This document shows, piece after piece, positions 1 to 49,384 of a stretch of DNA of 49,384 nt. Both the position numbers and the translations under genes were made by a program. The notes under the pieces were generated by a model. That model did not search any database. It saw nothing but the letters and a program-made list of their open reading frames with translations, and was not told where the DNA came from. The stretch is from Chrysochromulina tobinii (Eukaryota > Haptophyta > Prymnesiales > Chrysochromulinaceae): assembly GCA_001275005.1 (NCBI GenBank), contig JWZX01003011.1, positions 1-49,384 of the forward strand, in the 5' to 3' direction. Numbering within the stretch: the stretch's first letter is position 1; each line of letters begins with the position of its first letter.

Positions 1-3000
1 CACCCTCGCCGCCACCCTCGCCGCCCCCGCCTTCGCCGCCCCCGCCCTCGCCGCCACCCTCACAACCACCCTCTCCGCCATCTTCTCCGCCACCATCGCC
101 GCCACCACCATCGCCGCCGCCGCCGTCGCCACCGCCGCCCTCTCCACCGCCCTGCTCAACACCGCAATCTCCACCTCCACCTTCGCCACCGCCACCGTCG
201 CCGCCACCGCGGCCGCCACCGCCATCACCACCGCCACCATCGCCCCCACCGCCCTTGCCTCCGCCGCCCAGTCCACCTCCGACTCCTCCTCCAATCCTCA
301 TCTTCTCCATTGACGGGTCAACTTCAGTTTCGTTCCTTCTTGTCGCCGGAAAGGCCACATACCTCAATGCCAATGGGCCAGCAGACACGCTCCATGCGGG
401 AGACATCTTCATCTTTCGACCGTGGAAGACGCACGGCACATGGGCAGGCGCTCCAAGCATCTCCACTGGTGCTAATTGCAATGGTGCGGCCTCCGTCTTC
501 CGAAACGAGCTGAGCGTCAGCATTCATGACTCAGGCTACACGCCTGGGGTCGATGCGCGGCATGGAGGTCGCGGAAACCCTGGTCGCTTCGGAGAGATAG
601 AGTTTGTGATGCGCGTCTACGGGCTTCATGGATACGAATGGCAGGGGGAGGAATGTACCTACTTCCTTTGCTTCGCCCACTTGCCGCCAGCAAGTGATGT
701 GGCTGTTACCGACGCTCACTTCACGCCGATCCCGTACATTACGCTCTACGTGCAACACGAGCCACCCTCCGCGCCGCCGCCTCTACCGCCGCCGCCCTCC
801 CCGCCACCCTCCCCGCCGCCGTTGCCACCACCGCCGTCGCTGCCACCGCCATCGCCGCCACCGCCCTCGCCGCCACCCTCGCCACCGCCCTCGCCGCAAC
901 CCTCGCCACCACCATCTCCACCTTCCCAGCTGCCTCTGTTCCCGCCCATCAGCCCCGGTGGCTTGAGCACAGGAGGCTACTACGTCGACGTTGCGCTTGT
1001 CTTCCAATCTAGCTCAGGATCTGGTCTGGACCAAACCATCATCGACCAAATCTCCGAGGACCTCGTCGGCCAGCTCGCAGTTTATATGGCCACGAACCTC
1101 TCTTGGTATCGGCCGGCCCCGACCTCACCCCCTCCGGAGCCTACCTGGGGCGTGGCTAACAACGGCAGCTACGTCCACAATAGCAGCTACGTCCACAATA
1201 ACACGCACGCTGCCCCCAACTCCAGCTCGTTGCGAAATCCACCTGCATCACCGCCGTCCCCACCTCCACCCTCGCCGCCCCCACCCTCACCGCCGCCCTC
1301 TGTCGCTCCCGAACCGCCTCCTTCGCCTCCGCCACCCTCGCCGCCTCCACCTTCACCACCAGCAGTGGGTCGCAGGCTGTCATCGATCTGGGTTGGACAT
1401 GCTCGCGAGATTCTCCCCGGAGAGCTCCTTCAGTTAGAGACCTCGGTCGTCAATCTGCACCCGCGTCGACGTCTCGCAACGCCCTGCACGCAAAACGCCA
1501 GCTCGAATGCCTCCATGCAGGAGACCGTCATCGTCACCAGGATCCTCATGAGAACGCGTCTTGCCTTCTCGACCTTTATGAACGTGATGGCGCAAGAGGA
1601 GCCGCCTGAGATCCAGCTAACGGTCACGACGAGCAACAATCGTACACTCGTTCCGTGTGCTAGGCCAGCAATCATCAGCTCCGGGGTTGGCTACATCGCA
1701 GGCCCATCGCCTCCACCTGCGTTGCCTTCATCCGTGCCTCCAGCGGCACCATCTTTTTTGCCACCACGCGTTGCCCCTCGCATCACCCGCGCTAGGCTGC
1801 TGGCATCGCAGCGGGTAGCCCTCGTCTTCTTCTCCACCGCAGTCGTCTCGGCACGTGAAGGCGTTACTGCTCCATTGGACGGGGATCATTTTCGACTTTG
1901 GCTCTCTCCCGGTCCAATATCGCTCACCGGCTGGAACCTGACGCAATGGGCCGAGGATTTCAACACGACAGCCCTCAACGCGAGCGCGAGGCCAGCGGCA
2001 GCCAGGCGACTCACAGAGCAGCTCGGGGTGAGCCAAGCCGCCTTTGCGCTCCATCTCGAGGCGACGCGTGGCACGGCGGCGGATCAGTCGCAACAGCTCT
2101 ACGTCAGTGCAGCTGAGGGCAGCGTGAAGGACCTCGTTGGGACGCTGATGGGCACCGAGGCTGTCGCGGCTGGGGCAGTAGATCCGTCGATGTTTGCGTC
2201 TTTTGTGGCGGGCACCCCATCAGTTGGTTCTGGCACTGGCACGATAGCAACACTTGTCGCCAGCGCATCGGCAATTCCTGCTGCCTTCGTCTTGGGTGCT
2301 TGGATATATTCTCGTCGGAGACGAAATGCGCGCCTTGTTGCGGAAAAGGCAGCTCCTCCGACGCTGGAACGCGTCGCGATCGTCGTGCGAACCGATGCTG
2401 AGCCGGCGAAGGAAGCGTTGCGACAAGGCAGGCAGCTGTCCGGGAGGTCCAGAACAACCAACATCGCAGCGTTGAAGCGTGCGCTTCCACCTTCTTTAAA
2501 CAGGCCCTTCGTGTTGGGCTCGTTGTTAGTGCCAGCAGCAGCACCAACACCAGACCCGGAGGATGTACCAGCGGTGCTGCTCATGCTCGAGCCTGAGCCG
2601 AAGCCGCCGCCATCAGAGCATCAAGCGCCTCCCTTTCTTCTCCGACCAGAACATGAACCAGTGACTCCGCCATGGTGTCTAGACGCAGTGGATGTACCAG
2701 CGGTGCTGCCCGTCCTCGAGCCTGAGCCGAAGCCCCCACCATCAGAACAGGTGCCTCTCCATCCTCTCCAACCACCACCTGAGCCAGCGCCCCCGCCACC
2801 AGGACCGCCACCAGCAGCACCAACGTCAGACCTGGCAGATGTACCAGCTGTGCTGCCCGTCATAGGGCCTGAGCCGAAGCCCCTGCCACCAGAGCAGGCG
2901 CCACCCCATCCTCTCCAGCCACCACCTGAGCCAGCGCCCCCGCCACCAGGACCGCCACCAGCAGCACCAACGTCAGACCTGGCAGATGTACCAGGTGTGC

Positions 3001-4802
3001 TGCCCGTCATAGGACCTGAGCCGAAGCCCCTGCCACCAGAGCAGGCGCCACCCCATCCTCTCCAGCCACCACCTGAGCCAGAGTCCCCTCTACCAGTGCC
3101 GCCAACTCCACCACCAAAACTTGATCCCAAGGACGTACGCCATTGGCTGCCCGTGCTCGAGCCTGAGTCGAAGCCCCCGCCAACAGAGCTCATGCCTGTA
3201 CCAGCAGCAGCAGCGCTGCAGGATGCCCAGCTTCGACTGCTGCCGCCTCTCCGCTTGGGAAGAGGGATGGTGTCGCAACAAGCCCCGGCGCCGGCGCCGG
3301 CGCGAGCGCTGCAGAACAAAGCCGCGCCGGTACGTCCACCGCCGTCAAAGGAGGCCTTGGAGCGATTCGGGGCGCAGGCTGAGCGGAAGGTGGCGCGTCA
3401 GTGCCTGCTCGTCAAGCTGCGTGTGGCCAAGCGCCGCATCGAGCCGCTCCAGCCTGTGCAGTTCCATGGGAGCAAGCATGAGGGGGGCGTCGACGTGTAC
3501 ATCGAACCTCTCCTAGCCGAGGCGATCTGCAAGGAGGTTGCGGTAGCGCTGCAGATTCTCAATGAACTTCTCGTGGGCAACGGCTTCGCACCTCTCGGGC
3601 TGTGCGTCGAGGGGCACACATCTGCCTCGATCCATGGACACGAGGAGAGCCTGATGATCTCGACCACGCGAGCCGAGCGCTGCGAGACGAGCATCAAGGA
3701 GCACACGCTCGCACGCACCTCGGCGCGCCTTGAGGAAGAGGAGCACGCGATGATCGCCAAGATCGCGGAGGGGCGCCTGCTCACCATCGACGACCGCACC
3801 CAGTTCCCAAAAGGGCGTGGGCGGGAACGGTCGGTCGCACAGGCAGCAGGCGCCACAGGTGTCGTCATGGCATGCACTGAAGAGTTCTGGGCAGATCTTG
3901 GTGTGATTGGCAACGCGAAACTGGGAAAGCGCCTCACCTCCCTGGTCAAGATGGCAAAGGGGTCGACCTTTCCGAACGAGAGCTTCCCCAACAACTCGGG
4001 GCGCACGGGGCAACCGACATGGCACGTGGTCCCTTCCATGGACGCGCTTCAAACAGCAGCTAAGGACATGTCGGTCAAGGCACGTGCCGAGGCCGACCAG
4101 GTGTGGGGTCTCCCGATCGACCAGCTCATCGTCCATCGAGGCTACGGCTCGACGAAACCGCTGCCTGGGTACGACAGCGACGAGAACTTTGAGCAGAACC
4201 GTCGAGTGGAGATGCGCCTGCTCGAGCCAGGGGAAGATGGGTACTGTGGGAGCTTTGCGGAGGCTCAGGTTGCAGCTCGGACTCCTCGCCAGCCAGTGGA
4301 TGCCGCCGCCCCTCCGAGCACGGCGACTGCTGAGACCAATCCAAAGTTGGCGGCATCGGCATGGGTTCGGAGCCATGCACCAGCTGTGGAGAACAAGCAC
4401 CACGCATGGGCGACGCAACCAACGGACGTGACGTGGTCAAAGGTGATCCAGCGCGACTTCCGCTCCAGGCTGTTCCAGACCCATCCGCAGATCCAACCCA
4501 ACCAGCGAAGCTCAGCCGATGACACTGCCAGCAGCGGCAGCTCCGGAGGCAGCCGGAGATCGCGTGTTGCAGCGCCATCGCTCGAGGTCAGCGCGGAACG
4601 GGAGCCGTTGGCGCTTCCGTTGCTCCTGGCTCAGGTGCTGCAACTCACGACCACTGCTCTGTCCATTGCTGCCGCGCCGGTCAAATTACCGGTCAACTAT
4701 CCCTCTCCCTCTTCCGGCACCGATTCCGCCTCCTCGTCCTCCCGCTCATTGGACCCCACATTTCAGCGGCCAGACCACACGAGTCGTGAAGTGTGGATGT
4801 GA
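1..4802 (+). CDS. Proline-rich single-pass membrane protein with OmpA-like C-terminal domain (5' partial)
   Basis: The frame is open from base 3 with no stop, so the start lies left of the window; the first in-frame start-like codon, at 255, is a TTG and not credible. Order: SPPP-type proline runs (to about 300), a Cys-containing globular stretch (about 300-750), more SPPP runs, a second globular region (about 960-2200), a transmembrane helix followed by Arg-Arg-Arg-Arg (about 2230-2330), a Pro/Glu repeat region (2550-3200), then an OmpA-like module. That module shows VEGHT (about 3606), an SxxRAE helix (about 3660-3690), GYGSTKP (about 4140) and NRRVE (about 4200), which are the family's hallmark segments, but with roughly 130 extra residues between the RA helix and GYG. 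The Asp that normally follows GHT and contacts peptidoglycan is Ser here. Inference: cell-surface or wall-linked protein, extracellular proline-rich arm, OmpA module on the other side of the membrane. Homology to OmpA is by motif only. Confidence 0.75.
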   Translation, partial: PSPPPSPPPPSPPPPSPPPSQPPSPPSSPPPSPPPPSPPPPSPPPPSPPPCSTPQSPPPPSPPPPSPPPRPPPPSPPPPSPPPPLPPPPSPPPTPPPILIFSIDGSTSVSFLLVAGKATYLNANGPADTLHAGDIFIFRPWKTHGTWAGAPSISTGANCNGAASVFRNELSVSIHDSGYTPGVDARHGGRGNPGRFGEIEFVMRVYGLHGYEWQGEECTYFLCFAHLPPASDVAVTDAHFTPIPYITLYVQHEPPSAPPPLPPPPSPPPSPPPLPPPPSLPPPSPPPPSPPPSPPPSPQPSPPPSPPSQLPLFPPISPGGLSTGGYYVDVALVFQSSSGSGLDQTIIDQISEDLVGQLAVYMATNLSWYRPAPTSPPPEPTWGVANNGSYVHNSSYVHNNTHAAPNSSSLRNPPASPPSPPPPSPPPPSPPPSVAPEPPPSPPPPSPPPPSPPAVGRRLSSIWVGHAREILPGELLQLETSVVNLHPRRRLATPCTQNASSNASMQETVIVTRILMRTRLAFSTFMNVMAQEEPPEIQLTVTTSNNRTLVPCARPAIISSGVGYIAGPSPPPALPSSVPPAAPSFLPPRVAPRITRARLLASQRVALVFFSTAVVSAREGVTAPLDGDHFRLWLSPGPISLTGWNLTQWAEDFNTTALNASARPAAARRLTEQLGVSQAAFALHLEATRGTAADQSQQLYVSAAEGSVKDLVGTLMGTEAVAAGAVDPSMFASFVAGTPSVGSGTGTIATLVASASAIPAAFVLGAWIYSRRRRNARLVAEKAAPPTLERVAIVVRTDAEPAKEALRQGRQLSGRSRTTNIAALKRALPPSLNRPFVLGSLLVPAAAPTPDPEDVPAVLLMLEPEPKPPPSEHQAPPFLLRPEHEPVTPPWCLDAVDVPAVLPVLEPEPKPPPSEQVPLHPLQPPPEPAPPPPGPPPAAPTSDLADVPAVLPVIGPEPKPLPPEQAPPHPLQPPPEPAPPPPGPPPAAPTSDLADVPGVLPVIGPEPKPLPPEQAPPHPLQPPPEPESPLPVPPTPPPKLDPKDVRHWLPVLEPESKPPPTELMPVPAAAALQDAQLRLLPPLRLGRGMVSQQAPAPAPARALQNKAAPVRPPPSKEALERFGAQAERKVARQCLLVKLRVAKRRIEPLQPVQFHGSKHEGGVDVYIEPLLAEAICKEVAVALQILNELLVGNGFAPLGLCVEGHTSASIHGHEESLMISTTRAERCETSIKEHTLARTSARLEEEEHAMIAKIAEGRLLTIDDRTQFPKGRGRERSVAQAAGATGVVMACTEEFWADLGVIGNAKLGKRLTSLVKMAKGSTFPNESFPNNSGRTGQPTWHVVPSMDALQTAAKDMSVKARAEADQVWGLPIDQLIVHRGYGSTKPLPGYDSDENFEQNRRVEMRLLEPGEDGYCGSFAEAQVAARTPRQPVDAAAPPSTATAETNPKLAASAWVRSHAPAVENKHHAWATQPTDVTWSKVIQRDFRSRLFQTHPQIQPNQRSSADDTASSGSSGGSRRSRVAAPSLEVSAEREPLALPLLLAQVLQLTTTALSIAAAPVKLPVNYPSPSSGTDSASSSSRSLDPTFQRPDHTSREVWM
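2761..3085 (+). repeat. 147-bp in-frame tandem repeat (Pro/Glu-rich)
   Basis: Copies start at 2761, 2908 and 3055 (the last is partial), giving a period of 147 bp or 49 codons. Copies one and two are nearly identical. Looser copies of the DVPAVLP..EPEPKPPP motif lie at about 2565, 2690 and 3130. The repeat extends the cytoplasmic or linker part of the membrane protein and looks like recent unequal crossing-over. Confidence 0.85.
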
Positions 4803-5047
4803 GTGGAGGCGGGACGGCTTGAATTCTCAAGTGGGCCATCTTGCAACAGTCGTACTCGACTAACCTCAAGCACGAGTATGGAAAAGTAGTAGTAGACCGC
4901 GGAGTGCTGCATTCAAAAAACTGCACCAAAAACAGAGTTGCTGCCCGTGCGCGCGTTGTGTTAGGGTTTGAAGTTGATTTTTTGGCGGGAATCGCTGAAG
5001 ACCAAAGTTGATCGATTCAACTGACCTTTTAAGTAGACTGCTTTGCT

Positions 5048-6274
5048 ATGGCAACCGGTGTGATGGCGTCGTCAGAGCTGCGTGAAGCAGTGGCAGTGGG
5101 CGTCTGGTTCGTCGGCATGGTGACGCTGCTGATGCGGGCTCAGGCCCGCCCTCGTACACCGGGCATCGCTACACGTATCGACACGCATCACTTGCAAGTC
5201 GGAAAAGGGCGGCGATCTCGCTTTCAGAACTCGCAGGTGCCACCCATATATTGTGCGGCGGGATCACGCGAGTACCAGGCGGTGATTGCGACCATACTCG
5301 ACTCGAGCGATGTCGTGCTCGAAATCGGCTGCCAGCTGAACAGTCTGACGAGGCTCATGTCGGAGCGGGCCTCCGCGGTCGTGGGCGTAGACCTGGACAG
5401 GAAGGCGCCCACGACCTCGGAGCTGCGCTCAAACGGATTCTACCGGAAGCACAGTGATCCAGCCGAGTTGGGGCTATCCAATGTCGCCTTCCACCTCATG
5501 GACACATGGGACCTGCAAATCCTGCTCGAGGCGGCACGCGCCGGCCCGCACGCTGCCGTGAGCATCGTCGTCGTCGATATGACCGTCGTGCTTGGGAATG
5601 ATCTCGTGCTCGAGGTGCTCGCGCTGTTACGGGCGCTGCATCGGCTACTCTCGCCGCGCGCGCTCGTCGTCAAGTCACGTGCGCTCGCCGGCCTACAGCA
5701 CCGGCTGCGTCCCGCGCCGGCGGCCTGCCCACTTTCCGACGAGCTGCAGCGACGTGTGCTCCTCATAGCAGCCGACCTGGTGCACGACTATCGGTGCGCG
5801 GCTCTCAGCCGGCTGCATCTGCTGAAGCCGGGCGAAAGCGCACTCGAGATTGGGTGCCACGTCGGCGCGAGCACGGCGCTCCTCGACCAAGCGATTGCGG
5901 CTCGCGGCGGCGGCCGCTGCGTGGGCGTCGACGTGAGCGACGCCATCATCGCGCGCGCACGCGCGCTCCACCCGAATGTACTCTTCGAGGTCGCGGACGC
6001 GTGGGATGCGGCGAGCCTAGTGAGCAGCCTTGCGCGATGCGGCGTGGGACCGCCGAGTCTACTCCTGCTCGACGTTGGCGGCCTCTCGGGATCCAGCGGC
6101 ACGCTCGACGCCCTCGCCCTCGTGCGAGTGCTCTGCGCTCTCTTCCATTCCAGCCTGCGTGTGCTCGTCATCAAGAGCAGCTGCATGCGGACCCTCGCTA
6201 TGCAACTGCGACCCACGCGCGAGGTGGTGCCACCGGACGCCAAACAAGGCCAATTCGGGCGCAGCGATCATTGA
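5048..6274 (+). CDS. Tandem methyltransferase-fold protein
   Basis: 408 aa from an ATG. A short hydrophobic N-terminus (residues 15-30) could be a signal anchor. Two Rossmann-type SAM-binding halves follow: LEIGCQ at 91-96 with GVDLD at 113-117, and LEIGCHVG at 266-273 with GVDVSD at 293-298. Each half then has a hydrophobic strand ending in Asp (VVVDMT about 174, LLLLDVGG about 338), where motif IV lies in class I methyltransferases. The halves resemble each other, so this is probably an internal duplication. The substrate cannot be told; the first half has the weaker glycine loop and may be inactive. It lies 150 bp upstream of a same-strand glycosyltransferase-like gene, but shared function is not implied. 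Intronless. Confidence 0.7.
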   Translation: MATGVMASSELREAVAVGVWFVGMVTLLMRAQARPRTPGIATRIDTHHLQVGKGRRSRFQNSQVPPIYCAAGSREYQAVIATILDSSDVVLEIGCQLNSLTRLMSERASAVVGVDLDRKAPTTSELRSNGFYRKHSDPAELGLSNVAFHLMDTWDLQILLEAARAGPHAAVSIVVVDMTVVLGNDLVLEVLALLRALHRLLSPRALVVKSRALAGLQHRLRPAPAACPLSDELQRRVLLIAADLVHDYRCAALSRLHLLKPGESALEIGCHVGASTALLDQAIAARGGGRCVGVDVSDAIIARARALHPNVLFEVADAWDAASLVSSLARCGVGPPSLLLLDVGGLSGSSGTLDALALVRVLCALFHSSLRVLVIKSSCMRTLAMQLRPTREVVPPDAKQGQFGRSDH

Positions 6275-6410
6275 ACAAGAGCGTTCTCTCCTGCATTTCA
6301 CGCCCCGAAGCTCGACGCCCCTCCTCAACCTAATCCTGCGTGGCCTACCAGGTAGATTCCGAGTAGGCGGCGAGTGTTGACAGCCGATTCACACCGAAGG
6401 CCGAAACCGC

Positions 6411-6420
6411 CACGTGTCAT
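6411..6420 (+). promoter_or_regulatory. GCCACGTGTC-type G-box just upstream of ATG
   Basis: CCACGTGTCAT lies just before the ATG at 6427. The same GCCACGTGTC string stands directly before the ATG at 12777. CACGTG is the classical bZIP/bHLH core; its function here is inferred. Confidence 0.35.
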
Positions 6421-6426
6421 AACAAA

Positions 6427-7563
6427 ATGGCGAGTGACCCGCCTCAATTCATCATCGTCTCGTGCGTGAAGTCACGGGCCGAGCTGCAATCCATCGAGCA
6501 TGCGGCAGTCGTCCGCGACTTTTTGCCATCGCTCGTCAAGACAGTCACTCTCGAGGAGCGCCGCGCGTGGCGCATCAGCCTCTACCTGTGCGCTGATGAT
6601 ACTGATCAGTTCTACGTGAGCCAGGCTGCGGCTCTCCGCAATGCGAGTGCGACGATCGCGCCGTGGCTGACGTTGCGGCTGCTCTTCTACACGGCCACAC
6701 AGAATCGCGTTCCCAATCGCGAAGCGGCACTTCAGGCCTATGCTGACGGGGCGGAGTACCTGCATCGCACGAATGACGACATCTCGTTCATGAGCTCGCA
6801 TTGGCTGACTGACGCCGTGACGGCGCTGCGATCCCTCAGCCCGCCCAATGTTGGCGTGGTGGGCCCGAAGGTGTATGGCGATGGCATCCGCGGCGGCGCG
6901 ACGACCCTCGACGTCGTGCATCGCACCCACCTTGACATCTTCCATGACTACTACCCGCCGCAGCTTGACAACTGGTTCGTCGATGACTGGATCGCCTTTA
7001 CGTACACGCGCGGACGCAAGCGACGCACGTTTGTGCTCGCCGGGCACAAGCGCTTCCCTTCATTGTTTTGGCGCGTGCAGCACGTCTTCACGCATGGGCG
7101 CCGGTACAAGGTAGCGATGGCACAAAAAGGGCTGCTTCCTGCCCTGATCGAGTGTGGTCGCGACGCCGTGGATGGATGGATCAATCACACTGGGAGAGCG
7201 GCTGCTGCTTGCGCGAGCGGTGCGGCTGCGCCACCGCCATGGCCTCGCGTCTCTTGTCGTGCCGAGGTCCAGCTGCCGACCGCCGACCGGAGCGCGCTTG
7301 CATCAGGCTGGCCCGACGCCTACACGCCCGTGACGGCGCCTGCTTGGGGGGTGAGCGCCGTGACGAGTGCCTCAAAGCGAGCCTCCGCGCCCAATCGTAC
7401 GCGCGCGCACCACGACGTGCCGCCGCCCGAGCAGGTGTGTCGGCCGCGGCTCGAGGCCATCCGACCGCTCGAGAATGCGGGATTGTACAAGCAGGCCGCC
7501 GGCTACTGTGCGCAGCTCCTGCCTATCGATCGGGGCAGGTGCATGGCCACATCCTCCCAATAG
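6427..7563 (+). CDS. Glycosyltransferase-like protein (GT-A type, family unassigned)
   Basis: 378 aa; the ATG lies in a good context (aacaaaATGG). Features fitting a GT-A enzyme: an N-terminal beta-strand (PQFIIVSCVKS), HRTNDDISF at 113-121 where a metal-binding DxD-like motif would sit, and DNWFVDDWI at 181-189, which resembles the acceptor/catalytic acidic loop of several protist glycosyltransferases. There is no signal peptide or membrane segment in this frame, so either the protein is cytosolic or a targeting exon was missed. The last 130 residues are low-complexity with several Cys. Family membership is an inference from these motifs. Confidence 0.55.
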   Translation: MASDPPQFIIVSCVKSRAELQSIEHAAVVRDFLPSLVKTVTLEERRAWRISLYLCADDTDQFYVSQAAALRNASATIAPWLTLRLLFYTATQNRVPNREAALQAYADGAEYLHRTNDDISFMSSHWLTDAVTALRSLSPPNVGVVGPKVYGDGIRGGATTLDVVHRTHLDIFHDYYPPQLDNWFVDDWIAFTYTRGRKRRTFVLAGHKRFPSLFWRVQHVFTHGRRYKVAMAQKGLLPALIECGRDAVDGWINHTGRAAAACASGAAAPPPWPRVSCRAEVQLPTADRSALASGWPDAYTPVTAPAWGVSAVTSASKRASAPNRTRAHHDVPPPEQVCRPRLEAIRPLENAGLYKQAAGYCAQLLPIDRGRCMATSSQ

Positions 7564-7803
7564 AGAGAATAAGAGTGTACCATCCTCGCAATCCTGCCGT
7601 ACATTTATCATTTTTCTTTATCTGGAAGTTTGTATCTGGTAGTTCTGTATCTGCCAAATCTGGAACTTTGCCCTCGCTCAGCGGAAACCCACACGAGCCT
7701 CCGGACGAACGGGGCGTAAGACGTCGTAACTGCCGAACGCGACTCGAACTGTGTTCGGAACCTATCCTGGTGACCCCTTACGGTTACACGTGCCGTTACG
7801 GGG

Positions 7804-10632
7804 TTACTCGTGCCGCATCAGCTCCATGGAGAGAACGTCCATCGTCTTCCGGCGGCGCACCTGATCGGGTTCGCGCCCTTCCTCCTCCTCCTCGAAGCTC
7901 GCGGCCAGTGCGCGCACGCCTGCGAGGGCAGCGGCGCCGTGCTCACCGTGGCACAGACGTCGGAGCAGCGCCAGACACGGACCCCACGCTGCGAGTCGTG
8001 CGCCTTCGAGCGCGGCTTCGGCGGCGTGCCCGCCTGGCGTGGGCACGGCGGCTGTCGGCGGCTGCGCATGGGCGGCAGCAGAGGCGGCAGCCAGCATAGG
8101 TGGCGTGGCGGCCTCGAGGGCGAGTGTCACGCCAAAGGAGGTGGCGGCGCCAGCATCGAGAGCGCCACGCGCGTGCGCCATCTCGATCACACTCAGTAGC
8201 TGAGGGACGAGGGACGGCACGTGGCAGCCGACCGTGGCTAGTGCGTTCACGAGAGGTGCTTCGAGTCGAGGCAGCCGCGCAAGCACGTGCGCCGCCGCCA
8301 GGCGCGTCGTCGCGGGCAGGTCGGCGAACGGACCAAGGAGAGGCGGCGCCGTGGCGAGCGCGCCGCGCGGAGTCGCCGCAAAGAACGGCACTAGTGCCAG
8401 TTGTAACGGCGGGATCGTATCAGTGGTGCGACCAACGGCAAGCAATGTCTGCAGCATGGCGTGGCTGAGAGCGGGGCGCTGGTCGCGGGCGAGCCAGAGC
8501 AGCTTCGGTAGCGACTTGAGCACACGTGCAGCGAGCGCTGCCGGCAGCTCGACGGCCATCGCGCCGATGGACTCAGCCGGGCTGCCATCCCCCTTGTCGT
8601 TGCGGGCCGCGCCGCCGCTGGCGGCGCTGCCGCCGCCGCCGCCGCCGCCGCGGCGGCCTGCGACGAGAGCATCTGTGAGGAGGGCGAGGAGGGGTAGCCT
8701 ACACGGAGCCTTCATGGCGCTGCCCTCCCACAACTCTACAAGCGCGTGCTGCAGCTGGGACTTGACCCCAGGCGCGACCCAACTGCACCCGAGCAGAGCG
8801 CGGCACGCTCGCAACAGCTGGGTCGAGTGCTGATGGCTTGGAGTGGCTGCCGAGTCATCAGCGCCGCCCGGCGCGAACTCCCTGCAGAGGTACGCTGACA
8901 AGCGTGCGCAGAGCGACCGGTGCGTCGCCTCGAGCTCGGCCGCGAGATTAGATCTCGTCGCCTCGAGCTCGGCCGCGCTGCCGTGCGATGTGCTCGGAAG
9001 CGCGGCCAGCTGGAGGCAACAGAGCTCACAAAGTGCCGCGTCGAGCGCTCGGCGCTTGGCGGCCTCGATGGATGCGCCGCCGCCGCCGTCGCCGCCCAGC
9101 GGTACGTGCGGGGCGATGTGCTTGAGCAGCGGCGCAGAGAGTGCCCTGGTCAGAGGTGCATGCATCATTCCGCCGCCGCCGCCGCTGTCCTCATCATCGA
9201 AGCCTCGTAGGCCATCGGCGTCGGCATCCGGGCCCTGCAGCGGCCTGGCAGGTGAGGCTTCGCAAAGCAGCACCTCACGGCACGCGGCCACGACCGCCGC
9301 AGCGCAATCGACCGCCGCAACAGAGGAGGTGCTGCGCCCGCCAGTGCGCCTGCCCGCCGCCGTCGCGCGCTCCCTCACGCTCAGAAGCACGTCAGCTGAC
9401 GTGGCGGCGGTGACCCCACTCTCGAGCCACCAGCGGACGAGCAGCGAAGGGAGTGGCAGTAGCTGCGCGATGAGCGCCGCCCCGCTCGCGCGCTCGGCGG
9501 CGGCAGGTGCGGAGGAGGCGTTCGCGGCCAACGGCTGCGAGGGCGGCGGCAGCTGAGGTGCGCCACGCCAGCGACCGAATCCGTAGAACGATTGTCCAAT
9601 AGCCGCAGGCGCAGCTCCTCGGCCGGACGCGCCGCCCGTCGCCTTCGTTGGCGACCCGTCATCGCCCTCGACCAGGTCCTGCCCGAGCTCCTCCTCGTCC
9701 TCGTCGTCGTCCAATCGCGCCTCCACCGCCTCCTCCGCCTCCTCTGCCTCCTCGTCCTCAGACCCCTGCCCGAGCTCGTCGTCGTCCATCGCGTCGTCCT
9801 CATCCTGATGGTCCGTACCGGTAGCCGCCGCTCCGTCGCCGGCATCCGCGCCTCCTTGAGACGTGGACCACCCTCGCGTGCGGCCGGATTCCTCCGCTGG
9901 CATATCGATGCCAGCTCCGACGGCGGCGCCGCCGTCCACCTCCTCTGTGGCCCCGCCGGCTGCTAGCCGCTGCATAAAGAGCACCGCGCGTAGGGCACGT
10001 ACGGTACTCGCCGCATCGTCGAGGGAGCTCGCGGCTGCGCGGTCCCCCGTGGGCGCGGCGCTGTCGAGCATCTCAACCAGGCTGGGCACGAGCTGCACGG
10101 GCGGCGGCACGACCGCGCCCGGCCGCAGCTCGATGAGCAGCTGGAGCAGCTCGAGCGCGTCGACGCGCACCGGCCGATGAGGATGCGTGAGAGCGGACTG
10201 CAGCCGCAAGCAGACTGCTTGTTCATGAGGACCGAGCGCGCCGGCAGCTTCGAGCTGCGTGAGTACGGTGCGCAGCAAGCCACGCGATGCACGCCGGACG
10301 CGTGGGTACTCATCCTCGCTCAGCAGAAGCGCACGCTGCAGCACCGTCGGCGCGATCGGTGGCAGCACCTCCGGGAATCGGGTGAGGAGCTCGGTCAATC
10401 CCTTGAGGGCATCGTGCCGCACGTCGCTGTTGTAGTGGTTGAGCTGCGCGAGCAGCTCGCCCGAGGTCAGCTTGCGGTGGCTCAACGGCTCGCCCTTGTC
10501 CTTGTCCAGCCCCTGGTCAGTCAGCACGACTGAGCGCGCCTTGAAGGCGGTACTCGTTGAGTTGGTCGGAGCGAGCTTCTTCTTTCCAACCTTTTGCTTC
10601 TTCTTCACGAAGTCGCGGGCGTGCTTCGGCAT
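7804..10632 (-). CDS. IPI1: Ipi1/TEX10-like Rix1-complex protein (60S ribosome assembly)
   Basis: 942 aa from the ATG at 10632. An in-frame ATG lies upstream at 10779, but MPKHARDFVKKK matches the family's true N-terminus. The signature Lys-rich head, then KVGKKK..NSTSTAFKARSVVL, then LLAQLNHYNSDVRHDALKGL followed by HEAT-like helices, is the conserved N-terminus of yeast Ipi1 and animal TEX10. This protein acts in the nucleolus/nucleoplasm in the Rix1 complex, during ITS2 processing and pre-60S export. Middle: a strongly acidic stretch (DDDE/EE runs, about 9660-9800). C-terminus: Ala/Leu-rich helices compatible with further ARM/HEAT repeats. It is longer than yeast Ipi1 and closer to TEX10 in size. 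No intron is needed. Confidence 0.85.
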   Translation of the reverse strand: MPKHARDFVKKKQKVGKKKLAPTNSTSTAFKARSVVLTDQGLDKDKGEPLSHRKLTSGELLAQLNHYNSDVRHDALKGLTELLTRFPEVLPPIAPTVLQRALLLSEDEYPRVRRASRGLLRTVLTQLEAAGALGPHEQAVCLRLQSALTHPHRPVRVDALELLQLLIELRPGAVVPPPVQLVPSLVEMLDSAAPTGDRAAASSLDDAASTVRALRAVLFMQRLAAGGATEEVDGGAAVGAGIDMPAEESGRTRGWSTSQGGADAGDGAAATGTDHQDEDDAMDDDELGQGSEDEEAEEAEEAVEARLDDDEDEEELGQDLVEGDDGSPTKATGGASGRGAAPAAIGQSFYGFGRWRGAPQLPPPSQPLAANASSAPAAAERASGAALIAQLLPLPSLLVRWWLESGVTAATSADVLLSVRERATAAGRRTGGRSTSSVAAVDCAAAVVAACREVLLCEASPARPLQGPDADADGLRGFDDEDSGGGGGMMHAPLTRALSAPLLKHIAPHVPLGGDGGGGASIEAAKRRALDAALCELCCLQLAALPSTSHGSAAELEATRSNLAAELEATHRSLCARLSAYLCREFAPGGADDSAATPSHQHSTQLLRACRALLGCSWVAPGVKSQLQHALVELWEGSAMKAPCRLPLLALLTDALVAGRRGGGGGGGSAASGGAARNDKGDGSPAESIGAMAVELPAALAARVLKSLPKLLWLARDQRPALSHAMLQTLLAVGRTTDTIPPLQLALVPFFAATPRGALATAPPLLGPFADLPATTRLAAAHVLARLPRLEAPLVNALATVGCHVPSLVPQLLSVIEMAHARGALDAGAATSFGVTLALEAATPPMLAAASAAAHAQPPTAAVPTPGGHAAEAALEGARLAAWGPCLALLRRLCHGEHGAAALAGVRALAASFEEEEEGREPDQVRRRKTMDVLSMELMRHE

Positions 10633-10962
10633 TGTTGGGCCCGCCGGCTGGATGGACCTCGTCGATGACGTCGCCGCTCGGTCGGGCGAGTGGTTGAAGC
10701 CTCCGGTGTCGTACCGCAAGGTCTTCCCCTCATACCCCCCCGTGCTGAGTCCCCCTCTTCTTGTACACCCCCAGTTCATCTACTAACAGTAGCTCAATGT
10801 ATACATGTATGTACCTGTGAGCTGCCCTGTGCCTCACCCACGACACCTTGACCCTCCGCGACACCAGGCACGTCTCAAGGTCTCATATGCGCGTGCGTTC
10901 GCACGCGTGCCACCCCGCCATCGTGCCAGCCCGCCATCGTGGGCCGGGTCACAGGCCACCGT
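10633..10962. other. Intergenic, between two minus-strand genes
   Basis: Upstream of Ipi1 and downstream of the MFS gene. It holds a 10-bp palindrome ATACATGTAT (10801-10810) and two direct copies of cccgccatcgtg (about 10915 and 10930). No gene is supported. Confidence 0.4.
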
Positions 10963-12489
10963 TCACTGCGCCTTCTTCTGCGCCGCTGCCTTCTTCTCCG
11001 CACCCTCGAGGACGTGTTTGCGGTAGAAGAGGCTGATGAGCACGAAGGCGGTCCCGTAGCAGACCAGCACCATCGCAAGCGGTAGGCCGTCGTGCCAGGC
11101 GGCGAGCAGGCCACCGAGTGTGGGCCCCACCATGCCCGCCACCGACTCGACCGACTCGAGCACACCGATGAGGCCGCCGAGCTGGTCGCCGTCGGCGAGC
11201 GAGGAGCATGCGGTCGAGATTGCGGTGTTCATCACGCCGAGTGCGATGACCATCGGCACGTACAGCGCGTACACGACCTCGAGGTGCGGGGTGGCGAGCG
11301 CGATCGGACGGAAGCCGCCAAGCACCGCGACGCACAGCAGCAGCAGCCGCGACGAGTCGCGCCCAAAGAGCCGAATGAGCGGCTTGGCGACAGCCCCTTG
11401 GCTGAGAGCGTACGTCAGCCCGATGAGGCCCATGAAGCGAGCATGGTCCGCAGGTGTGAAGTCGAAGCGCCGCTTGATGGACACTTGCCAGATGGGGGCG
11501 TACAGGTGGAAGGCGAGAGCCATGAGCAGCCGGAGCACGAGCAGCAGCTGCGCGCCGCGCAAGCGCAGCGCGGGCATCTCAACGAACGCGCTTAGCTGCA
11601 CACGCCAGCCCGCCGCCACAGCAGCCGGCGCAGGAGCCCTCTGGGCAGGACGGGCATCGCTCATCGGCGTCGCGGGCGTCGGCTGCATGGCTCTCTGGAC
11701 GGCGTCGGGCGCGACCTTGGGCTCGGCCTTGCGCGCGGTCGTGGGCAGCAGGAGCAGCAGCACGCCCGACGAGGCCGCGAGCAGCAAGCTCAGTGTGAGC
11801 GCCTGCGTGTACGACGTGACCAGAAGTGTCGCCAGCAGCGGGCCCGCCATGAAGGAGAGGCCGATGCACATGCCGAGCTTGCCCACGGCGCCCGCGAGGT
11901 CGGCCTTGGAGCCGCCCGCCGCCTCGACATAGTCAGTCAGCAGCGCCTTCGACACGCCAAAGTTTTGGTTGAGAAGCGCCGTCGGGACGATGGCGTACCA
12001 CATGCCCTCGACCGAATCCATGCCAAGGTTGATCGCGATGCTCAGCAGCGTCGCGGCGAGCCCGAGCCAGAGCATCGGCATGCGGCCGAAGCGGTCGGAC
12101 GCGCGGCCAATGACCGTGGCGCCCACCAAATTCAGGCCCGAGCGGAGGCTAGTCTGGCCGCCGCGGCAGAGAGCGTCGCACCCGAAGTCATCGAGCCGGC
12201 GCTGCATGAAGGGCATCGTCACGCTGAAGCTCGTGACGAGCAAGAAGGAGGCCACCGACACGGAAAGCACGCCGGGAATGCTCTTGGCGACTGTGCTCGT
12301 CGAAGGCTCCTTGGGCTGAGCGGCGCGACGCCGGCGAAGGGCAACATAGATCAGGCCGAGCAGAGCTGCACCGCTGGAGAGGGCTGCGATCGCTCGTGGT
12401 GTCGAGAGGCTCTCGACGAGCGTTGGCTGCGGCGGCGGCGGCGGTGGCTTCACTTGCCAGGGCCACTTGAAGGCCCGAAGGGCAGCCAT
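10963..12489 (-). CDS. Major facilitator superfamily transporter
   Basis: 508 aa from the ATG at 12489. The longer frame starts at a GTG and is not used. Proline run at residues 15-25, first hydrophobic helix about 40-58 followed by RRRR, then MFS helices. The loop GRASDRFGRMPML matches MFS motif A (GxLaDrxGRkxxL) between TM2 and TM3. A poorly conserved Pro/Ala linker in the middle separates two six-helix halves. The C-terminus ends in a basic EGAEKKAAAQKKA tail. It resembles the drug/metabolite or TetA-like branch, but the substrate cannot be told. It is transcribed divergently from 12777-14954 over a 287-bp shared promoter. Confidence 0.85.
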   Translation of the reverse strand: MAALRAFKWPWQVKPPPPPPQPTLVESLSTPRAIAALSSGAALLGLIYVALRRRRAAQPKEPSTSTVAKSIPGVLSVSVASFLLVTSFSVTMPFMQRRLDDFGCDALCRGGQTSLRSGLNLVGATVIGRASDRFGRMPMLWLGLAATLLSIAINLGMDSVEGMWYAIVPTALLNQNFGVSKALLTDYVEAAGGSKADLAGAVGKLGMCIGLSFMAGPLLATLLVTSYTQALTLSLLLAASSGVLLLLLPTTARKAEPKVAPDAVQRAMQPTPATPMSDARPAQRAPAPAAVAAGWRVQLSAFVEMPALRLRGAQLLLVLRLLMALAFHLYAPIWQVSIKRRFDFTPADHARFMGLIGLTYALSQGAVAKPLIRLFGRDSSRLLLLCVAVLGGFRPIALATPHLEVVYALYVPMVIALGVMNTAISTACSSLADGDQLGGLIGVLESVESVAGMVGPTLGGLLAAWHDGLPLAMVLVCYGTAFVLISLFYRKHVLEGAEKKAAAQKKAQ

Positions 12490-12652
12490 TGCGCACACGG
12501 TGGAGCGACCCAGATTCTCCGATGTCCGCGAATCCCCCGAATTCGAAGTTACAACCTCTATTTGAGAGCACTTGGACTCCGGACACTTGAGGACGCGTGA
12601 TCAGGGCACCTTGTATTGTCTGTGCGTGGACAGGAGGCAGCCATACAATCCA

Positions 12653-12770
12653 CGTGTCCTGCCGAGTGAACACCTCTCCTCTCGTTCACAAGTGACAAGC
12701 GAAGCGGCATTGCCCGAGCGTCACACAGCGTGCTGTGGGGAAAGGAGAGGTGTTTACTCAACAGCCACGT
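12653..12770. promoter_or_regulatory. Bidirectional promoter with long composite inverted repeat
   Basis: Each arm holds CACGTG plus, 6-7 bases further inward, GAGTrAACACCTCTCCT. The left arm is about 12653-12680. The right arm is 12743-12770, in reverse complement. The 17-bp inner arms differ at one base. The site lies between two divergent start codons (12489 on the minus strand, 12777 on the plus strand). Likely a shared site for a dimeric or paired regulator; that is inference. Confidence 0.6.
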
Positions 12771-12776
12771 GTCGTC

Positions 12777-14954
12777 ATGGGCGTTTCCGGGACTTCTTTT
12801 TTGAACGGTTTTCTTTCATGGCCGATCGCACGTGTTGGCCAGCGGCCAGCGGTCGCTCAGATGCCTTTCGAGACGGCCACCACCAGCGTGTTCGGGCTTG
12901 ATGCGAGCAGTCCCAAACGCTCAAAGTCCAACGTGAGCGAGGCGGTGGTGAAGAGCGCCGAACGGCACGCCACCAAATGGATGCGAGCGAGCGCGATGGC
13001 GCATCTCGGGTTGGCCATCCGTTCCGATCATCAGACGAAGATGCCCAAGAGCGAGCACAAGAGCGGGAGCACCGACTCGAGGCCCTACTGGATGCAGGGG
13101 GACGAGTCGCTCAACACCAAGGCGGCGTGGGCCCAGCGAATGAAATTGCGCGCACACCCTGCGGTGCTGGCGAAGCTGCAGATGTGGTGGGAGTGCATGA
13201 TCGCCTCGGTCCAGTCGGTCGATCCCGAGCGCACCACCATCGACAAGGCCTCGTACGTACGGGTATCGCGGCTGCTGCACAAGGCGATCATCGAGGAGTG
13301 GGACGAGGCGGACGCGACCCAGTGCGCCGAGGAAGACTGGAAGAACGACGCGGGTGGGCGCACCAGCATTGACCAAGGGCGATTCCTCGACTGCGTCTTC
13401 GAGCTCGCCGACATCTGGACGCGCACCATCGAAGCGGACGAGTACGCCTCCTTCTTACAGCGGCTGCTCGACGACGTGGCGACGACGGGTGGTGACGGGC
13501 AGCGCTACTTTTGGAGGGAAGAGAGGGACACGAAATATGGCGGCTACATCGTGGTCGACGACGACGAGGATGCGGATGCGGACGCTGCTGCCGCTGCTGC
13601 TGCCGCCGCCGCCGCCGCCGCCGCTGCTGCTGCCGCTGCTGCTGACAGCGGCGGCGGAAACGGCGCTGGCAAGGACGGTGGCGCGGGCGCGGGCGCCGGC
13701 GAGGGCACCGGTGGCCCTCACGGCGGCAAGGGTGGCGATGACGGTCACGGCATCAAGGGCGTTAAGTCTCCACGTGGAAAGGGCAAGAAGGCCAAGGTCG
13801 GCGGCGAGGTCGGTGGCCACGGCAGCCATGGAAGCCACGGCGGCAAGCACGACAATGCGCACGCAGGCGGTTCGGGCGGCCATGGAGGCGCGGGAGAGCA
13901 CGTAGGCGCGTCCTCCATGGGCGGGAGGCGCGAGCACCACGACGGGCATCACAATCGGCATCACGAGCGCGACGAGAAGGAGAAGCATGCAAAGGAGGCG
14001 CATGGCAAGGAGGAGCACGCCAAGGATGGCAGGGAGGAGTGGCGCTACTCGGGTCAGGGCAAGGAGCACTACGTCACAGGGTTGGGCGTCGGGAGCGAGG
14101 CGGCGCATGAGGAGGAGTGGAAGATTGGCGAGCATTGGAAAGTCGCCGGGCATGGCGGCCTTGAGGAAAGGAAGCCTGGGATGGACTGGGGCGACAAGGA
14201 GGAGGCGCCCAAGGGCACGCAACTTCCGCCCATCGCCCGCGCCCGCGCCAATGACAGTAAGAATGTCTCGCAGTCTCTGCCGTCTCTGCCGGCAGAGTCC
14301 AACTCAGTGCCCAAGATCTCCAAGGCGCAACGGCGCGAGGTGCGTGAGGGGCGCGTCATCTCGGCCTACGGAGATCCTGGACCAAAGCCAACGGCCAGAG
14401 TGAGCGTCGCCGCGGCTGGCTTGGCGCTGAAGCAAGACATCGACTTCCTGCTTAAGGCCGTGGCCGCAGAGCGGTCGCCCGGCGCCCGGCTCAATGGGCA
14501 AGGCGCGTCGTCACAGGCTGCGCCGCCCTTGCAGCGGATGCGAAATGCTGTCTTCAAGCTGCGCTGGCTGCGCAAGTTTATGGGTCTGTCCGCGACCATG
14601 GCCTTCCTAGCGAGAGGAGGTGGCCAGGCAGGTGACCTCGGGTCGGCGCTGGGCGACGCGGCTGACCGCGAATTGGCATTGATGGGGGCGCCCAGAACGG
14701 CGCCCACCAAGGCGAGGGACAGCCTGGGGCGCACGGCAGGGGCGCCACCGCGCAAGGACGCTAAGGGAAGGGTCCGCCCTGGCCAATTGCAGGGCTTGCC
14801 AAAGGCCAAGGTGTACGACAGCAAGGCCCCTGTCAACGCGTACGATGCGCAGCACCAGAAGCAAGAGCGTGTGGCGACCGTCTCATTTGGCTTCGACGCA
14901 GAGCCGGCGCTGAGACTCCCGCCGCTGCGCGGCGGCCCGAAGCGCAACTTTTAG
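12777..14954 (+). CDS. Uncharacterised protein with FELADxWT helical module and Ala/Gly/His-rich centre
   Basis: 725 aa from the ATG at 12777; the ATG at 12861 is also possible, and the frame's GTG at 12735 is rejected. Residues about 115-240 form a helical module with KAWAQRMKLRAHP, a W-rich helix, DKASYVRVSRLLHKA and EEDWKNDAGG..SIDQGRFLD..FELADIWT..I.ADEYASFL. This pattern resembles an EF-hand-like helical region I associate with flagellar/calmodulin-related proteins of protists; that link is weak. The centre has an Asp run, about 20 Ala (13580-13644) and His/Gly/Lys-rich repeats. The C-terminal 200 residues are again helical (ALKQDIDFLLKAV). No membrane segment or signal was seen. Function unknown. 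Confidence 0.7.
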   Translation: MGVSGTSFLNGFLSWPIARVGQRPAVAQMPFETATTSVFGLDASSPKRSKSNVSEAVVKSAERHATKWMRASAMAHLGLAIRSDHQTKMPKSEHKSGSTDSRPYWMQGDESLNTKAAWAQRMKLRAHPAVLAKLQMWWECMIASVQSVDPERTTIDKASYVRVSRLLHKAIIEEWDEADATQCAEEDWKNDAGGRTSIDQGRFLDCVFELADIWTRTIEADEYASFLQRLLDDVATTGGDGQRYFWREERDTKYGGYIVVDDDEDADADAAAAAAAAAAAAAAAAAAAADSGGGNGAGKDGGAGAGAGEGTGGPHGGKGGDDGHGIKGVKSPRGKGKKAKVGGEVGGHGSHGSHGGKHDNAHAGGSGGHGGAGEHVGASSMGGRREHHDGHHNRHHERDEKEKHAKEAHGKEEHAKDGREEWRYSGQGKEHYVTGLGVGSEAAHEEEWKIGEHWKVAGHGGLEERKPGMDWGDKEEAPKGTQLPPIARARANDSKNVSQSLPSLPAESNSVPKISKAQRREVREGRVISAYGDPGPKPTARVSVAAAGLALKQDIDFLLKAVAAERSPGARLNGQGASSQAAPPLQRMRNAVFKLRWLRKFMGLSATMAFLARGGGQAGDLGSALGDAADRELALMGAPRTAPTKARDSLGRTAGAPPRKDAKGRVRPGQLQGLPKAKVYDSKAPVNAYDAQHQKQERVATVSFGFDAEPALRLPPLRGGPKRNF

Positions 14955-15326
14955 GCGCGCAGCGACATGGACATCATCATCACACTGTCAAGATCTTGTT
15001 CGCGGGTTCATGACGGATGAGCAGGGTCGTGCCCGGGAACGAACGTTCAACGGAAGATGAAGACAGCACGTTTGTCCGTTTATTATTATTTTAAGTGCCG
15101 ATATGATATCGGGCTATGGAAAGGACCAAGGACCAAGGTGGGGTCGGGTCCTACTTTTTTCCCTGTAAGCTGTATAGGTCCACTTCTGCTACATCTAGTA
15201 AACAACCCACCACCCGACATGCCGCGCCACACTGTGCCGTCATTCGTATAACGCATGCGCGCCCCGCCGCCCGCGCCGCTCTGAGGTCGGTCAGTTACAA
15301 ATCTCTCTCTCTTTGACTGAGGTCGG
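14955..15326. other. Convergent intergenic region with 14-bp direct repeat
   Basis: Between the ends of two convergent genes. TGAGGTCGGTCAGT occurs at 15282-15295 and 15318-15331, separated by a CT-rich run; the second copy overlaps the stop codon of the minus-strand gene. Also holds AT-rich tttattattatttt (about 15078). No gene is supported. Confidence 0.45.
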
Positions 15327-18300
15327 TCAGTGCACAGCACACGGTCGTAGGTTTGCCGCACTTACCGTCCGCTGAATGCCGTACCCCACGGCCTCCACGA
15401 CGAATTGTGGCTCCTCGCCCAGCCGCACAGACGCCGCTCGCCTAGAGATGATGCGAACTGACCACCAGCCGCCCTCGTGGTAGGCCTCAACCTCGTTGCC
15501 GACGTGTAGCCGACGCAGCCAACCGGCCACCGGCGGCGAGGGAGGGGATGCGATGGCACTTGCAGGCACCCATTCCCGTAGTTTGCGTGGTGAGAGGGTA
15601 CCCTTGGCCTCTGGGGTGGCCCCGTCATCCATATCATCCAGGCTATCGTCAGCTGCTTCGAACTCTTCGTACTCGACGAACGCCTCTGATCTCCACGCAG
15701 CGCCTCGCCACCTAAGCAACGTGGCCGCATACTTGCTGCCCACGAGGCCCTCATCTTGCATCTGCACCTCGACACACACCGGCGCCGTCGCCTTCGTCTC
15801 GGTGCTGCATCTCGGTCGGGACTTTTTCACCGTCTCCCCCACAGCGCTGCGCGACGTGTGAACCGTCCCTTCGGGGGAGACGTACCGGTAGTGGCCGTCT
15901 CCGGACCTTCGGTACACTGTCCATCCGGTGGCGGAGGCGCCCACCCATAGCCTCGTATCGATCTCGTCAGCAGACAGCGAGGCACGCTGCACGCCAGCTC
16001 CCTCCTCACAGGGCTCCGTGCGCACCTGTCGGCGCCAGTCCGAGCCCTCTTCCTGCCACGAGAACCAATCTTCCCACTGATCTGAGCCGTCGGGCAGCAC
16101 GATGCGTGCCTGGAAGGTGCCATCGACGAGGACGGCGATCACCTCGGCTGGCACCCACACAGCCGGCGCGTCCTCGCTTGCCGCGACTTCAACCTCAACC
16201 GTATCGCCCTCGAGAGGCCACTGCCAGCCGTTGGGCGGCGCCGAAGAGTCGCGCACAGGGCTCATACCTTGTGGTAGCTGCTGCTGCTCGAGCTTGTCAA
16301 TCTCTGCCTTGTGGTGTGCCATGCTCACGAGGTTCCGAGCCTTGCTGGCCGCTGCCTCCTCGCCCTCATCTCCATCCTCCTCGCCCGGCTCTGCCGCCGC
16401 TCGCTCCGCCCCGACGTGCCTCGCGTAGCACAAGGCCGCCTCCTCCGGCGTTGCAAAAGTGCCGAGGAGCCTCCTGTTACCATTCACTTTGATCTTCGCC
16501 TGGTACTTGCCGCCATGCTTGCGCACACCCCTGAAGCCCGTCTCATTGATCGACGACGGTAACAGCTCAAGCCCCTCGGCCGCCGCGGCCGCCCTGGCCG
16601 CGTCCGCCGTGAGCGGCTCTTGGGTAGGCTCAGACACCGCGCTGCGCTCCTCACGTCGCATGGCCTCGAGCTTGGAGAGCTCCTCACGCTCCTTGGCGTC
16701 ACTCCCTGCGAGACTCGCGGCCGTCGGCAAGAGGGCACGCGCGTTGCCCATGGTGAGATAACGATCGTCGATGTACTCGTATTGCTCCTGCGATAAGCGC
16801 TCGATGGAGTTCGATGAAGTTCGGCCTCTTTGGCGATTCTTCTTGACCTCCTCGGCGATCCTCTCTGCCTGCACGAGAAGCGGCTCGTGGCGCCCGTGCT
16901 CGACCCACGGAGCTGCTGCATCCTCGGGGGGTGACCACTGTGCGAGTGGGATGACGTGAGCCTGAAACTTTTTGCCAATTCGCGCCTGGAAGCCCTCAAA
17001 CCCGTGTCGGACCTTTGCAAGCCGTGTCGGCAGGGCGCGCGGACCAACGGCGACAGGCCACCGGCGACGGACCACCGGCTTCGGCGAGCCACTGGCGGCG
17101 GAGGCGGCGGCGGAGGCGGCGGAGGCGGCGGCGGCGGCGGCGGCGGAGGCGGCGGCGGAGAAAGATGAGGCCTCTTCAACGGAGGCGTCGGGAGTAGAGG
17201 CGAGGGCGGCAGCAAAGGCGTCGGGGCCGGCGGCAGAGCCGGCGGCGGAGGCGGCGGCAGCGGAGGCAGTGGCGGCGGCCGAGGCGGCGGCGGAGGCGCT
17301 GGCGCTGGCCATGGAGCCGGCGGCCGAGGCGGCATCCGTCGGACTAGTGGCTGCGGCGCAGCTCGGGCAGAACCAGTCGCCCACGGGGACTGTGTAGATA
17401 GGTGGCGTCAAGCATTGCAGGTGGAGAACCTTCGGGCACGAGTCACACAGTAGCAGCTCGTTGCCTTCGACCCAAGAGCTGACATCACACACCTGGCACG
17501 ACTCGCCACGCTCGCCCTCCTCCTCGGTGGCCGTCGGCGGTCGCGCGTCGGCCGGAGACTTGCTGGCGGCGGCTGCCGGCGCCTTGGGCCCAAACTTGCA
17601 TTTGACGTAGTAGAGGGTCGAATAGCGCTGCCCCGAGGGCGACACATACACCCAGCAATGCCCTGCGCCGCCACCTATCTTCGACTCGATCGACCAGCCC
17701 TCAGCCGCGGCGCCCGCCCACAGCGCGGCGTCGATGGCGGTGGCGTCGATGGTGGCGTCGGGGTCGAGCCGCTGGCGCTTCGCCGTGGAGGCTTCCCGGG
17801 TGTCGTCGGGGCTGAGACCCTCGGGCGGTCTCGGAGCCACCGAGAGGCACCTCGAGGTCGTTGAGGTCGTTGGGAGCCACGTCCATTGCGAAGTCCACTG
17901 TGTGGTCCTCTTTCGCTGGATCGATCTGCTGGTCTGAGCCTTGGGCCGCTTCGCTGCCTGAGCCATGGGCTGCTTCGCTGTGGTCCGCGTGACGACCTCG
18001 ACGAGCTCCATCGCGTCGTCGTCGTCGTCGTCTTCTTCTTCGTCTTCGTCGTCGTCGTCGCCGCCGCCGCACCAATCAGGCTGTGATGCGGCCGAGCGCA
18101 GAGCGCGCGTGACGGCGCAGCCCGCCAACCACGCTGTCTCAAACAGTCCCAAGCTCACGTGATTCACCTGCGCCTGCCAGCACCTGCGGCGTGCATCTGG
18201 GTACACTCCAAAGTAGCCGCTGCTCGTGCGCATGCTTGCAATCGGTTCGAGTGTCTCTTCCTCGGCCACTGGTGTACACGGCATTCCCACGCTTGCGAGA

Positions 18301-19142
18301 GTGCGACGGGCATGCTCTCGGCCTTGCTGCTGGTGAATTGCTCGTTGGCCCCGCGACGACGCGACGACGCAAAGTCCTTGCCCATGGCCGCCACCCTCCT
18401 TCTCCTCAAGGCACTCCTCGTTCTCCTCCTCCTCGTCGTCCTCCGCGTCCTCGTCCTCGTCCTCGTCCCCCTCCTGCCCCTCCCCCTCGTCATCGTCGTA
18501 CTCCACCTTTCGTTTCCCCCTTTGGCTCCCACCCGCGCTGTTGGAGGTGATCTCGCCAGGGCGCTCGACGTGGAGCATGCTCGAGAGTGAGCCACTGTTG
18601 CCTTCCGACGGCGTTCGCGCCACCATGAAGCCCGGGCAGACGTGCCCCCTCCGAAACATGCCGCACGTGCTGCATCGCTGTTTCGGAAGGGGCTGGAGGG
18701 GCTCGACCTTGCGACGTAGCGCGCTGGGCTTGGGCTCAAGGTGCTCGCGCTCGATCGAGCCGATCATTCTCTCGACCGCCGAGCGCACCCCCATGGGGAC
18801 CTCATGCTCGCGCTCGATCGTACGGATGATTCGATCGAGTGCGAGTCGCACATTCTTCGGGTGGAGGATCTTCACCGACATTCCCTCGGCTCGGTGGGGC
18901 TTCGAGGACAGCTGGTGGCCAATGGTTGCTCCCGATTCAAGTCCGTACCACTCGGGAGAACGTTTGGGGCGCTGTGGACGTACCACGGGTTGAATCATCT
19001 CCTTTGGACGGCGTGGTGCAGGGACACGGCCCTTGGAACTTGCGGCAGAGGTGAGCCCTCCACCATCGAGACCGAGAGCGGCCAGCACCTCCTTGTTTCT
19101 GGCGATGTTCTCGGCGCGTTGCCGCTCGTAAGCGGATAACAT
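15327..19142 (-). CDS. AP2/PHD/Tudor-like multidomain chromatin or transcription protein
   Basis: 1271 aa from the ATG at 19142 (the frame's GTG two codons upstream is rejected). Order: YERQRAENIARNKEVL (5-20), a head motif found in many eukaryotic nuclear proteins; CSTCGMFRRGHVC (157-169), a short Cys/His zinc-knuckle-like motif; acidic run (215-250); AP2-like repeat around SGYFGVYPDARRR (308-320); an MBD/TAM-like block GWSIESKI..WVYVSPSGQ (480-505); a full PHD finger C4HC3 (549-595, starting CQVCDVSS); Ala/Ser runs; a divergent AP2-like patch (about 720); a clear AP2 domain TGFRGVRKHGGKYQAKI (about 872); a Tudor/Agenet-like block (about 985-1045); a second MBD/TAM-like block (GWTVYRRS); and a C-terminal Tudor-like block ending NLRP. 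Predicted nuclear: PHD and Tudor modules read histones, AP2 binds DNA. Intronless over 3.8 kb. Confidence 0.85.
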   Translation of the reverse strand: MLSAYERQRAENIARNKEVLAALGLDGGGLTSAASSKGRVPAPRRPKEMIQPVVRPQRPKRSPEWYGLESGATIGHQLSSKPHRAEGMSVKILHPKNVRLALDRIIRTIEREHEVPMGVRSAVERMIGSIEREHLEPKPSALRRKVEPLQPLPKQRCSTCGMFRRGHVCPGFMVARTPSEGNSGSLSSMLHVERPGEITSNSAGGSQRGKRKVEYDDDEGEGQEGDEDEDEDAEDDEEEENEECLEEKEGGGHGQGLCVVASSRGQRAIHQQQGREHARRTLASVGMPCTPVAEEETLEPIASMRTSSGYFGVYPDARRRCWQAQVNHVSLGLFETAWLAGCAVTRALRSAASQPDWCGGGDDDDEDEEEDDDDDDAMELVEVVTRTTAKQPMAQAAKRPKAQTSRSIQRKRTTQWTSQWTWLPTTSTTSRCLSVAPRPPEGLSPDDTREASTAKRQRLDPDATIDATAIDAALWAGAAAEGWSIESKIGGGAGHCWVYVSPSGQRYSTLYYVKCKFGPKAPAAAASKSPADARPPTATEEEGERGESCQVCDVSSWVEGNELLLCDSCPKVLHLQCLTPPIYTVPVGDWFCPSCAAATSPTDAASAAGSMASASASAAASAAATASAAAASAAGSAAGPDAFAAALASTPDASVEEASSFSAAASAAAAAAASAASAAASAASGSPKPVVRRRWPVAVGPRALPTRLAKVRHGFEGFQARIGKKFQAHVIPLAQWSPPEDAAAPWVEHGRHEPLLVQAERIAEEVKKNRQRGRTSSNSIERLSQEQYEYIDDRYLTMGNARALLPTAASLAGSDAKEREELSKLEAMRREERSAVSEPTQEPLTADAARAAAAAEGLELLPSSINETGFRGVRKHGGKYQAKIKVNGNRRLLGTFATPEEAALCYARHVGAERAAAEPGEEDGDEGEEAAASKARNLVSMAHHKAEIDKLEQQQLPQGMSPVRDSSAPPNGWQWPLEGDTVEVEVAASEDAPAVWVPAEVIAVLVDGTFQARIVLPDGSDQWEDWFSWQEEGSDWRRQVRTEPCEEGAGVQRASLSADEIDTRLWVGASATGWTVYRRSGDGHYRYVSPEGTVHTSRSAVGETVKKSRPRCSTETKATAPVCVEVQMQDEGLVGSKYAATLLRWRGAAWRSEAFVEYEEFEAADDSLDDMDDGATPEAKGTLSPRKLREWVPASAIASPPSPPVAGWLRRLHVGNEVEAYHEGGWWSVRIISRRAASVRLGEEPQFVVEAVGYGIQRTVSAANLRPCAVH
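17095..17320 (-). repeat. GGC/GCC-rich Ala/Ser-coding repeat
   Basis: Runs of gcggcggag-type trinucleotides inside the AP2/PHD gene. They encode alternating Ala/Ser-rich sequence between the PHD finger and the next domain. Typical replication-slippage tract in GC-rich coding DNA. Confidence 0.8.
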
Positions 19143-19481
19143 CCACACGCTGCACGAAAGTCAGTCTTGTTGACGCGAGTCAATGTCACTCACGTCGAGA
19201 GTTTCGTCACGTTCCGGTTTCACTGCCAATGTTTATAATGCGACACCCAAGACACCGGACCGGCGTAGCGAGGGGAGACTTCAGTGCACAAATTGTATCC
19301 CGTGTGTCCGGTTCAATAACACCGGGGGGAGCCGGGACACGGTTATCGTACCGGGTATGACTTAACACCGGGGCGAGCCGGGACACGGTTCACGTATGAC
19401 TTGACTCGACTTGACTTGACTTGACTTTCTGCATCTGAGGTGAGCTGAGGAGTTGAGAACTTCGATTGGAATTTGAGTCGC
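19143..19481. promoter_or_regulatory. Divergent intergenic region with imperfect tandem duplication
   Basis: Shared upstream region of the AP2/PHD gene (minus) and the J-domain gene (plus). It contains a duplicated block, 19318-19363 (46 bp) and 19364-19402 (39 bp). Both copies run from aacaccgggg through gccgggacacggtt to gtatgactt. A short array of ttgac (about 19402-19424) follows. Promoter function is inferred from position. Confidence 0.55.
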
Positions 19482-20883
19482 ATGCTGGTCGGGTCGGCCG
19501 GCCTCCCCCCAGGACGCGTGCTGCAGGCCAGCAGCACCGTGTCATCGAATGCCCCGGACCCAGGTTCAACGAACATGACGAGCGCATTCTTGGGCGGTGC
19601 AGGAGGATTGATGGCCATCACCTTTTTCATCATCATGCGATCGCGACGGGCAGCTCAGGTTGCACAGGCTCGTGCTCTTGCGCTTCAATCGGTGAGTCCA
19701 TCCGTGGACATCGAAGCGAGCTGCGCCACCGCTGCGACTAAATCATCCTCGGCCATCTGCACGGTGCCGGATCGCCGGATGGATACGGTGACGACACACT
19801 CGGACGCATCACTGAGGCCCGAGACACCTGCGCAGCCTGGTAAATCAGACTTTGCGCCTCGAAAACCAGACTTTGCGCCGCCGCCACCCACGTCGATGCG
19901 CGCGCCGCCACCACCCATCCCCATGCGGGCGCCGCCGCCACCTACGCCGATGCGTGAGCTCACACCGCGGCGACGGCCACCGCCGACAGCACCAGCCATC
20001 ACAGCGGCTGATGAGGCAGCCGAGGAGGCTCGACGGCAGCCACGCAAGAGGCATCGGCATCGGCGCCCGCGTGATGGAGCGAATTCCGCCGAAGGGGCTG
20101 CACCCAACGCACCGCCGCCTCAGCAGCAGCTGCCGCCTCAGCAGCAGTCGCCACAGCCGCGCCGAGCCTCGTCGCGCAACCTGAAGCGGCACGCGTCGTC
20201 CTTCTTGGATGAGGAGTTTGAGCGAAACGACGCGTTGGCGCATGCGGAGATGCCCGCGCAGATGCGCGAGCAGATCGATGCGCTGCGCAGAGAGCGCCGC
20301 CACGGGCACCGAGAGTCGCGCGAGATGCATCGCTCGCGCGAGCTCTCACGCGAGGTGACGCAACTCTTCCCGGGCGAGGACGGGCGCCGCTCGTCGCGTG
20401 AGCGCCATGGTGAGCGCCGACGTTCTCGCGAGACCGCCGGCAGCGCCGCCGAGGGCAGCTCGGTCGCACCCAACGCCGATGTAGGCGCACCACCGCCGCC
20501 GAGCAGTGCCGCTTGTGTGCGGCCGGCTGCCTCGCCGTTCCGCTCGGTGTGCGCGGCGCTGTCGAGTCGATGGGCTGGGAGCGCCGTGATGGGCGCCTGT
20601 GCGACCTCCGCGACGACGCCGCGGCCGCCCGCGATGACGCCGCAGCTCAAGCCTGCGTCGCCGCCACGTCGCACGCCGCGCCCGCCGAACTCGGCCGAGC
20701 AGGACGAGATGGCGGTCTTCATCGAGGCTGAGGTGACGAGGCAGAAGCAACACGCGGCCGTCTCACGTGATCTCGCGAGCGGCAGCTTCAAATGCGACTT
20801 CTCGGCCCCCGCTAAACTCCGCGTGCCTCCACGCGCGGCAGTCGGCGGCGGCGGCGGCGGCGGCGGCGGCGACAGCGGCGGCG

Positions 20884-20916
<33 letters not shown>

Positions 20917-21509
20917 TGCGACAAAACGGAGGAGGTGCAGGGTGTGCCAATGTAACTACCGAGCGCCAGATGTACGCAAGTGCGGCGGCGAGGGCTGCCG
21001 CCGAGCACCTGCCTGCCGAACGCCCGCCACGTCAGAGGCGCGAGGGCGGTGGCACCAAGCAAAAGAGGCGACCCGCGAAGGCGACCGAGGCGACCCGTGC
21101 TGCGGCCGAAGCGGCGCCGGAGGTCACACCCCGGAAGACCGGTGTAGAGGCACTACACGAGCGGCGTCGGGTGGAGGAGGCGACGTTCAAGCAGCGCGAG
21201 TCGAAGAAGCACCAGGCGGATAAGCTCCTGCACGAGTGGCTCGGGCGCACTCGCGGCGACGTCTACGAGATGATGGGCTCCGTGAAGCTCTTCACAGACC
21301 TCTTCGACAGCGACCCGCTCGCAGGCATCCTGCCGCAGCGCGGGCATGCGGCGCAGCTCAAGAAGGCGTGGCACAAGCTCGCCGCCAAGCTGCACCCCGA
21401 CCGTCAGCAACAGAACTCGGTGGCCACGCAGGTCCTCGCCGAGGAGGTCTTCAAGGCGCTAACCATCGCCTACGCCAAGGAGAATGAGCGGCTGGGCGTG
21501 CGGGCGTGA
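19482..21509 (+). CDS. Membrane-anchored auxilin-type J-domain protein
   Basis: 675 aa from the ATG at 19482; a TTG three codons upstream is rejected. A hydrophobic helix (about residues 31-52, GGLMAITFFII) followed by RSRR looks like an N-terminal membrane anchor. A long disordered middle follows: Pro-rich PPP(T/I)PMR repeats, Arg/His-rich stretches and a Gly run (20845-20915). The C-terminal 90 residues form a J-domain: WLGRTRGDVYEMMGSVK, then LKKAWHKLAAKLHPDR with the essential HPD (about 21394), then AEEVFKALTIAY. C-terminal placement and the long loop after HPD are typical of auxilin/GAK-like J-domains, which recruit Hsp70 to uncoat clathrin. A membrane-anchored form is unusual. No clathrin or PTEN-like domain is visible, so the clathrin role is not established. 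Confidence 0.75.
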
Positions 21510-21747
21510 GCGGGCCGGTCAGCGCCGCTTACTTAGCCACACGACCCGAGACCCGATCCCGAACGAGCGTCTGCCAAGTAGTTTTAACTAGCGACTAGGA
21601 AAGTTGAATTGATTTTTAGATATATTCAATGTTAATGTCGGGTTGCTCATCTCGTTCATGAGTTCGTGATTCTAGATCGCGTCGCAGAGCTCGCTTTTCG
21701 AGAAATCGAATCTCAAACTTCGAGGTTGATTTTCGAAAGCGTGGGAA

Positions 21748-23109
21748 ATGCTTGGGACCTTCCTCCACCTTGTCTCGGCAGCAGCTTTGACGCCGACGCT
21801 GCACTTTGCGCATCGTTCTGTCTCAGCACCTCGATGCCCTCCTGCCGTGGTGAGTATGAGTGGCGAGCACGAGCCCGCGAAGCCTCTCGTGCATGAGCCA
21901 TCGCAGCACGAGCTGACAGTTTTGGATGCGTCGGCCATCGTTGCGGGCTCAGTTGTGGGCGGCGGCTTCTTGGCGGTGCCACTATTCACCGCCCCGATAG
22001 GCGTGCTTCCGTCCGCGACAGTATTTGCTGTCACGTGGGGGCTTCTCGTCCTGTGCGGCCTCGCTTACACCGAGGCCGCCGCCGCAGTTCTGGCCAATGA
22101 TGAGACGGGTGAGACGGGTGAGCGCGCATCAGTCCTGAGCGTCTCGCGTCGCTACCTGGGCACCCCGCTCGCCACGGTGCTGGCCGTTGTCTTCTTTATG
22201 CAGATGCTCATAATTGCGACCGCCAACCTCGTCAAAGCCGCCGAGCTCATCAGCGTTGTGTTTCCTGCGCTGCCGCATGGCCGGAGCATCGTACTGCTGG
22301 CAACTATCTTTGGTGTCTTCAATCTGGTCGCGACCTCACGCGTGATGGCGTCGGTGAACACCGCACTCACTGGCACCATGTGCGCCGGTTTCCTCGCGTT
22401 CTTCGTGGCCGTGGCCACCAAGAGTGCGCCGCCGGCGTCGGCGGTCCTAGCCAACCCGCAATGGAGACTGCTGCTGCCGCAGGCCGGCTGGGCTGTGCCG
22501 TTGTTCGTGAACACGCTGCGCTTCGGCGAGGCTGTGCCTGTAGTAGTCGGGCAGTTTGGGCTGCGGCGGTTGAGCAAGGCGCGCCTCGCCGTCGTCGTCG
22601 GCTCACTGGTGCCGATGCTACTCGCGGTCGGGTTGAGCGTTGCGGGCAGAGCCCTTAGCCTCGCAGGAATGAACAAGGCCATCGATCCGCTCATAGATTT
22701 CCTGCAGACGCCCGGGCTGGGCGCGCCAATCGTGCTCGTCAGCGCCGGCGCGATCGGCAGCACGCTGCTCGGAGTGCTCCTCGCGACCTCGCAGCTGCTC
22801 AGGGACTCATTTCGGCTCAGCAGCCCTCGCGTGCTCCTGGGCGCGCGTGCCGTCGTGCCGATCGTGATCGCAAGTCTTGCATGCCGCAGCACCGGGCTGT
22901 ACCTCCGGCTACTCGCCTTTGCCGGCGCCTTCCCGTCGATCGTGCTCTACGCTCTGCTCCCGCCAATCCTCGCGCTCGCGGCACGCCGCCAGACGGGCGG
23001 GTTGGCGAGCGGCTTCGAGGCGGTGCCCGGTGGCCGGCGGACGCTGCGGCTGCTCGTGCTGCTCGCGTGCGGCCTGCTTGGTGTGAACGCGTGGCTCTGG
23101 CTGGTCTGA
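21748..23109 (+). CDS. Tryptophan/tyrosine permease family transporter
   Basis: 453 aa from an ATG. After a 50-residue N-terminal extension that may be an organellar targeting peptide, the first helix carries SAIVAGSVVGGGFLAVPLF, the glycine-rich family signature of aromatic amino-acid permeases (TyrP/Mtr, HAAAP). About eleven hydrophobic helices follow, with short loops. Total length fits bacterial and plastid tyrosine permeases. In algae and plants such proteins are predicted in the plastid envelope; the targeting here is inference. The gene has its own 238-bp upstream region. Confidence 0.85.
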   Translation: MLGTFLHLVSAAALTPTLHFAHRSVSAPRCPPAVVSMSGEHEPAKPLVHEPSQHELTVLDASAIVAGSVVGGGFLAVPLFTAPIGVLPSATVFAVTWGLLVLCGLAYTEAAAAVLANDETGETGERASVLSVSRRYLGTPLATVLAVVFFMQMLIIATANLVKAAELISVVFPALPHGRSIVLLATIFGVFNLVATSRVMASVNTALTGTMCAGFLAFFVAVATKSAPPASAVLANPQWRLLLPQAGWAVPLFVNTLRFGEAVPVVVGQFGLRRLSKARLAVVVGSLVPMLLAVGLSVAGRALSLAGMNKAIDPLIDFLQTPGLGAPIVLVSAGAIGSTLLGVLLATSQLLRDSFRLSSPRVLLGARAVVPIVIASLACRSTGLYLRLLAFAGAFPSIVLYALLPPILALAARRQTGGLASGFEAVPGGRRTLRLLVLLACGLLGVNAWLWLV

Positions 23110-23506
23110 ACCGGTTGGGCGGACAACAGCCGTAGTGGCTGCATCTCTCTCATGGGCCTCAGTTTGGGTGCGCTGCATGTGTGCAGAGCCGCCGCCGCGC
23201 CGCCGCCTCCACGTCTTCTGAGCGCTGTGAGTGGAGATCGGAGAGCGCTGAGAGAACGGAGATCGGAGTCGAGTGGAGAGTGCAGCCGAACCCAGTAAAG
23301 GCATTCTTTTTCATCGCCAGCTCCAATCGAGGACGCTATACCTCGGTAGACCTTACTGACTATACTGTACGGTGTACGCTGTACCAGAAACATACTGTCT
23401 CTGCCATGAGATGACGTTTGCTTATGCTTTTGCGAACGAACTGACTCTCACCTCTGGAGGCGTGGAGGGTAGCTGTGTCACATTCCATCAGTAACATTTA
23501 ACCGCC
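23110..23506. other. Convergent intergenic region
   Basis: Lies between the permease and the WD40 gene, which converge. It has two copies of gagatcgga (about 23236 and 23267) and AT-rich tracts likely to carry both 3' ends. No gene is supported. Confidence 0.4.
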
Positions 23507-24956
23507 TCACCTGCTTCGCAAGCCAGCTTCAATGAGCAGATCAAGCACATCATCAGGAAACTTCATCCTGTGCTTGTTCAGCCACAGCAGCTGCAAGACA
23601 AATCGCTGGGTGGTGACGTTGAACATCAAATGATCTTTGCGAGACCAATTGACCATATCCCAGACTTTGACCGTGTTGTCGTCCGATCCAGACACAATCT
23701 TGGTCCCGCCTGGGGAAAACGCGACCGAATTGATGTCCCTGCTGTGGGCGTTCGTCTTCTTGCTCATCAGCTCCAGTTTGGCTGCCATGCAAGGCAGCAG
23801 GTGTCAGTTTTGGCCAAGGAGGGGCATTTCGAGGGCTCGCGGTGCACCCGAATCCCAGACTTTGATCGTCTTGTCCTCCGATCCGGACACGATCTTGGTC
23901 CCGTCCGGGGAAAACGCGACCGAGAAGATCCTGCCGCTGTGGGCGTTCGTCTTCTCGCTCAACTGCACCATCGTGCCTGCCAGACAAGCCAGCAAGCGTC
24001 AGTTTTGACCAAGGAGAAGTGATTTGAGGGCAAAAGCACACCCGAATCCCAGACTTTGATCGTCGTGTCGTCCGATCCGGACACAATCTTGGTCCCGTCC
24101 GGGGAAAACGCCACCGACCTGATCCAGTTGCTGTGTGCGTTTGTCTTCTCGCTCAGCATCTCCAGCTTGCCTGCCAGACAAGCCAGCAAGCGTCAGTTTT
24201 GGCCAAGGAGGCGCGATTTGAGGGCTTGCGGCGCACCTGAATCCCAGACTTTGATCGTCCGGTCGTCCGATCCGGACACAATCTTGGTCCCGTCCGGGGA
24301 AAACGCCACCGAGTTGATGCAGTCGCTGTGGGCGTTCGTCTTCTCGCTCAGCAGCTCCAGTTTGGCTGCCAGGCAAGCCAGCAGGCGTCAGTTTTGGCCA
24401 AGGAGGGGCAATTTTGAGCTCGCGGCGCACCAAAATCCCAGACTTTGATCGTCTTGTCGGCCGATCCTGACACAATCTTCGTCCCGTCTGGGGAAAACGC
24501 CACCGACATGACGAAATGGCTGTGGGCATTCGTCTTCTCGCTTAGCATCTCCAGTTTGTCTGCCAGACAAGCCAGCAGGCGTTAGTTTTGGCCATGGAGG
24601 GGCGATTTTGAGCTCGCGGCACACCTGAATCCCAGACTTTGATCGTCTTGTCGTAAGATCCCGACACGACCTTGGTCCCGTCCGGGGAAAACGCCACCGA
24701 CTGGATCCAGTCGCTGTGGGCGTTTGTCTTCTCGCTCAACAGCTCCAGTTTGTCTGCCAGGCAAGCCAAATGGCGTCAGTCTTCGCCAAGGAGGGGCGAT
24801 TCGAGGCTCCGGCGCACCAAAATCCCAGACTTTGATCGTCCCGTCGTCCGACCCCGACACAATCTTCGTCCCATCCGGGGAAAACGCCACCGACCTGACG
24901 ACGTAGCTGTGGGCGTTGGCCTTCTCCGCTACACAGTTGATGAGCGTCGCGATCAT
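23507..24956 (-). CDS. Seven-blade WD40 beta-propeller protein, one exon per blade
   Basis: Exons (minus): 24956-24818, 24753-24625, 24559-24431, 24365-24237, 24170-24042, 23976-23848 and 23781-23507. The five middle exons are each exactly 129 nt (43 codons), and the introns are 64-66 nt, all phase 1. Joined, they give 352 aa with no stop. Each exon encodes one blade of the type [22 protein letters not shown]. Seven blades close a propeller, and a 45-residue helical tail follows. Acceptors read CTTGYCTGGCAG, CTTGCATGGCAG or close; donors are GTGCGC/GTGTGC/GTGCAC; a branch-like CTGAC or CTAAC lies about 22-25 nt before the acceptor. A pyrimidine-rich tract ending CGCAG stands just before the first ATG, so an upstream non-coding or short coding exon is likely. 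Role: protein-interaction scaffold; no partner can be named. Confidence 0.85.
23782..24817 (-). repeat. 194-bp exon+intron tandem amplification in the WD40 gene
   Basis: Unit: a 129-nt exon plus a 64-66-nt intron, about 194 bp. Introns at 24754-24817, 24560-24624, 24366-24430, 24171-24236, 23977-24041 and 23782-23847. The introns are as alike as the exons; most share CCTTGGCCAAAACTGACGC. The array therefore arose by duplication of genomic DNA, introns included, and was recent or has been homogenised. Confidence 0.9.
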
Positions 24957-25661
24957 CCTGCGAACAAGGGAGAAGAAGAGAGGCTTTAGGCTGCATGCGT
25001 GCATTCGGCAGCATGGAGATATGGGACCACAAGCGGCTGCAAGCTCGAAGGGCGCTTGAAGAGCCTCGGCGCAGACATGCAACAGCCAACAGAGTGCCGC
25101 AAGGATGAGGGGACTCGCGTGCGGCGTGTGGCTCCGAAGCTTATCGCGAACGGAGAGAGTCGCAGGCCCTTGAGAGGCAGCCCAGCTCGGGGTCTCAGGA
25201 TTGGGCCGTCACGTGGTAGTGAAGCGCGCGGGGATGGAGAGGAGGGAGGCGGACTGGTCGGCGGCGGCGCGCGCGCGCCGCGCGACTGCGGAAAGACACG
25301 CGGGAAAAACCCACAGTCGTGAGACGCATGTGTGCTCCCTCCAGAGATGCAGGAGAGCCCGCGGGGCACAATGGAGGAAAGCACCTGAGCGAAGGCGGTG
25401 CGGTGTGCGCGTGCAGCGATCGCACTAACGCACGTTGAGCACGAAGAGCGACGGAGCGCGCAGCGCACCGAGCAAGAGAGTATACTGTACGACGCTCCCC
25501 GTGTGGCACAAAATCTCGCGATCGATGCACGCAGCGTCCCTCGCCTTGGGCTTTCGCCTTATCGCCGTTCACATGAACAGGTGGGCACGTCAGAAACTTT
25601 ATTTTAATATACATGTCCCCCCAAAAACTTCTCCGTGCGCACTAATGCGGAAATACAGCCA
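24957..25661. promoter_or_regulatory. Divergent upstream region of the WD40 and SpoU genes
   Basis: About 700 bp. The part next to the WD40 start has a pyrimidine-rich acceptor-like tract (minus strand, ending CAG at 24958), so a 5' exon of that gene probably lies further right; I could not place it. No other gene is supported. Confidence 0.4.
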
Positions 25662-26729
25662 ATGCAGGTGATCACCGCGTTGACTTTCGCAATGTGCGCG
25701 CCGCCGACGGCCAAGTGCGGACCAAAGGTATCGCGGCCCATCACGGCCGCAAAGGCAGCCGCATTTGACGAGGCCGCTTCGCGCGGGTATACTCTGCCGT
25801 GTGTGCTGCTCGCGCGGCCTTTTGATGCAGGCAACGTAGGCTCAGTAGCGCGCGGGATGCTTAACTTTGGTCTGTGGAACATGCGGCTGGTCGAGCCAAT
25901 AGCCGACGAGAAGAGTGATGAGGCCATCCTCAGGGCTAGCGGCGCCGCACCAATCTTGAAGCGCGCCGAGACCTTTGGCTCTATGGCCGACGCGACAGCA
26001 GACCTGCAGCTCGTGCTTGCGACGACCGCACGCCCACGTGAAAGCCGCATCCCGGTCCACAGCCCACGCGAAGCGGTCAGCATCGCCGCTGCGGCGATCT
26101 CACGTGGCGAGCGCGTTGGCCTCCTCTTTGGCAGCGAGAAGAACGGGTTGAGCAACGACGAGCTCACCTATGCCCACGGAATCGTCACCATCCCCACCTT
26201 CCCGGGCTTTTCGAGCCTCAATCTCGCCCAGGCCGTGCTGCTCATCTGCTACGAGTGGAGCACACGCGAAGGAGGCATTGCCAACGACGCCAACACGGAC
26301 GATGCCGCTGCTGCTCGAGCTGCGCAGGCATACGCCATGCAGCAGCCGACGCAATTGGACGTGGCGCGCGCGGCGGCGCAGGCGGCTGAAGCCGAGCAGA
26401 GCAACGTGGCGGCGCCGCTCAAGCAGATCGACTCGCTCTTTGAATGGTGGGAGGCCACACTGTGGCGAGTCGGCTTCTTCGGCGCCGGCCGTGGCGTCCA
26501 TTCCGCGTACGGTGAATCCGAGGGGCTGCAGCAGGAGAAGTCGCGGGCGGCGGCGGCGATGGCGAAGCTCCGTCGCGCGATCATGCGCGCCCAGCCGAGC
26601 GTGAGCGAGGCGGCACTGCTGCGTGGCGCGTTGCAGACGATGGCGAGCCCAAAGGAGTGCAGCCGTAGTGATGGCGACGAGGAGGGAGCTCGCAGTGACG
26701 ACACAGAGTGCGAGAAAGGTGAGAGCTGA
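25662..26729 (+). CDS. SpoU/TrmJ-like RNA 2'-O-ribose methyltransferase
   Basis: 355 aa from the ATG at 25662 (the frame's GTG at 25635 is rejected). The three knotted SPOUT motifs are present. Motif 1: ARPFDAGNVGSVARGMLNFG, with the invariant Asn. Motif 2: GLLFGSEKNGLSNDEL, with the catalytic-loop Glu. Motif 3: IPTFPGFSSLNLAQAV. The C-terminal tail (LFEWWEATLWRVGFF followed by a helical MAKLRRAIMRAQP) matches TrmJ-type enzymes that methylate tRNA position 32. The N-terminal 25 residues are hydrophobic and contain Ala/Cys, compatible with an organelle-targeting peptide. Probable substrate is tRNA; the organelle is uncertain. Confidence 0.88.
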   Translation: MQVITALTFAMCAPPTAKCGPKVSRPITAAKAAAFDEAASRGYTLPCVLLARPFDAGNVGSVARGMLNFGLWNMRLVEPIADEKSDEAILRASGAAPILKRAETFGSMADATADLQLVLATTARPRESRIPVHSPREAVSIAAAAISRGERVGLLFGSEKNGLSNDELTYAHGIVTIPTFPGFSSLNLAQAVLLICYEWSTREGGIANDANTDDAAAARAAQAYAMQQPTQLDVARAAAQAAEAEQSNVAAPLKQIDSLFEWWEATLWRVGFFGAGRGVHSAYGESEGLQQEKSRAAAAMAKLRRAIMRAQPSVSEAALLRGALQTMASPKECSRSDGDEEGARSDDTECEKGES

Positions 26730-27008
26730 CGTGCATGGAGTTAATGGAGCTCCGACACGCGGACGATGTGCGGTGACAGCTTTGAGTGGTCGGATAGACC
26801 CGAGCGGAAAAGTTGACGCTAACCGGGGCGGGGGGCGTCAGCGTGGACCTGAACTCTCTCCAGAAAACCAGTCAACGTATGGGGCGGTCGGGCGCGCTCT
26901 CCCTCGACAACTAGCGACACCGATCGCGCTACTCGCGGTCCTTACGCTTACCGCACACCCGACACCCGGCTCGCGCCTGCGCCTCCGGCTCTTGGCTCCG
27001 CTCTCGGC

Positions 27009-28067
27009 TCAGCTGACCTTGCCCGCGGGCTTCATCGAAGTGGCCGCCACTCTGGCGTCACTATCGCGCTTGTAGTCGCGCTTCACCTTGCGGACCCCGA
27101 TGAGCACGATGGCTGCGACCGTCACGAGCCACGCGCCCACCTTGAGCATCAAGTACGGATCCTCAGCGGGAACAACCAGGTGCGGGCGTACAACCTGCAG
27201 CACGGCGCCGAGACCGCCCCAGAGCACGTACTTGTTGAGGCCTCCGGCGAGGCGGAGCGCGGCGGCCGCGTTGGCGAGGGTGTTGACGAGCAGCCAGCTG
27301 CCGTGTGTGAAGTGGTCGTACGTCGAGATGCAGAAGCCGGCTGTCAGCATAACGCCATAGGTGACGACGAGCGGCCCGTGCGGCGCGAGGTTCTTGCGCC
27401 GGAGAGTCATGAGGAATGCGGTGAACTGGATGATCCACACGTAGAAGAACTGCGTCGAGAAGCGGCGCACGCCTACGAGACAGCCGGCGGTCGCGTGGAA
27501 CTGCATCACCGAGAAGAAGTAGCGCATCGGCGGCGGCGCGTCGAGCTCCTGGATGGTGGACGAGCGGCCGTTCGGGCCGACCCACCACGTGCTGAAGTCG
27601 GCGGCGAGGAGCGTGGCGATCACGATGGCCGCGTTCACCTTGTACCACGGCGTGGCGACGCCGAGGCGGTCCTCAGCCCACACGACGAGCATGCACGCGA
27701 TTGAGCGGCACGCGAAGACGATCGAGTGCAGTCGGTACTCGGGCCAGATGCGGCTGCCCTCGGCGATGCGCTTGGTGGGGATTTTGAAGATGAGCGAGGA
27801 CGTCGACAGCGCAAAGTGCCACGCCATGCAGCCGAGCGTCTGGTATGTGCTCGCAAAGCGCATGTCGGCGGCGCCGATGAAAGCGAAACGGTAGAGAAAG
27901 TGGATGAGGCAGCCGAGGCCAAAGGTCTTGTGGATGTTAAAGTTGTCCTCCTTGGTGAAGAGGCCGGCGAGCCTGCGCGCCGCCGGCACTGCGGGCACGC
28001 CGGCGTCCGCGCTGTTGCTGCCAGAGCCCATGCCGACGATGAGCTCGCTCGTGAGATGTTTATTCAT
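27009..28067 (-). CDS. Conserved algal multipass membrane protein, function unknown
   Basis: 352 aa from the ATG at 28067. The open frame continues 744 nt further upstream, but that part is antisense to COG6 and is low-complexity, so I exclude it. An N-terminal GSGSNSADAG linker is followed by DNFNIHKTFGLGCLIHFLYR, IFKIPTKRI..SRIWPEYRLHS and FACRSIACMLV. About eight hydrophobic helices follow, and the tail is basic (RKVKRDYKRDSD). I recognise the HKTxGL and WPEYRLHS blocks as typical of a membrane family common in algae and other protists, but know no function. The Glu/His in the motifs could be catalytic or metal-binding. Divergent from COG6 over 184 bp. Confidence 0.7.
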   Translation of the reverse strand: MNKHLTSELIVGMGSGSNSADAGVPAVPAARRLAGLFTKEDNFNIHKTFGLGCLIHFLYRFAFIGAADMRFASTYQTLGCMAWHFALSTSSLIFKIPTKRIAEGSRIWPEYRLHSIVFACRSIACMLVVWAEDRLGVATPWYKVNAAIVIATLLAADFSTWWVGPNGRSSTIQELDAPPPMRYFFSVMQFHATAGCLVGVRRFSTQFFYVWIIQFTAFLMTLRRKNLAPHGPLVVTYGVMLTAGFCISTYDHFTHGSWLLVNTLANAAAALRLAGGLNKYVLWGGLGAVLQVVRPHLVVPAEDPYLMLKVGAWLVTVAAIVLIGVRKVKRDYKRDSDARVAATSMKPAGKVS

Positions 28068-28251
28068 CTGATTCCACAGAAAGAACCAGAGTACAGAAGC
28101 CTCTACATGTATCGTGGTAACACTGTTGACGATATGTATTGCGCGTGACGTGGCCTGTCGCGGATTTTCGCAAACTTGGCGGGCTTTTGCGCTCTCGATT
28201 GTCGACAGACAGCTGCAGACCGTCACGCTGCAGCATTTCACGACAACGACG

Positions 28252-30973
28252 ATGAACCCATCTCTACAACGCAAGCTGCGCCGCTCCATGGAGCCCGAGT
28301 CGGCGGAGACGCTCGCCGCCTTGCGCTCGTTCGACGCCGAGCTGCTCCCTGAGAACACGGTCAGCTCGCGCCGCGCGCTGCTCTCGCGCATCGAGGTACG
28401 TGGCCTCACGCTCAGCCACTCGCTGCTGTCCATGTTTGGCGAGCTCCAGACGGCGCTCGACGCGGCCGACGCCGAGGCCTGCTGTCTCGCCGAGGCGTGC
28501 GGCTCCATCTCAAAACAACTCCAAGACAGCCGTGCGGCGACCGAGATGCTGCTCTTGCAGACGGAGCGTGTGCGCAAAGAGCTTGCGGCGACAGAGCGAC
28601 GCGCCGAGCTCACAGTCGCATTTGAGCGCGCGTACACGCTCACCGAGGACGAAGAAGAGCTTCTCAACGCGCCCTTTGACGCGCAGTCGCCCTTTGGGCC
28701 CGCATCCGAGCTCGCGCCGCTGCTGGCGGTGCTGCAGCGCGTGCACGAGATCCACGCACGCGCCAAGGCGCTGCTGCTGGGGCCGTACCAGCGGCTGGGC
28801 CTCGAGCTCACGTCGTCGATGGCCGCGCACGAGGAGCGCGGGCTCGGCCTCCTCTACCGCTGGGTGCACGAGCAGTGCCGCGTGCTGCCGCTCCAGGCAT
28901 CGGCCACCTCGCTGCGTCCCCTCCGCCAGGCGCTCGAGGCGCTGCGCCACAAACCAACGATGCTCAGCTACTGCCTGAACGAGGTGGTGCGCTGCCGGCA
29001 GCAGCCGCTCCTGGCCGCGTGGAGCGCCTCGCTCGGCGCCGCCGACGACGCCGACGACGCGCTCGACACCGCGCGGCTGCGCGCCCTCGACACGCTCGAC
29101 ACGGCGCTCCGCACGCTCCGGTCGGCCCTCGTGGCTGAGACATCGCTGCTGCGCCAACTGATGCCGCCAGCGGCAGCGGAGGCGCCGGCGGGCGAGGGGG
29201 GTGAGCCCGTCGAGGGTATGGGCCTGGCGAGCTCGCTCAGCTCAGCGACGGAGCCGATTGCCTCTTCGCTTGCTGGCCACGTGCGTGTCTTCTTGCGCGC
29301 TGCCCAAGAGGGCACGTCGCTCGTGAGCCTGGGTGTACAGCTCGCCAACCTCCACCGGCTTGCCGGTTTGTTCGAGGTCCATGGGCGCGTGCTCTGCCCG
29401 ATGCTAGGCCTCTCCCTCGAGGCCGCTGAGGCCGCCGCCACCGCCGCCACCGCTGCCGCAGCCGCCGCCGCCGCCACCCCCCCCACCACCGCCCCCGACT
29501 CTGCATCCGCCATCGATGGAGATGCCGCCGCCGGCGGCGCTCCGCGGGCGCCCGCGGCAGCGCCCCTCGCCACGGCCATCGCCAACGGGCTCGCCGAGAG
29601 CTCCGCCGCCCTCGAGCGGCGGTTGGGCGCCGTGCTGAGCGCTCTGGCGCGCGCGTCCGAGGGGGCTGGCGCGTCGGTCACGCCGAGTGCCGCGTCGCGA
29701 GGCTCTCTCACCCCTTCGGAGATCGTGGCTGAGGGTGTGCGCGCTCTCGAGGCGCTCATCCATGCACACGCGGCCCTCGTGCTGAGCGCCGCGGCCGTTG
29801 CCTCCGCCGACGAGGCGGCGACGGCACTCTCTCGCGCCTCCGAGCGTGGCGCGAGCGCGCTGCAGCGGCTGACCATCCAGGTGCTCGCCACGTGCCATGC
29901 AACCTCTGATGACCTCTGATGACCTCTGATTGCCTCCCTCGTTGCGTGCAGGTGCTCGCCACGTGCCATGCGACCTCTGATGACCTCTGATGACCTCTGA
30001 TTGCCTCTGATGACCTCTGATCGCCTCCCTCATTGCATGCAGGTGCTCGCCACGTGCCATGCGACGGCGGCGGCCCGCAGCGGCGCCCCGGGCATGCCGC
30101 GGGGGAGCACTGGCGCCTCGTCTCTCACGGGGCTGCTCGCCCTCCCCGGGGGAAGCGGCGGTGCTGCTATGGGCGCGGGCGCCGTCGCGGGCGGGCTAAC
30201 GTCTCCAGAGAAGCGAGTTTTGCTCCTCAACTCCCTTGAGCTCTTGCATGCCGCGCTCAACAGCGGGCGCGCGGCGGCCCCCATCACGGGCACGACGCCC
30301 TCCGCTACGGCCGCCGCTGCCGCCGCCGCCGCGACCGAACGCCTCGTCGGCCCGAGTCGACCGGCGGTGGAGAGCGCCATCGAGGCTGCTCTGGCCGAGC
30401 TGGGCCGGGCGGCCGCTGAAGAGCTCATTGGCGAGTGCGGGCTCGGAAGCAAGCTGGCGGCGCTGCAGACGGCGGAGGCGCAGCCGCACTTGCCGATGGC
30501 CAGTGTCCTCGGGCTCGAGCCCCTCGCCCTCGCCACCGCCATGCGCTCCTTTTATGCGACGCTCTTCCGGCGCGGAGATGCGCTCGTGCCGGCCGCCGAG
30601 AAGCTCACGGCGGCGCCTCTCCGCAGGCGCGCCGTCGCGGCGGCCGCGCGGACGCTCGCCTCGACGCACGCGCACATCCACGCGCTCGTTCGGCGCAAGG
30701 GCTCGGGCTACGATGCGCCTGAGACAATCCTGCTCCATTCGCCCGAGGAGGTCGAGACGCTACTCGATGTGATGCCGCCGCCAGCTCCAGCCCCACCGCA
30801 GCCACCTCCCTCGCCCCGCGCCCCTGTGGCATCTGCACCACCACCACCACCTGCGACCCCCGCTCCACCACAGCCACCACCTGTGACCCCCGCTCCACCA
30901 CAACCACCACCTGCCCCGAGCGTGCCGCTGCCATCCGAGCGTGCCGCTCCTACCCCTGCTCCTGCTCCGACCA

Positions 30974-31031
<58 letters not shown>

Positions 31032-31050
31032 ATACCGCGGGTGGTGGTAG
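28252..31050 (+). CDS. COG6: COG6, conserved oligomeric Golgi complex subunit 6
   Basis: Two exons, 28252-29880 and 30043-31050 (phase 0), give 878 aa. The ATG at 28252 is preferred over an upstream GTG. The N-terminal coiled-coil matches COG6: LRRSMEPESAETLAALRSF, then NTVSSRRALLSRIE, then LSHSLLSMFGEL, and LLYRWVHEQCR further on. The C-terminal block APETILLHSPEEVETLL is the conserved COG6 end. After it come about 90 extra Pro/Ala residues (PPPAPAP, then PAPAPA), a tail other COG6 proteins lack. COG6 belongs to lobe B of the COG tether and acts in retrograde intra-Golgi vesicle tethering. Upstream it shares a 184-bp divergent promoter with the membrane-protein gene. Confidence 0.9.
29881..30042 (+). 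other. Intron of COG6 made of two direct-repeat units
   Basis: Two units of 71 nt (29881-29951) and 91 nt (29952-30042). A 23-nt string starting CAG|GTGCTCGCC occurs three times (29878-29900, 29949-29971, 30040-30062), at both edges and at the unit junction. Between copies lie decamers of the type GACCTCTGAT. It may be one 162-nt intron or two consecutive ones; only the whole removal restores the COG6 frame. It carries TGA stops in several frames. Confidence 0.85.
30974..31031 (+). repeat. Hexanucleotide GCTCCT array coding Pro-Ala tail
   Basis: About nine GCTCCT units in frame encode Ala-Pro repeats at the end of COG6. It is a slippage-prone tract with variable length expected between strains. 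Confidence 0.85.
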
Positions 31051-31404
31051 TTGTCATGTGGCGTGGGCGCCAGACCACTGTAAGTCGTCAGGCGGCCATC
31101 CACCTGGGCGGAGGCCCCGTGGAGCCCGTCGGCGCGTAGCGCTGGCCGGTGGCCGGGAACCTGTCCGACGCCCGGAGAGGGAGACGGAGATCGGGCCGGG
31201 AACCAATCACTTTGTGAGTTCCCCGGCCCTCCCAGAGTGTGTACGTCCCGCTTCAGTAACGGTCCTATACTAGCCTCGCTATACACAGAGGTGAAGACTT
31301 CACGAGTTCTCAAAGGAGGCCCAAAGAAGTTTTACCTAAGAACTCGAATCGGAGTGTTAACAGCCCATTCACACAAGAGGCACAGGCTGCACAAGAGGCC
31401 CGAA
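31051..31404. other. COG6 3' end and glycosyltransferase leader
   Basis: No gene is supported. The region is GC-rich up to about 31250, then moderately AT-rich up to the ATG at 31405, which suggests the promoter and leader of the downstream gene lie in the second half. Confidence 0.4.
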
Positions 31405-32442
31405 ATGCATGCCGCTGTGCTCATGAGCTTCACCGCCGACTACGAGCTCGGCCACATAACATTTCCGTACAATAAGCAGTACGCTGACAAGCACGGATAT
31501 GACTTTGTTTGCAAGATTTGGCCGCCTTCAGATTGGATGACAGACAAGTCCAAGCGGCACCCGACTTGGGACAAGGTGGAGATGATCATCGAGCTGCTGA
31601 CTAGCCTGCTCAGAGGCGGCGGGACGACCGTCTCTGCTGACACGACGCATCTGCTCTGGGTTGATGCGGATGCGGTGGTGCTCAATCACGCAACGAGCCT
31701 CGAACAGCTTTGGACGGGCGTGCCCTCGTCGACTGAGCTTCTCATTGGAGAGGACCTGTCGACCACGTGCCTCGTGAACTGCGGTGTCTTTTGCGTGCGC
31801 GTCTCGGAATGGAGTTTGAAGCTCTGGACAGACGTGTGGGCCTCACCCATGTCCGTCAGGTGGCACCGCTCGCCGCACCGTGAGCAGAGCGCGCTATTGA
31901 AGCAGCTTGTGGCACGGGGCGAGGGCTTGAACCATGTGCCGTTGCCGTTCCACAGCTACTGCGGTGGTCCGAAGCTCAAGCTCTTTCCGCATGTCGCGGT
32001 GTTGCCTCGCCATGCAATCAATACCAATCGTGGCGACGTGCGCCAACGAACGCCAGTCAGCTGCAGCGGCGATGACGAGGAGGGCAGGAACCTCACCTAT
32101 CGGTGCGACTTCGTCTTCCACGCAGCTGGCCGCCCGGTCCTCATGCGCGACGGCAACGATGCTCATCATCCGCCGCGTTATTGCAGCAGCAAGGAAGAAG
32201 CGTTGAGGGCGATGCTCGTGCACAGAGGGCTTTCATTGGAGCCGCGACAGGAGCTGGTGGACACTATGGACCCGCCAGCTTGTGTGAACGCGCTCCCCCC
32301 GGCGCCGAAGGCAAGCTGCGGCCTGGTGAATCCGCATCTCGCGCAAGCCCGAGAAAAGATGCTTAGTTCGCCAGGCTTGGGCGTCACCATCGCAGCGATC
32401 GCTGTGGCTGTATATATCGCCATCGCACGGCAAAGAGCATAA
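31405..32442 (+). CDS. GT34-like galactosyl/mannosyltransferase with C-terminal membrane segment
   Basis: 345 aa from the first ATG. Pattern of the Gma12/Mnn10 family: AAVLMSFTADYELG strand, NKQYADKHGYDF, WDKVEMIIELL, then HLLWVDADAVVLN with the DxD at residues 87-89, and CGVFCVRVSEWSLKLW. GT34 enzymes use UDP-galactose, GDP-mannose or UDP-xylose in the Golgi. Known members have a type-II N-terminal anchor; here the only hydrophobic helix (VTIAAIAVAVYIAIA) is at the extreme C-terminus, followed by ARQRA. Either a 5' exon is missed or this is a tail-anchored variant. A Cys-rich region (HSYCGG, VSCSGDDEE) lies in the second half. Confidence 0.75.
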   Translation: MHAAVLMSFTADYELGHITFPYNKQYADKHGYDFVCKIWPPSDWMTDKSKRHPTWDKVEMIIELLTSLLRGGGTTVSADTTHLLWVDADAVVLNHATSLEQLWTGVPSSTELLIGEDLSTTCLVNCGVFCVRVSEWSLKLWTDVWASPMSVRWHRSPHREQSALLKQLVARGEGLNHVPLPFHSYCGGPKLKLFPHVAVLPRHAINTNRGDVRQRTPVSCSGDDEEGRNLTYRCDFVFHAAGRPVLMRDGNDAHHPPRYCSSKEEALRAMLVHRGLSLEPRQELVDTMDPPACVNALPPAPKASCGLVNPHLAQAREKMLSSPGLGVTIAAIAVAVYIAIARQRA

Positions 32443-32542
32443 GAAAGCTATCATATCGTAGTACGTTGCGGTATGGCGCCCTTACAGCCGTTCGTGAACT
32501 AACGAAATGGCGCGTACTATCATCATCATCAATAAACACCTT

Positions 32543-33082
32543 TTAATCTGATTTCCGTCTGGCCTCCGCATCGCCTGGTGCTGGGTCACCTGCTTCGAGT
32601 GCAATGGCGCGCATCTTCCCGCTATCGTCTTCCTCGACACGGTACGTCCGCACGTATTTCAGTGCGTGCGCCAGCGCAGCCTCGTTTGCAACACCATACT
32701 TTTTCGCAAGTGAGCCCGCATCCCATTTCTCAGGTTGGCGAGCGTGCAGCGCAAGCAGCTGCACGAGACTCTCCGCCGAAATTCCGCTGGGTAATTCCTC
32801 ACCTGTCGCACCCGGCTGCGGTACGGTACTTGGCTGCGGTACGGTACTTGGCTGCGGTACGGCAGGTCTGGTGCCGCCCGTAGCCTGGTTGGTGGCGAGG
32901 ATCGTGGATTTGTTTAGCATGTCTGTCAATGCGCGGTTGCGCTCGATTTCTGGTGTGGCTGGAGCCTTGGCTCCGCCGGCTTGTGAGCGAGGCGGCACGA
33001 TGGGCGAGGGTGGGAACGCGGACGGTACCGAACGGGCAACTAAGGATCGATCGGGCACGGCGCGGCTCCAACGGCCACCCAT
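32543..33082 (-). CDS. NDUFAF4: NDUFAF4-like complex I assembly factor
   Basis: 179 aa from an ATG. The C-terminal domain SAESLVQLLALHARQPEKWD.. followed by LAKKYGV and LKYVRTYRV lines up with the NDUFAF4 tail (SIVEALTLLNNHK...ETWTAEKI...LLKY). The N-terminus MGGRWSRAV recalls the N-terminal Gly-start of NDUFAF4, which in animals is near-membrane and mitochondrial. NDUFAF4 assists mitochondrial NADH dehydrogenase assembly. A Pro-Gln-Pro-Ser-Thr-Val repeat (32814-32870, three 18-bp copies) sits in the linker. Convergent with the GT34 gene (100-bp gap). Confidence 0.72.
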   Translation of the reverse strand: MGGRWSRAVPDRSLVARSVPSAFPPSPIVPPRSQAGGAKAPATPEIERNRALTDMLNKSTILATNQATGGTRPAVPQPSTVPQPSTVPQPGATGEELPSGISAESLVQLLALHARQPEKWDAGSLAKKYGVANEAALAHALKYVRTYRVEEDDSGKMRAIALEAGDPAPGDAEARRKSD

Positions 33083-33733
33083 CGGCCGCGATGCTCCCAG
33101 ACAGGGAGTGCCCCCGTCGGAGACGAGAATCGAGAGTCGCCGCTCAGAACGACGCTAAGGTTACCGGTATCGGGCCGCCAGTACAACACGCGACGTGGGA
33201 CGGGGCACTCTCGCCGACGCACGAAACTAGAGGCGCGTCGCGCGAGGTACATGTACGGCGGCTATCGAATGAGCCGCGTGGACGAACACACCAACACAAA
33301 CCGCCCACATGCGCATGGCGCGGTGGGAGAAGGGTGCAACACACGGGCATGGGGCGACGCCACCCAGTTCATAGGTGTAGCCGTCACAAGCTCCGCACGG
33401 AAATAACAGCCGAGCGCCGCCGACGACAAAGGTCCATGGCGGGATTAGGGAGGGATGACGCAGCCGAGCGGGAGACAGCGGGAGACAGCGGGAGATGGCG
33501 GGAGACAGCGGGAGATGGCGGGAGACAGCGGGAGACAGATCCATGGTCGATCGCACGCACGGATGCAATGCGAGGGCGCGCGTACGGTTATAGGAAGCAG
33601 GGGCAAAGGTGGGGGCGTTGTAAGCGGCATGCAGCCTCGTGTAGGGGGAGCGCCACGGGACAACTTCCCACGGGGATTGTGGGGGTGGGCGCCACGCCCC
33701 ATACTCGCACGGGCTCATGCGGTGGCGGCGGCC
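33083..33733. promoter_or_regulatory. Upstream region of NDUFAF4, with decamer minisatellite
   Basis: About 650 bp between the ankyrin-NTF2 stop and the NDUFAF4 start. It contains seven exact-register decamers at 33471-33540 (GGAGACAGCG or GGAGATGGCG). No gene is supported; scattered frames here are low-complexity. Confidence 0.5.
33471..33540. repeat. 10-bp minisatellite, seven units
   Basis: Units start at 33471, 33481, 33491, 33501, 33511, 33521 and 33531 with no indel. Two variants alternate, GGAGACAGCG and GGAGATGGCG. The last unit ends in AT instead of CG. Confidence 0.95.
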
Positions 33734-35305
33734 TCACTGGGCCATGCACATGTAGGGCTCGAAGCTCGAGATCAGCCCGTCGTCCGTGAACGTAAGCGAG
33801 TGCATCGCCTTGCTGCCACCGCTCGTGAGCAGCTCAACGACTACCTTCGAGGTCTCCGTCGAGACATGCATCGAGGCGACAGCCACCTCCTTCTCGCGCA
33901 GCATCACCTCGCGAAGCAGCCGTGCCGTCTTATTGGGCGAGCCTGGGTCGCGCAGCTCCGCGGCGAGGAGGGCCTGCACGTTCTCGCCCGCCTTCCACGC
34001 GTCGTAGAACTTTTGCGCGAGCGTGGGCAGAAGCGAGAAGAGGACGAGCGAGTTGGCCGACGAAAGCGAGCGTTGGCGCTTCATTCCGATGCGCTCCTCG
34101 AGGAGGGCGCGTGTCACATCACACGAAGTGAGATCCGCGGGCAGCTCGCCGCTCATCGAGACCATGCGCCGGTTGGCGCCGAGCGCGAGCAGCGACTTGA
34201 CGCATCCGGTCGCACCGCGCCGTGCAGCGTAGTGCAGCGCCGTGTACCCGCCCCAGTCGACAGCATCGATCATCGGGTCGCCCATGGCCAGGTGGCCAAG
34301 GAGTAGCTTGCAGCAGCCCTCGGCGGCGCGGTCGCACGCCCAGTGCAGCGGCGTGCGCTTGTCGCGGTCCGCGTGCCGCAAATCCGCCTTGCTCTGCAGG
34401 AGCGCCTCCGCTGACTCGGCTGCGTCCACAAGCACTGCCCAGTGGAGCGGAGTCCTCTGCGCCCAGTCGACGGCATCGACTTCGGCTCCCGAGGAGAGCA
34501 GAGCCTTGACGCAGGGGAGGGCGTTCTTACCGCTCGCCCAGTGCAGCGGCGTGCGCTTGTCCGCGTCCGCCTCGTTCACCAGCGACGGCGCGAGTTGCAG
34601 CAGCCGCAGCAGTAGGATCGTCGACTCAGAGCACGCCCCTAGTCCACCCGAGAACTGCATGGCTAGGTGCATCGCCGTGCGCCGCTCCTCGTCGAGGGCG
34701 GCGGCGTTGGCATTCGCGTCGAGGAGCACGAAGCAGCACACCAGCTCGCCGCGCATGAGCGCCAGGTGCAACGGCGTCTGCTGGCTCGCGTTGACCGCGT
34801 CCACCTCAGCGCCCTTGGCGAGGCATGCACCGAGCAGATCGGCCGCGCCGTGCGCCGCCAGCCAGTGAACGGGTGTCATCCGCTTATCATCGCGCGCCCG
34901 CAGCGAGGCGCTCGTGTGCTCGATCAGGTAGCGCGCCGCGCCGAGAGCCTTGAGCTCGCACGCGGCGAGCAGCGGGGTGCGCCTAGCACAGTCCTCTGCG
35001 TTGACATCGGCCCCACGCTCACACAGCAGCTTGACCAACTTTTCGGTGCTCTCCGCGTCGTCGGCGGAATCGCACGCGAGGTGGAGCGGCATCTGACCTT
35101 CGGCGCCTACCGCGTTCACCTGCGAAATGGCCGATCCAGGCGCGTGAGACAATGCACATGGGCACCTAATTGGGATTCTGAATGCATCCGCGCGCACCAT
35201 TATGCTCCCAGAGGGTCCCGAGAGGACCGACTCGAGCTTCGTGACATCTCCGTGCAAGATGGCGTCCCACATCTCCGAAAATTGCTCGGTCACAGCGGTC
35301 GACAT
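33734..35305 (-). CDS. Ankyrin-repeat protein with C-terminal NTF2/SnoaL-like domain
   Basis: Up to 523 aa from the ATG at 35305. Ten or so ankyrin repeats (PLHLAC, TPVHWLA, TPLHLAL, TPLHWAS, TPLHWAV, TPLHWAC, TALHYAA) are followed by Arg/Ser linkers and a C-terminal alpha+beta domain (FYDAWKAGENVQALLAAEL through VASMHVSTETSKVVVELLT and ISSFEPYM) that looks like a SnoaL/NTF2-like fold. Bases 35197-35120 are an in-frame 78-nt stretch with donor GTGCGC and acceptor CGCAG; it interrupts the first ankyrin repeat, so the true CDS is probably two exons of 109 and 1386 nt, giving 497 aa. Divergent from the EF-hand gene. Role: scaffold or small-molecule-binding adaptor; unproven. Confidence 0.8.
   Translation of the reverse strand: MSTAVTEQFSEMWDAILHGDVTKLESVLSGPSGSIMVRADAFRIPIRCPCALSHAPGSAISQVNAVGAEGQMPLHLACDSADDAESTEKLVKLLCERGADVNAEDCARRTPLLAACELKALGAARYLIEHTSASLRARDDKRMTPVHWLAAHGAADLLGACLAKGAEVDAVNASQQTPLHLALMRGELVCCFVLLDANANAAALDEERRTAMHLAMQFSGGLGACSESTILLLRLLQLAPSLVNEADADKRTPLHWASGKNALPCVKALLSSGAEVDAVDWAQRTPLHWAVLVDAAESAEALLQSKADLRHADRDKRTPLHWACDRAAEGCCKLLLGHLAMGDPMIDAVDWGGYTALHYAARRGATGCVKSLLALGANRRMVSMSGELPADLTSCDVTRALLEERIGMKRQRSLSSANSLVLFSLLPTLAQKFYDAWKAGENVQALLAAELRDPGSPNKTARLLREVMLREKEVAVASMHVSTETSKVVVELLTSGGSKAMHSLTFTDDGLISSFEPYMCMAQ
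35120..35197 (-). other. Probable in-frame 78-nt intron in the ankyrin-NTF2 gene
   Basis: Begins GTGCGCG directly after an ATG codon and ends TTTCGCAG before GTGAACGC. Its translation contains Pro/Arg/Cys that do not fit an ankyrin repeat, while its removal joins SGPSGSIM to VNAVGAEGQMPLHLAC, a standard repeat. Length is divisible by three, so retention would add 26 residues. Confidence 0.65.
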
Positions 35306-35717
35306 GGCGAGACGAGCAGCAACACTAAACCGTGCTGCGAGATGCCATCGTGCGGAGGTGCAGTCTCGCTGTCGCGTTAGGCAGCGGGGTGATTAGACGC
35401 AATTGGAATTCCCGAACAGGAACCCGGTCTCCCTCTTCAGCGAGTTTTATTGGAAGCAACACTGGCTTCACGCAATACGGACATTGATCACGGAGGGGAG
35501 GAGGGTCGCGGTCGAGTCGCGGCACGTGCAGCGGCTGACCAAGCGGCTGACGACAGTCGGCAAGCTCGACCATCTACCTTCAACTCTCTGCAATCCTATA
35601 TTGGCCGGCGCTCGCGCCAGGCCGCTTAAGGGGGTAGGTCTGACCCACCCTAGACCAACCCCCTTAGGCCGCTCCCTCTGTGGGGAAAACGTGAATCGTT
35701 CACAACGGCTCTACATC
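35306..35717. promoter_or_regulatory. Divergent promoter with 15-bp hairpin-forming inverted repeat
   Basis: 412 bp between divergent start codons. Arms TAAGGGGGTAGGTCT (35628-35642) and its complement (35653-35667) match at 14 of 15 bases around a 10-nt loop. It lies about 50 bases before the ATG of the EF-hand gene, so it could be a DNA-binding palindrome or a leader hairpin. Confidence 0.5.
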
Positions 35718-38353
35718 ATGGCGCCTGCGACAAAGGCCACGACGCAGCGCACCGAACCTGCCACGGTCGTCGTCGGTGTCAGCGAGCTGCTGCTCGCGAA
35801 GAACACTAAAAAGGCTCGCGTGCGCGTCGAGCTTCCGGATGGCCTGGCCACGGCGCAGCAAACGCCGGCCATCGACATGCAGGGCGGAAATCGCTCAGTG
35901 CGTGTGGACTGGTCGATCTCCATCCCTATCCAACCGGGAGGCTCAGCATGGACGGCGCTCGAGGCGGCGCTCGAGAGGCGTGCACAGCCCGAGGCGGCCG
36001 CGATCCGCTTCACCGTGCTCGACGAGAGTACGGGAGTGATCGGCGACGCGGTCGTGGACCTGTCGCGCCTCGCCGAGTACGGGCGATATGATAAGGAATC
36101 GCCCAAGATGACGCTTAACGTCGTCGACAAGCGCGGCGTGGCGCACGGGCAACTGATCGCTCACGTGCAGGCGCTGGAGGCGGTGCGGCTCGTGCTAAAG
36201 GGGGCCCCATCGCCACCGCCGCCGCTACCGCTGAGCATCGAGCCGAAGGTGAAAAAGGCCTTTGAGACCTTTGACAAGAACGGCGACGGCAGCATCGACG
36301 CGGACGAGCTGCGCGAGGCGCTCAAGTACCTCGGGCTGAACGCGTCGGCCGCGCAAACCCGCGAGGTGCTCGAGCGCTACGACACGGGCTTTCGCGACGG
36401 CAAGCTCGACTTGGGCGAGTTTGCTCGCCTCGTGCAGGACTTGAACTCGTTCACGGGCGGCGGCGGCGCCTTGGATGGTGGGATGGGGACGGCCGACGAG
36501 CGCGTGCGTGTGGCCTTCTCGCGCTTCGACGTGGATGGCAACGGGCGGCTGGATGCAGTCGAGATCAAGCAGGCGCTCGCGACGCTCGGCATGGTCGCCA
36601 GCTCATCGGAGGCCGTCGCCGTCCTCCAAAAGTACGACACAGACCGCTCGGGCGGCGTCGAGCTCGCCGAGTTCGCACAACTCGTCAACGACCTGATCGC
36701 CTTCCAAGGTGGCGGCAGCAAGGACATCCCACACGAGGTGCGCAAGGCGTTCGCGCACTTCGACAGTGACGGCAACGGGCGCATCGACGCCTTCGAGCTG
36801 CGCACGGCGCTGCATCACCTCGGCGTCGAGGCCTCTTCCGCCCAGGCTCTGGCCGTGCTCAAAAAGTATGACGTGGACCGAAGCCGCGAGCTCGACATTG
36901 ACGAATTCGCGAAGCTCGTGATGGACGTGCGAGAGTTCCAAAAGGGGGTGAGTCGCGACAAGGTGCTCGAGCAGCTCAAGCTGCCCCAGGTCGTCATGCT
37001 GCTGAACAGGCATCGCACCGCGCTCGATGAGCTCTTCTCCGCCTTCGCGCGCCGTGACGAAACCTTCGTGCTCGCGAGCGGGCTCGCGCACACTGACGAG
37101 GAGCTGCGCGCGGCTTTCGCCACCTTCGACCCTGAGGGGAGCGGCGCCATCGACGCCAAAGCGCTCGGGGGCGCGCTCGCGCGCCTCGGCGTGCCCACGA
37201 ACGGCGAGCAGGCTGAGAGGGTGTTGGCGCGCTACCAACCAGGGAGTGGCTCGAGTATGGTTGGCCTCTCGGAGTTTCGCGCTCTGGTGGCCGACTTGCG
37301 CCGCTTTGCCACGGCCGCGGCGCCGGAGCCGTCCGCGGCCAAGGGGGGCGCCGTGCTGAGCGAGGCGACCTCGCGCATGCTCGGGGTGGAGGAACTCCTC
37401 TCGATGTGCCACGGCTTCCGTCTGGTGCCCGATAGGCTGCGTGAGGAGGAGGTGAAGACGGCCGTGCGGGAGATGCAGCCGAGCTCAACAGCCGTGGGGC
37501 AGCTGCAGCCCTTCAAGCGGCTCTTCTTCGATGAGGTGCTGCTCCGAATGGCGCACGTGGTGGCCAGCCGTACTGGAGGAGTTCAGAGCGCCGAGCCACA
37601 CGTGCGGCTCGAGGAGCTCTTTCAGTTCATGAGGCTCGACACGGTCGCGGCGATGCGCATGCTCATGCGCACGCACATGCTGATCGAGGCATGCACGAGC
37701 GGCGAGCTCGCGCAGGTGCGCCACCCTGATGACATCTGATTGCGTCTGATTGCGTCTGATTGCGTCTGATTGCGAGCTCGCGCAGGTGCGCCGGCTGCTC
37801 GGCGAGGGCGCACCCGTGGATGGCCGCGGCTACGACGGCTGGTCCCCGCTCCACCGCGCGGCCGCGTACGGGCATGAGGAGGCTGTTGAGGCACTTATCC
37901 ACGCCGGCGCCTCGTTGCCGCTGAAGACGCCGGACGGTTTCTCGGCGTTGCACTGGGCGTGCGAGTACGGGCACCCGGGCGTGGTGCGCCTGCTGCTCAA
38001 GGCACGTGCGCCCGTCGCCGACGTGAGTGACGAAACCCTCTGGACGCCGCTGCACCGCGCCGCCCTCGACGGCCACTTGGCCGTCGTCAAGCTCCTCTTA
38101 AGTGAAGGTGCACCCGTGGCCGTGCGAGACCGCGAGGGCGACACGCCGCTGCACGACGCCGCGCGCAACGGCCACTTGGCGGTGGGTCAAGGCACTGGTG
38201 GCCGCGTGGCCCGTGGCCACGCCCCTCGATGAGCCGAACCACGTGGGGCTCTCGGCTCTCGAGCTCGCGCGCCGCGGCAGTCGCGGACCCGTCTACGAGT
38301 TTCTGCAGGAGAAGACGAGTCAGAAGCGCAGCTCGGGCAGCATGTACCTGTGA
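35718..38353 (+). CDS. C2-like / EF-hand / ankyrin protein, two exons, with a +1 frameshift
   Basis: Exon 1 is 35718-37715 and exon 2 is 37786-38353 (phase 0). The ATG at 35718 is preferred over a TTG at 35403. Residues about 10-155 resemble a C2 domain. Then come four EF-hand pairs. Canonical loops: DKNGDGSIDADE, DVDGNGRLDAVE and DSDGNGRIDAFE. Degenerate loops: DTDRSGGVELAE, DVDRSRELDIDE and DPEGSGAIDAKA. A helical bridge follows. The splice makes ACTSGELAQ|VRRLLGEGAP, a perfect ankyrin repeat, and three more ankyrin repeats follow. At 38184-38186 GGG should be GG: the frame shifts inside GHLAV(V)KALVAAWP and ends at 38232. With one G removed it runs to 38353 (about 854 aa). Either a sequencing slip or a real truncation. 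Predicted calcium-regulated scaffold. Confidence 0.75.
37716..37785 (+). other. 70-nt intron bounded by a 21-bp direct repeat
   Basis: The 21-bp repeat occupies 37702-37722 and 37772-37792 and contains the junction CGCAG|GTGCGCC at both edges. Between the copies are decamers in strict 10-bp register: CCACCCTGAT, GACATCTGAT and TGCGTCTGAT (three). The CTGAT core also fits a branch-site consensus. Confidence 0.9.
38184..38186 (+). other. Apparent single-G insertion (frameshift) in ankyrin region
   Basis: GGCGGTGGGTCAAGG reads GHLAVGQG in the open frame. Deleting one G gives GHLAVVKALVAAW and a further 40-residue ankyrin-like tail. The homopolymer of three G is a typical place for an assembly or sequencing indel. 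Confidence 0.7.
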
Positions 38354-38733
38354 AAGCTCTCACGTAAGATTCCTTAATCGCTAACGCTAACGGCGTGCAC
38401 GCGCCGTTGTGAAGGCTCGCCCAAGCCGAGCGCCTTTAAACATACTTAGTTCGTGCCGGCTTAATTGTTAATACAGCGTGGCCTCCGGTCCCCCAAACCA
38501 TGAGATTTCCATGGAGATATTTCAGAAGTCCAGGCCCAACCCCAAGCAAGCATGTTGAAACAAGCTAAGTAGTCGACAAAACGACACAAGTAGTACCTAA
38601 ACAAGCGCATAAGGCGCGACACGCAAACGGTCCAACAAGTTCCGGCCCGCCGTGGGAGGCCTACGAGATTGACCTACGGCTGATCCGCGTGATGCGTTTT
38701 GGCCACGGCTCTTAGCCCTCGTCAACGTGAACG
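38354..38733. other. Convergent intergenic region with small hairpin
   Basis: Between the EF-hand/ankyrin and DENN genes. It holds an inverted repeat AACGGCG-(6 nt)-CGCCGTT (38389-38408) and AT-rich sequence (about 38435-38580), as expected for 3' ends. No gene is supported. Confidence 0.45.
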
Positions 38734-41520
38734 TCACGCAGTCGGGCTCGACCACGACTCGCACGAGCGCACGCACTCGCTGAGGAGGGCGAGCGCCTCG
38801 TCCCTGTGCTGGAAGGAGGCGAAGACGAGCGTGCTGCCGTCGTCGAGGTTGATCCGGATCGCATTGGGGATGAGGTGGAAGAGTGGGTCGCGGCAGCCCT
38901 CGACGCTCACTACACGGCCAAGGGGCAGCTTCGTGTATGCGGACGCAAAGAGCGCCGCCTCGAAACACAGATGACGCGTGGACACGTGCAGCACTCCCTG
39001 GCGCAGCCCGTGCAGACCACGAGGCCCTGGCGAGCCGAGGCCCGAGTGCGTGGGCGAGGGAGCCGCTGCATGCAGAGCGCACGGGTAGACGCCGATGAGC
39101 GTTTCGTTCACACCCACCTCGAAGCGCTGCTGGAACATGGCTGTGCGCGGCGAGAGCAAGGCCGAGCGCAGTAGGGAGGGGCACGCCTCGCCTAGCCGCT
39201 GCTCGATGAGGGCCTGGACCGTGTCGAGCGCCATGGCGTGCTCGTTGACGGATTGGCGCGTGTTCAAGCCGGCGGCAAGCCAAGCTGCATCCGCAAAGGT
39301 GCCCGTGTCCATGCTGCTGCCGCCGCCATCGGTGCCGCCGCCGGCCTTGCGCGAAGGGGTGCCATTCCCGCCGCCGGCCGTACGCGAAGGGGTGCCATTA
39401 CCGCCCCTCGGACGCAAGGGCGTGCAACTGCCACCGCCGCCTGCCCCTCGACCTCCGCAATACCCGGCTGCCGGGGCGAGCGTGAATTCACGCACGGTGC
39501 GGCTCTGGAGGGCGGCGGCGAGGAAGGCGAGGGAGCGCGTCTGAGGCTGTCGTGCACACACGTGGATGAGTGCGTCCGCCTTGCATTGCATCACTCGTCG
39601 CGTCGCCGTCTCGAGACTCGCAGCGGGTAGACGGTCGGTCGACAAATACCGCAGAATGTCCGTAGCGAGCTCGACGGCGACGGTGCACTCGGCGGCACGC
39701 GCGGCATCGATCGGGTCGCCGGAGCCGCGCAGCAGCGGCTGGGCCGACGGCGCAAGCAGCTCGCACATGAACTCGAGGAAGGTGGCCTGCAGGGCGCGCT
39801 CCGACTGCGGCGACGCGGGCACGCTACCGGTAGAGGGCGCTTGGCGCTCAACTTGGCGCGCGATCTCGGCATTGAGCTCGAGGAGCGCGGGCGCCGTCGC
39901 GAGCGCGCGCAGCTCGGCGAGCGCCTCGTCGCCAGCAAGCGTCCCGTCGTCGAGGTCGAAGACGACTACGTGCGGCGCGAGGGGCTCGAGCTGCGCGACG
40001 AGGTGGCGCTCGATGCCGATGATGAAGGGGGTGGGTGAGCAGTTGACAAGCGTGCCGGGCTCCGGGTGCAGATTGGCAGGTAGGAAGGGGATGAAGGTGC
40101 CCGAGTACGACAGAGGCGAGAGGGTGTGAACGAGCGCGGCGGCAACGGGCATCAGCCTGGCCACCAGCGTGCTCACGAGGAGCAGAGGCCTTTCTAGGAG
40201 CGCGGCCAGGAAGAGGATGAGCACCGTGTCGCTCGTGCCGGCCCCCCCCCGCGCGCAGGCCTCGAGCAGCGGCGCGATGGGCGAGGGCAGCCAGAGAGGA
40301 TGCTGCATCAGAAAGGCGACCTCGGCGTCGCTCTGCGCGAGCGCCGCACCAAACTGGCGAGCGTGCGCACCCAGCGAGGCGCGCGAGAGCGGCTGGCTCT
40401 GGTGCACCAGGAAGAGGCTCTTGGCAACGTCGAGCATCGCACGCATCATCGGCCAATCGCAGAGAAGGACGAGGCTCAGAGGGACGAGGGCTCCCGCATG
40501 GGCGACGTTCTCGAGCCCCGTGACCGCGCATGCATAGCGCACCGCGCCGTTGGAGGCGGTGAACGAAAAGGTGAACCCGAAGCCGTCGTGCGTGCTGTCA
40601 GCCGGGCGCGCTGCACGTAAACGCTCGAGCAGCGACGCCGGGAAGCAAAAGAAGCGCAGGTGCTCGGGTGGAGTCGCGTCACTCGGCCAGCAGACGAGCC
40701 CGCCGTCCCTACTGTGCACGAGAGTGCATGCGTCCCAGTACGAGCGCGGCAGCGCGTGCAGCGCTCCGGACGGCCCGCCGCCTTCCCCAGTCGGCAGAGG
40801 AGGCCCGCGCATGCAGAACAGTCGGAGCTCGCCGCAGCTCGCCGCTACCTCAGCCTCAGAAGCGACCTCAGCAGCTTCCTTTGCCTCAGCAGCCATCAGC
40901 TGCACCAGAGCCAGCCGCTCTCGCGCCGAGAGTGGCGCACGAGGCGAGAGTGGCGCACGAGACTCACGTGGCATGAAGCGAGGCGAGCGGAAGCCAGAGA
41001 GAGGCGCGGCGCCGAGCGCGAGAGCGGCCTCGCTGCCTTTCCGCAGCAGCAGCTCTGCGCCCGCCTCGCCCACCTCGTCACCGGCTGGCCGAGTGGCTTG
41101 CGGCGCAAAGGCCGGCACATTGGACCGTGCGGACGCAGCTGTGCCGCGGTCTAAATGCTCTGCCGAGGCGTGTGGCTCATCAGCCTCGCCATTGCGTGCG
41201 CCTGATCCCGGGCTCTTCAGCCGGTGTAATCGGAGCGTAGATATAAGGGGCATCGTGGACCCGGTGCCAGTGCCACTGCTCACGGCACCCGCCAGTGACG
41301 AGGCCGGGCGGGCGCTGTGTAACGCCTCATCGCTCAATGCCGGTGGACGCGTTGGCTCCGGCATGGTCGGCGACACGGTGCCATCTGCCTTCTCGTTGAA
41401 GCCGCCGCGCCGTCTGAAGAAGCCTCTGGGCGACTGCAGCGGCTCGTCGGGCGACTCGCTGCCCGACTCTGAGCCAACGTCCCTGAGGGATGGGCTCCGA
41501 CCAGACAGGAGTCTGAGCAT
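38734..41520 (-). CDS. DENN-domain protein with C-terminal GRAM-like domain
   Basis: 928 aa from an ATG. Disordered Ser/Pro/Arg-rich N-terminus (1-220). uDENN-like block (about 230-355, ELRLFCMRGPPLP, then FCFPASLLERL and FTFSFTASNG). cDENN core (about 420-530) with LLERPLLLVSTLVARLMPVAAAL, SYSGTFIPFLP and FIIGIERHL..VVVFDLDDGTL. dDENN helices (about 560-690). A Gly-rich linker with GGGNGTPSR repeats precedes a GRAM-type domain (about 785-920: VNETLIGVYPCAL, GVLHVSTRHLCFEAALF, LPLGRVVSVEG, IRINLDDGSTLVFASF). DENN proteins are Rab GDP-GTP exchange factors at endomembranes; GRAM domains bind phosphoinositides. DENN plus GRAM in this order fits a membrane-recruited Rab-GEF. Divergent from the Gln-rich gene. 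Confidence 0.85.
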   Translation of the reverse strand: MLRLLSGRSPSLRDVGSESGSESPDEPLQSPRGFFRRRGGFNEKADGTVSPTMPEPTRPPALSDEALHSARPASSLAGAVSSGTGTGSTMPLISTLRLHRLKSPGSGARNGEADEPHASAEHLDRGTAASARSNVPAFAPQATRPAGDEVGEAGAELLLRKGSEAALALGAAPLSGFRSPRFMPRESRAPLSPRAPLSARERLALVQLMAAEAKEAAEVASEAEVAASCGELRLFCMRGPPLPTGEGGGPSGALHALPRSYWDACTLVHSRDGGLVCWPSDATPPEHLRFFCFPASLLERLRAARPADSTHDGFGFTFSFTASNGAVRYACAVTGLENVAHAGALVPLSLVLLCDWPMMRAMLDVAKSLFLVHQSQPLSRASLGAHARQFGAALAQSDAEVAFLMQHPLWLPSPIAPLLEACARGGAGTSDTVLILFLAALLERPLLLVSTLVARLMPVAAALVHTLSPLSYSGTFIPFLPANLHPEPGTLVNCSPTPFIIGIERHLVAQLEPLAPHVVVFDLDDGTLAGDEALAELRALATAPALLELNAEIARQVERQAPSTGSVPASPQSERALQATFLEFMCELLAPSAQPLLRGSGDPIDAARAAECTVAVELATDILRYLSTDRLPAASLETATRRVMQCKADALIHVCARQPQTRSLAFLAAALQSRTVREFTLAPAAGYCGGRGAGGGGSCTPLRPRGGNGTPSRTAGGGNGTPSRKAGGGTDGGGSSMDTGTFADAAWLAAGLNTRQSVNEHAMALDTVQALIEQRLGEACPSLLRSALLSPRTAMFQQRFEVGVNETLIGVYPCALHAAAPSPTHSGLGSPGPRGLHGLRQGVLHVSTRHLCFEAALFASAYTKLPLGRVVSVEGCRDPLFHLIPNAIRINLDDGSTLVFASFQHRDEALALLSECVRSCESWSSPTA

Positions 41521-41888
41521 GAAAAAGCGATTTGATTCTGTTCATGAGGGAATTCACATAAAGATTCCGTTTGGTACATGTAGGTCGTTCTTCCATGTCG
41601 ATTCATTCATGAGCGATCTGTTTAAAGGAAGAGTCCGATTTCCGAAACGAACGCGACGTCGTTCCTGCAGGGATTCGGACCGGTCCGAATCCGCAGAATT
41701 ATTTTTTTTGTTTTTTGGAAAGGTGGTGCCCTGCAACGAGACGCCGAGGTCGAGAGTTTTTAGAAATTTTAGAGTTTTTCGAGTATTTTCGTGTGTTTTC
41801 CATGGGAGTTGGTTTCGGGCAGGGGAGAGTTTCCTTTAAGAAAGGTGGATTCAAAAGTTCGCACGACGGTTTTGCAGTGCTCTAAATC
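41521..41888. promoter_or_regulatory. Divergent promoter with perfect 22-bp palindrome
   Basis: A perfect palindrome at 41671-41692 (half-site GGATTCGGACC) lies between the DENN start (41520, minus) and the Gln-rich start (41889, plus). A T-rich tract (41700-41800) follows. Function inferred from position and symmetry. Confidence 0.6.
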
Positions 41889-42642
41889 ATGCGGGCGGCT
41901 CAGCCGCGACCGTCGACGGCGGCGAAAGCGAAAGCCGCGGCCAGGGAATCCGGCGGAGCGGCGGCGGCGCTGCTGGCCCGCACGCACTCGGCCGCAGGCC
42001 GTGCTGAGATGGAGGCGTTCGCAAAGTGCGTACTCATGGAGATGGAGGCGATCGACGGCAACCTCGCTCTCTCGACCATGCCATCCGCAGCAGCGGCGGC
42101 GGCGCTGCTGCACTCTTTAGCCAACGCCCCGAGGAACGCAGTGGCGCAGGCACGCCGCTTCTCGCCGCAGAAGTACGGTGCGGCACCGCCACCTCAAGGG
42201 CCAGTGATGCCGCCACGCACGAGCTCGTTCGTGCACCTCAGCGCCAAGGGCTCCTCCTCACAGCCCACGTTAACGCATCCCGAACTGCAACGATCGCTCT
42301 CCGGCTCGGACCTGACGCGGCGTCGGATCGAGCGCGCCATCTCAGTCTACGCACTGCGTCGAGCGTACGTCGAAGAGCGCGTCACACCACTCTACAACTT
42401 CAGGGCGCTCGCCAAGCCGCCCGCAGCGCCGCGGTGTGATCCGCCGCAATACGCGCTCGTGGAGGAGGCCTATAGTGCCGCGCGCGTGCGCCAGCGGAAT
42501 CGTGCGCCGACGGATGCCAAGCGCGAGCGCATCATGGAGGAGGATCCCTTCCCGCCACCGTTTGAGTGTGCCTCGGCCGAGTGGGAGTTTGGGCAAGAGC
42601 AGCACCAACACTATCAGGAGCAGCAGTACCAGCAGCAGCAGT

Positions 42643-42679
<37 letters not shown>

Positions 42680-43667
42680 ACAGCGGGCGGTCCGCTCATC
42701 GTCGGCGCAGAGGCACGATGAGCGCTCACCGCGGCGCTCATCGCAATCAGTGGCAATCAGTGGCAATCAGTGGCAATCAGTGGAGCTCTCACCACAGCGC
42801 TCACCACAGCGCTCACCGCGGCCGACCATCACCCCACCCAGACCGAGGTCGAGTGGCCCGTCGTCCGTCGTAGCCGCGAGCCTGCAGAATCTGCAACTCT
42901 GGCCGCCGGCGACGGCGCCACTGCCTGTACATCCGAAGACCGGATTGGACCGCTTCGGTAACGGTAGCTCCGCTCGCGCGAGCAGTAACGAGCTACCGGC
43001 GATGACCTCGCGACCGGGTACGGCCTCGCGGCCTCCCTCACGTGGCGGAGGCTTCTCTCTGAGCGGTCCGCCCTCGCGACGACCACACACGGCCGAGGCT
43101 GCGCCACTCTCTGTCGAAGGCTGCTACTCCGAGCCGTCCTCGCGCCCGCCCTCGGCGGCACCAGTCACGGCTGCCCACGTAGCACAGCACGATTGGCCCT
43201 CAGCGGCGCCTTCGCGCCCAGCGTCCGCCAATGTGTGGGCTGACGTGTCACACCCACGCCGGAGCGCCGCGCTGAGCGCTGCGACCGCTGAAGAAGACCT
43301 CGACGCCCTCGCTTCGTCAAAGCCAGCTGTGGAAGCGGCCCCAGCAGCCTCCAGCGGGCTCTCTCAGTCACGTCCCTCGTCGAGCGGCCTCCGACCCGTT
43401 CGGATCAATCGGCGGTGGGTGCATACGGCACCCTCGCGACCGGTGCGCCGCAGCACCCTCCAAACCGGCTCAGACTCCCCATGGATGCCCTTCCTTGCGC
43501 CCATGCGGAGCAAGCAGTCAGCCGATGACCCCGCCGTCGATCCGCGGCTGCTCACCAGCGCGTCGGTTGTCAGCATTGAGCCGGCGCTCAACAGCAGCTC
43601 CGTCGGCAACGCGCTCACAGCCACACATCAAGCGGTCCCTGTGCCGGGAGGGTGGTCGATCGATTAG
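41889..43667 (+). CDS. Gln-rich, Ser/Pro/Arg-rich protein, function unknown
   Basis: 592 aa from an ATG. The N-terminal 210 residues have an Ala-rich head, a helix (MEAFAKCVLMEMEAID) and a moderately conserved-looking block RRAYVEERVTPLYNFRALAK...MEEDPFPPPFECASAEWEFG. Then a Gln run (42605-42680), a 10-bp repeat region, and 250 disordered residues with recurring RP.S(A/G)/SRP motifs (SRPGTASRPPSRGG, SRPASANVW, SRPSSSGLRP). No domain or membrane segment was recognised. Such RPxSA-rich tails occur in some microtubule-linked proteins, but that is only a hint. Confidence 0.6.
42605..42680 (+). repeat. CAG/CAGTAC trinucleotide array coding polyGln
   Basis: Mostly CAG codons, interrupted by TAC and CAC; encodes about 20 Gln with a few Tyr/His. 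Confidence 0.9.
42741..42783 (+). repeat. Coding 10-bp array TGGCAATCAG
   Basis: Four units at 42741 (first base pair differs), 42751, 42761 and 42771, plus a partial. As 10 is not a multiple of 3, the reading rotates and gives SVAISGNQWQSV. Read on the minus strand the unit is CACTGATTGC, close to the GTCTGATTGC unit of the 37716-37785 intron. Confidence 0.85.
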
Positions 43668-44105
43668 TTTGCACGGACTACGGTGTGGAGATACATTGTA
43701 GTTTGTATGTTGCCAAATTTCAATATACTACCTAGTAGCTAATTTCGCTACACCTAGAGTTGGCAGTTCATCAGATCTGAGAGCTCCTGGACAGCTACTG
43801 ACAGCTTGCAAACGCCGAATTCCGCGTCGCAGCGAGACGAGTCGCTGCACCGCGAGCATACCATCGCTTTCTCTCATCAATCAGTCGACGTGAGGTTGTA
43901 ACGTCATCATAACGTCACGGGAGGCCCCGGGGCCCGAGGCCCCCGCAGCCCGCTGCGCCGTGAACGTGAAACCACACTTTCTCCTTCGTCCGCGCCGGCC
44001 AAAATTGAGCTGACGCCGACCATCACTATTTTGAGCTTCGCTCCATAGACGGCCGCCCCCGCGCAACTCGCTGGCACGAGCCGTCCTCTCGTGACTCGCG
44101 TCAGC
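43668..44105. promoter_or_regulatory. Upstream region of the LSDAT-SLATT gene
   Basis: 438 bp. Two AACGTCA motifs (43900-43906 and 43911-43917; bZIP/CRE-type TGACGT) and a GC palindrome ggccccggggcc (about 43923) lie 170-210 bp before the ATG. No gene is supported. Confidence 0.4.
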
Positions 44106-47087
44106 ATGCCCCCAGTCGAACAGGACGATGATGACGACCTTCCATCGGAAGAATCTGACGAGGAAGAATCTAAGAAAGTGCCGCTGCCATTGCCAGCAGA
44201 AGTGAAGGTCTCGGCGCCATCTAGTGCAAGCCCACGCGCCGCCACCCGGTCACGTACATCGACTGCTGCAGAGGACACCGTTACACCTCTGCTGAATGGG
44301 CCGCGTCCATCAGACGAGCCAACTGAAAATTCCGCAGTCGCACCTGCTGGATCACGGAGTACGACGCCACGCGATCGCTTCCGTGAAAAGAGCGTGTCTT
44401 CTCGGCCCACGACACCGCGCGGGGAGCCGCCAGCACCAGTACCGCCACCTTTGTCTACGTCAGCGCCTTATAGCAGTCCGTGGCAGCAACCAAACCACGA
44501 TCCGATGGCAGCGCCCGCCCCTGCGCCATACCCTGCGCCTGAGTCATGGCGATGGCCATGGCAGCAATCGCAGCACCTTCCAGTGGCAGCACCTGAGCCA
44601 TGGCGCTGGCCATGGCAGCAACCACAGCACGACTACGCGTCAGCGTCATCGCACTACTATTCCAGGCAGATCGACGCTCCCCCCGTGCTCTCGGTCGCCT
44701 CGCCGACGATGGATGGCCGCACATCATCGTATCATGACATGCGCACTCCCGGCGGCGTTGCATCGTGGCAGTATCGCAGTGATCTTCGCAGCTCTGCCGC
44801 AACGCAGGTACGTCACCGTACGTACACGGTGAATGGATTGCCGACGAATGGCTCCATGTGGGAGCTCCAGAACCTGCTGCTCGGAGAAGACTGGGTCGAG
44901 ACGGAGGAGTTCACAAAACGCTGCGGCTTCTGCGCCATGTCGGGCGTGCTCCCCGGTATCACATCCCAACTGTTCGTGGTGCGCGACATCTATGGTGTCG
45001 AGTGCGGAGAAGCGGACAGCGAAGCAGAGGCAAAGTCGCTGATCGCCGAGATGACTCGCGACTCCGCACTGCAGCAAAAGTACACTGTCGAGGCTGTGTG
45101 GGATGAAAAGGGCCCGATGCGCTACGACAAGCAAGAACTGATGATGCACGTGCAGAACTCGTTGGCAGCGATGGCACGGGCGTGCGACGCTGTCGACCGC
45201 TCAGGAGCGGGCTCTTTCGTCGTGTGTGACCTCTTCAACCTGCCCGCGTCCAAGTTGGAGGAATTGACTTCCTCGGATGCGCGCCTCGTGAAATTTCTTT
45301 GTGACGCGCCCGTGCGCGAGCCCCTTCTCATGCTTCAGAAGGCTCTCAGCAAGAACGGCTCCCTCGCTGTCATTATGCCCATGCCCGAGGCCATGATGCA
45401 GAAGCAGCTGCCCGTCTTGCGCAAGATCTTCCCCTCGCGAATCCTGGTGGCCGTAGCACACGGCGATTACCGTCCCTCCAACCTGTCTCTGCAGCTGCTC
45501 GTCGCCTTAACCACCGCCGCCGGTGCAGAGGCACCGCGTCGTGCGCTTGCCGTCTTCGTGGGTGGCAGCGATCGCGAGCTCTCTCACATGGCCTTTTGTG
45601 CACGGCACAACGTGCGGCTGCTCCTCCTCGAGGGGTCTGGACGCCTTTGTGAGCTCCTTGGTCATCTCTGGCCGTCTCGCAGCTCCATCCCCTTCGACCC
45701 CGTGGGAATGCGGAGCAGGCTCTCGGTGACCTTTGCGCGACCCGCAGAGGCGGACAGCGTTGATGACCTGCGCATACTGCTCTCGCAAGGCGAGGTGGTC
45801 ATCCATCCCCTCGCAGGGAGCACAGCCAAGCTCGATCGCCTCTGCGTGCAGTTGCTCACTGGCGACAAGGTACTGCTCGTTGCACAAGGTGCGGCGGACA
45901 AGTATGTCTCGACAAGCCGCAGCTACTCACGGCCCAACTACATTCTCACCAACCTTTCCATCGCGATTGGCCTGCTTTCGACCATTGTGGCCGTCGTGGC
46001 CGGCGAGTTCATCAACGATAAGAAAAGAATCCCCGTGCCTTGGAAACGACAGCTCTTCGCGGGCGATCATAAAGCGCTTGAGGTTGACGACGTCCTGCTG
46101 TTCGTGTGCGCCTCGCTACCGGTGCTCCTGGCGGTCGTCGACTCGATCGAAGGGCTCATGAACACCGCCGAGGCTACTGCCGCCGTCGAGCGTGCCGCCG
46201 GCCTTGTCACGCAGTCGATCTACCTCTACCGCTGCCGCGCGGGCGATTACTCGGACGTCGCGCTCAACCGCGCGTCTCGCAACTCGGGTGAGACGAGCTC
46301 GGACCTGAGCACGCTGCGGCAGACGCTTCTGCAGCAGGACCTGGCGACCATCGCGCAAGTGGTGGACGCGTCGGGCGCGTTGCTCACCACGTCGGAATCG
46401 GGGCAGCAGCAACGCCCGTTGTTTGAGATTGGGACCACAGCGCTGGACGCCGCCGGCTATACTACCGCGCCGTCGCCACCGTGGTACGCGAAGCTGATGC
46501 CATGGACGGCGAGCTCCGCGCCGACGGCGGCCGACTTTGCCTTGGCACCTCTGCGGTCATTGGCGCACCTACCTGCGGCACAGAAGGCTGAGACCATCGA
46601 CGGCGACGGCTACGTGCACGAGCGTGTGCTCCCGGAGCTTGAGCGCAATCTTTCAAATGCCCGCTGCCAGCTGCTTCTCGTCGTGCTCGCACGCGTCAGC
46701 TCGTTCGCTGCTGCGGCGGTCGGCACGGCCATCGCCGTGGCTGCCTTCACGAGTACCGAAGAACGCTGGGAAGCCATCCTGGACCCAGGAGGTGTGTCAC
46801 CCAGCGCGGTCGCAATCACGGTCGCTGTCATGACTGCGCTCTCTCGCATGCTGCAGACGACGCGCATCGAGGCTCAGCGCCGTGCGCACACTCGCGCTGC
46901 CTCAGCGCTCAACGCAGCCCGCGTGCGTTGGGAGGCTCTGCCGTCTGAGGAGCGCGGTCGACAAGCTGAGCTCGATCGCCTCGTGCTAAGTGTTGAGCAG
47001 GCGATCGAGGCAACGCTGCCACCGGCGACCAGCGACGTTGCGGCGCGCAAGGCGAGCTCCGCCGCGCGAGTCATGCGGCCAGCATGA
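44106..47087 (+). CDS. LSDAT (TRPM-type SLOG) plus SLATT-like membrane protein
   Basis: 993 aa from the ATG at 44106 (a GTG at 44091 is rejected). Acidic/Ser-rich head, then PWQQ-rich repeats (44480-44640). Residues about 250-370 form an alpha+beta block. Residues about 374-525 match an LSDAT domain: VVCDLFNLPAS, hydrophobic strands, AVFVGGSDRELS, and LLLLEGSGRLCELLGHLW with the GSGR nucleotide-binding motif seen in TRPM channels and bacterial SLOG proteins. Then two SLATT/DUF4231-like modules, each a hairpin of two hydrophobic helices with a trailing helix: TM about 611-635 and 661-684, then YLYRCRAGDYSD; TM about 855-881 and 899-919, then SALNAARVRWEALP. In bacteria SLOG and SLATT proteins are paired in conflict and signalling systems: SLOG senses a nucleotide-like ligand, SLATT acts in the membrane. 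Here both are in one eukaryotic polypeptide. Ligand unknown. Confidence 0.75.
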   Translation: MPPVEQDDDDDLPSEESDEEESKKVPLPLPAEVKVSAPSSASPRAATRSRTSTAAEDTVTPLLNGPRPSDEPTENSAVAPAGSRSTTPRDRFREKSVSSRPTTPRGEPPAPVPPPLSTSAPYSSPWQQPNHDPMAAPAPAPYPAPESWRWPWQQSQHLPVAAPEPWRWPWQQPQHDYASASSHYYSRQIDAPPVLSVASPTMDGRTSSYHDMRTPGGVASWQYRSDLRSSAATQVRHRTYTVNGLPTNGSMWELQNLLLGEDWVETEEFTKRCGFCAMSGVLPGITSQLFVVRDIYGVECGEADSEAEAKSLIAEMTRDSALQQKYTVEAVWDEKGPMRYDKQELMMHVQNSLAAMARACDAVDRSGAGSFVVCDLFNLPASKLEELTSSDARLVKFLCDAPVREPLLMLQKALSKNGSLAVIMPMPEAMMQKQLPVLRKIFPSRILVAVAHGDYRPSNLSLQLLVALTTAAGAEAPRRALAVFVGGSDRELSHMAFCARHNVRLLLLEGSGRLCELLGHLWPSRSSIPFDPVGMRSRLSVTFARPAEADSVDDLRILLSQGEVVIHPLAGSTAKLDRLCVQLLTGDKVLLVAQGAADKYVSTSRSYSRPNYILTNLSIAIGLLSTIVAVVAGEFINDKKRIPVPWKRQLFAGDHKALEVDDVLLFVCASLPVLLAVVDSIEGLMNTAEATAAVERAAGLVTQSIYLYRCRAGDYSDVALNRASRNSGETSSDLSTLRQTLLQQDLATIAQVVDASGALLTTSESGQQQRPLFEIGTTALDAAGYTTAPSPPWYAKLMPWTASSAPTAADFALAPLRSLAHLPAAQKAETIDGDGYVHERVLPELERNLSNARCQLLLVVLARVSSFAAAAVGTAIAVAAFTSTEERWEAILDPGGVSPSAVAITVAVMTALSRMLQTTRIEAQRRAHTRAASALNAARVRWEALPSEERGRQAELDRLVLSVEQAIEATLPPATSDVAARKASSAARVMRPA

Positions 47088-47769
47088 CGTGGACCGTGGA
47101 CATCGCCATGCCAAAGGCGCGAGAGCTGGATAGGCGTTGCGAGCATCGAGAAAATAGTCAGCGCAGAAGTGGCGACAAGTCTGGCGACCTCTGGAGCAAG
47201 CGAGAGGTCCGACGCGCGGGAAGGCTTAAGCCTAAGGCTACTAGGAACCTACGCGGAGAGGACGATATCGACTACACTGTTTACAGGATAGGCTGAGAGC
47301 TCTGCCGAGTCCTGTGTACATACACGAGTCCACACAGTCCGCGACAGTCGCCGCATTGAGACCATACAATGCACAGTGCCGTCAGTGGACACGGGGCGAT
47401 AGAGCCGTCCGCTCTCGTGTCTCGACGGACCGGGGACACGCGACGCACGAGCTGGTACCGTACGCCAAGTAGCCGTGTCTTGCCTGTTGCGTGTACCTTC
47501 GTACGTAACAAGCCGTTACGCGTTACGGCTTACGTTGTTACGAGCTATACGTTAATACGTAACCGCGAAGTCCGCGACATAGACCGAACAGCCGCAGAAC
47601 AAGCGAACTCGAAAAGCGTGATGCTGTACACACGTAACCGCAGTACGCAGGGCCCCGCTACGCTATTATTAGCGTTACGCTTACCGCGACTGTAAAACGA
47701 TCGAGCTTCCGTTCGAGGCTCGGCTGTGTCGTCACTCCATGATAGTTCGAGCCACGCGGTCGAGGGCCG
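47088..47769. other. Intergenic region with GTTACG/CGTAAC cluster
   Basis: 682 bp between the convergent ends of the LSDAT-SLATT and EGF genes. Seven GTTACG or CGTAAC hexamers at 47504, 47515, 47522, 47537, 47558, 47633 and 47674. No gene is supported. Confidence 0.5.
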
Positions 47770-49384
47770 TCAGCTCTCGACAACCAGCATATCCACCTCA
47801 TCGTCTACGGGCAGCAGCCCCTCCTCTGAGAAGCGAAGCGGCGGCACGGCACAATCAGGCCCGCGCCAGCCGCCGCCGCACTCGCACGTGCCATCAGCGG
47901 CGCAACGGCCGCGCCGGCTGCAGCCTCGTGGGCAGCCCGCCTCGCATCCGGCGCCAGAGAACCCAGGAAGGCAGCGGCAGGTACCGTCGGCCTGACAGAC
48001 GCCGCGGCCGGAGCAGCGCTTGGGGCAAGTGCGCCGCGAGCAGTCAGACCCTGAGAAGCCCTCCAGACAGCGGCAGCGGCCTTCGAGACATAGGCCCCGC
48101 CCTTGCGCCTCGCCGCAGCCTTCCAGAGGGCAGCGGTGGCGCGAACAATCGACACCGTCGAAGCCCGCGAAGCATGCGCACTGGCCCGAAGGCAGGCATG
48201 TGCCGTGCTGGTCGCACTCGTTCGGGCAGGTGCCCAGATCACACGACTCGCCATGCCAGCCCGCGTCGCACGCGCACGTGCCATCGGCTTGGCAGCCGCC
48301 GTGCCCAGAGCAGTCATGCGGGCACGCGCGCGCCGCACAGTCGATGCCGCGCCAGCCAGTCGCGCATTGGCAGCCTCCCGCCGCTCCGCACACGCCATGG
48401 CCAGAGCAGTTGTTCGGGCACGGTGGAGGCACGGCGATCGCGCACGCGGCGCCCCCCCAGCCAGGTTTGCAGGTGCACGTGCGCCGTCGCACGTCGCACC
48501 AGCCACGAAGGGGTCCATTGCACTCGAGGCCTCCAACGCTCGCGCATGCGGGCCGCTCGCACAGCGGTCCGCCCCACCCCTCCTCACATTGGCACGCACC
48601 CGTACGCTGGTCACACCGCCCATGAGCGGAGCAGTTGGCCGAGCAGGTCCGCACCGCACAATCGGGGCCGCCCCAAGGCGACTCGCAGCTGCATTTGCCC
48701 GTGCGCCCATCGCATGCGCCGTGGCTAGCACACTCGATCGGCATGCGCGCAGCGGCGTCCGTCGCGGCGTCCGAGGGCAGCGCTGCGGGGCATGCGAGGC
48801 GCTCGCAGAAGGCTCCAGCACGACCGTCTGGGCAGATGCACTGGGAGAAGCCTCCGTCGACGCCAGGGCCGCCGCCGTCGTGCACGCCGCTCACCACGAG
48901 ACCACCGACGACGCCGAGCCGGCTGCGGCTCACGTTGGCGGTCGCGAGCGCACTCAAGGCGATCGGCACGCAATGGCCAACGCCCGAGCAGCTTGGGCTG
49001 CCTGCACAGCCCACAAGTTCACACCGCTCGCCTGTGAAGCCCGCGTCACAGGCACACGCACCGCGCACGCACAGGCCGCGGCCGGAGCAGTACGGGTCGG
49101 CGCAGGTGAACACCTCGCAGGCAGCCCCCGTGCGGCCGGCAGGGCAGCTGCATGTCCCATTGCGGCACGTGCCCACACTCGAGCAATGGTGAGGGCAGTC
49201 ACGCACGTCACAGCGCGTGCCGCTCCACCCCGGAAAGCACTCGCACCCACCCGTCAGCCGGTCGCAGTAGCCATTCGGGCCGCAGCCGGCGCCGTCATGG
49301 CACTGGAGCAGCCCACAGTCAGGCCCCGAGAAGCCAACCAAGCAGCGGCAGGTGCCCGTGCGATCGTCGCACCTGCCGCGGCTC
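47770..49384 (-). CDS. Multi-EGF (tenascin-like) extracellular protein, N-terminus outside window
   Basis: The frame is open to the right edge; the first in-frame start-like codon is a TTG (49341) inside an EGF repeat, so the gene begins beyond the window. Thirteen full EGF-like repeats plus a partial one are visible, most of the pattern CPxxCSGxGxCxxxGxCxCxxGWxGxxC, with two longer ones (a 60-residue insertion in the fourth, before 48900). The C-terminus is a short acidic tail (DDEVDMLVVES) with no membrane helix. Tandem EGF arrays of this type occur in tenascins/teneurins and many protist surface proteins; they bind ligands or calcium outside the cell. Secreted or anchored upstream, unknown. 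Confidence 0.85.
   Translation of the reverse strand, partial: SRGRCDDRTGTCRCLVGFSGPDCGLLQCHDGAGCGPNGYCDRLTGGCECFPGWSGTRCDVRDCPHHCSSVGTCRNGTCSCPAGRTGAACEVFTCADPYCSGRGLCVRGACACDAGFTGERCELVGCAGSPSCSGVGHCVPIALSALATANVSRSRLGVVGGLVVSGVHDGGGPGVDGGFSQCICPDGRAGAFCERLACPAALPSDAATDAAARMPIECASHGACDGRTGKCSCESPWGGPDCAVRTCSANCSAHGRCDQRTGACQCEEGWGGPLCERPACASVGGLECNGPLRGWCDVRRRTCTCKPGWGGAACAIAVPPPCPNNCSGHGVCGAAGGCQCATGWRGIDCAARACPHDCSGHGGCQADGTCACDAGWHGESCDLGTCPNECDQHGTCLPSGQCACFAGFDGVDCSRHRCPLEGCGEAQGRGLCLEGRCRCLEGFSGSDCSRRTCPKRCSGRGVCQADGTCRCLPGFSGAGCEAGCPRGCSRRGRCAADGTCECGGGWRGPDCAVPPLRFSEEGLLPVDDEVDMLVVES

Follow-up and report, generated by a model that had tools for sequence, protein, structure and literature searches.

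Two families of short inserts between duplicated exon segments are predicted to form introns in Chrysochromulina tobin

Results

The window, by which we mean the whole stretch of 49,384 nucleotides analysed from a Chrysochromulina tobin contig, carries a COG6 gene and an EF-hand/ankyrin gene, each with an intron that contains decamer arrays (Table 1). A first-pass annotation had described both introns as bounded by 21-23-bp direct repeats and containing decamers, and we confirmed this and verified their coordinates. In COG6, the 23-bp CAGGTGCTCGCCACGTGCCATGC is present in triplicate, and because of its middle copy the intron can be read as a double unit. Excision of the intron leaves the frame open across the junction, and the unspliced reading hits a stop within it. 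The middle copy is absent from the first-pass account. At the EF-hand/ankyrin gene, the 21-bp GCGAGCTCGCGCAGGTGCGCC occurs twice, the frame likewise stays open across the junction after excision, and the 37715/37786 join yields a protein of 814 aa with full-length identity to the annotated one. Both splice sites of this intron would come from the duplicated exon. The only further exact non-simple 21-mer repeats in the window spaced 40-200 bp apart lie at ~2772-2932, 23845-24701 and 34337-34363. Their periods are 147, 193-195 and 198 bp, and we take them to be coding tandem repeats. No Rfam match in the window reached the gathering score.

Table 1. Coordinates of the two introns, their direct repeats, arrays and adjoining exons
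Feature	Position	Strand	Remarks
COG6 coding exon, 5′ of intron	28252..29880	+	one open frame after excision; homologue P0001 matches Pfam COG6_N, COG6_C
COG6 intron, 162 bp, double unit 71 + 91 bp	29881..30042	+	uninterrupted protein in P0001
COG6 direct repeat copy 1, CAG|GTG..., 23 bp	29878..29900	+	predicted source of 5′ splice site
COG6 decamer array, unit ACCTCTGATG	29902..29930	+	TRF
COG6 direct repeat copy 2	29949..29971	+	exact 23-bp match
COG6 decamer array, unit GACCTCTGAT	29972..30027	+	TRF
COG6 acceptor end CGCCTCCCTCATTGCATGCAG, family-A-like variant	30022..30042	+	CATTGCATGCAG|GT likewise terminates introns in L010, L022
COG6 direct repeat copy 3, the exonic copy	30040..30062	+	
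COG6 coding exon, 3′ of intron, to stop	30043..31050	+	
EF-hand/ankyrin coding exon, 5′ of intron	35718..37715	+	joined protein = NCBI Ctob_001753
EF-hand/ankyrin direct repeat copy 1, 21 bp, junction within	37702..37722	+	
EF-hand/ankyrin intron, 70 bp	37716..37785	+	annotated protein has same junction
EF-hand/ankyrin decamer array, unit TCTGATTGCG	37735..37774	+	TRF
EF-hand/ankyrin direct repeat copy 2	37772..37792	+	
EF-hand/ankyrin coding exon, 3′ of intron, to stop	37786..38232	+	

The whole-genome search for decamers that the first-pass annotation had suggested returned very many copies, most of which, where sampled, have long flanking repeats. Across 53.15 Mb, TCTGATGNNNTCTGATG has 1997 + 1930 occurrences compared to 1 + 0 for the reversed control, multiple matches inside one array being scored separately. 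The 19-base 3′ end of family A, TGATTGCCTCCCTCATCAG, is present in 879 copies and CCTCATCAGGTNNG in 1103, while the core of the unrelated family B, GCATGCAAGTGCTCACCACGGC, is present in 504; each reversed control gave 0. GT directly follows TGATTGCCTCCCTCATCAG in 590/879 copies, and some of the other 289 are internal members of tandem units. The sampled copies of the decamer family have in common the 3′ end CTGATTGCCTCCCTCATCAG, for part of which they had been selected, or close variants of it; the EF-hand/ankyrin intron lacks this end. Three family copies (L043, L064 and L071) are almost free of arrays. As the first-pass annotation suggested, the arrays may multiply branch sites: CTGAT matches the general branch motif yUnAy, but family B, examined by eye, has a single branch-like motif and no array. 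The decamer arrays are probably local expansions of the branch-site unit CTGATNNCCT.

In the targeted samples, the usual order was a first exon copy starting with GT, the insert, and a second exon copy, the insert consisting of a branch-like motif, a pyrimidine tract and CAG. A direct repeat starting with GT and scoring at least 10 was found at 83/138 family-A sites and 25/36 family-B sites, as opposed to 5/2713 and 1/680, respectively, when the right flanks were swapped; thus, 108 of the 174 sites have a direct repeat of the adjacent exon at both ends, and no repeat was detectable at 55 A and 11 B sites. Family-A sites in which no CTGAT-like motif lay close to the end had been filtered out beforehand and are uncounted. 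Removal of tandem, nested or over-long sites (23/83 A and 1/25 B) left 84 clean introns, 82 from stretches picked for arrays or family ends and two from arbitrary stretches; neither window intron is among them. Their repeats span 11-44 bp, duplications below 11 bp being below detection, with a median of 20 bp; 79 exceed 12 bp and 38 are perfect, the longest perfect ones measuring 43 and 44 bp. The GT donor, which the insert usually lacks, is predicted to come from the first exon copy.

Consistent with this prediction, excision of the first copy together with the insert keeps codon phase in 66 of 83 introns (49/59 A and 17/24 B; ~28 expected) and fails to do so in 17, one A intron having too little flank to be scored. 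Among the same 83, intron length is not a multiple of three in 61, and the orientation around the intron is sense in 68 and antisense in 15. An earlier phase test, made before tandem, nested and over-long sites were dropped, gave 37/48. Longer repeats go with shorter inserts (rho -0.71, n = 84), and 82 of the 84 introns are at least 68 bp long. Microhomology between the exon end and the insert at the 5′ junction averages 2.04 bases versus 0.40 by chance (0/50,000 permutations); it was scored in the 27 of 60 A introns with a periodic 5′ unit, and is absent at seven of these junctions. The possibility that the ends of family A form a transposon-like inverted repeat was not borne out, since perfect inverted ends longer than 2 bp occur in just 0/24 B and 2/60 A clean inserts.

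Array regions that had not been picked by their 3′ end showed a long repeat in 23 of 44 cases and none in 21. By our reading, six of these 23 have the junction at the left edge of the repeat, six inside it and three at the right edge; the remaining eight do not follow the scheme, since seven have no AG|GT within the repeat or at its edge and one repeats the end of the intron itself. The orientation of the 44 arrays was noisy, with 27 sense, 12 antisense and five unclear. An undirected screen of all tetramers as repeat starts placed AGGT outside the top 25.

We also compared intron sites with the predicted proteins of relatives. The COG6 homologue P0001 is uninterrupted at the intron site, while P0002-P0005 read into the intron; similarly, for a family-B intron whose repeat measures 43 bp, P0128 is uninterrupted and P0127 reads into the intron. 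With the protein of a close relative running uninterrupted through each of the two sites, these introns are probably recent gains. The EF-hand/ankyrin intron, by contrast, is found in all five near-identical relatives, and those whose protein is uninterrupted share just 44-55% identity.

These data bear out the overall proposal of the first-pass annotation, a recently born intron family with a common core, through copy number, long repeats, codon phase and the uninterrupted COG6 relative. Of the two introns, only that of COG6 shows signs of recent gain, and the shared core stands as a genome-wide family, although the decamer array is not the whole of it, since the 3′ end is shared and some copies are nearly array-free. 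Judging from copy counts and the structure of the sampled introns, many similar sequences are predicted to form introns in different genes, as introners do, and at two sites the position is empty in close relatives at the protein level. It is likely that the two inserts, each present hundreds of times and in most sampled cases lying between duplicates of the flanking sequence, reflect the birth of new introns in large numbers.

Discussion

We propose that at least two families of short inserts, each with a likely branch site, a pyrimidine tract and CAG and in most cases lacking a donor, make introns by landing between two copies of what is probably an 11-44 bp stretch of exon, the first copy of which would provide the GT donor, so that splicing would remove the intron and leave the message unchanged. 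During repair of a staggered break, or template copying, the exon end would pair through 2-4 bases with an existing copy, copy it and rejoin upstream. The spliceosome would act as a filter, so that survivors are mostly those in which the repeat contains or adjoins a usable GT, a usable AG or both, and in which the total length is at least ~68 bp. We give this reading, in which staggered-break repair or template copying inserts acceptor-bearing elements and splicing filters them afterwards, a probability of roughly 55%. Copy numbers, direct repeats, codon phase, microhomology where it could be scored and uninterrupted proteins in relatives are observed, whereas we infer that unannotated copies are spliced, that insertion goes by way of repair, and where the copied DNA came from. 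More tentatively, and at somewhat under even odds, the inserts may represent a new large-scale route of intron making, by which acceptor-half elements as short as ~30 bp enter exons via break repair and duplicate up to 44 bp of exon as the donor half, with insertion blind to splicing and the spliceosome selecting the survivors.

A serious rival, though in our judgement an unlikely one, is RNA-primed insertion, in which target-primed reverse transcription at a nick in an exon copies in an excised intron RNA whose last bases are ...CATCAG or ...CCACAG. A constant 3′ end, ragged 5′ ends and target duplications of variable length would be expected, and these, together with 5′ microhomology, are the usual marks of target-primed insertion. 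Indeed, the 3′ end adjoins GT, the 5′ ends are ragged, the duplications vary from 11 to 44 bp and the 5′ junctions show microhomology, although the selection of sites by their 3′ end accounts in part for its constancy. The pattern is present in the sites so selected but absent from array introns in which the junction falls inside the repeat or at its end, namely the EF-hand intron of the window, L009- 8694, L012- 4103 and L013- 5667, all of which lack the CATCAG end.

Mobilisation of non-autonomous DNA transposons by a transposase, the mechanism proposed for most introner families, appears improbable here. The many similar copies and their presence or absence between relatives at two sites would fit it, as would a donor derived from the target duplication, reported for Symbiodinium introners in PMC9860276; however, the duplications are variable and 11-44 bp long compared to 3-9 bp in that account, and inverted ends are almost lacking. 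We consider it very improbable that the introns arose by tandem duplication of an AGGT-bearing exon with slippage building the arrays later: whole units are repeated in tandem at COG6, L023, L033 and L022, but the sequence between the repeats is common to many loci, which in itself already disfavours this origin, and the relatives' proteins at two sites have no trace of it. Repair or template copying with subsequent filtering by splicing remains our preferred reading.

Several other explanations were set aside. Chance repeats were ruled out by the swapped-flank comparison above and by a separate run with swapped flanks (57/102 sites compared to 2/1990). Full reverse splicing of a whole intron was dismissed because it leaves no target duplication. 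As to a viral source, TGATTGCCTCCCTCATCAGG and the two-decamer were both absent from viral contigs, a set that may omit near relatives of this genome; in 257 billion bases of prokaryote contigs, two stretches contained the two-decamer 20-mer, and these matches are taken as chance. Tests for periodicity in duplication length gave p = 0.0025 for a period of 8 bp, one of six periods tried, and p values of 0.21-0.25 around 10-11 bp, so we make no claim from them.

The origin of new introns is a long-standing question, and fresh cases in which target, insert and footprint are all readable are scarce. In C. tobin, the two insert families number many hundreds of copies, nearly half of the clean sampled cases retain perfect exon duplications and, at both datable sites, a close relative has an uninterrupted protein. 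Because the length of the duplication, the microhomology at the junction and the minimum intron length can each be measured directly, models based on repair, RNA priming and transposase differ in predictions that can be checked. If the more tentative reading, a new large-scale route of intron making, is true, any suitable GT in coding sequence could turn into a splice donor.

The C. tobin inserts can be compared with several known systems, as far as the cited portions of each report describe them. Introners (Gozashti et al. 2022, PMC9860276) likewise comprise many similar introns across genes with presence or absence between relatives, and their target duplications provide the 5′ site in Symbiodinium and both sites in Florenciella, as here, although at 3-9 bp they are shorter than the 11-44 bp of our clean introns. 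The Chrysochromulina sp. introner family pictured in that survey has 4-bp duplications and its own 5′ site, the reverse of the C. tobin inserts. The survey removed low-complexity families, a step that could have excluded decamer arrays, which suggests that such filtering may conceal families of this kind. Amoebophrya introner elements (PMC7789003) are also repeated introns with direct repeats at the exon/intron borders; however, their direct repeats are 3-5 nt long and they have inverted repeats of 8-20 nt and non-canonical splice sites. The new introns of Daphnia (PMC4202315) resemble ours in having a direct repeat of the adjacent exon at the opposite end, interpreted as a filled-in staggered double-strand break, but those repeats are 4-12 bp long, and only in C. 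tobin do the inserts form shared families. Among 213 introns of all classes (PMC11782384), direct repeats of 4-30 bp (mean 11.4) at the borders were interpreted as traces left by insertion and break repair, and repeats as long as many of those in C. tobin have therefore already been reported; that account, in the part cited, describes no insert family, and its search for repeats extended up to 80 bp from every border in organisms unrelated to one another. In tandem genomic duplication of AGGT, reviewed in PMC3443670, a duplicated exon also yields the splice sites, whereas C. tobin has a shared insert between the copies. Finally, the study of protruding-end joining (PMC5730883), in which end joining giving tandem duplications was tested with 46-nt overhangs, differs in concerning nuclease-made breaks in mouse cells, its cited part not treating introns, but it shares with the C. 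tobin inserts a variable target duplication and the scoring of microhomology.

The two window introns and the age of their sites

Re-examination of the window sequence bore out the positions, direct repeats and arrays that the first-pass annotation had given for the COG6 and EF-hand/ankyrin introns, and an open frame remains in both genes once the intron is excised. The 23-bp repeat is present three times in the COG6 intron region, indicating that this intron is made up of a 71-bp unit and a 91-bp unit. The predicted EF-hand/ankyrin junction is exactly that of the annotated protein Ctob_001753 (NCBI, Chrysochromulina tobinii), which equals the product joined at 37715/37786 in all 814 residues.

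Both introns had also been described as recently born, and comparison with predicted protein homologues (P numbers) supported this for COG6. P0001 (source ENA), which is 92% identical, shows no interruption across the intron site, and the more distant relative P0006 is likewise uninterrupted. P0002-P0005, which match some 70% of the query at 97-99% identity, enter the intron and terminate QVLATCHATSDDL; since P0004 and P0005 are unspliced predictions from the same source as P0001, the latter would most simply represent an insert-free COG6 site. The claim fared less well at the EF-hand site, where five near-identical relatives (P0009-P0013) run into the intron and only diverged ones (P0023, P0027, P0063 and P0065; 44-55% identical) are uninterrupted. 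In a further sampled stretch, L026, a 73-bp intron of family B, flanked by a 43-bp repeat with one mismatch, lies inside a gene whose relatives bear Pfam PF02535 (ZIP transporter) in precomputed annotation. P0127 (96%) runs into this intron, while P0128 (89%) is uninterrupted there, suggesting a recent gain, yet appears to enter the next intron.

Copy numbers across the genome

Exact patterns, with reversed patterns as controls, were counted in a genome copy of 53.15 Mb (2253 contigs). There were 3927 matches to TCTGATGNNNTCTGATG (control 1), 1103 to CCTCATCAGGTNNG (control 0) and 879 to TGATTGCCTCCCTCATCAG, the acceptor end that marks family A, 590 of them with GT next (controls 0). Three TCTGATGACC units matched 992 times (control 0; overlapping matches in one array are counted separately). 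The second core, GCATGCAAGTGCTCACCACGGC, which belongs to family B, had 504 matches (control 0); downstream of it, the sampled introns have a pyrimidine-rich tract that varies and then, as a rule, CCCCACAG. If each end marks one intron, families A and B would very roughly comprise a tenth of all introns, an estimate rather than a count, which relies on the mean of one intron per gene in the genome paper (59 Mb, 63.4% G+C, 16,777 genes, annotated by MAKER2 with RNA-seq; PMC4580454). The main text of that paper uses the word 'intron' once and leaves intron families unmentioned.

Architecture of the sampled inserts

We sampled 12 arbitrary 10-kb stretches (L017-L028), 8 array-chosen stretches (L009-L016), 100 short stretches at family-A ends and 40 at family-B cores. 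In the combined set, a direct repeat starting at an upstream GT and again directly after the acceptor AG was found at 83 of 138 family-A sites, which carry GT next to the end by construction of the sample, and at 25 of 36 family-B sites, compared to 5/2713 and 1/680 with swapped right flanks.

Removal of tandem and nested cases left 84 introns, 82 of them from stretches targeted for arrays or family ends and only 2 from the arbitrary stretches; the window introns are absent from this set because their acceptor ends differ. The introns measure 56-229 bp (median 83; at least 68 bp in 82) and their repeats 11-44 bp (median 20), the method being blind to repeats much shorter than 10 bp. Longer repeats go with shorter inserts (rho -0.71), which would follow from a minimum length that an intron has to reach, and the base before GT is G in 69 of the 84. 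Excision keeps the codon phase continuous in 49/59 family-A and 17/24 family-B cases, and intron lengths in the phase-tested set fall in all three remainders modulo 3.

Coordinates of introns, arrays and individual loci in the window and in sampled stretches
Location	Strand	Observation	Reading
Window 29881-30042		COG6 intron, 162 bp	
Window 37716-37785		EF-hand/ankyrin intron, 70 bp	
Window 33467-33538		About seven copies of AGCGGGAGAC; 10-bp period as in the family arrays, unit different	No kinship to the intron families by eye
Window 42743-42783		(GCAATCAGTG)4, reverse complement of family unit CACTGATTGC, within an open frame of the plus strand (41886-43667)	May be an antisense array retained as coding sequence
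L009-L010 (contig C33)	both	Very dense decamer arrays within 16 kb	
L009 8214	minus	24-bp repeat; outside the 23 arrays scoring at least 12	Insert itself would supply the donor GT
L012 4103	minus		Insert itself would supply the donor GT
L013 5667	minus		Insert itself would supply the donor GT
L010 4440-4640	plus	27-bp exon repeat follows CATCAGGT, not CATCAG, so two bases past the usual insert end are present	Inner GT, if used, would put 21 nt in frame into the message
L012 1282 and 7464	minus	CCTCATTAG as a third acceptor end, accompanied by long exon repeats	Perhaps a further subfamily
L023 5021-5407	plus	Five successive units of 74-78 bp, each combining an exon repeat with a family-A end	New intron duplicated in tandem as a whole unit

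Junctions and mode of insertion

The 5' junction could be tested for microhomology in the 27 of 60 family-A introns whose insert starts with a repeat unit. The final bases of the exon copy agree with those that should precede that unit, over a mean of 2.04 bp vs 0.40 by chance (0/50,000 permutations), with 7 of the 27 junctions showing no microhomology; a first set of 21 junctions gave 2.48 vs 0.41. Part of this microhomology could stem from slippage over the junction once the insert was in place.

Retroposition of an intron's 3' end is a serious rival, since the sites chosen for their 3' ends have the appearance it would predict. We also assembled 44 arrays from the 10-kb stretches and the window without regard to 3' ends, of which 23 have repeats scoring at least 12 (swapped flanks, n = 1654: 99.5th percentile 12, maximum 16). 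By our reading, the junction lies at the left edge of the repeat in 6 of these, inside it in 6 and at the right edge in 3; in 7 the repeat has no AG|GT within it or at its edge, and in 1 an intron's own end is what is repeated. Such varied junction positions and donor sources would be easier to explain if insertion were blind to splicing. A cut-and-paste transposon is spoken against by the insert ends, which are inverted over more than 2 bp in 0/24 family-B and only 2/60 family-A inserts. The two L015 copies differ, with TCCCTGCAG in the intron and TTCACGAAG upstream, which looks like later improvement of an acceptor.

Comparison with known systems

No paper with this architecture was recognised in the text reached by our literature searches, and C. 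tobin may stand in the supplementary tables of the introner survey PMC9860276; besides that survey, only PMC4815162 was found with both 'Chrysochromulina' and 'introner'. Long direct repeats at intron borders are already known and as such not new, since border repeats of 4-30 bp (mean 11.4) are reported for 213 introns of all classes (PMC11782384). New introns in Daphnia have repeats of 4-12 bp (PMC4202315), and Amoebophrya introners have direct repeats of 3-5 nt and inverted repeats of 8-20 nt (PMC7789003). For breaks with 46-nt overhangs, tandem duplications were reported and microhomology was scored (PMC5730883). In the introner survey (PMC9860276), low-complexity families were filtered out, most families are said to show one or more signs of DNA transposition, and a Chrysochromulina sp. 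example carries its own 5' site and has a 4-bp duplication; introner duplications there, where they exist, are 3-9 bp long, whereas the repeats in our 84 C. tobin introns are 11-44 bp.
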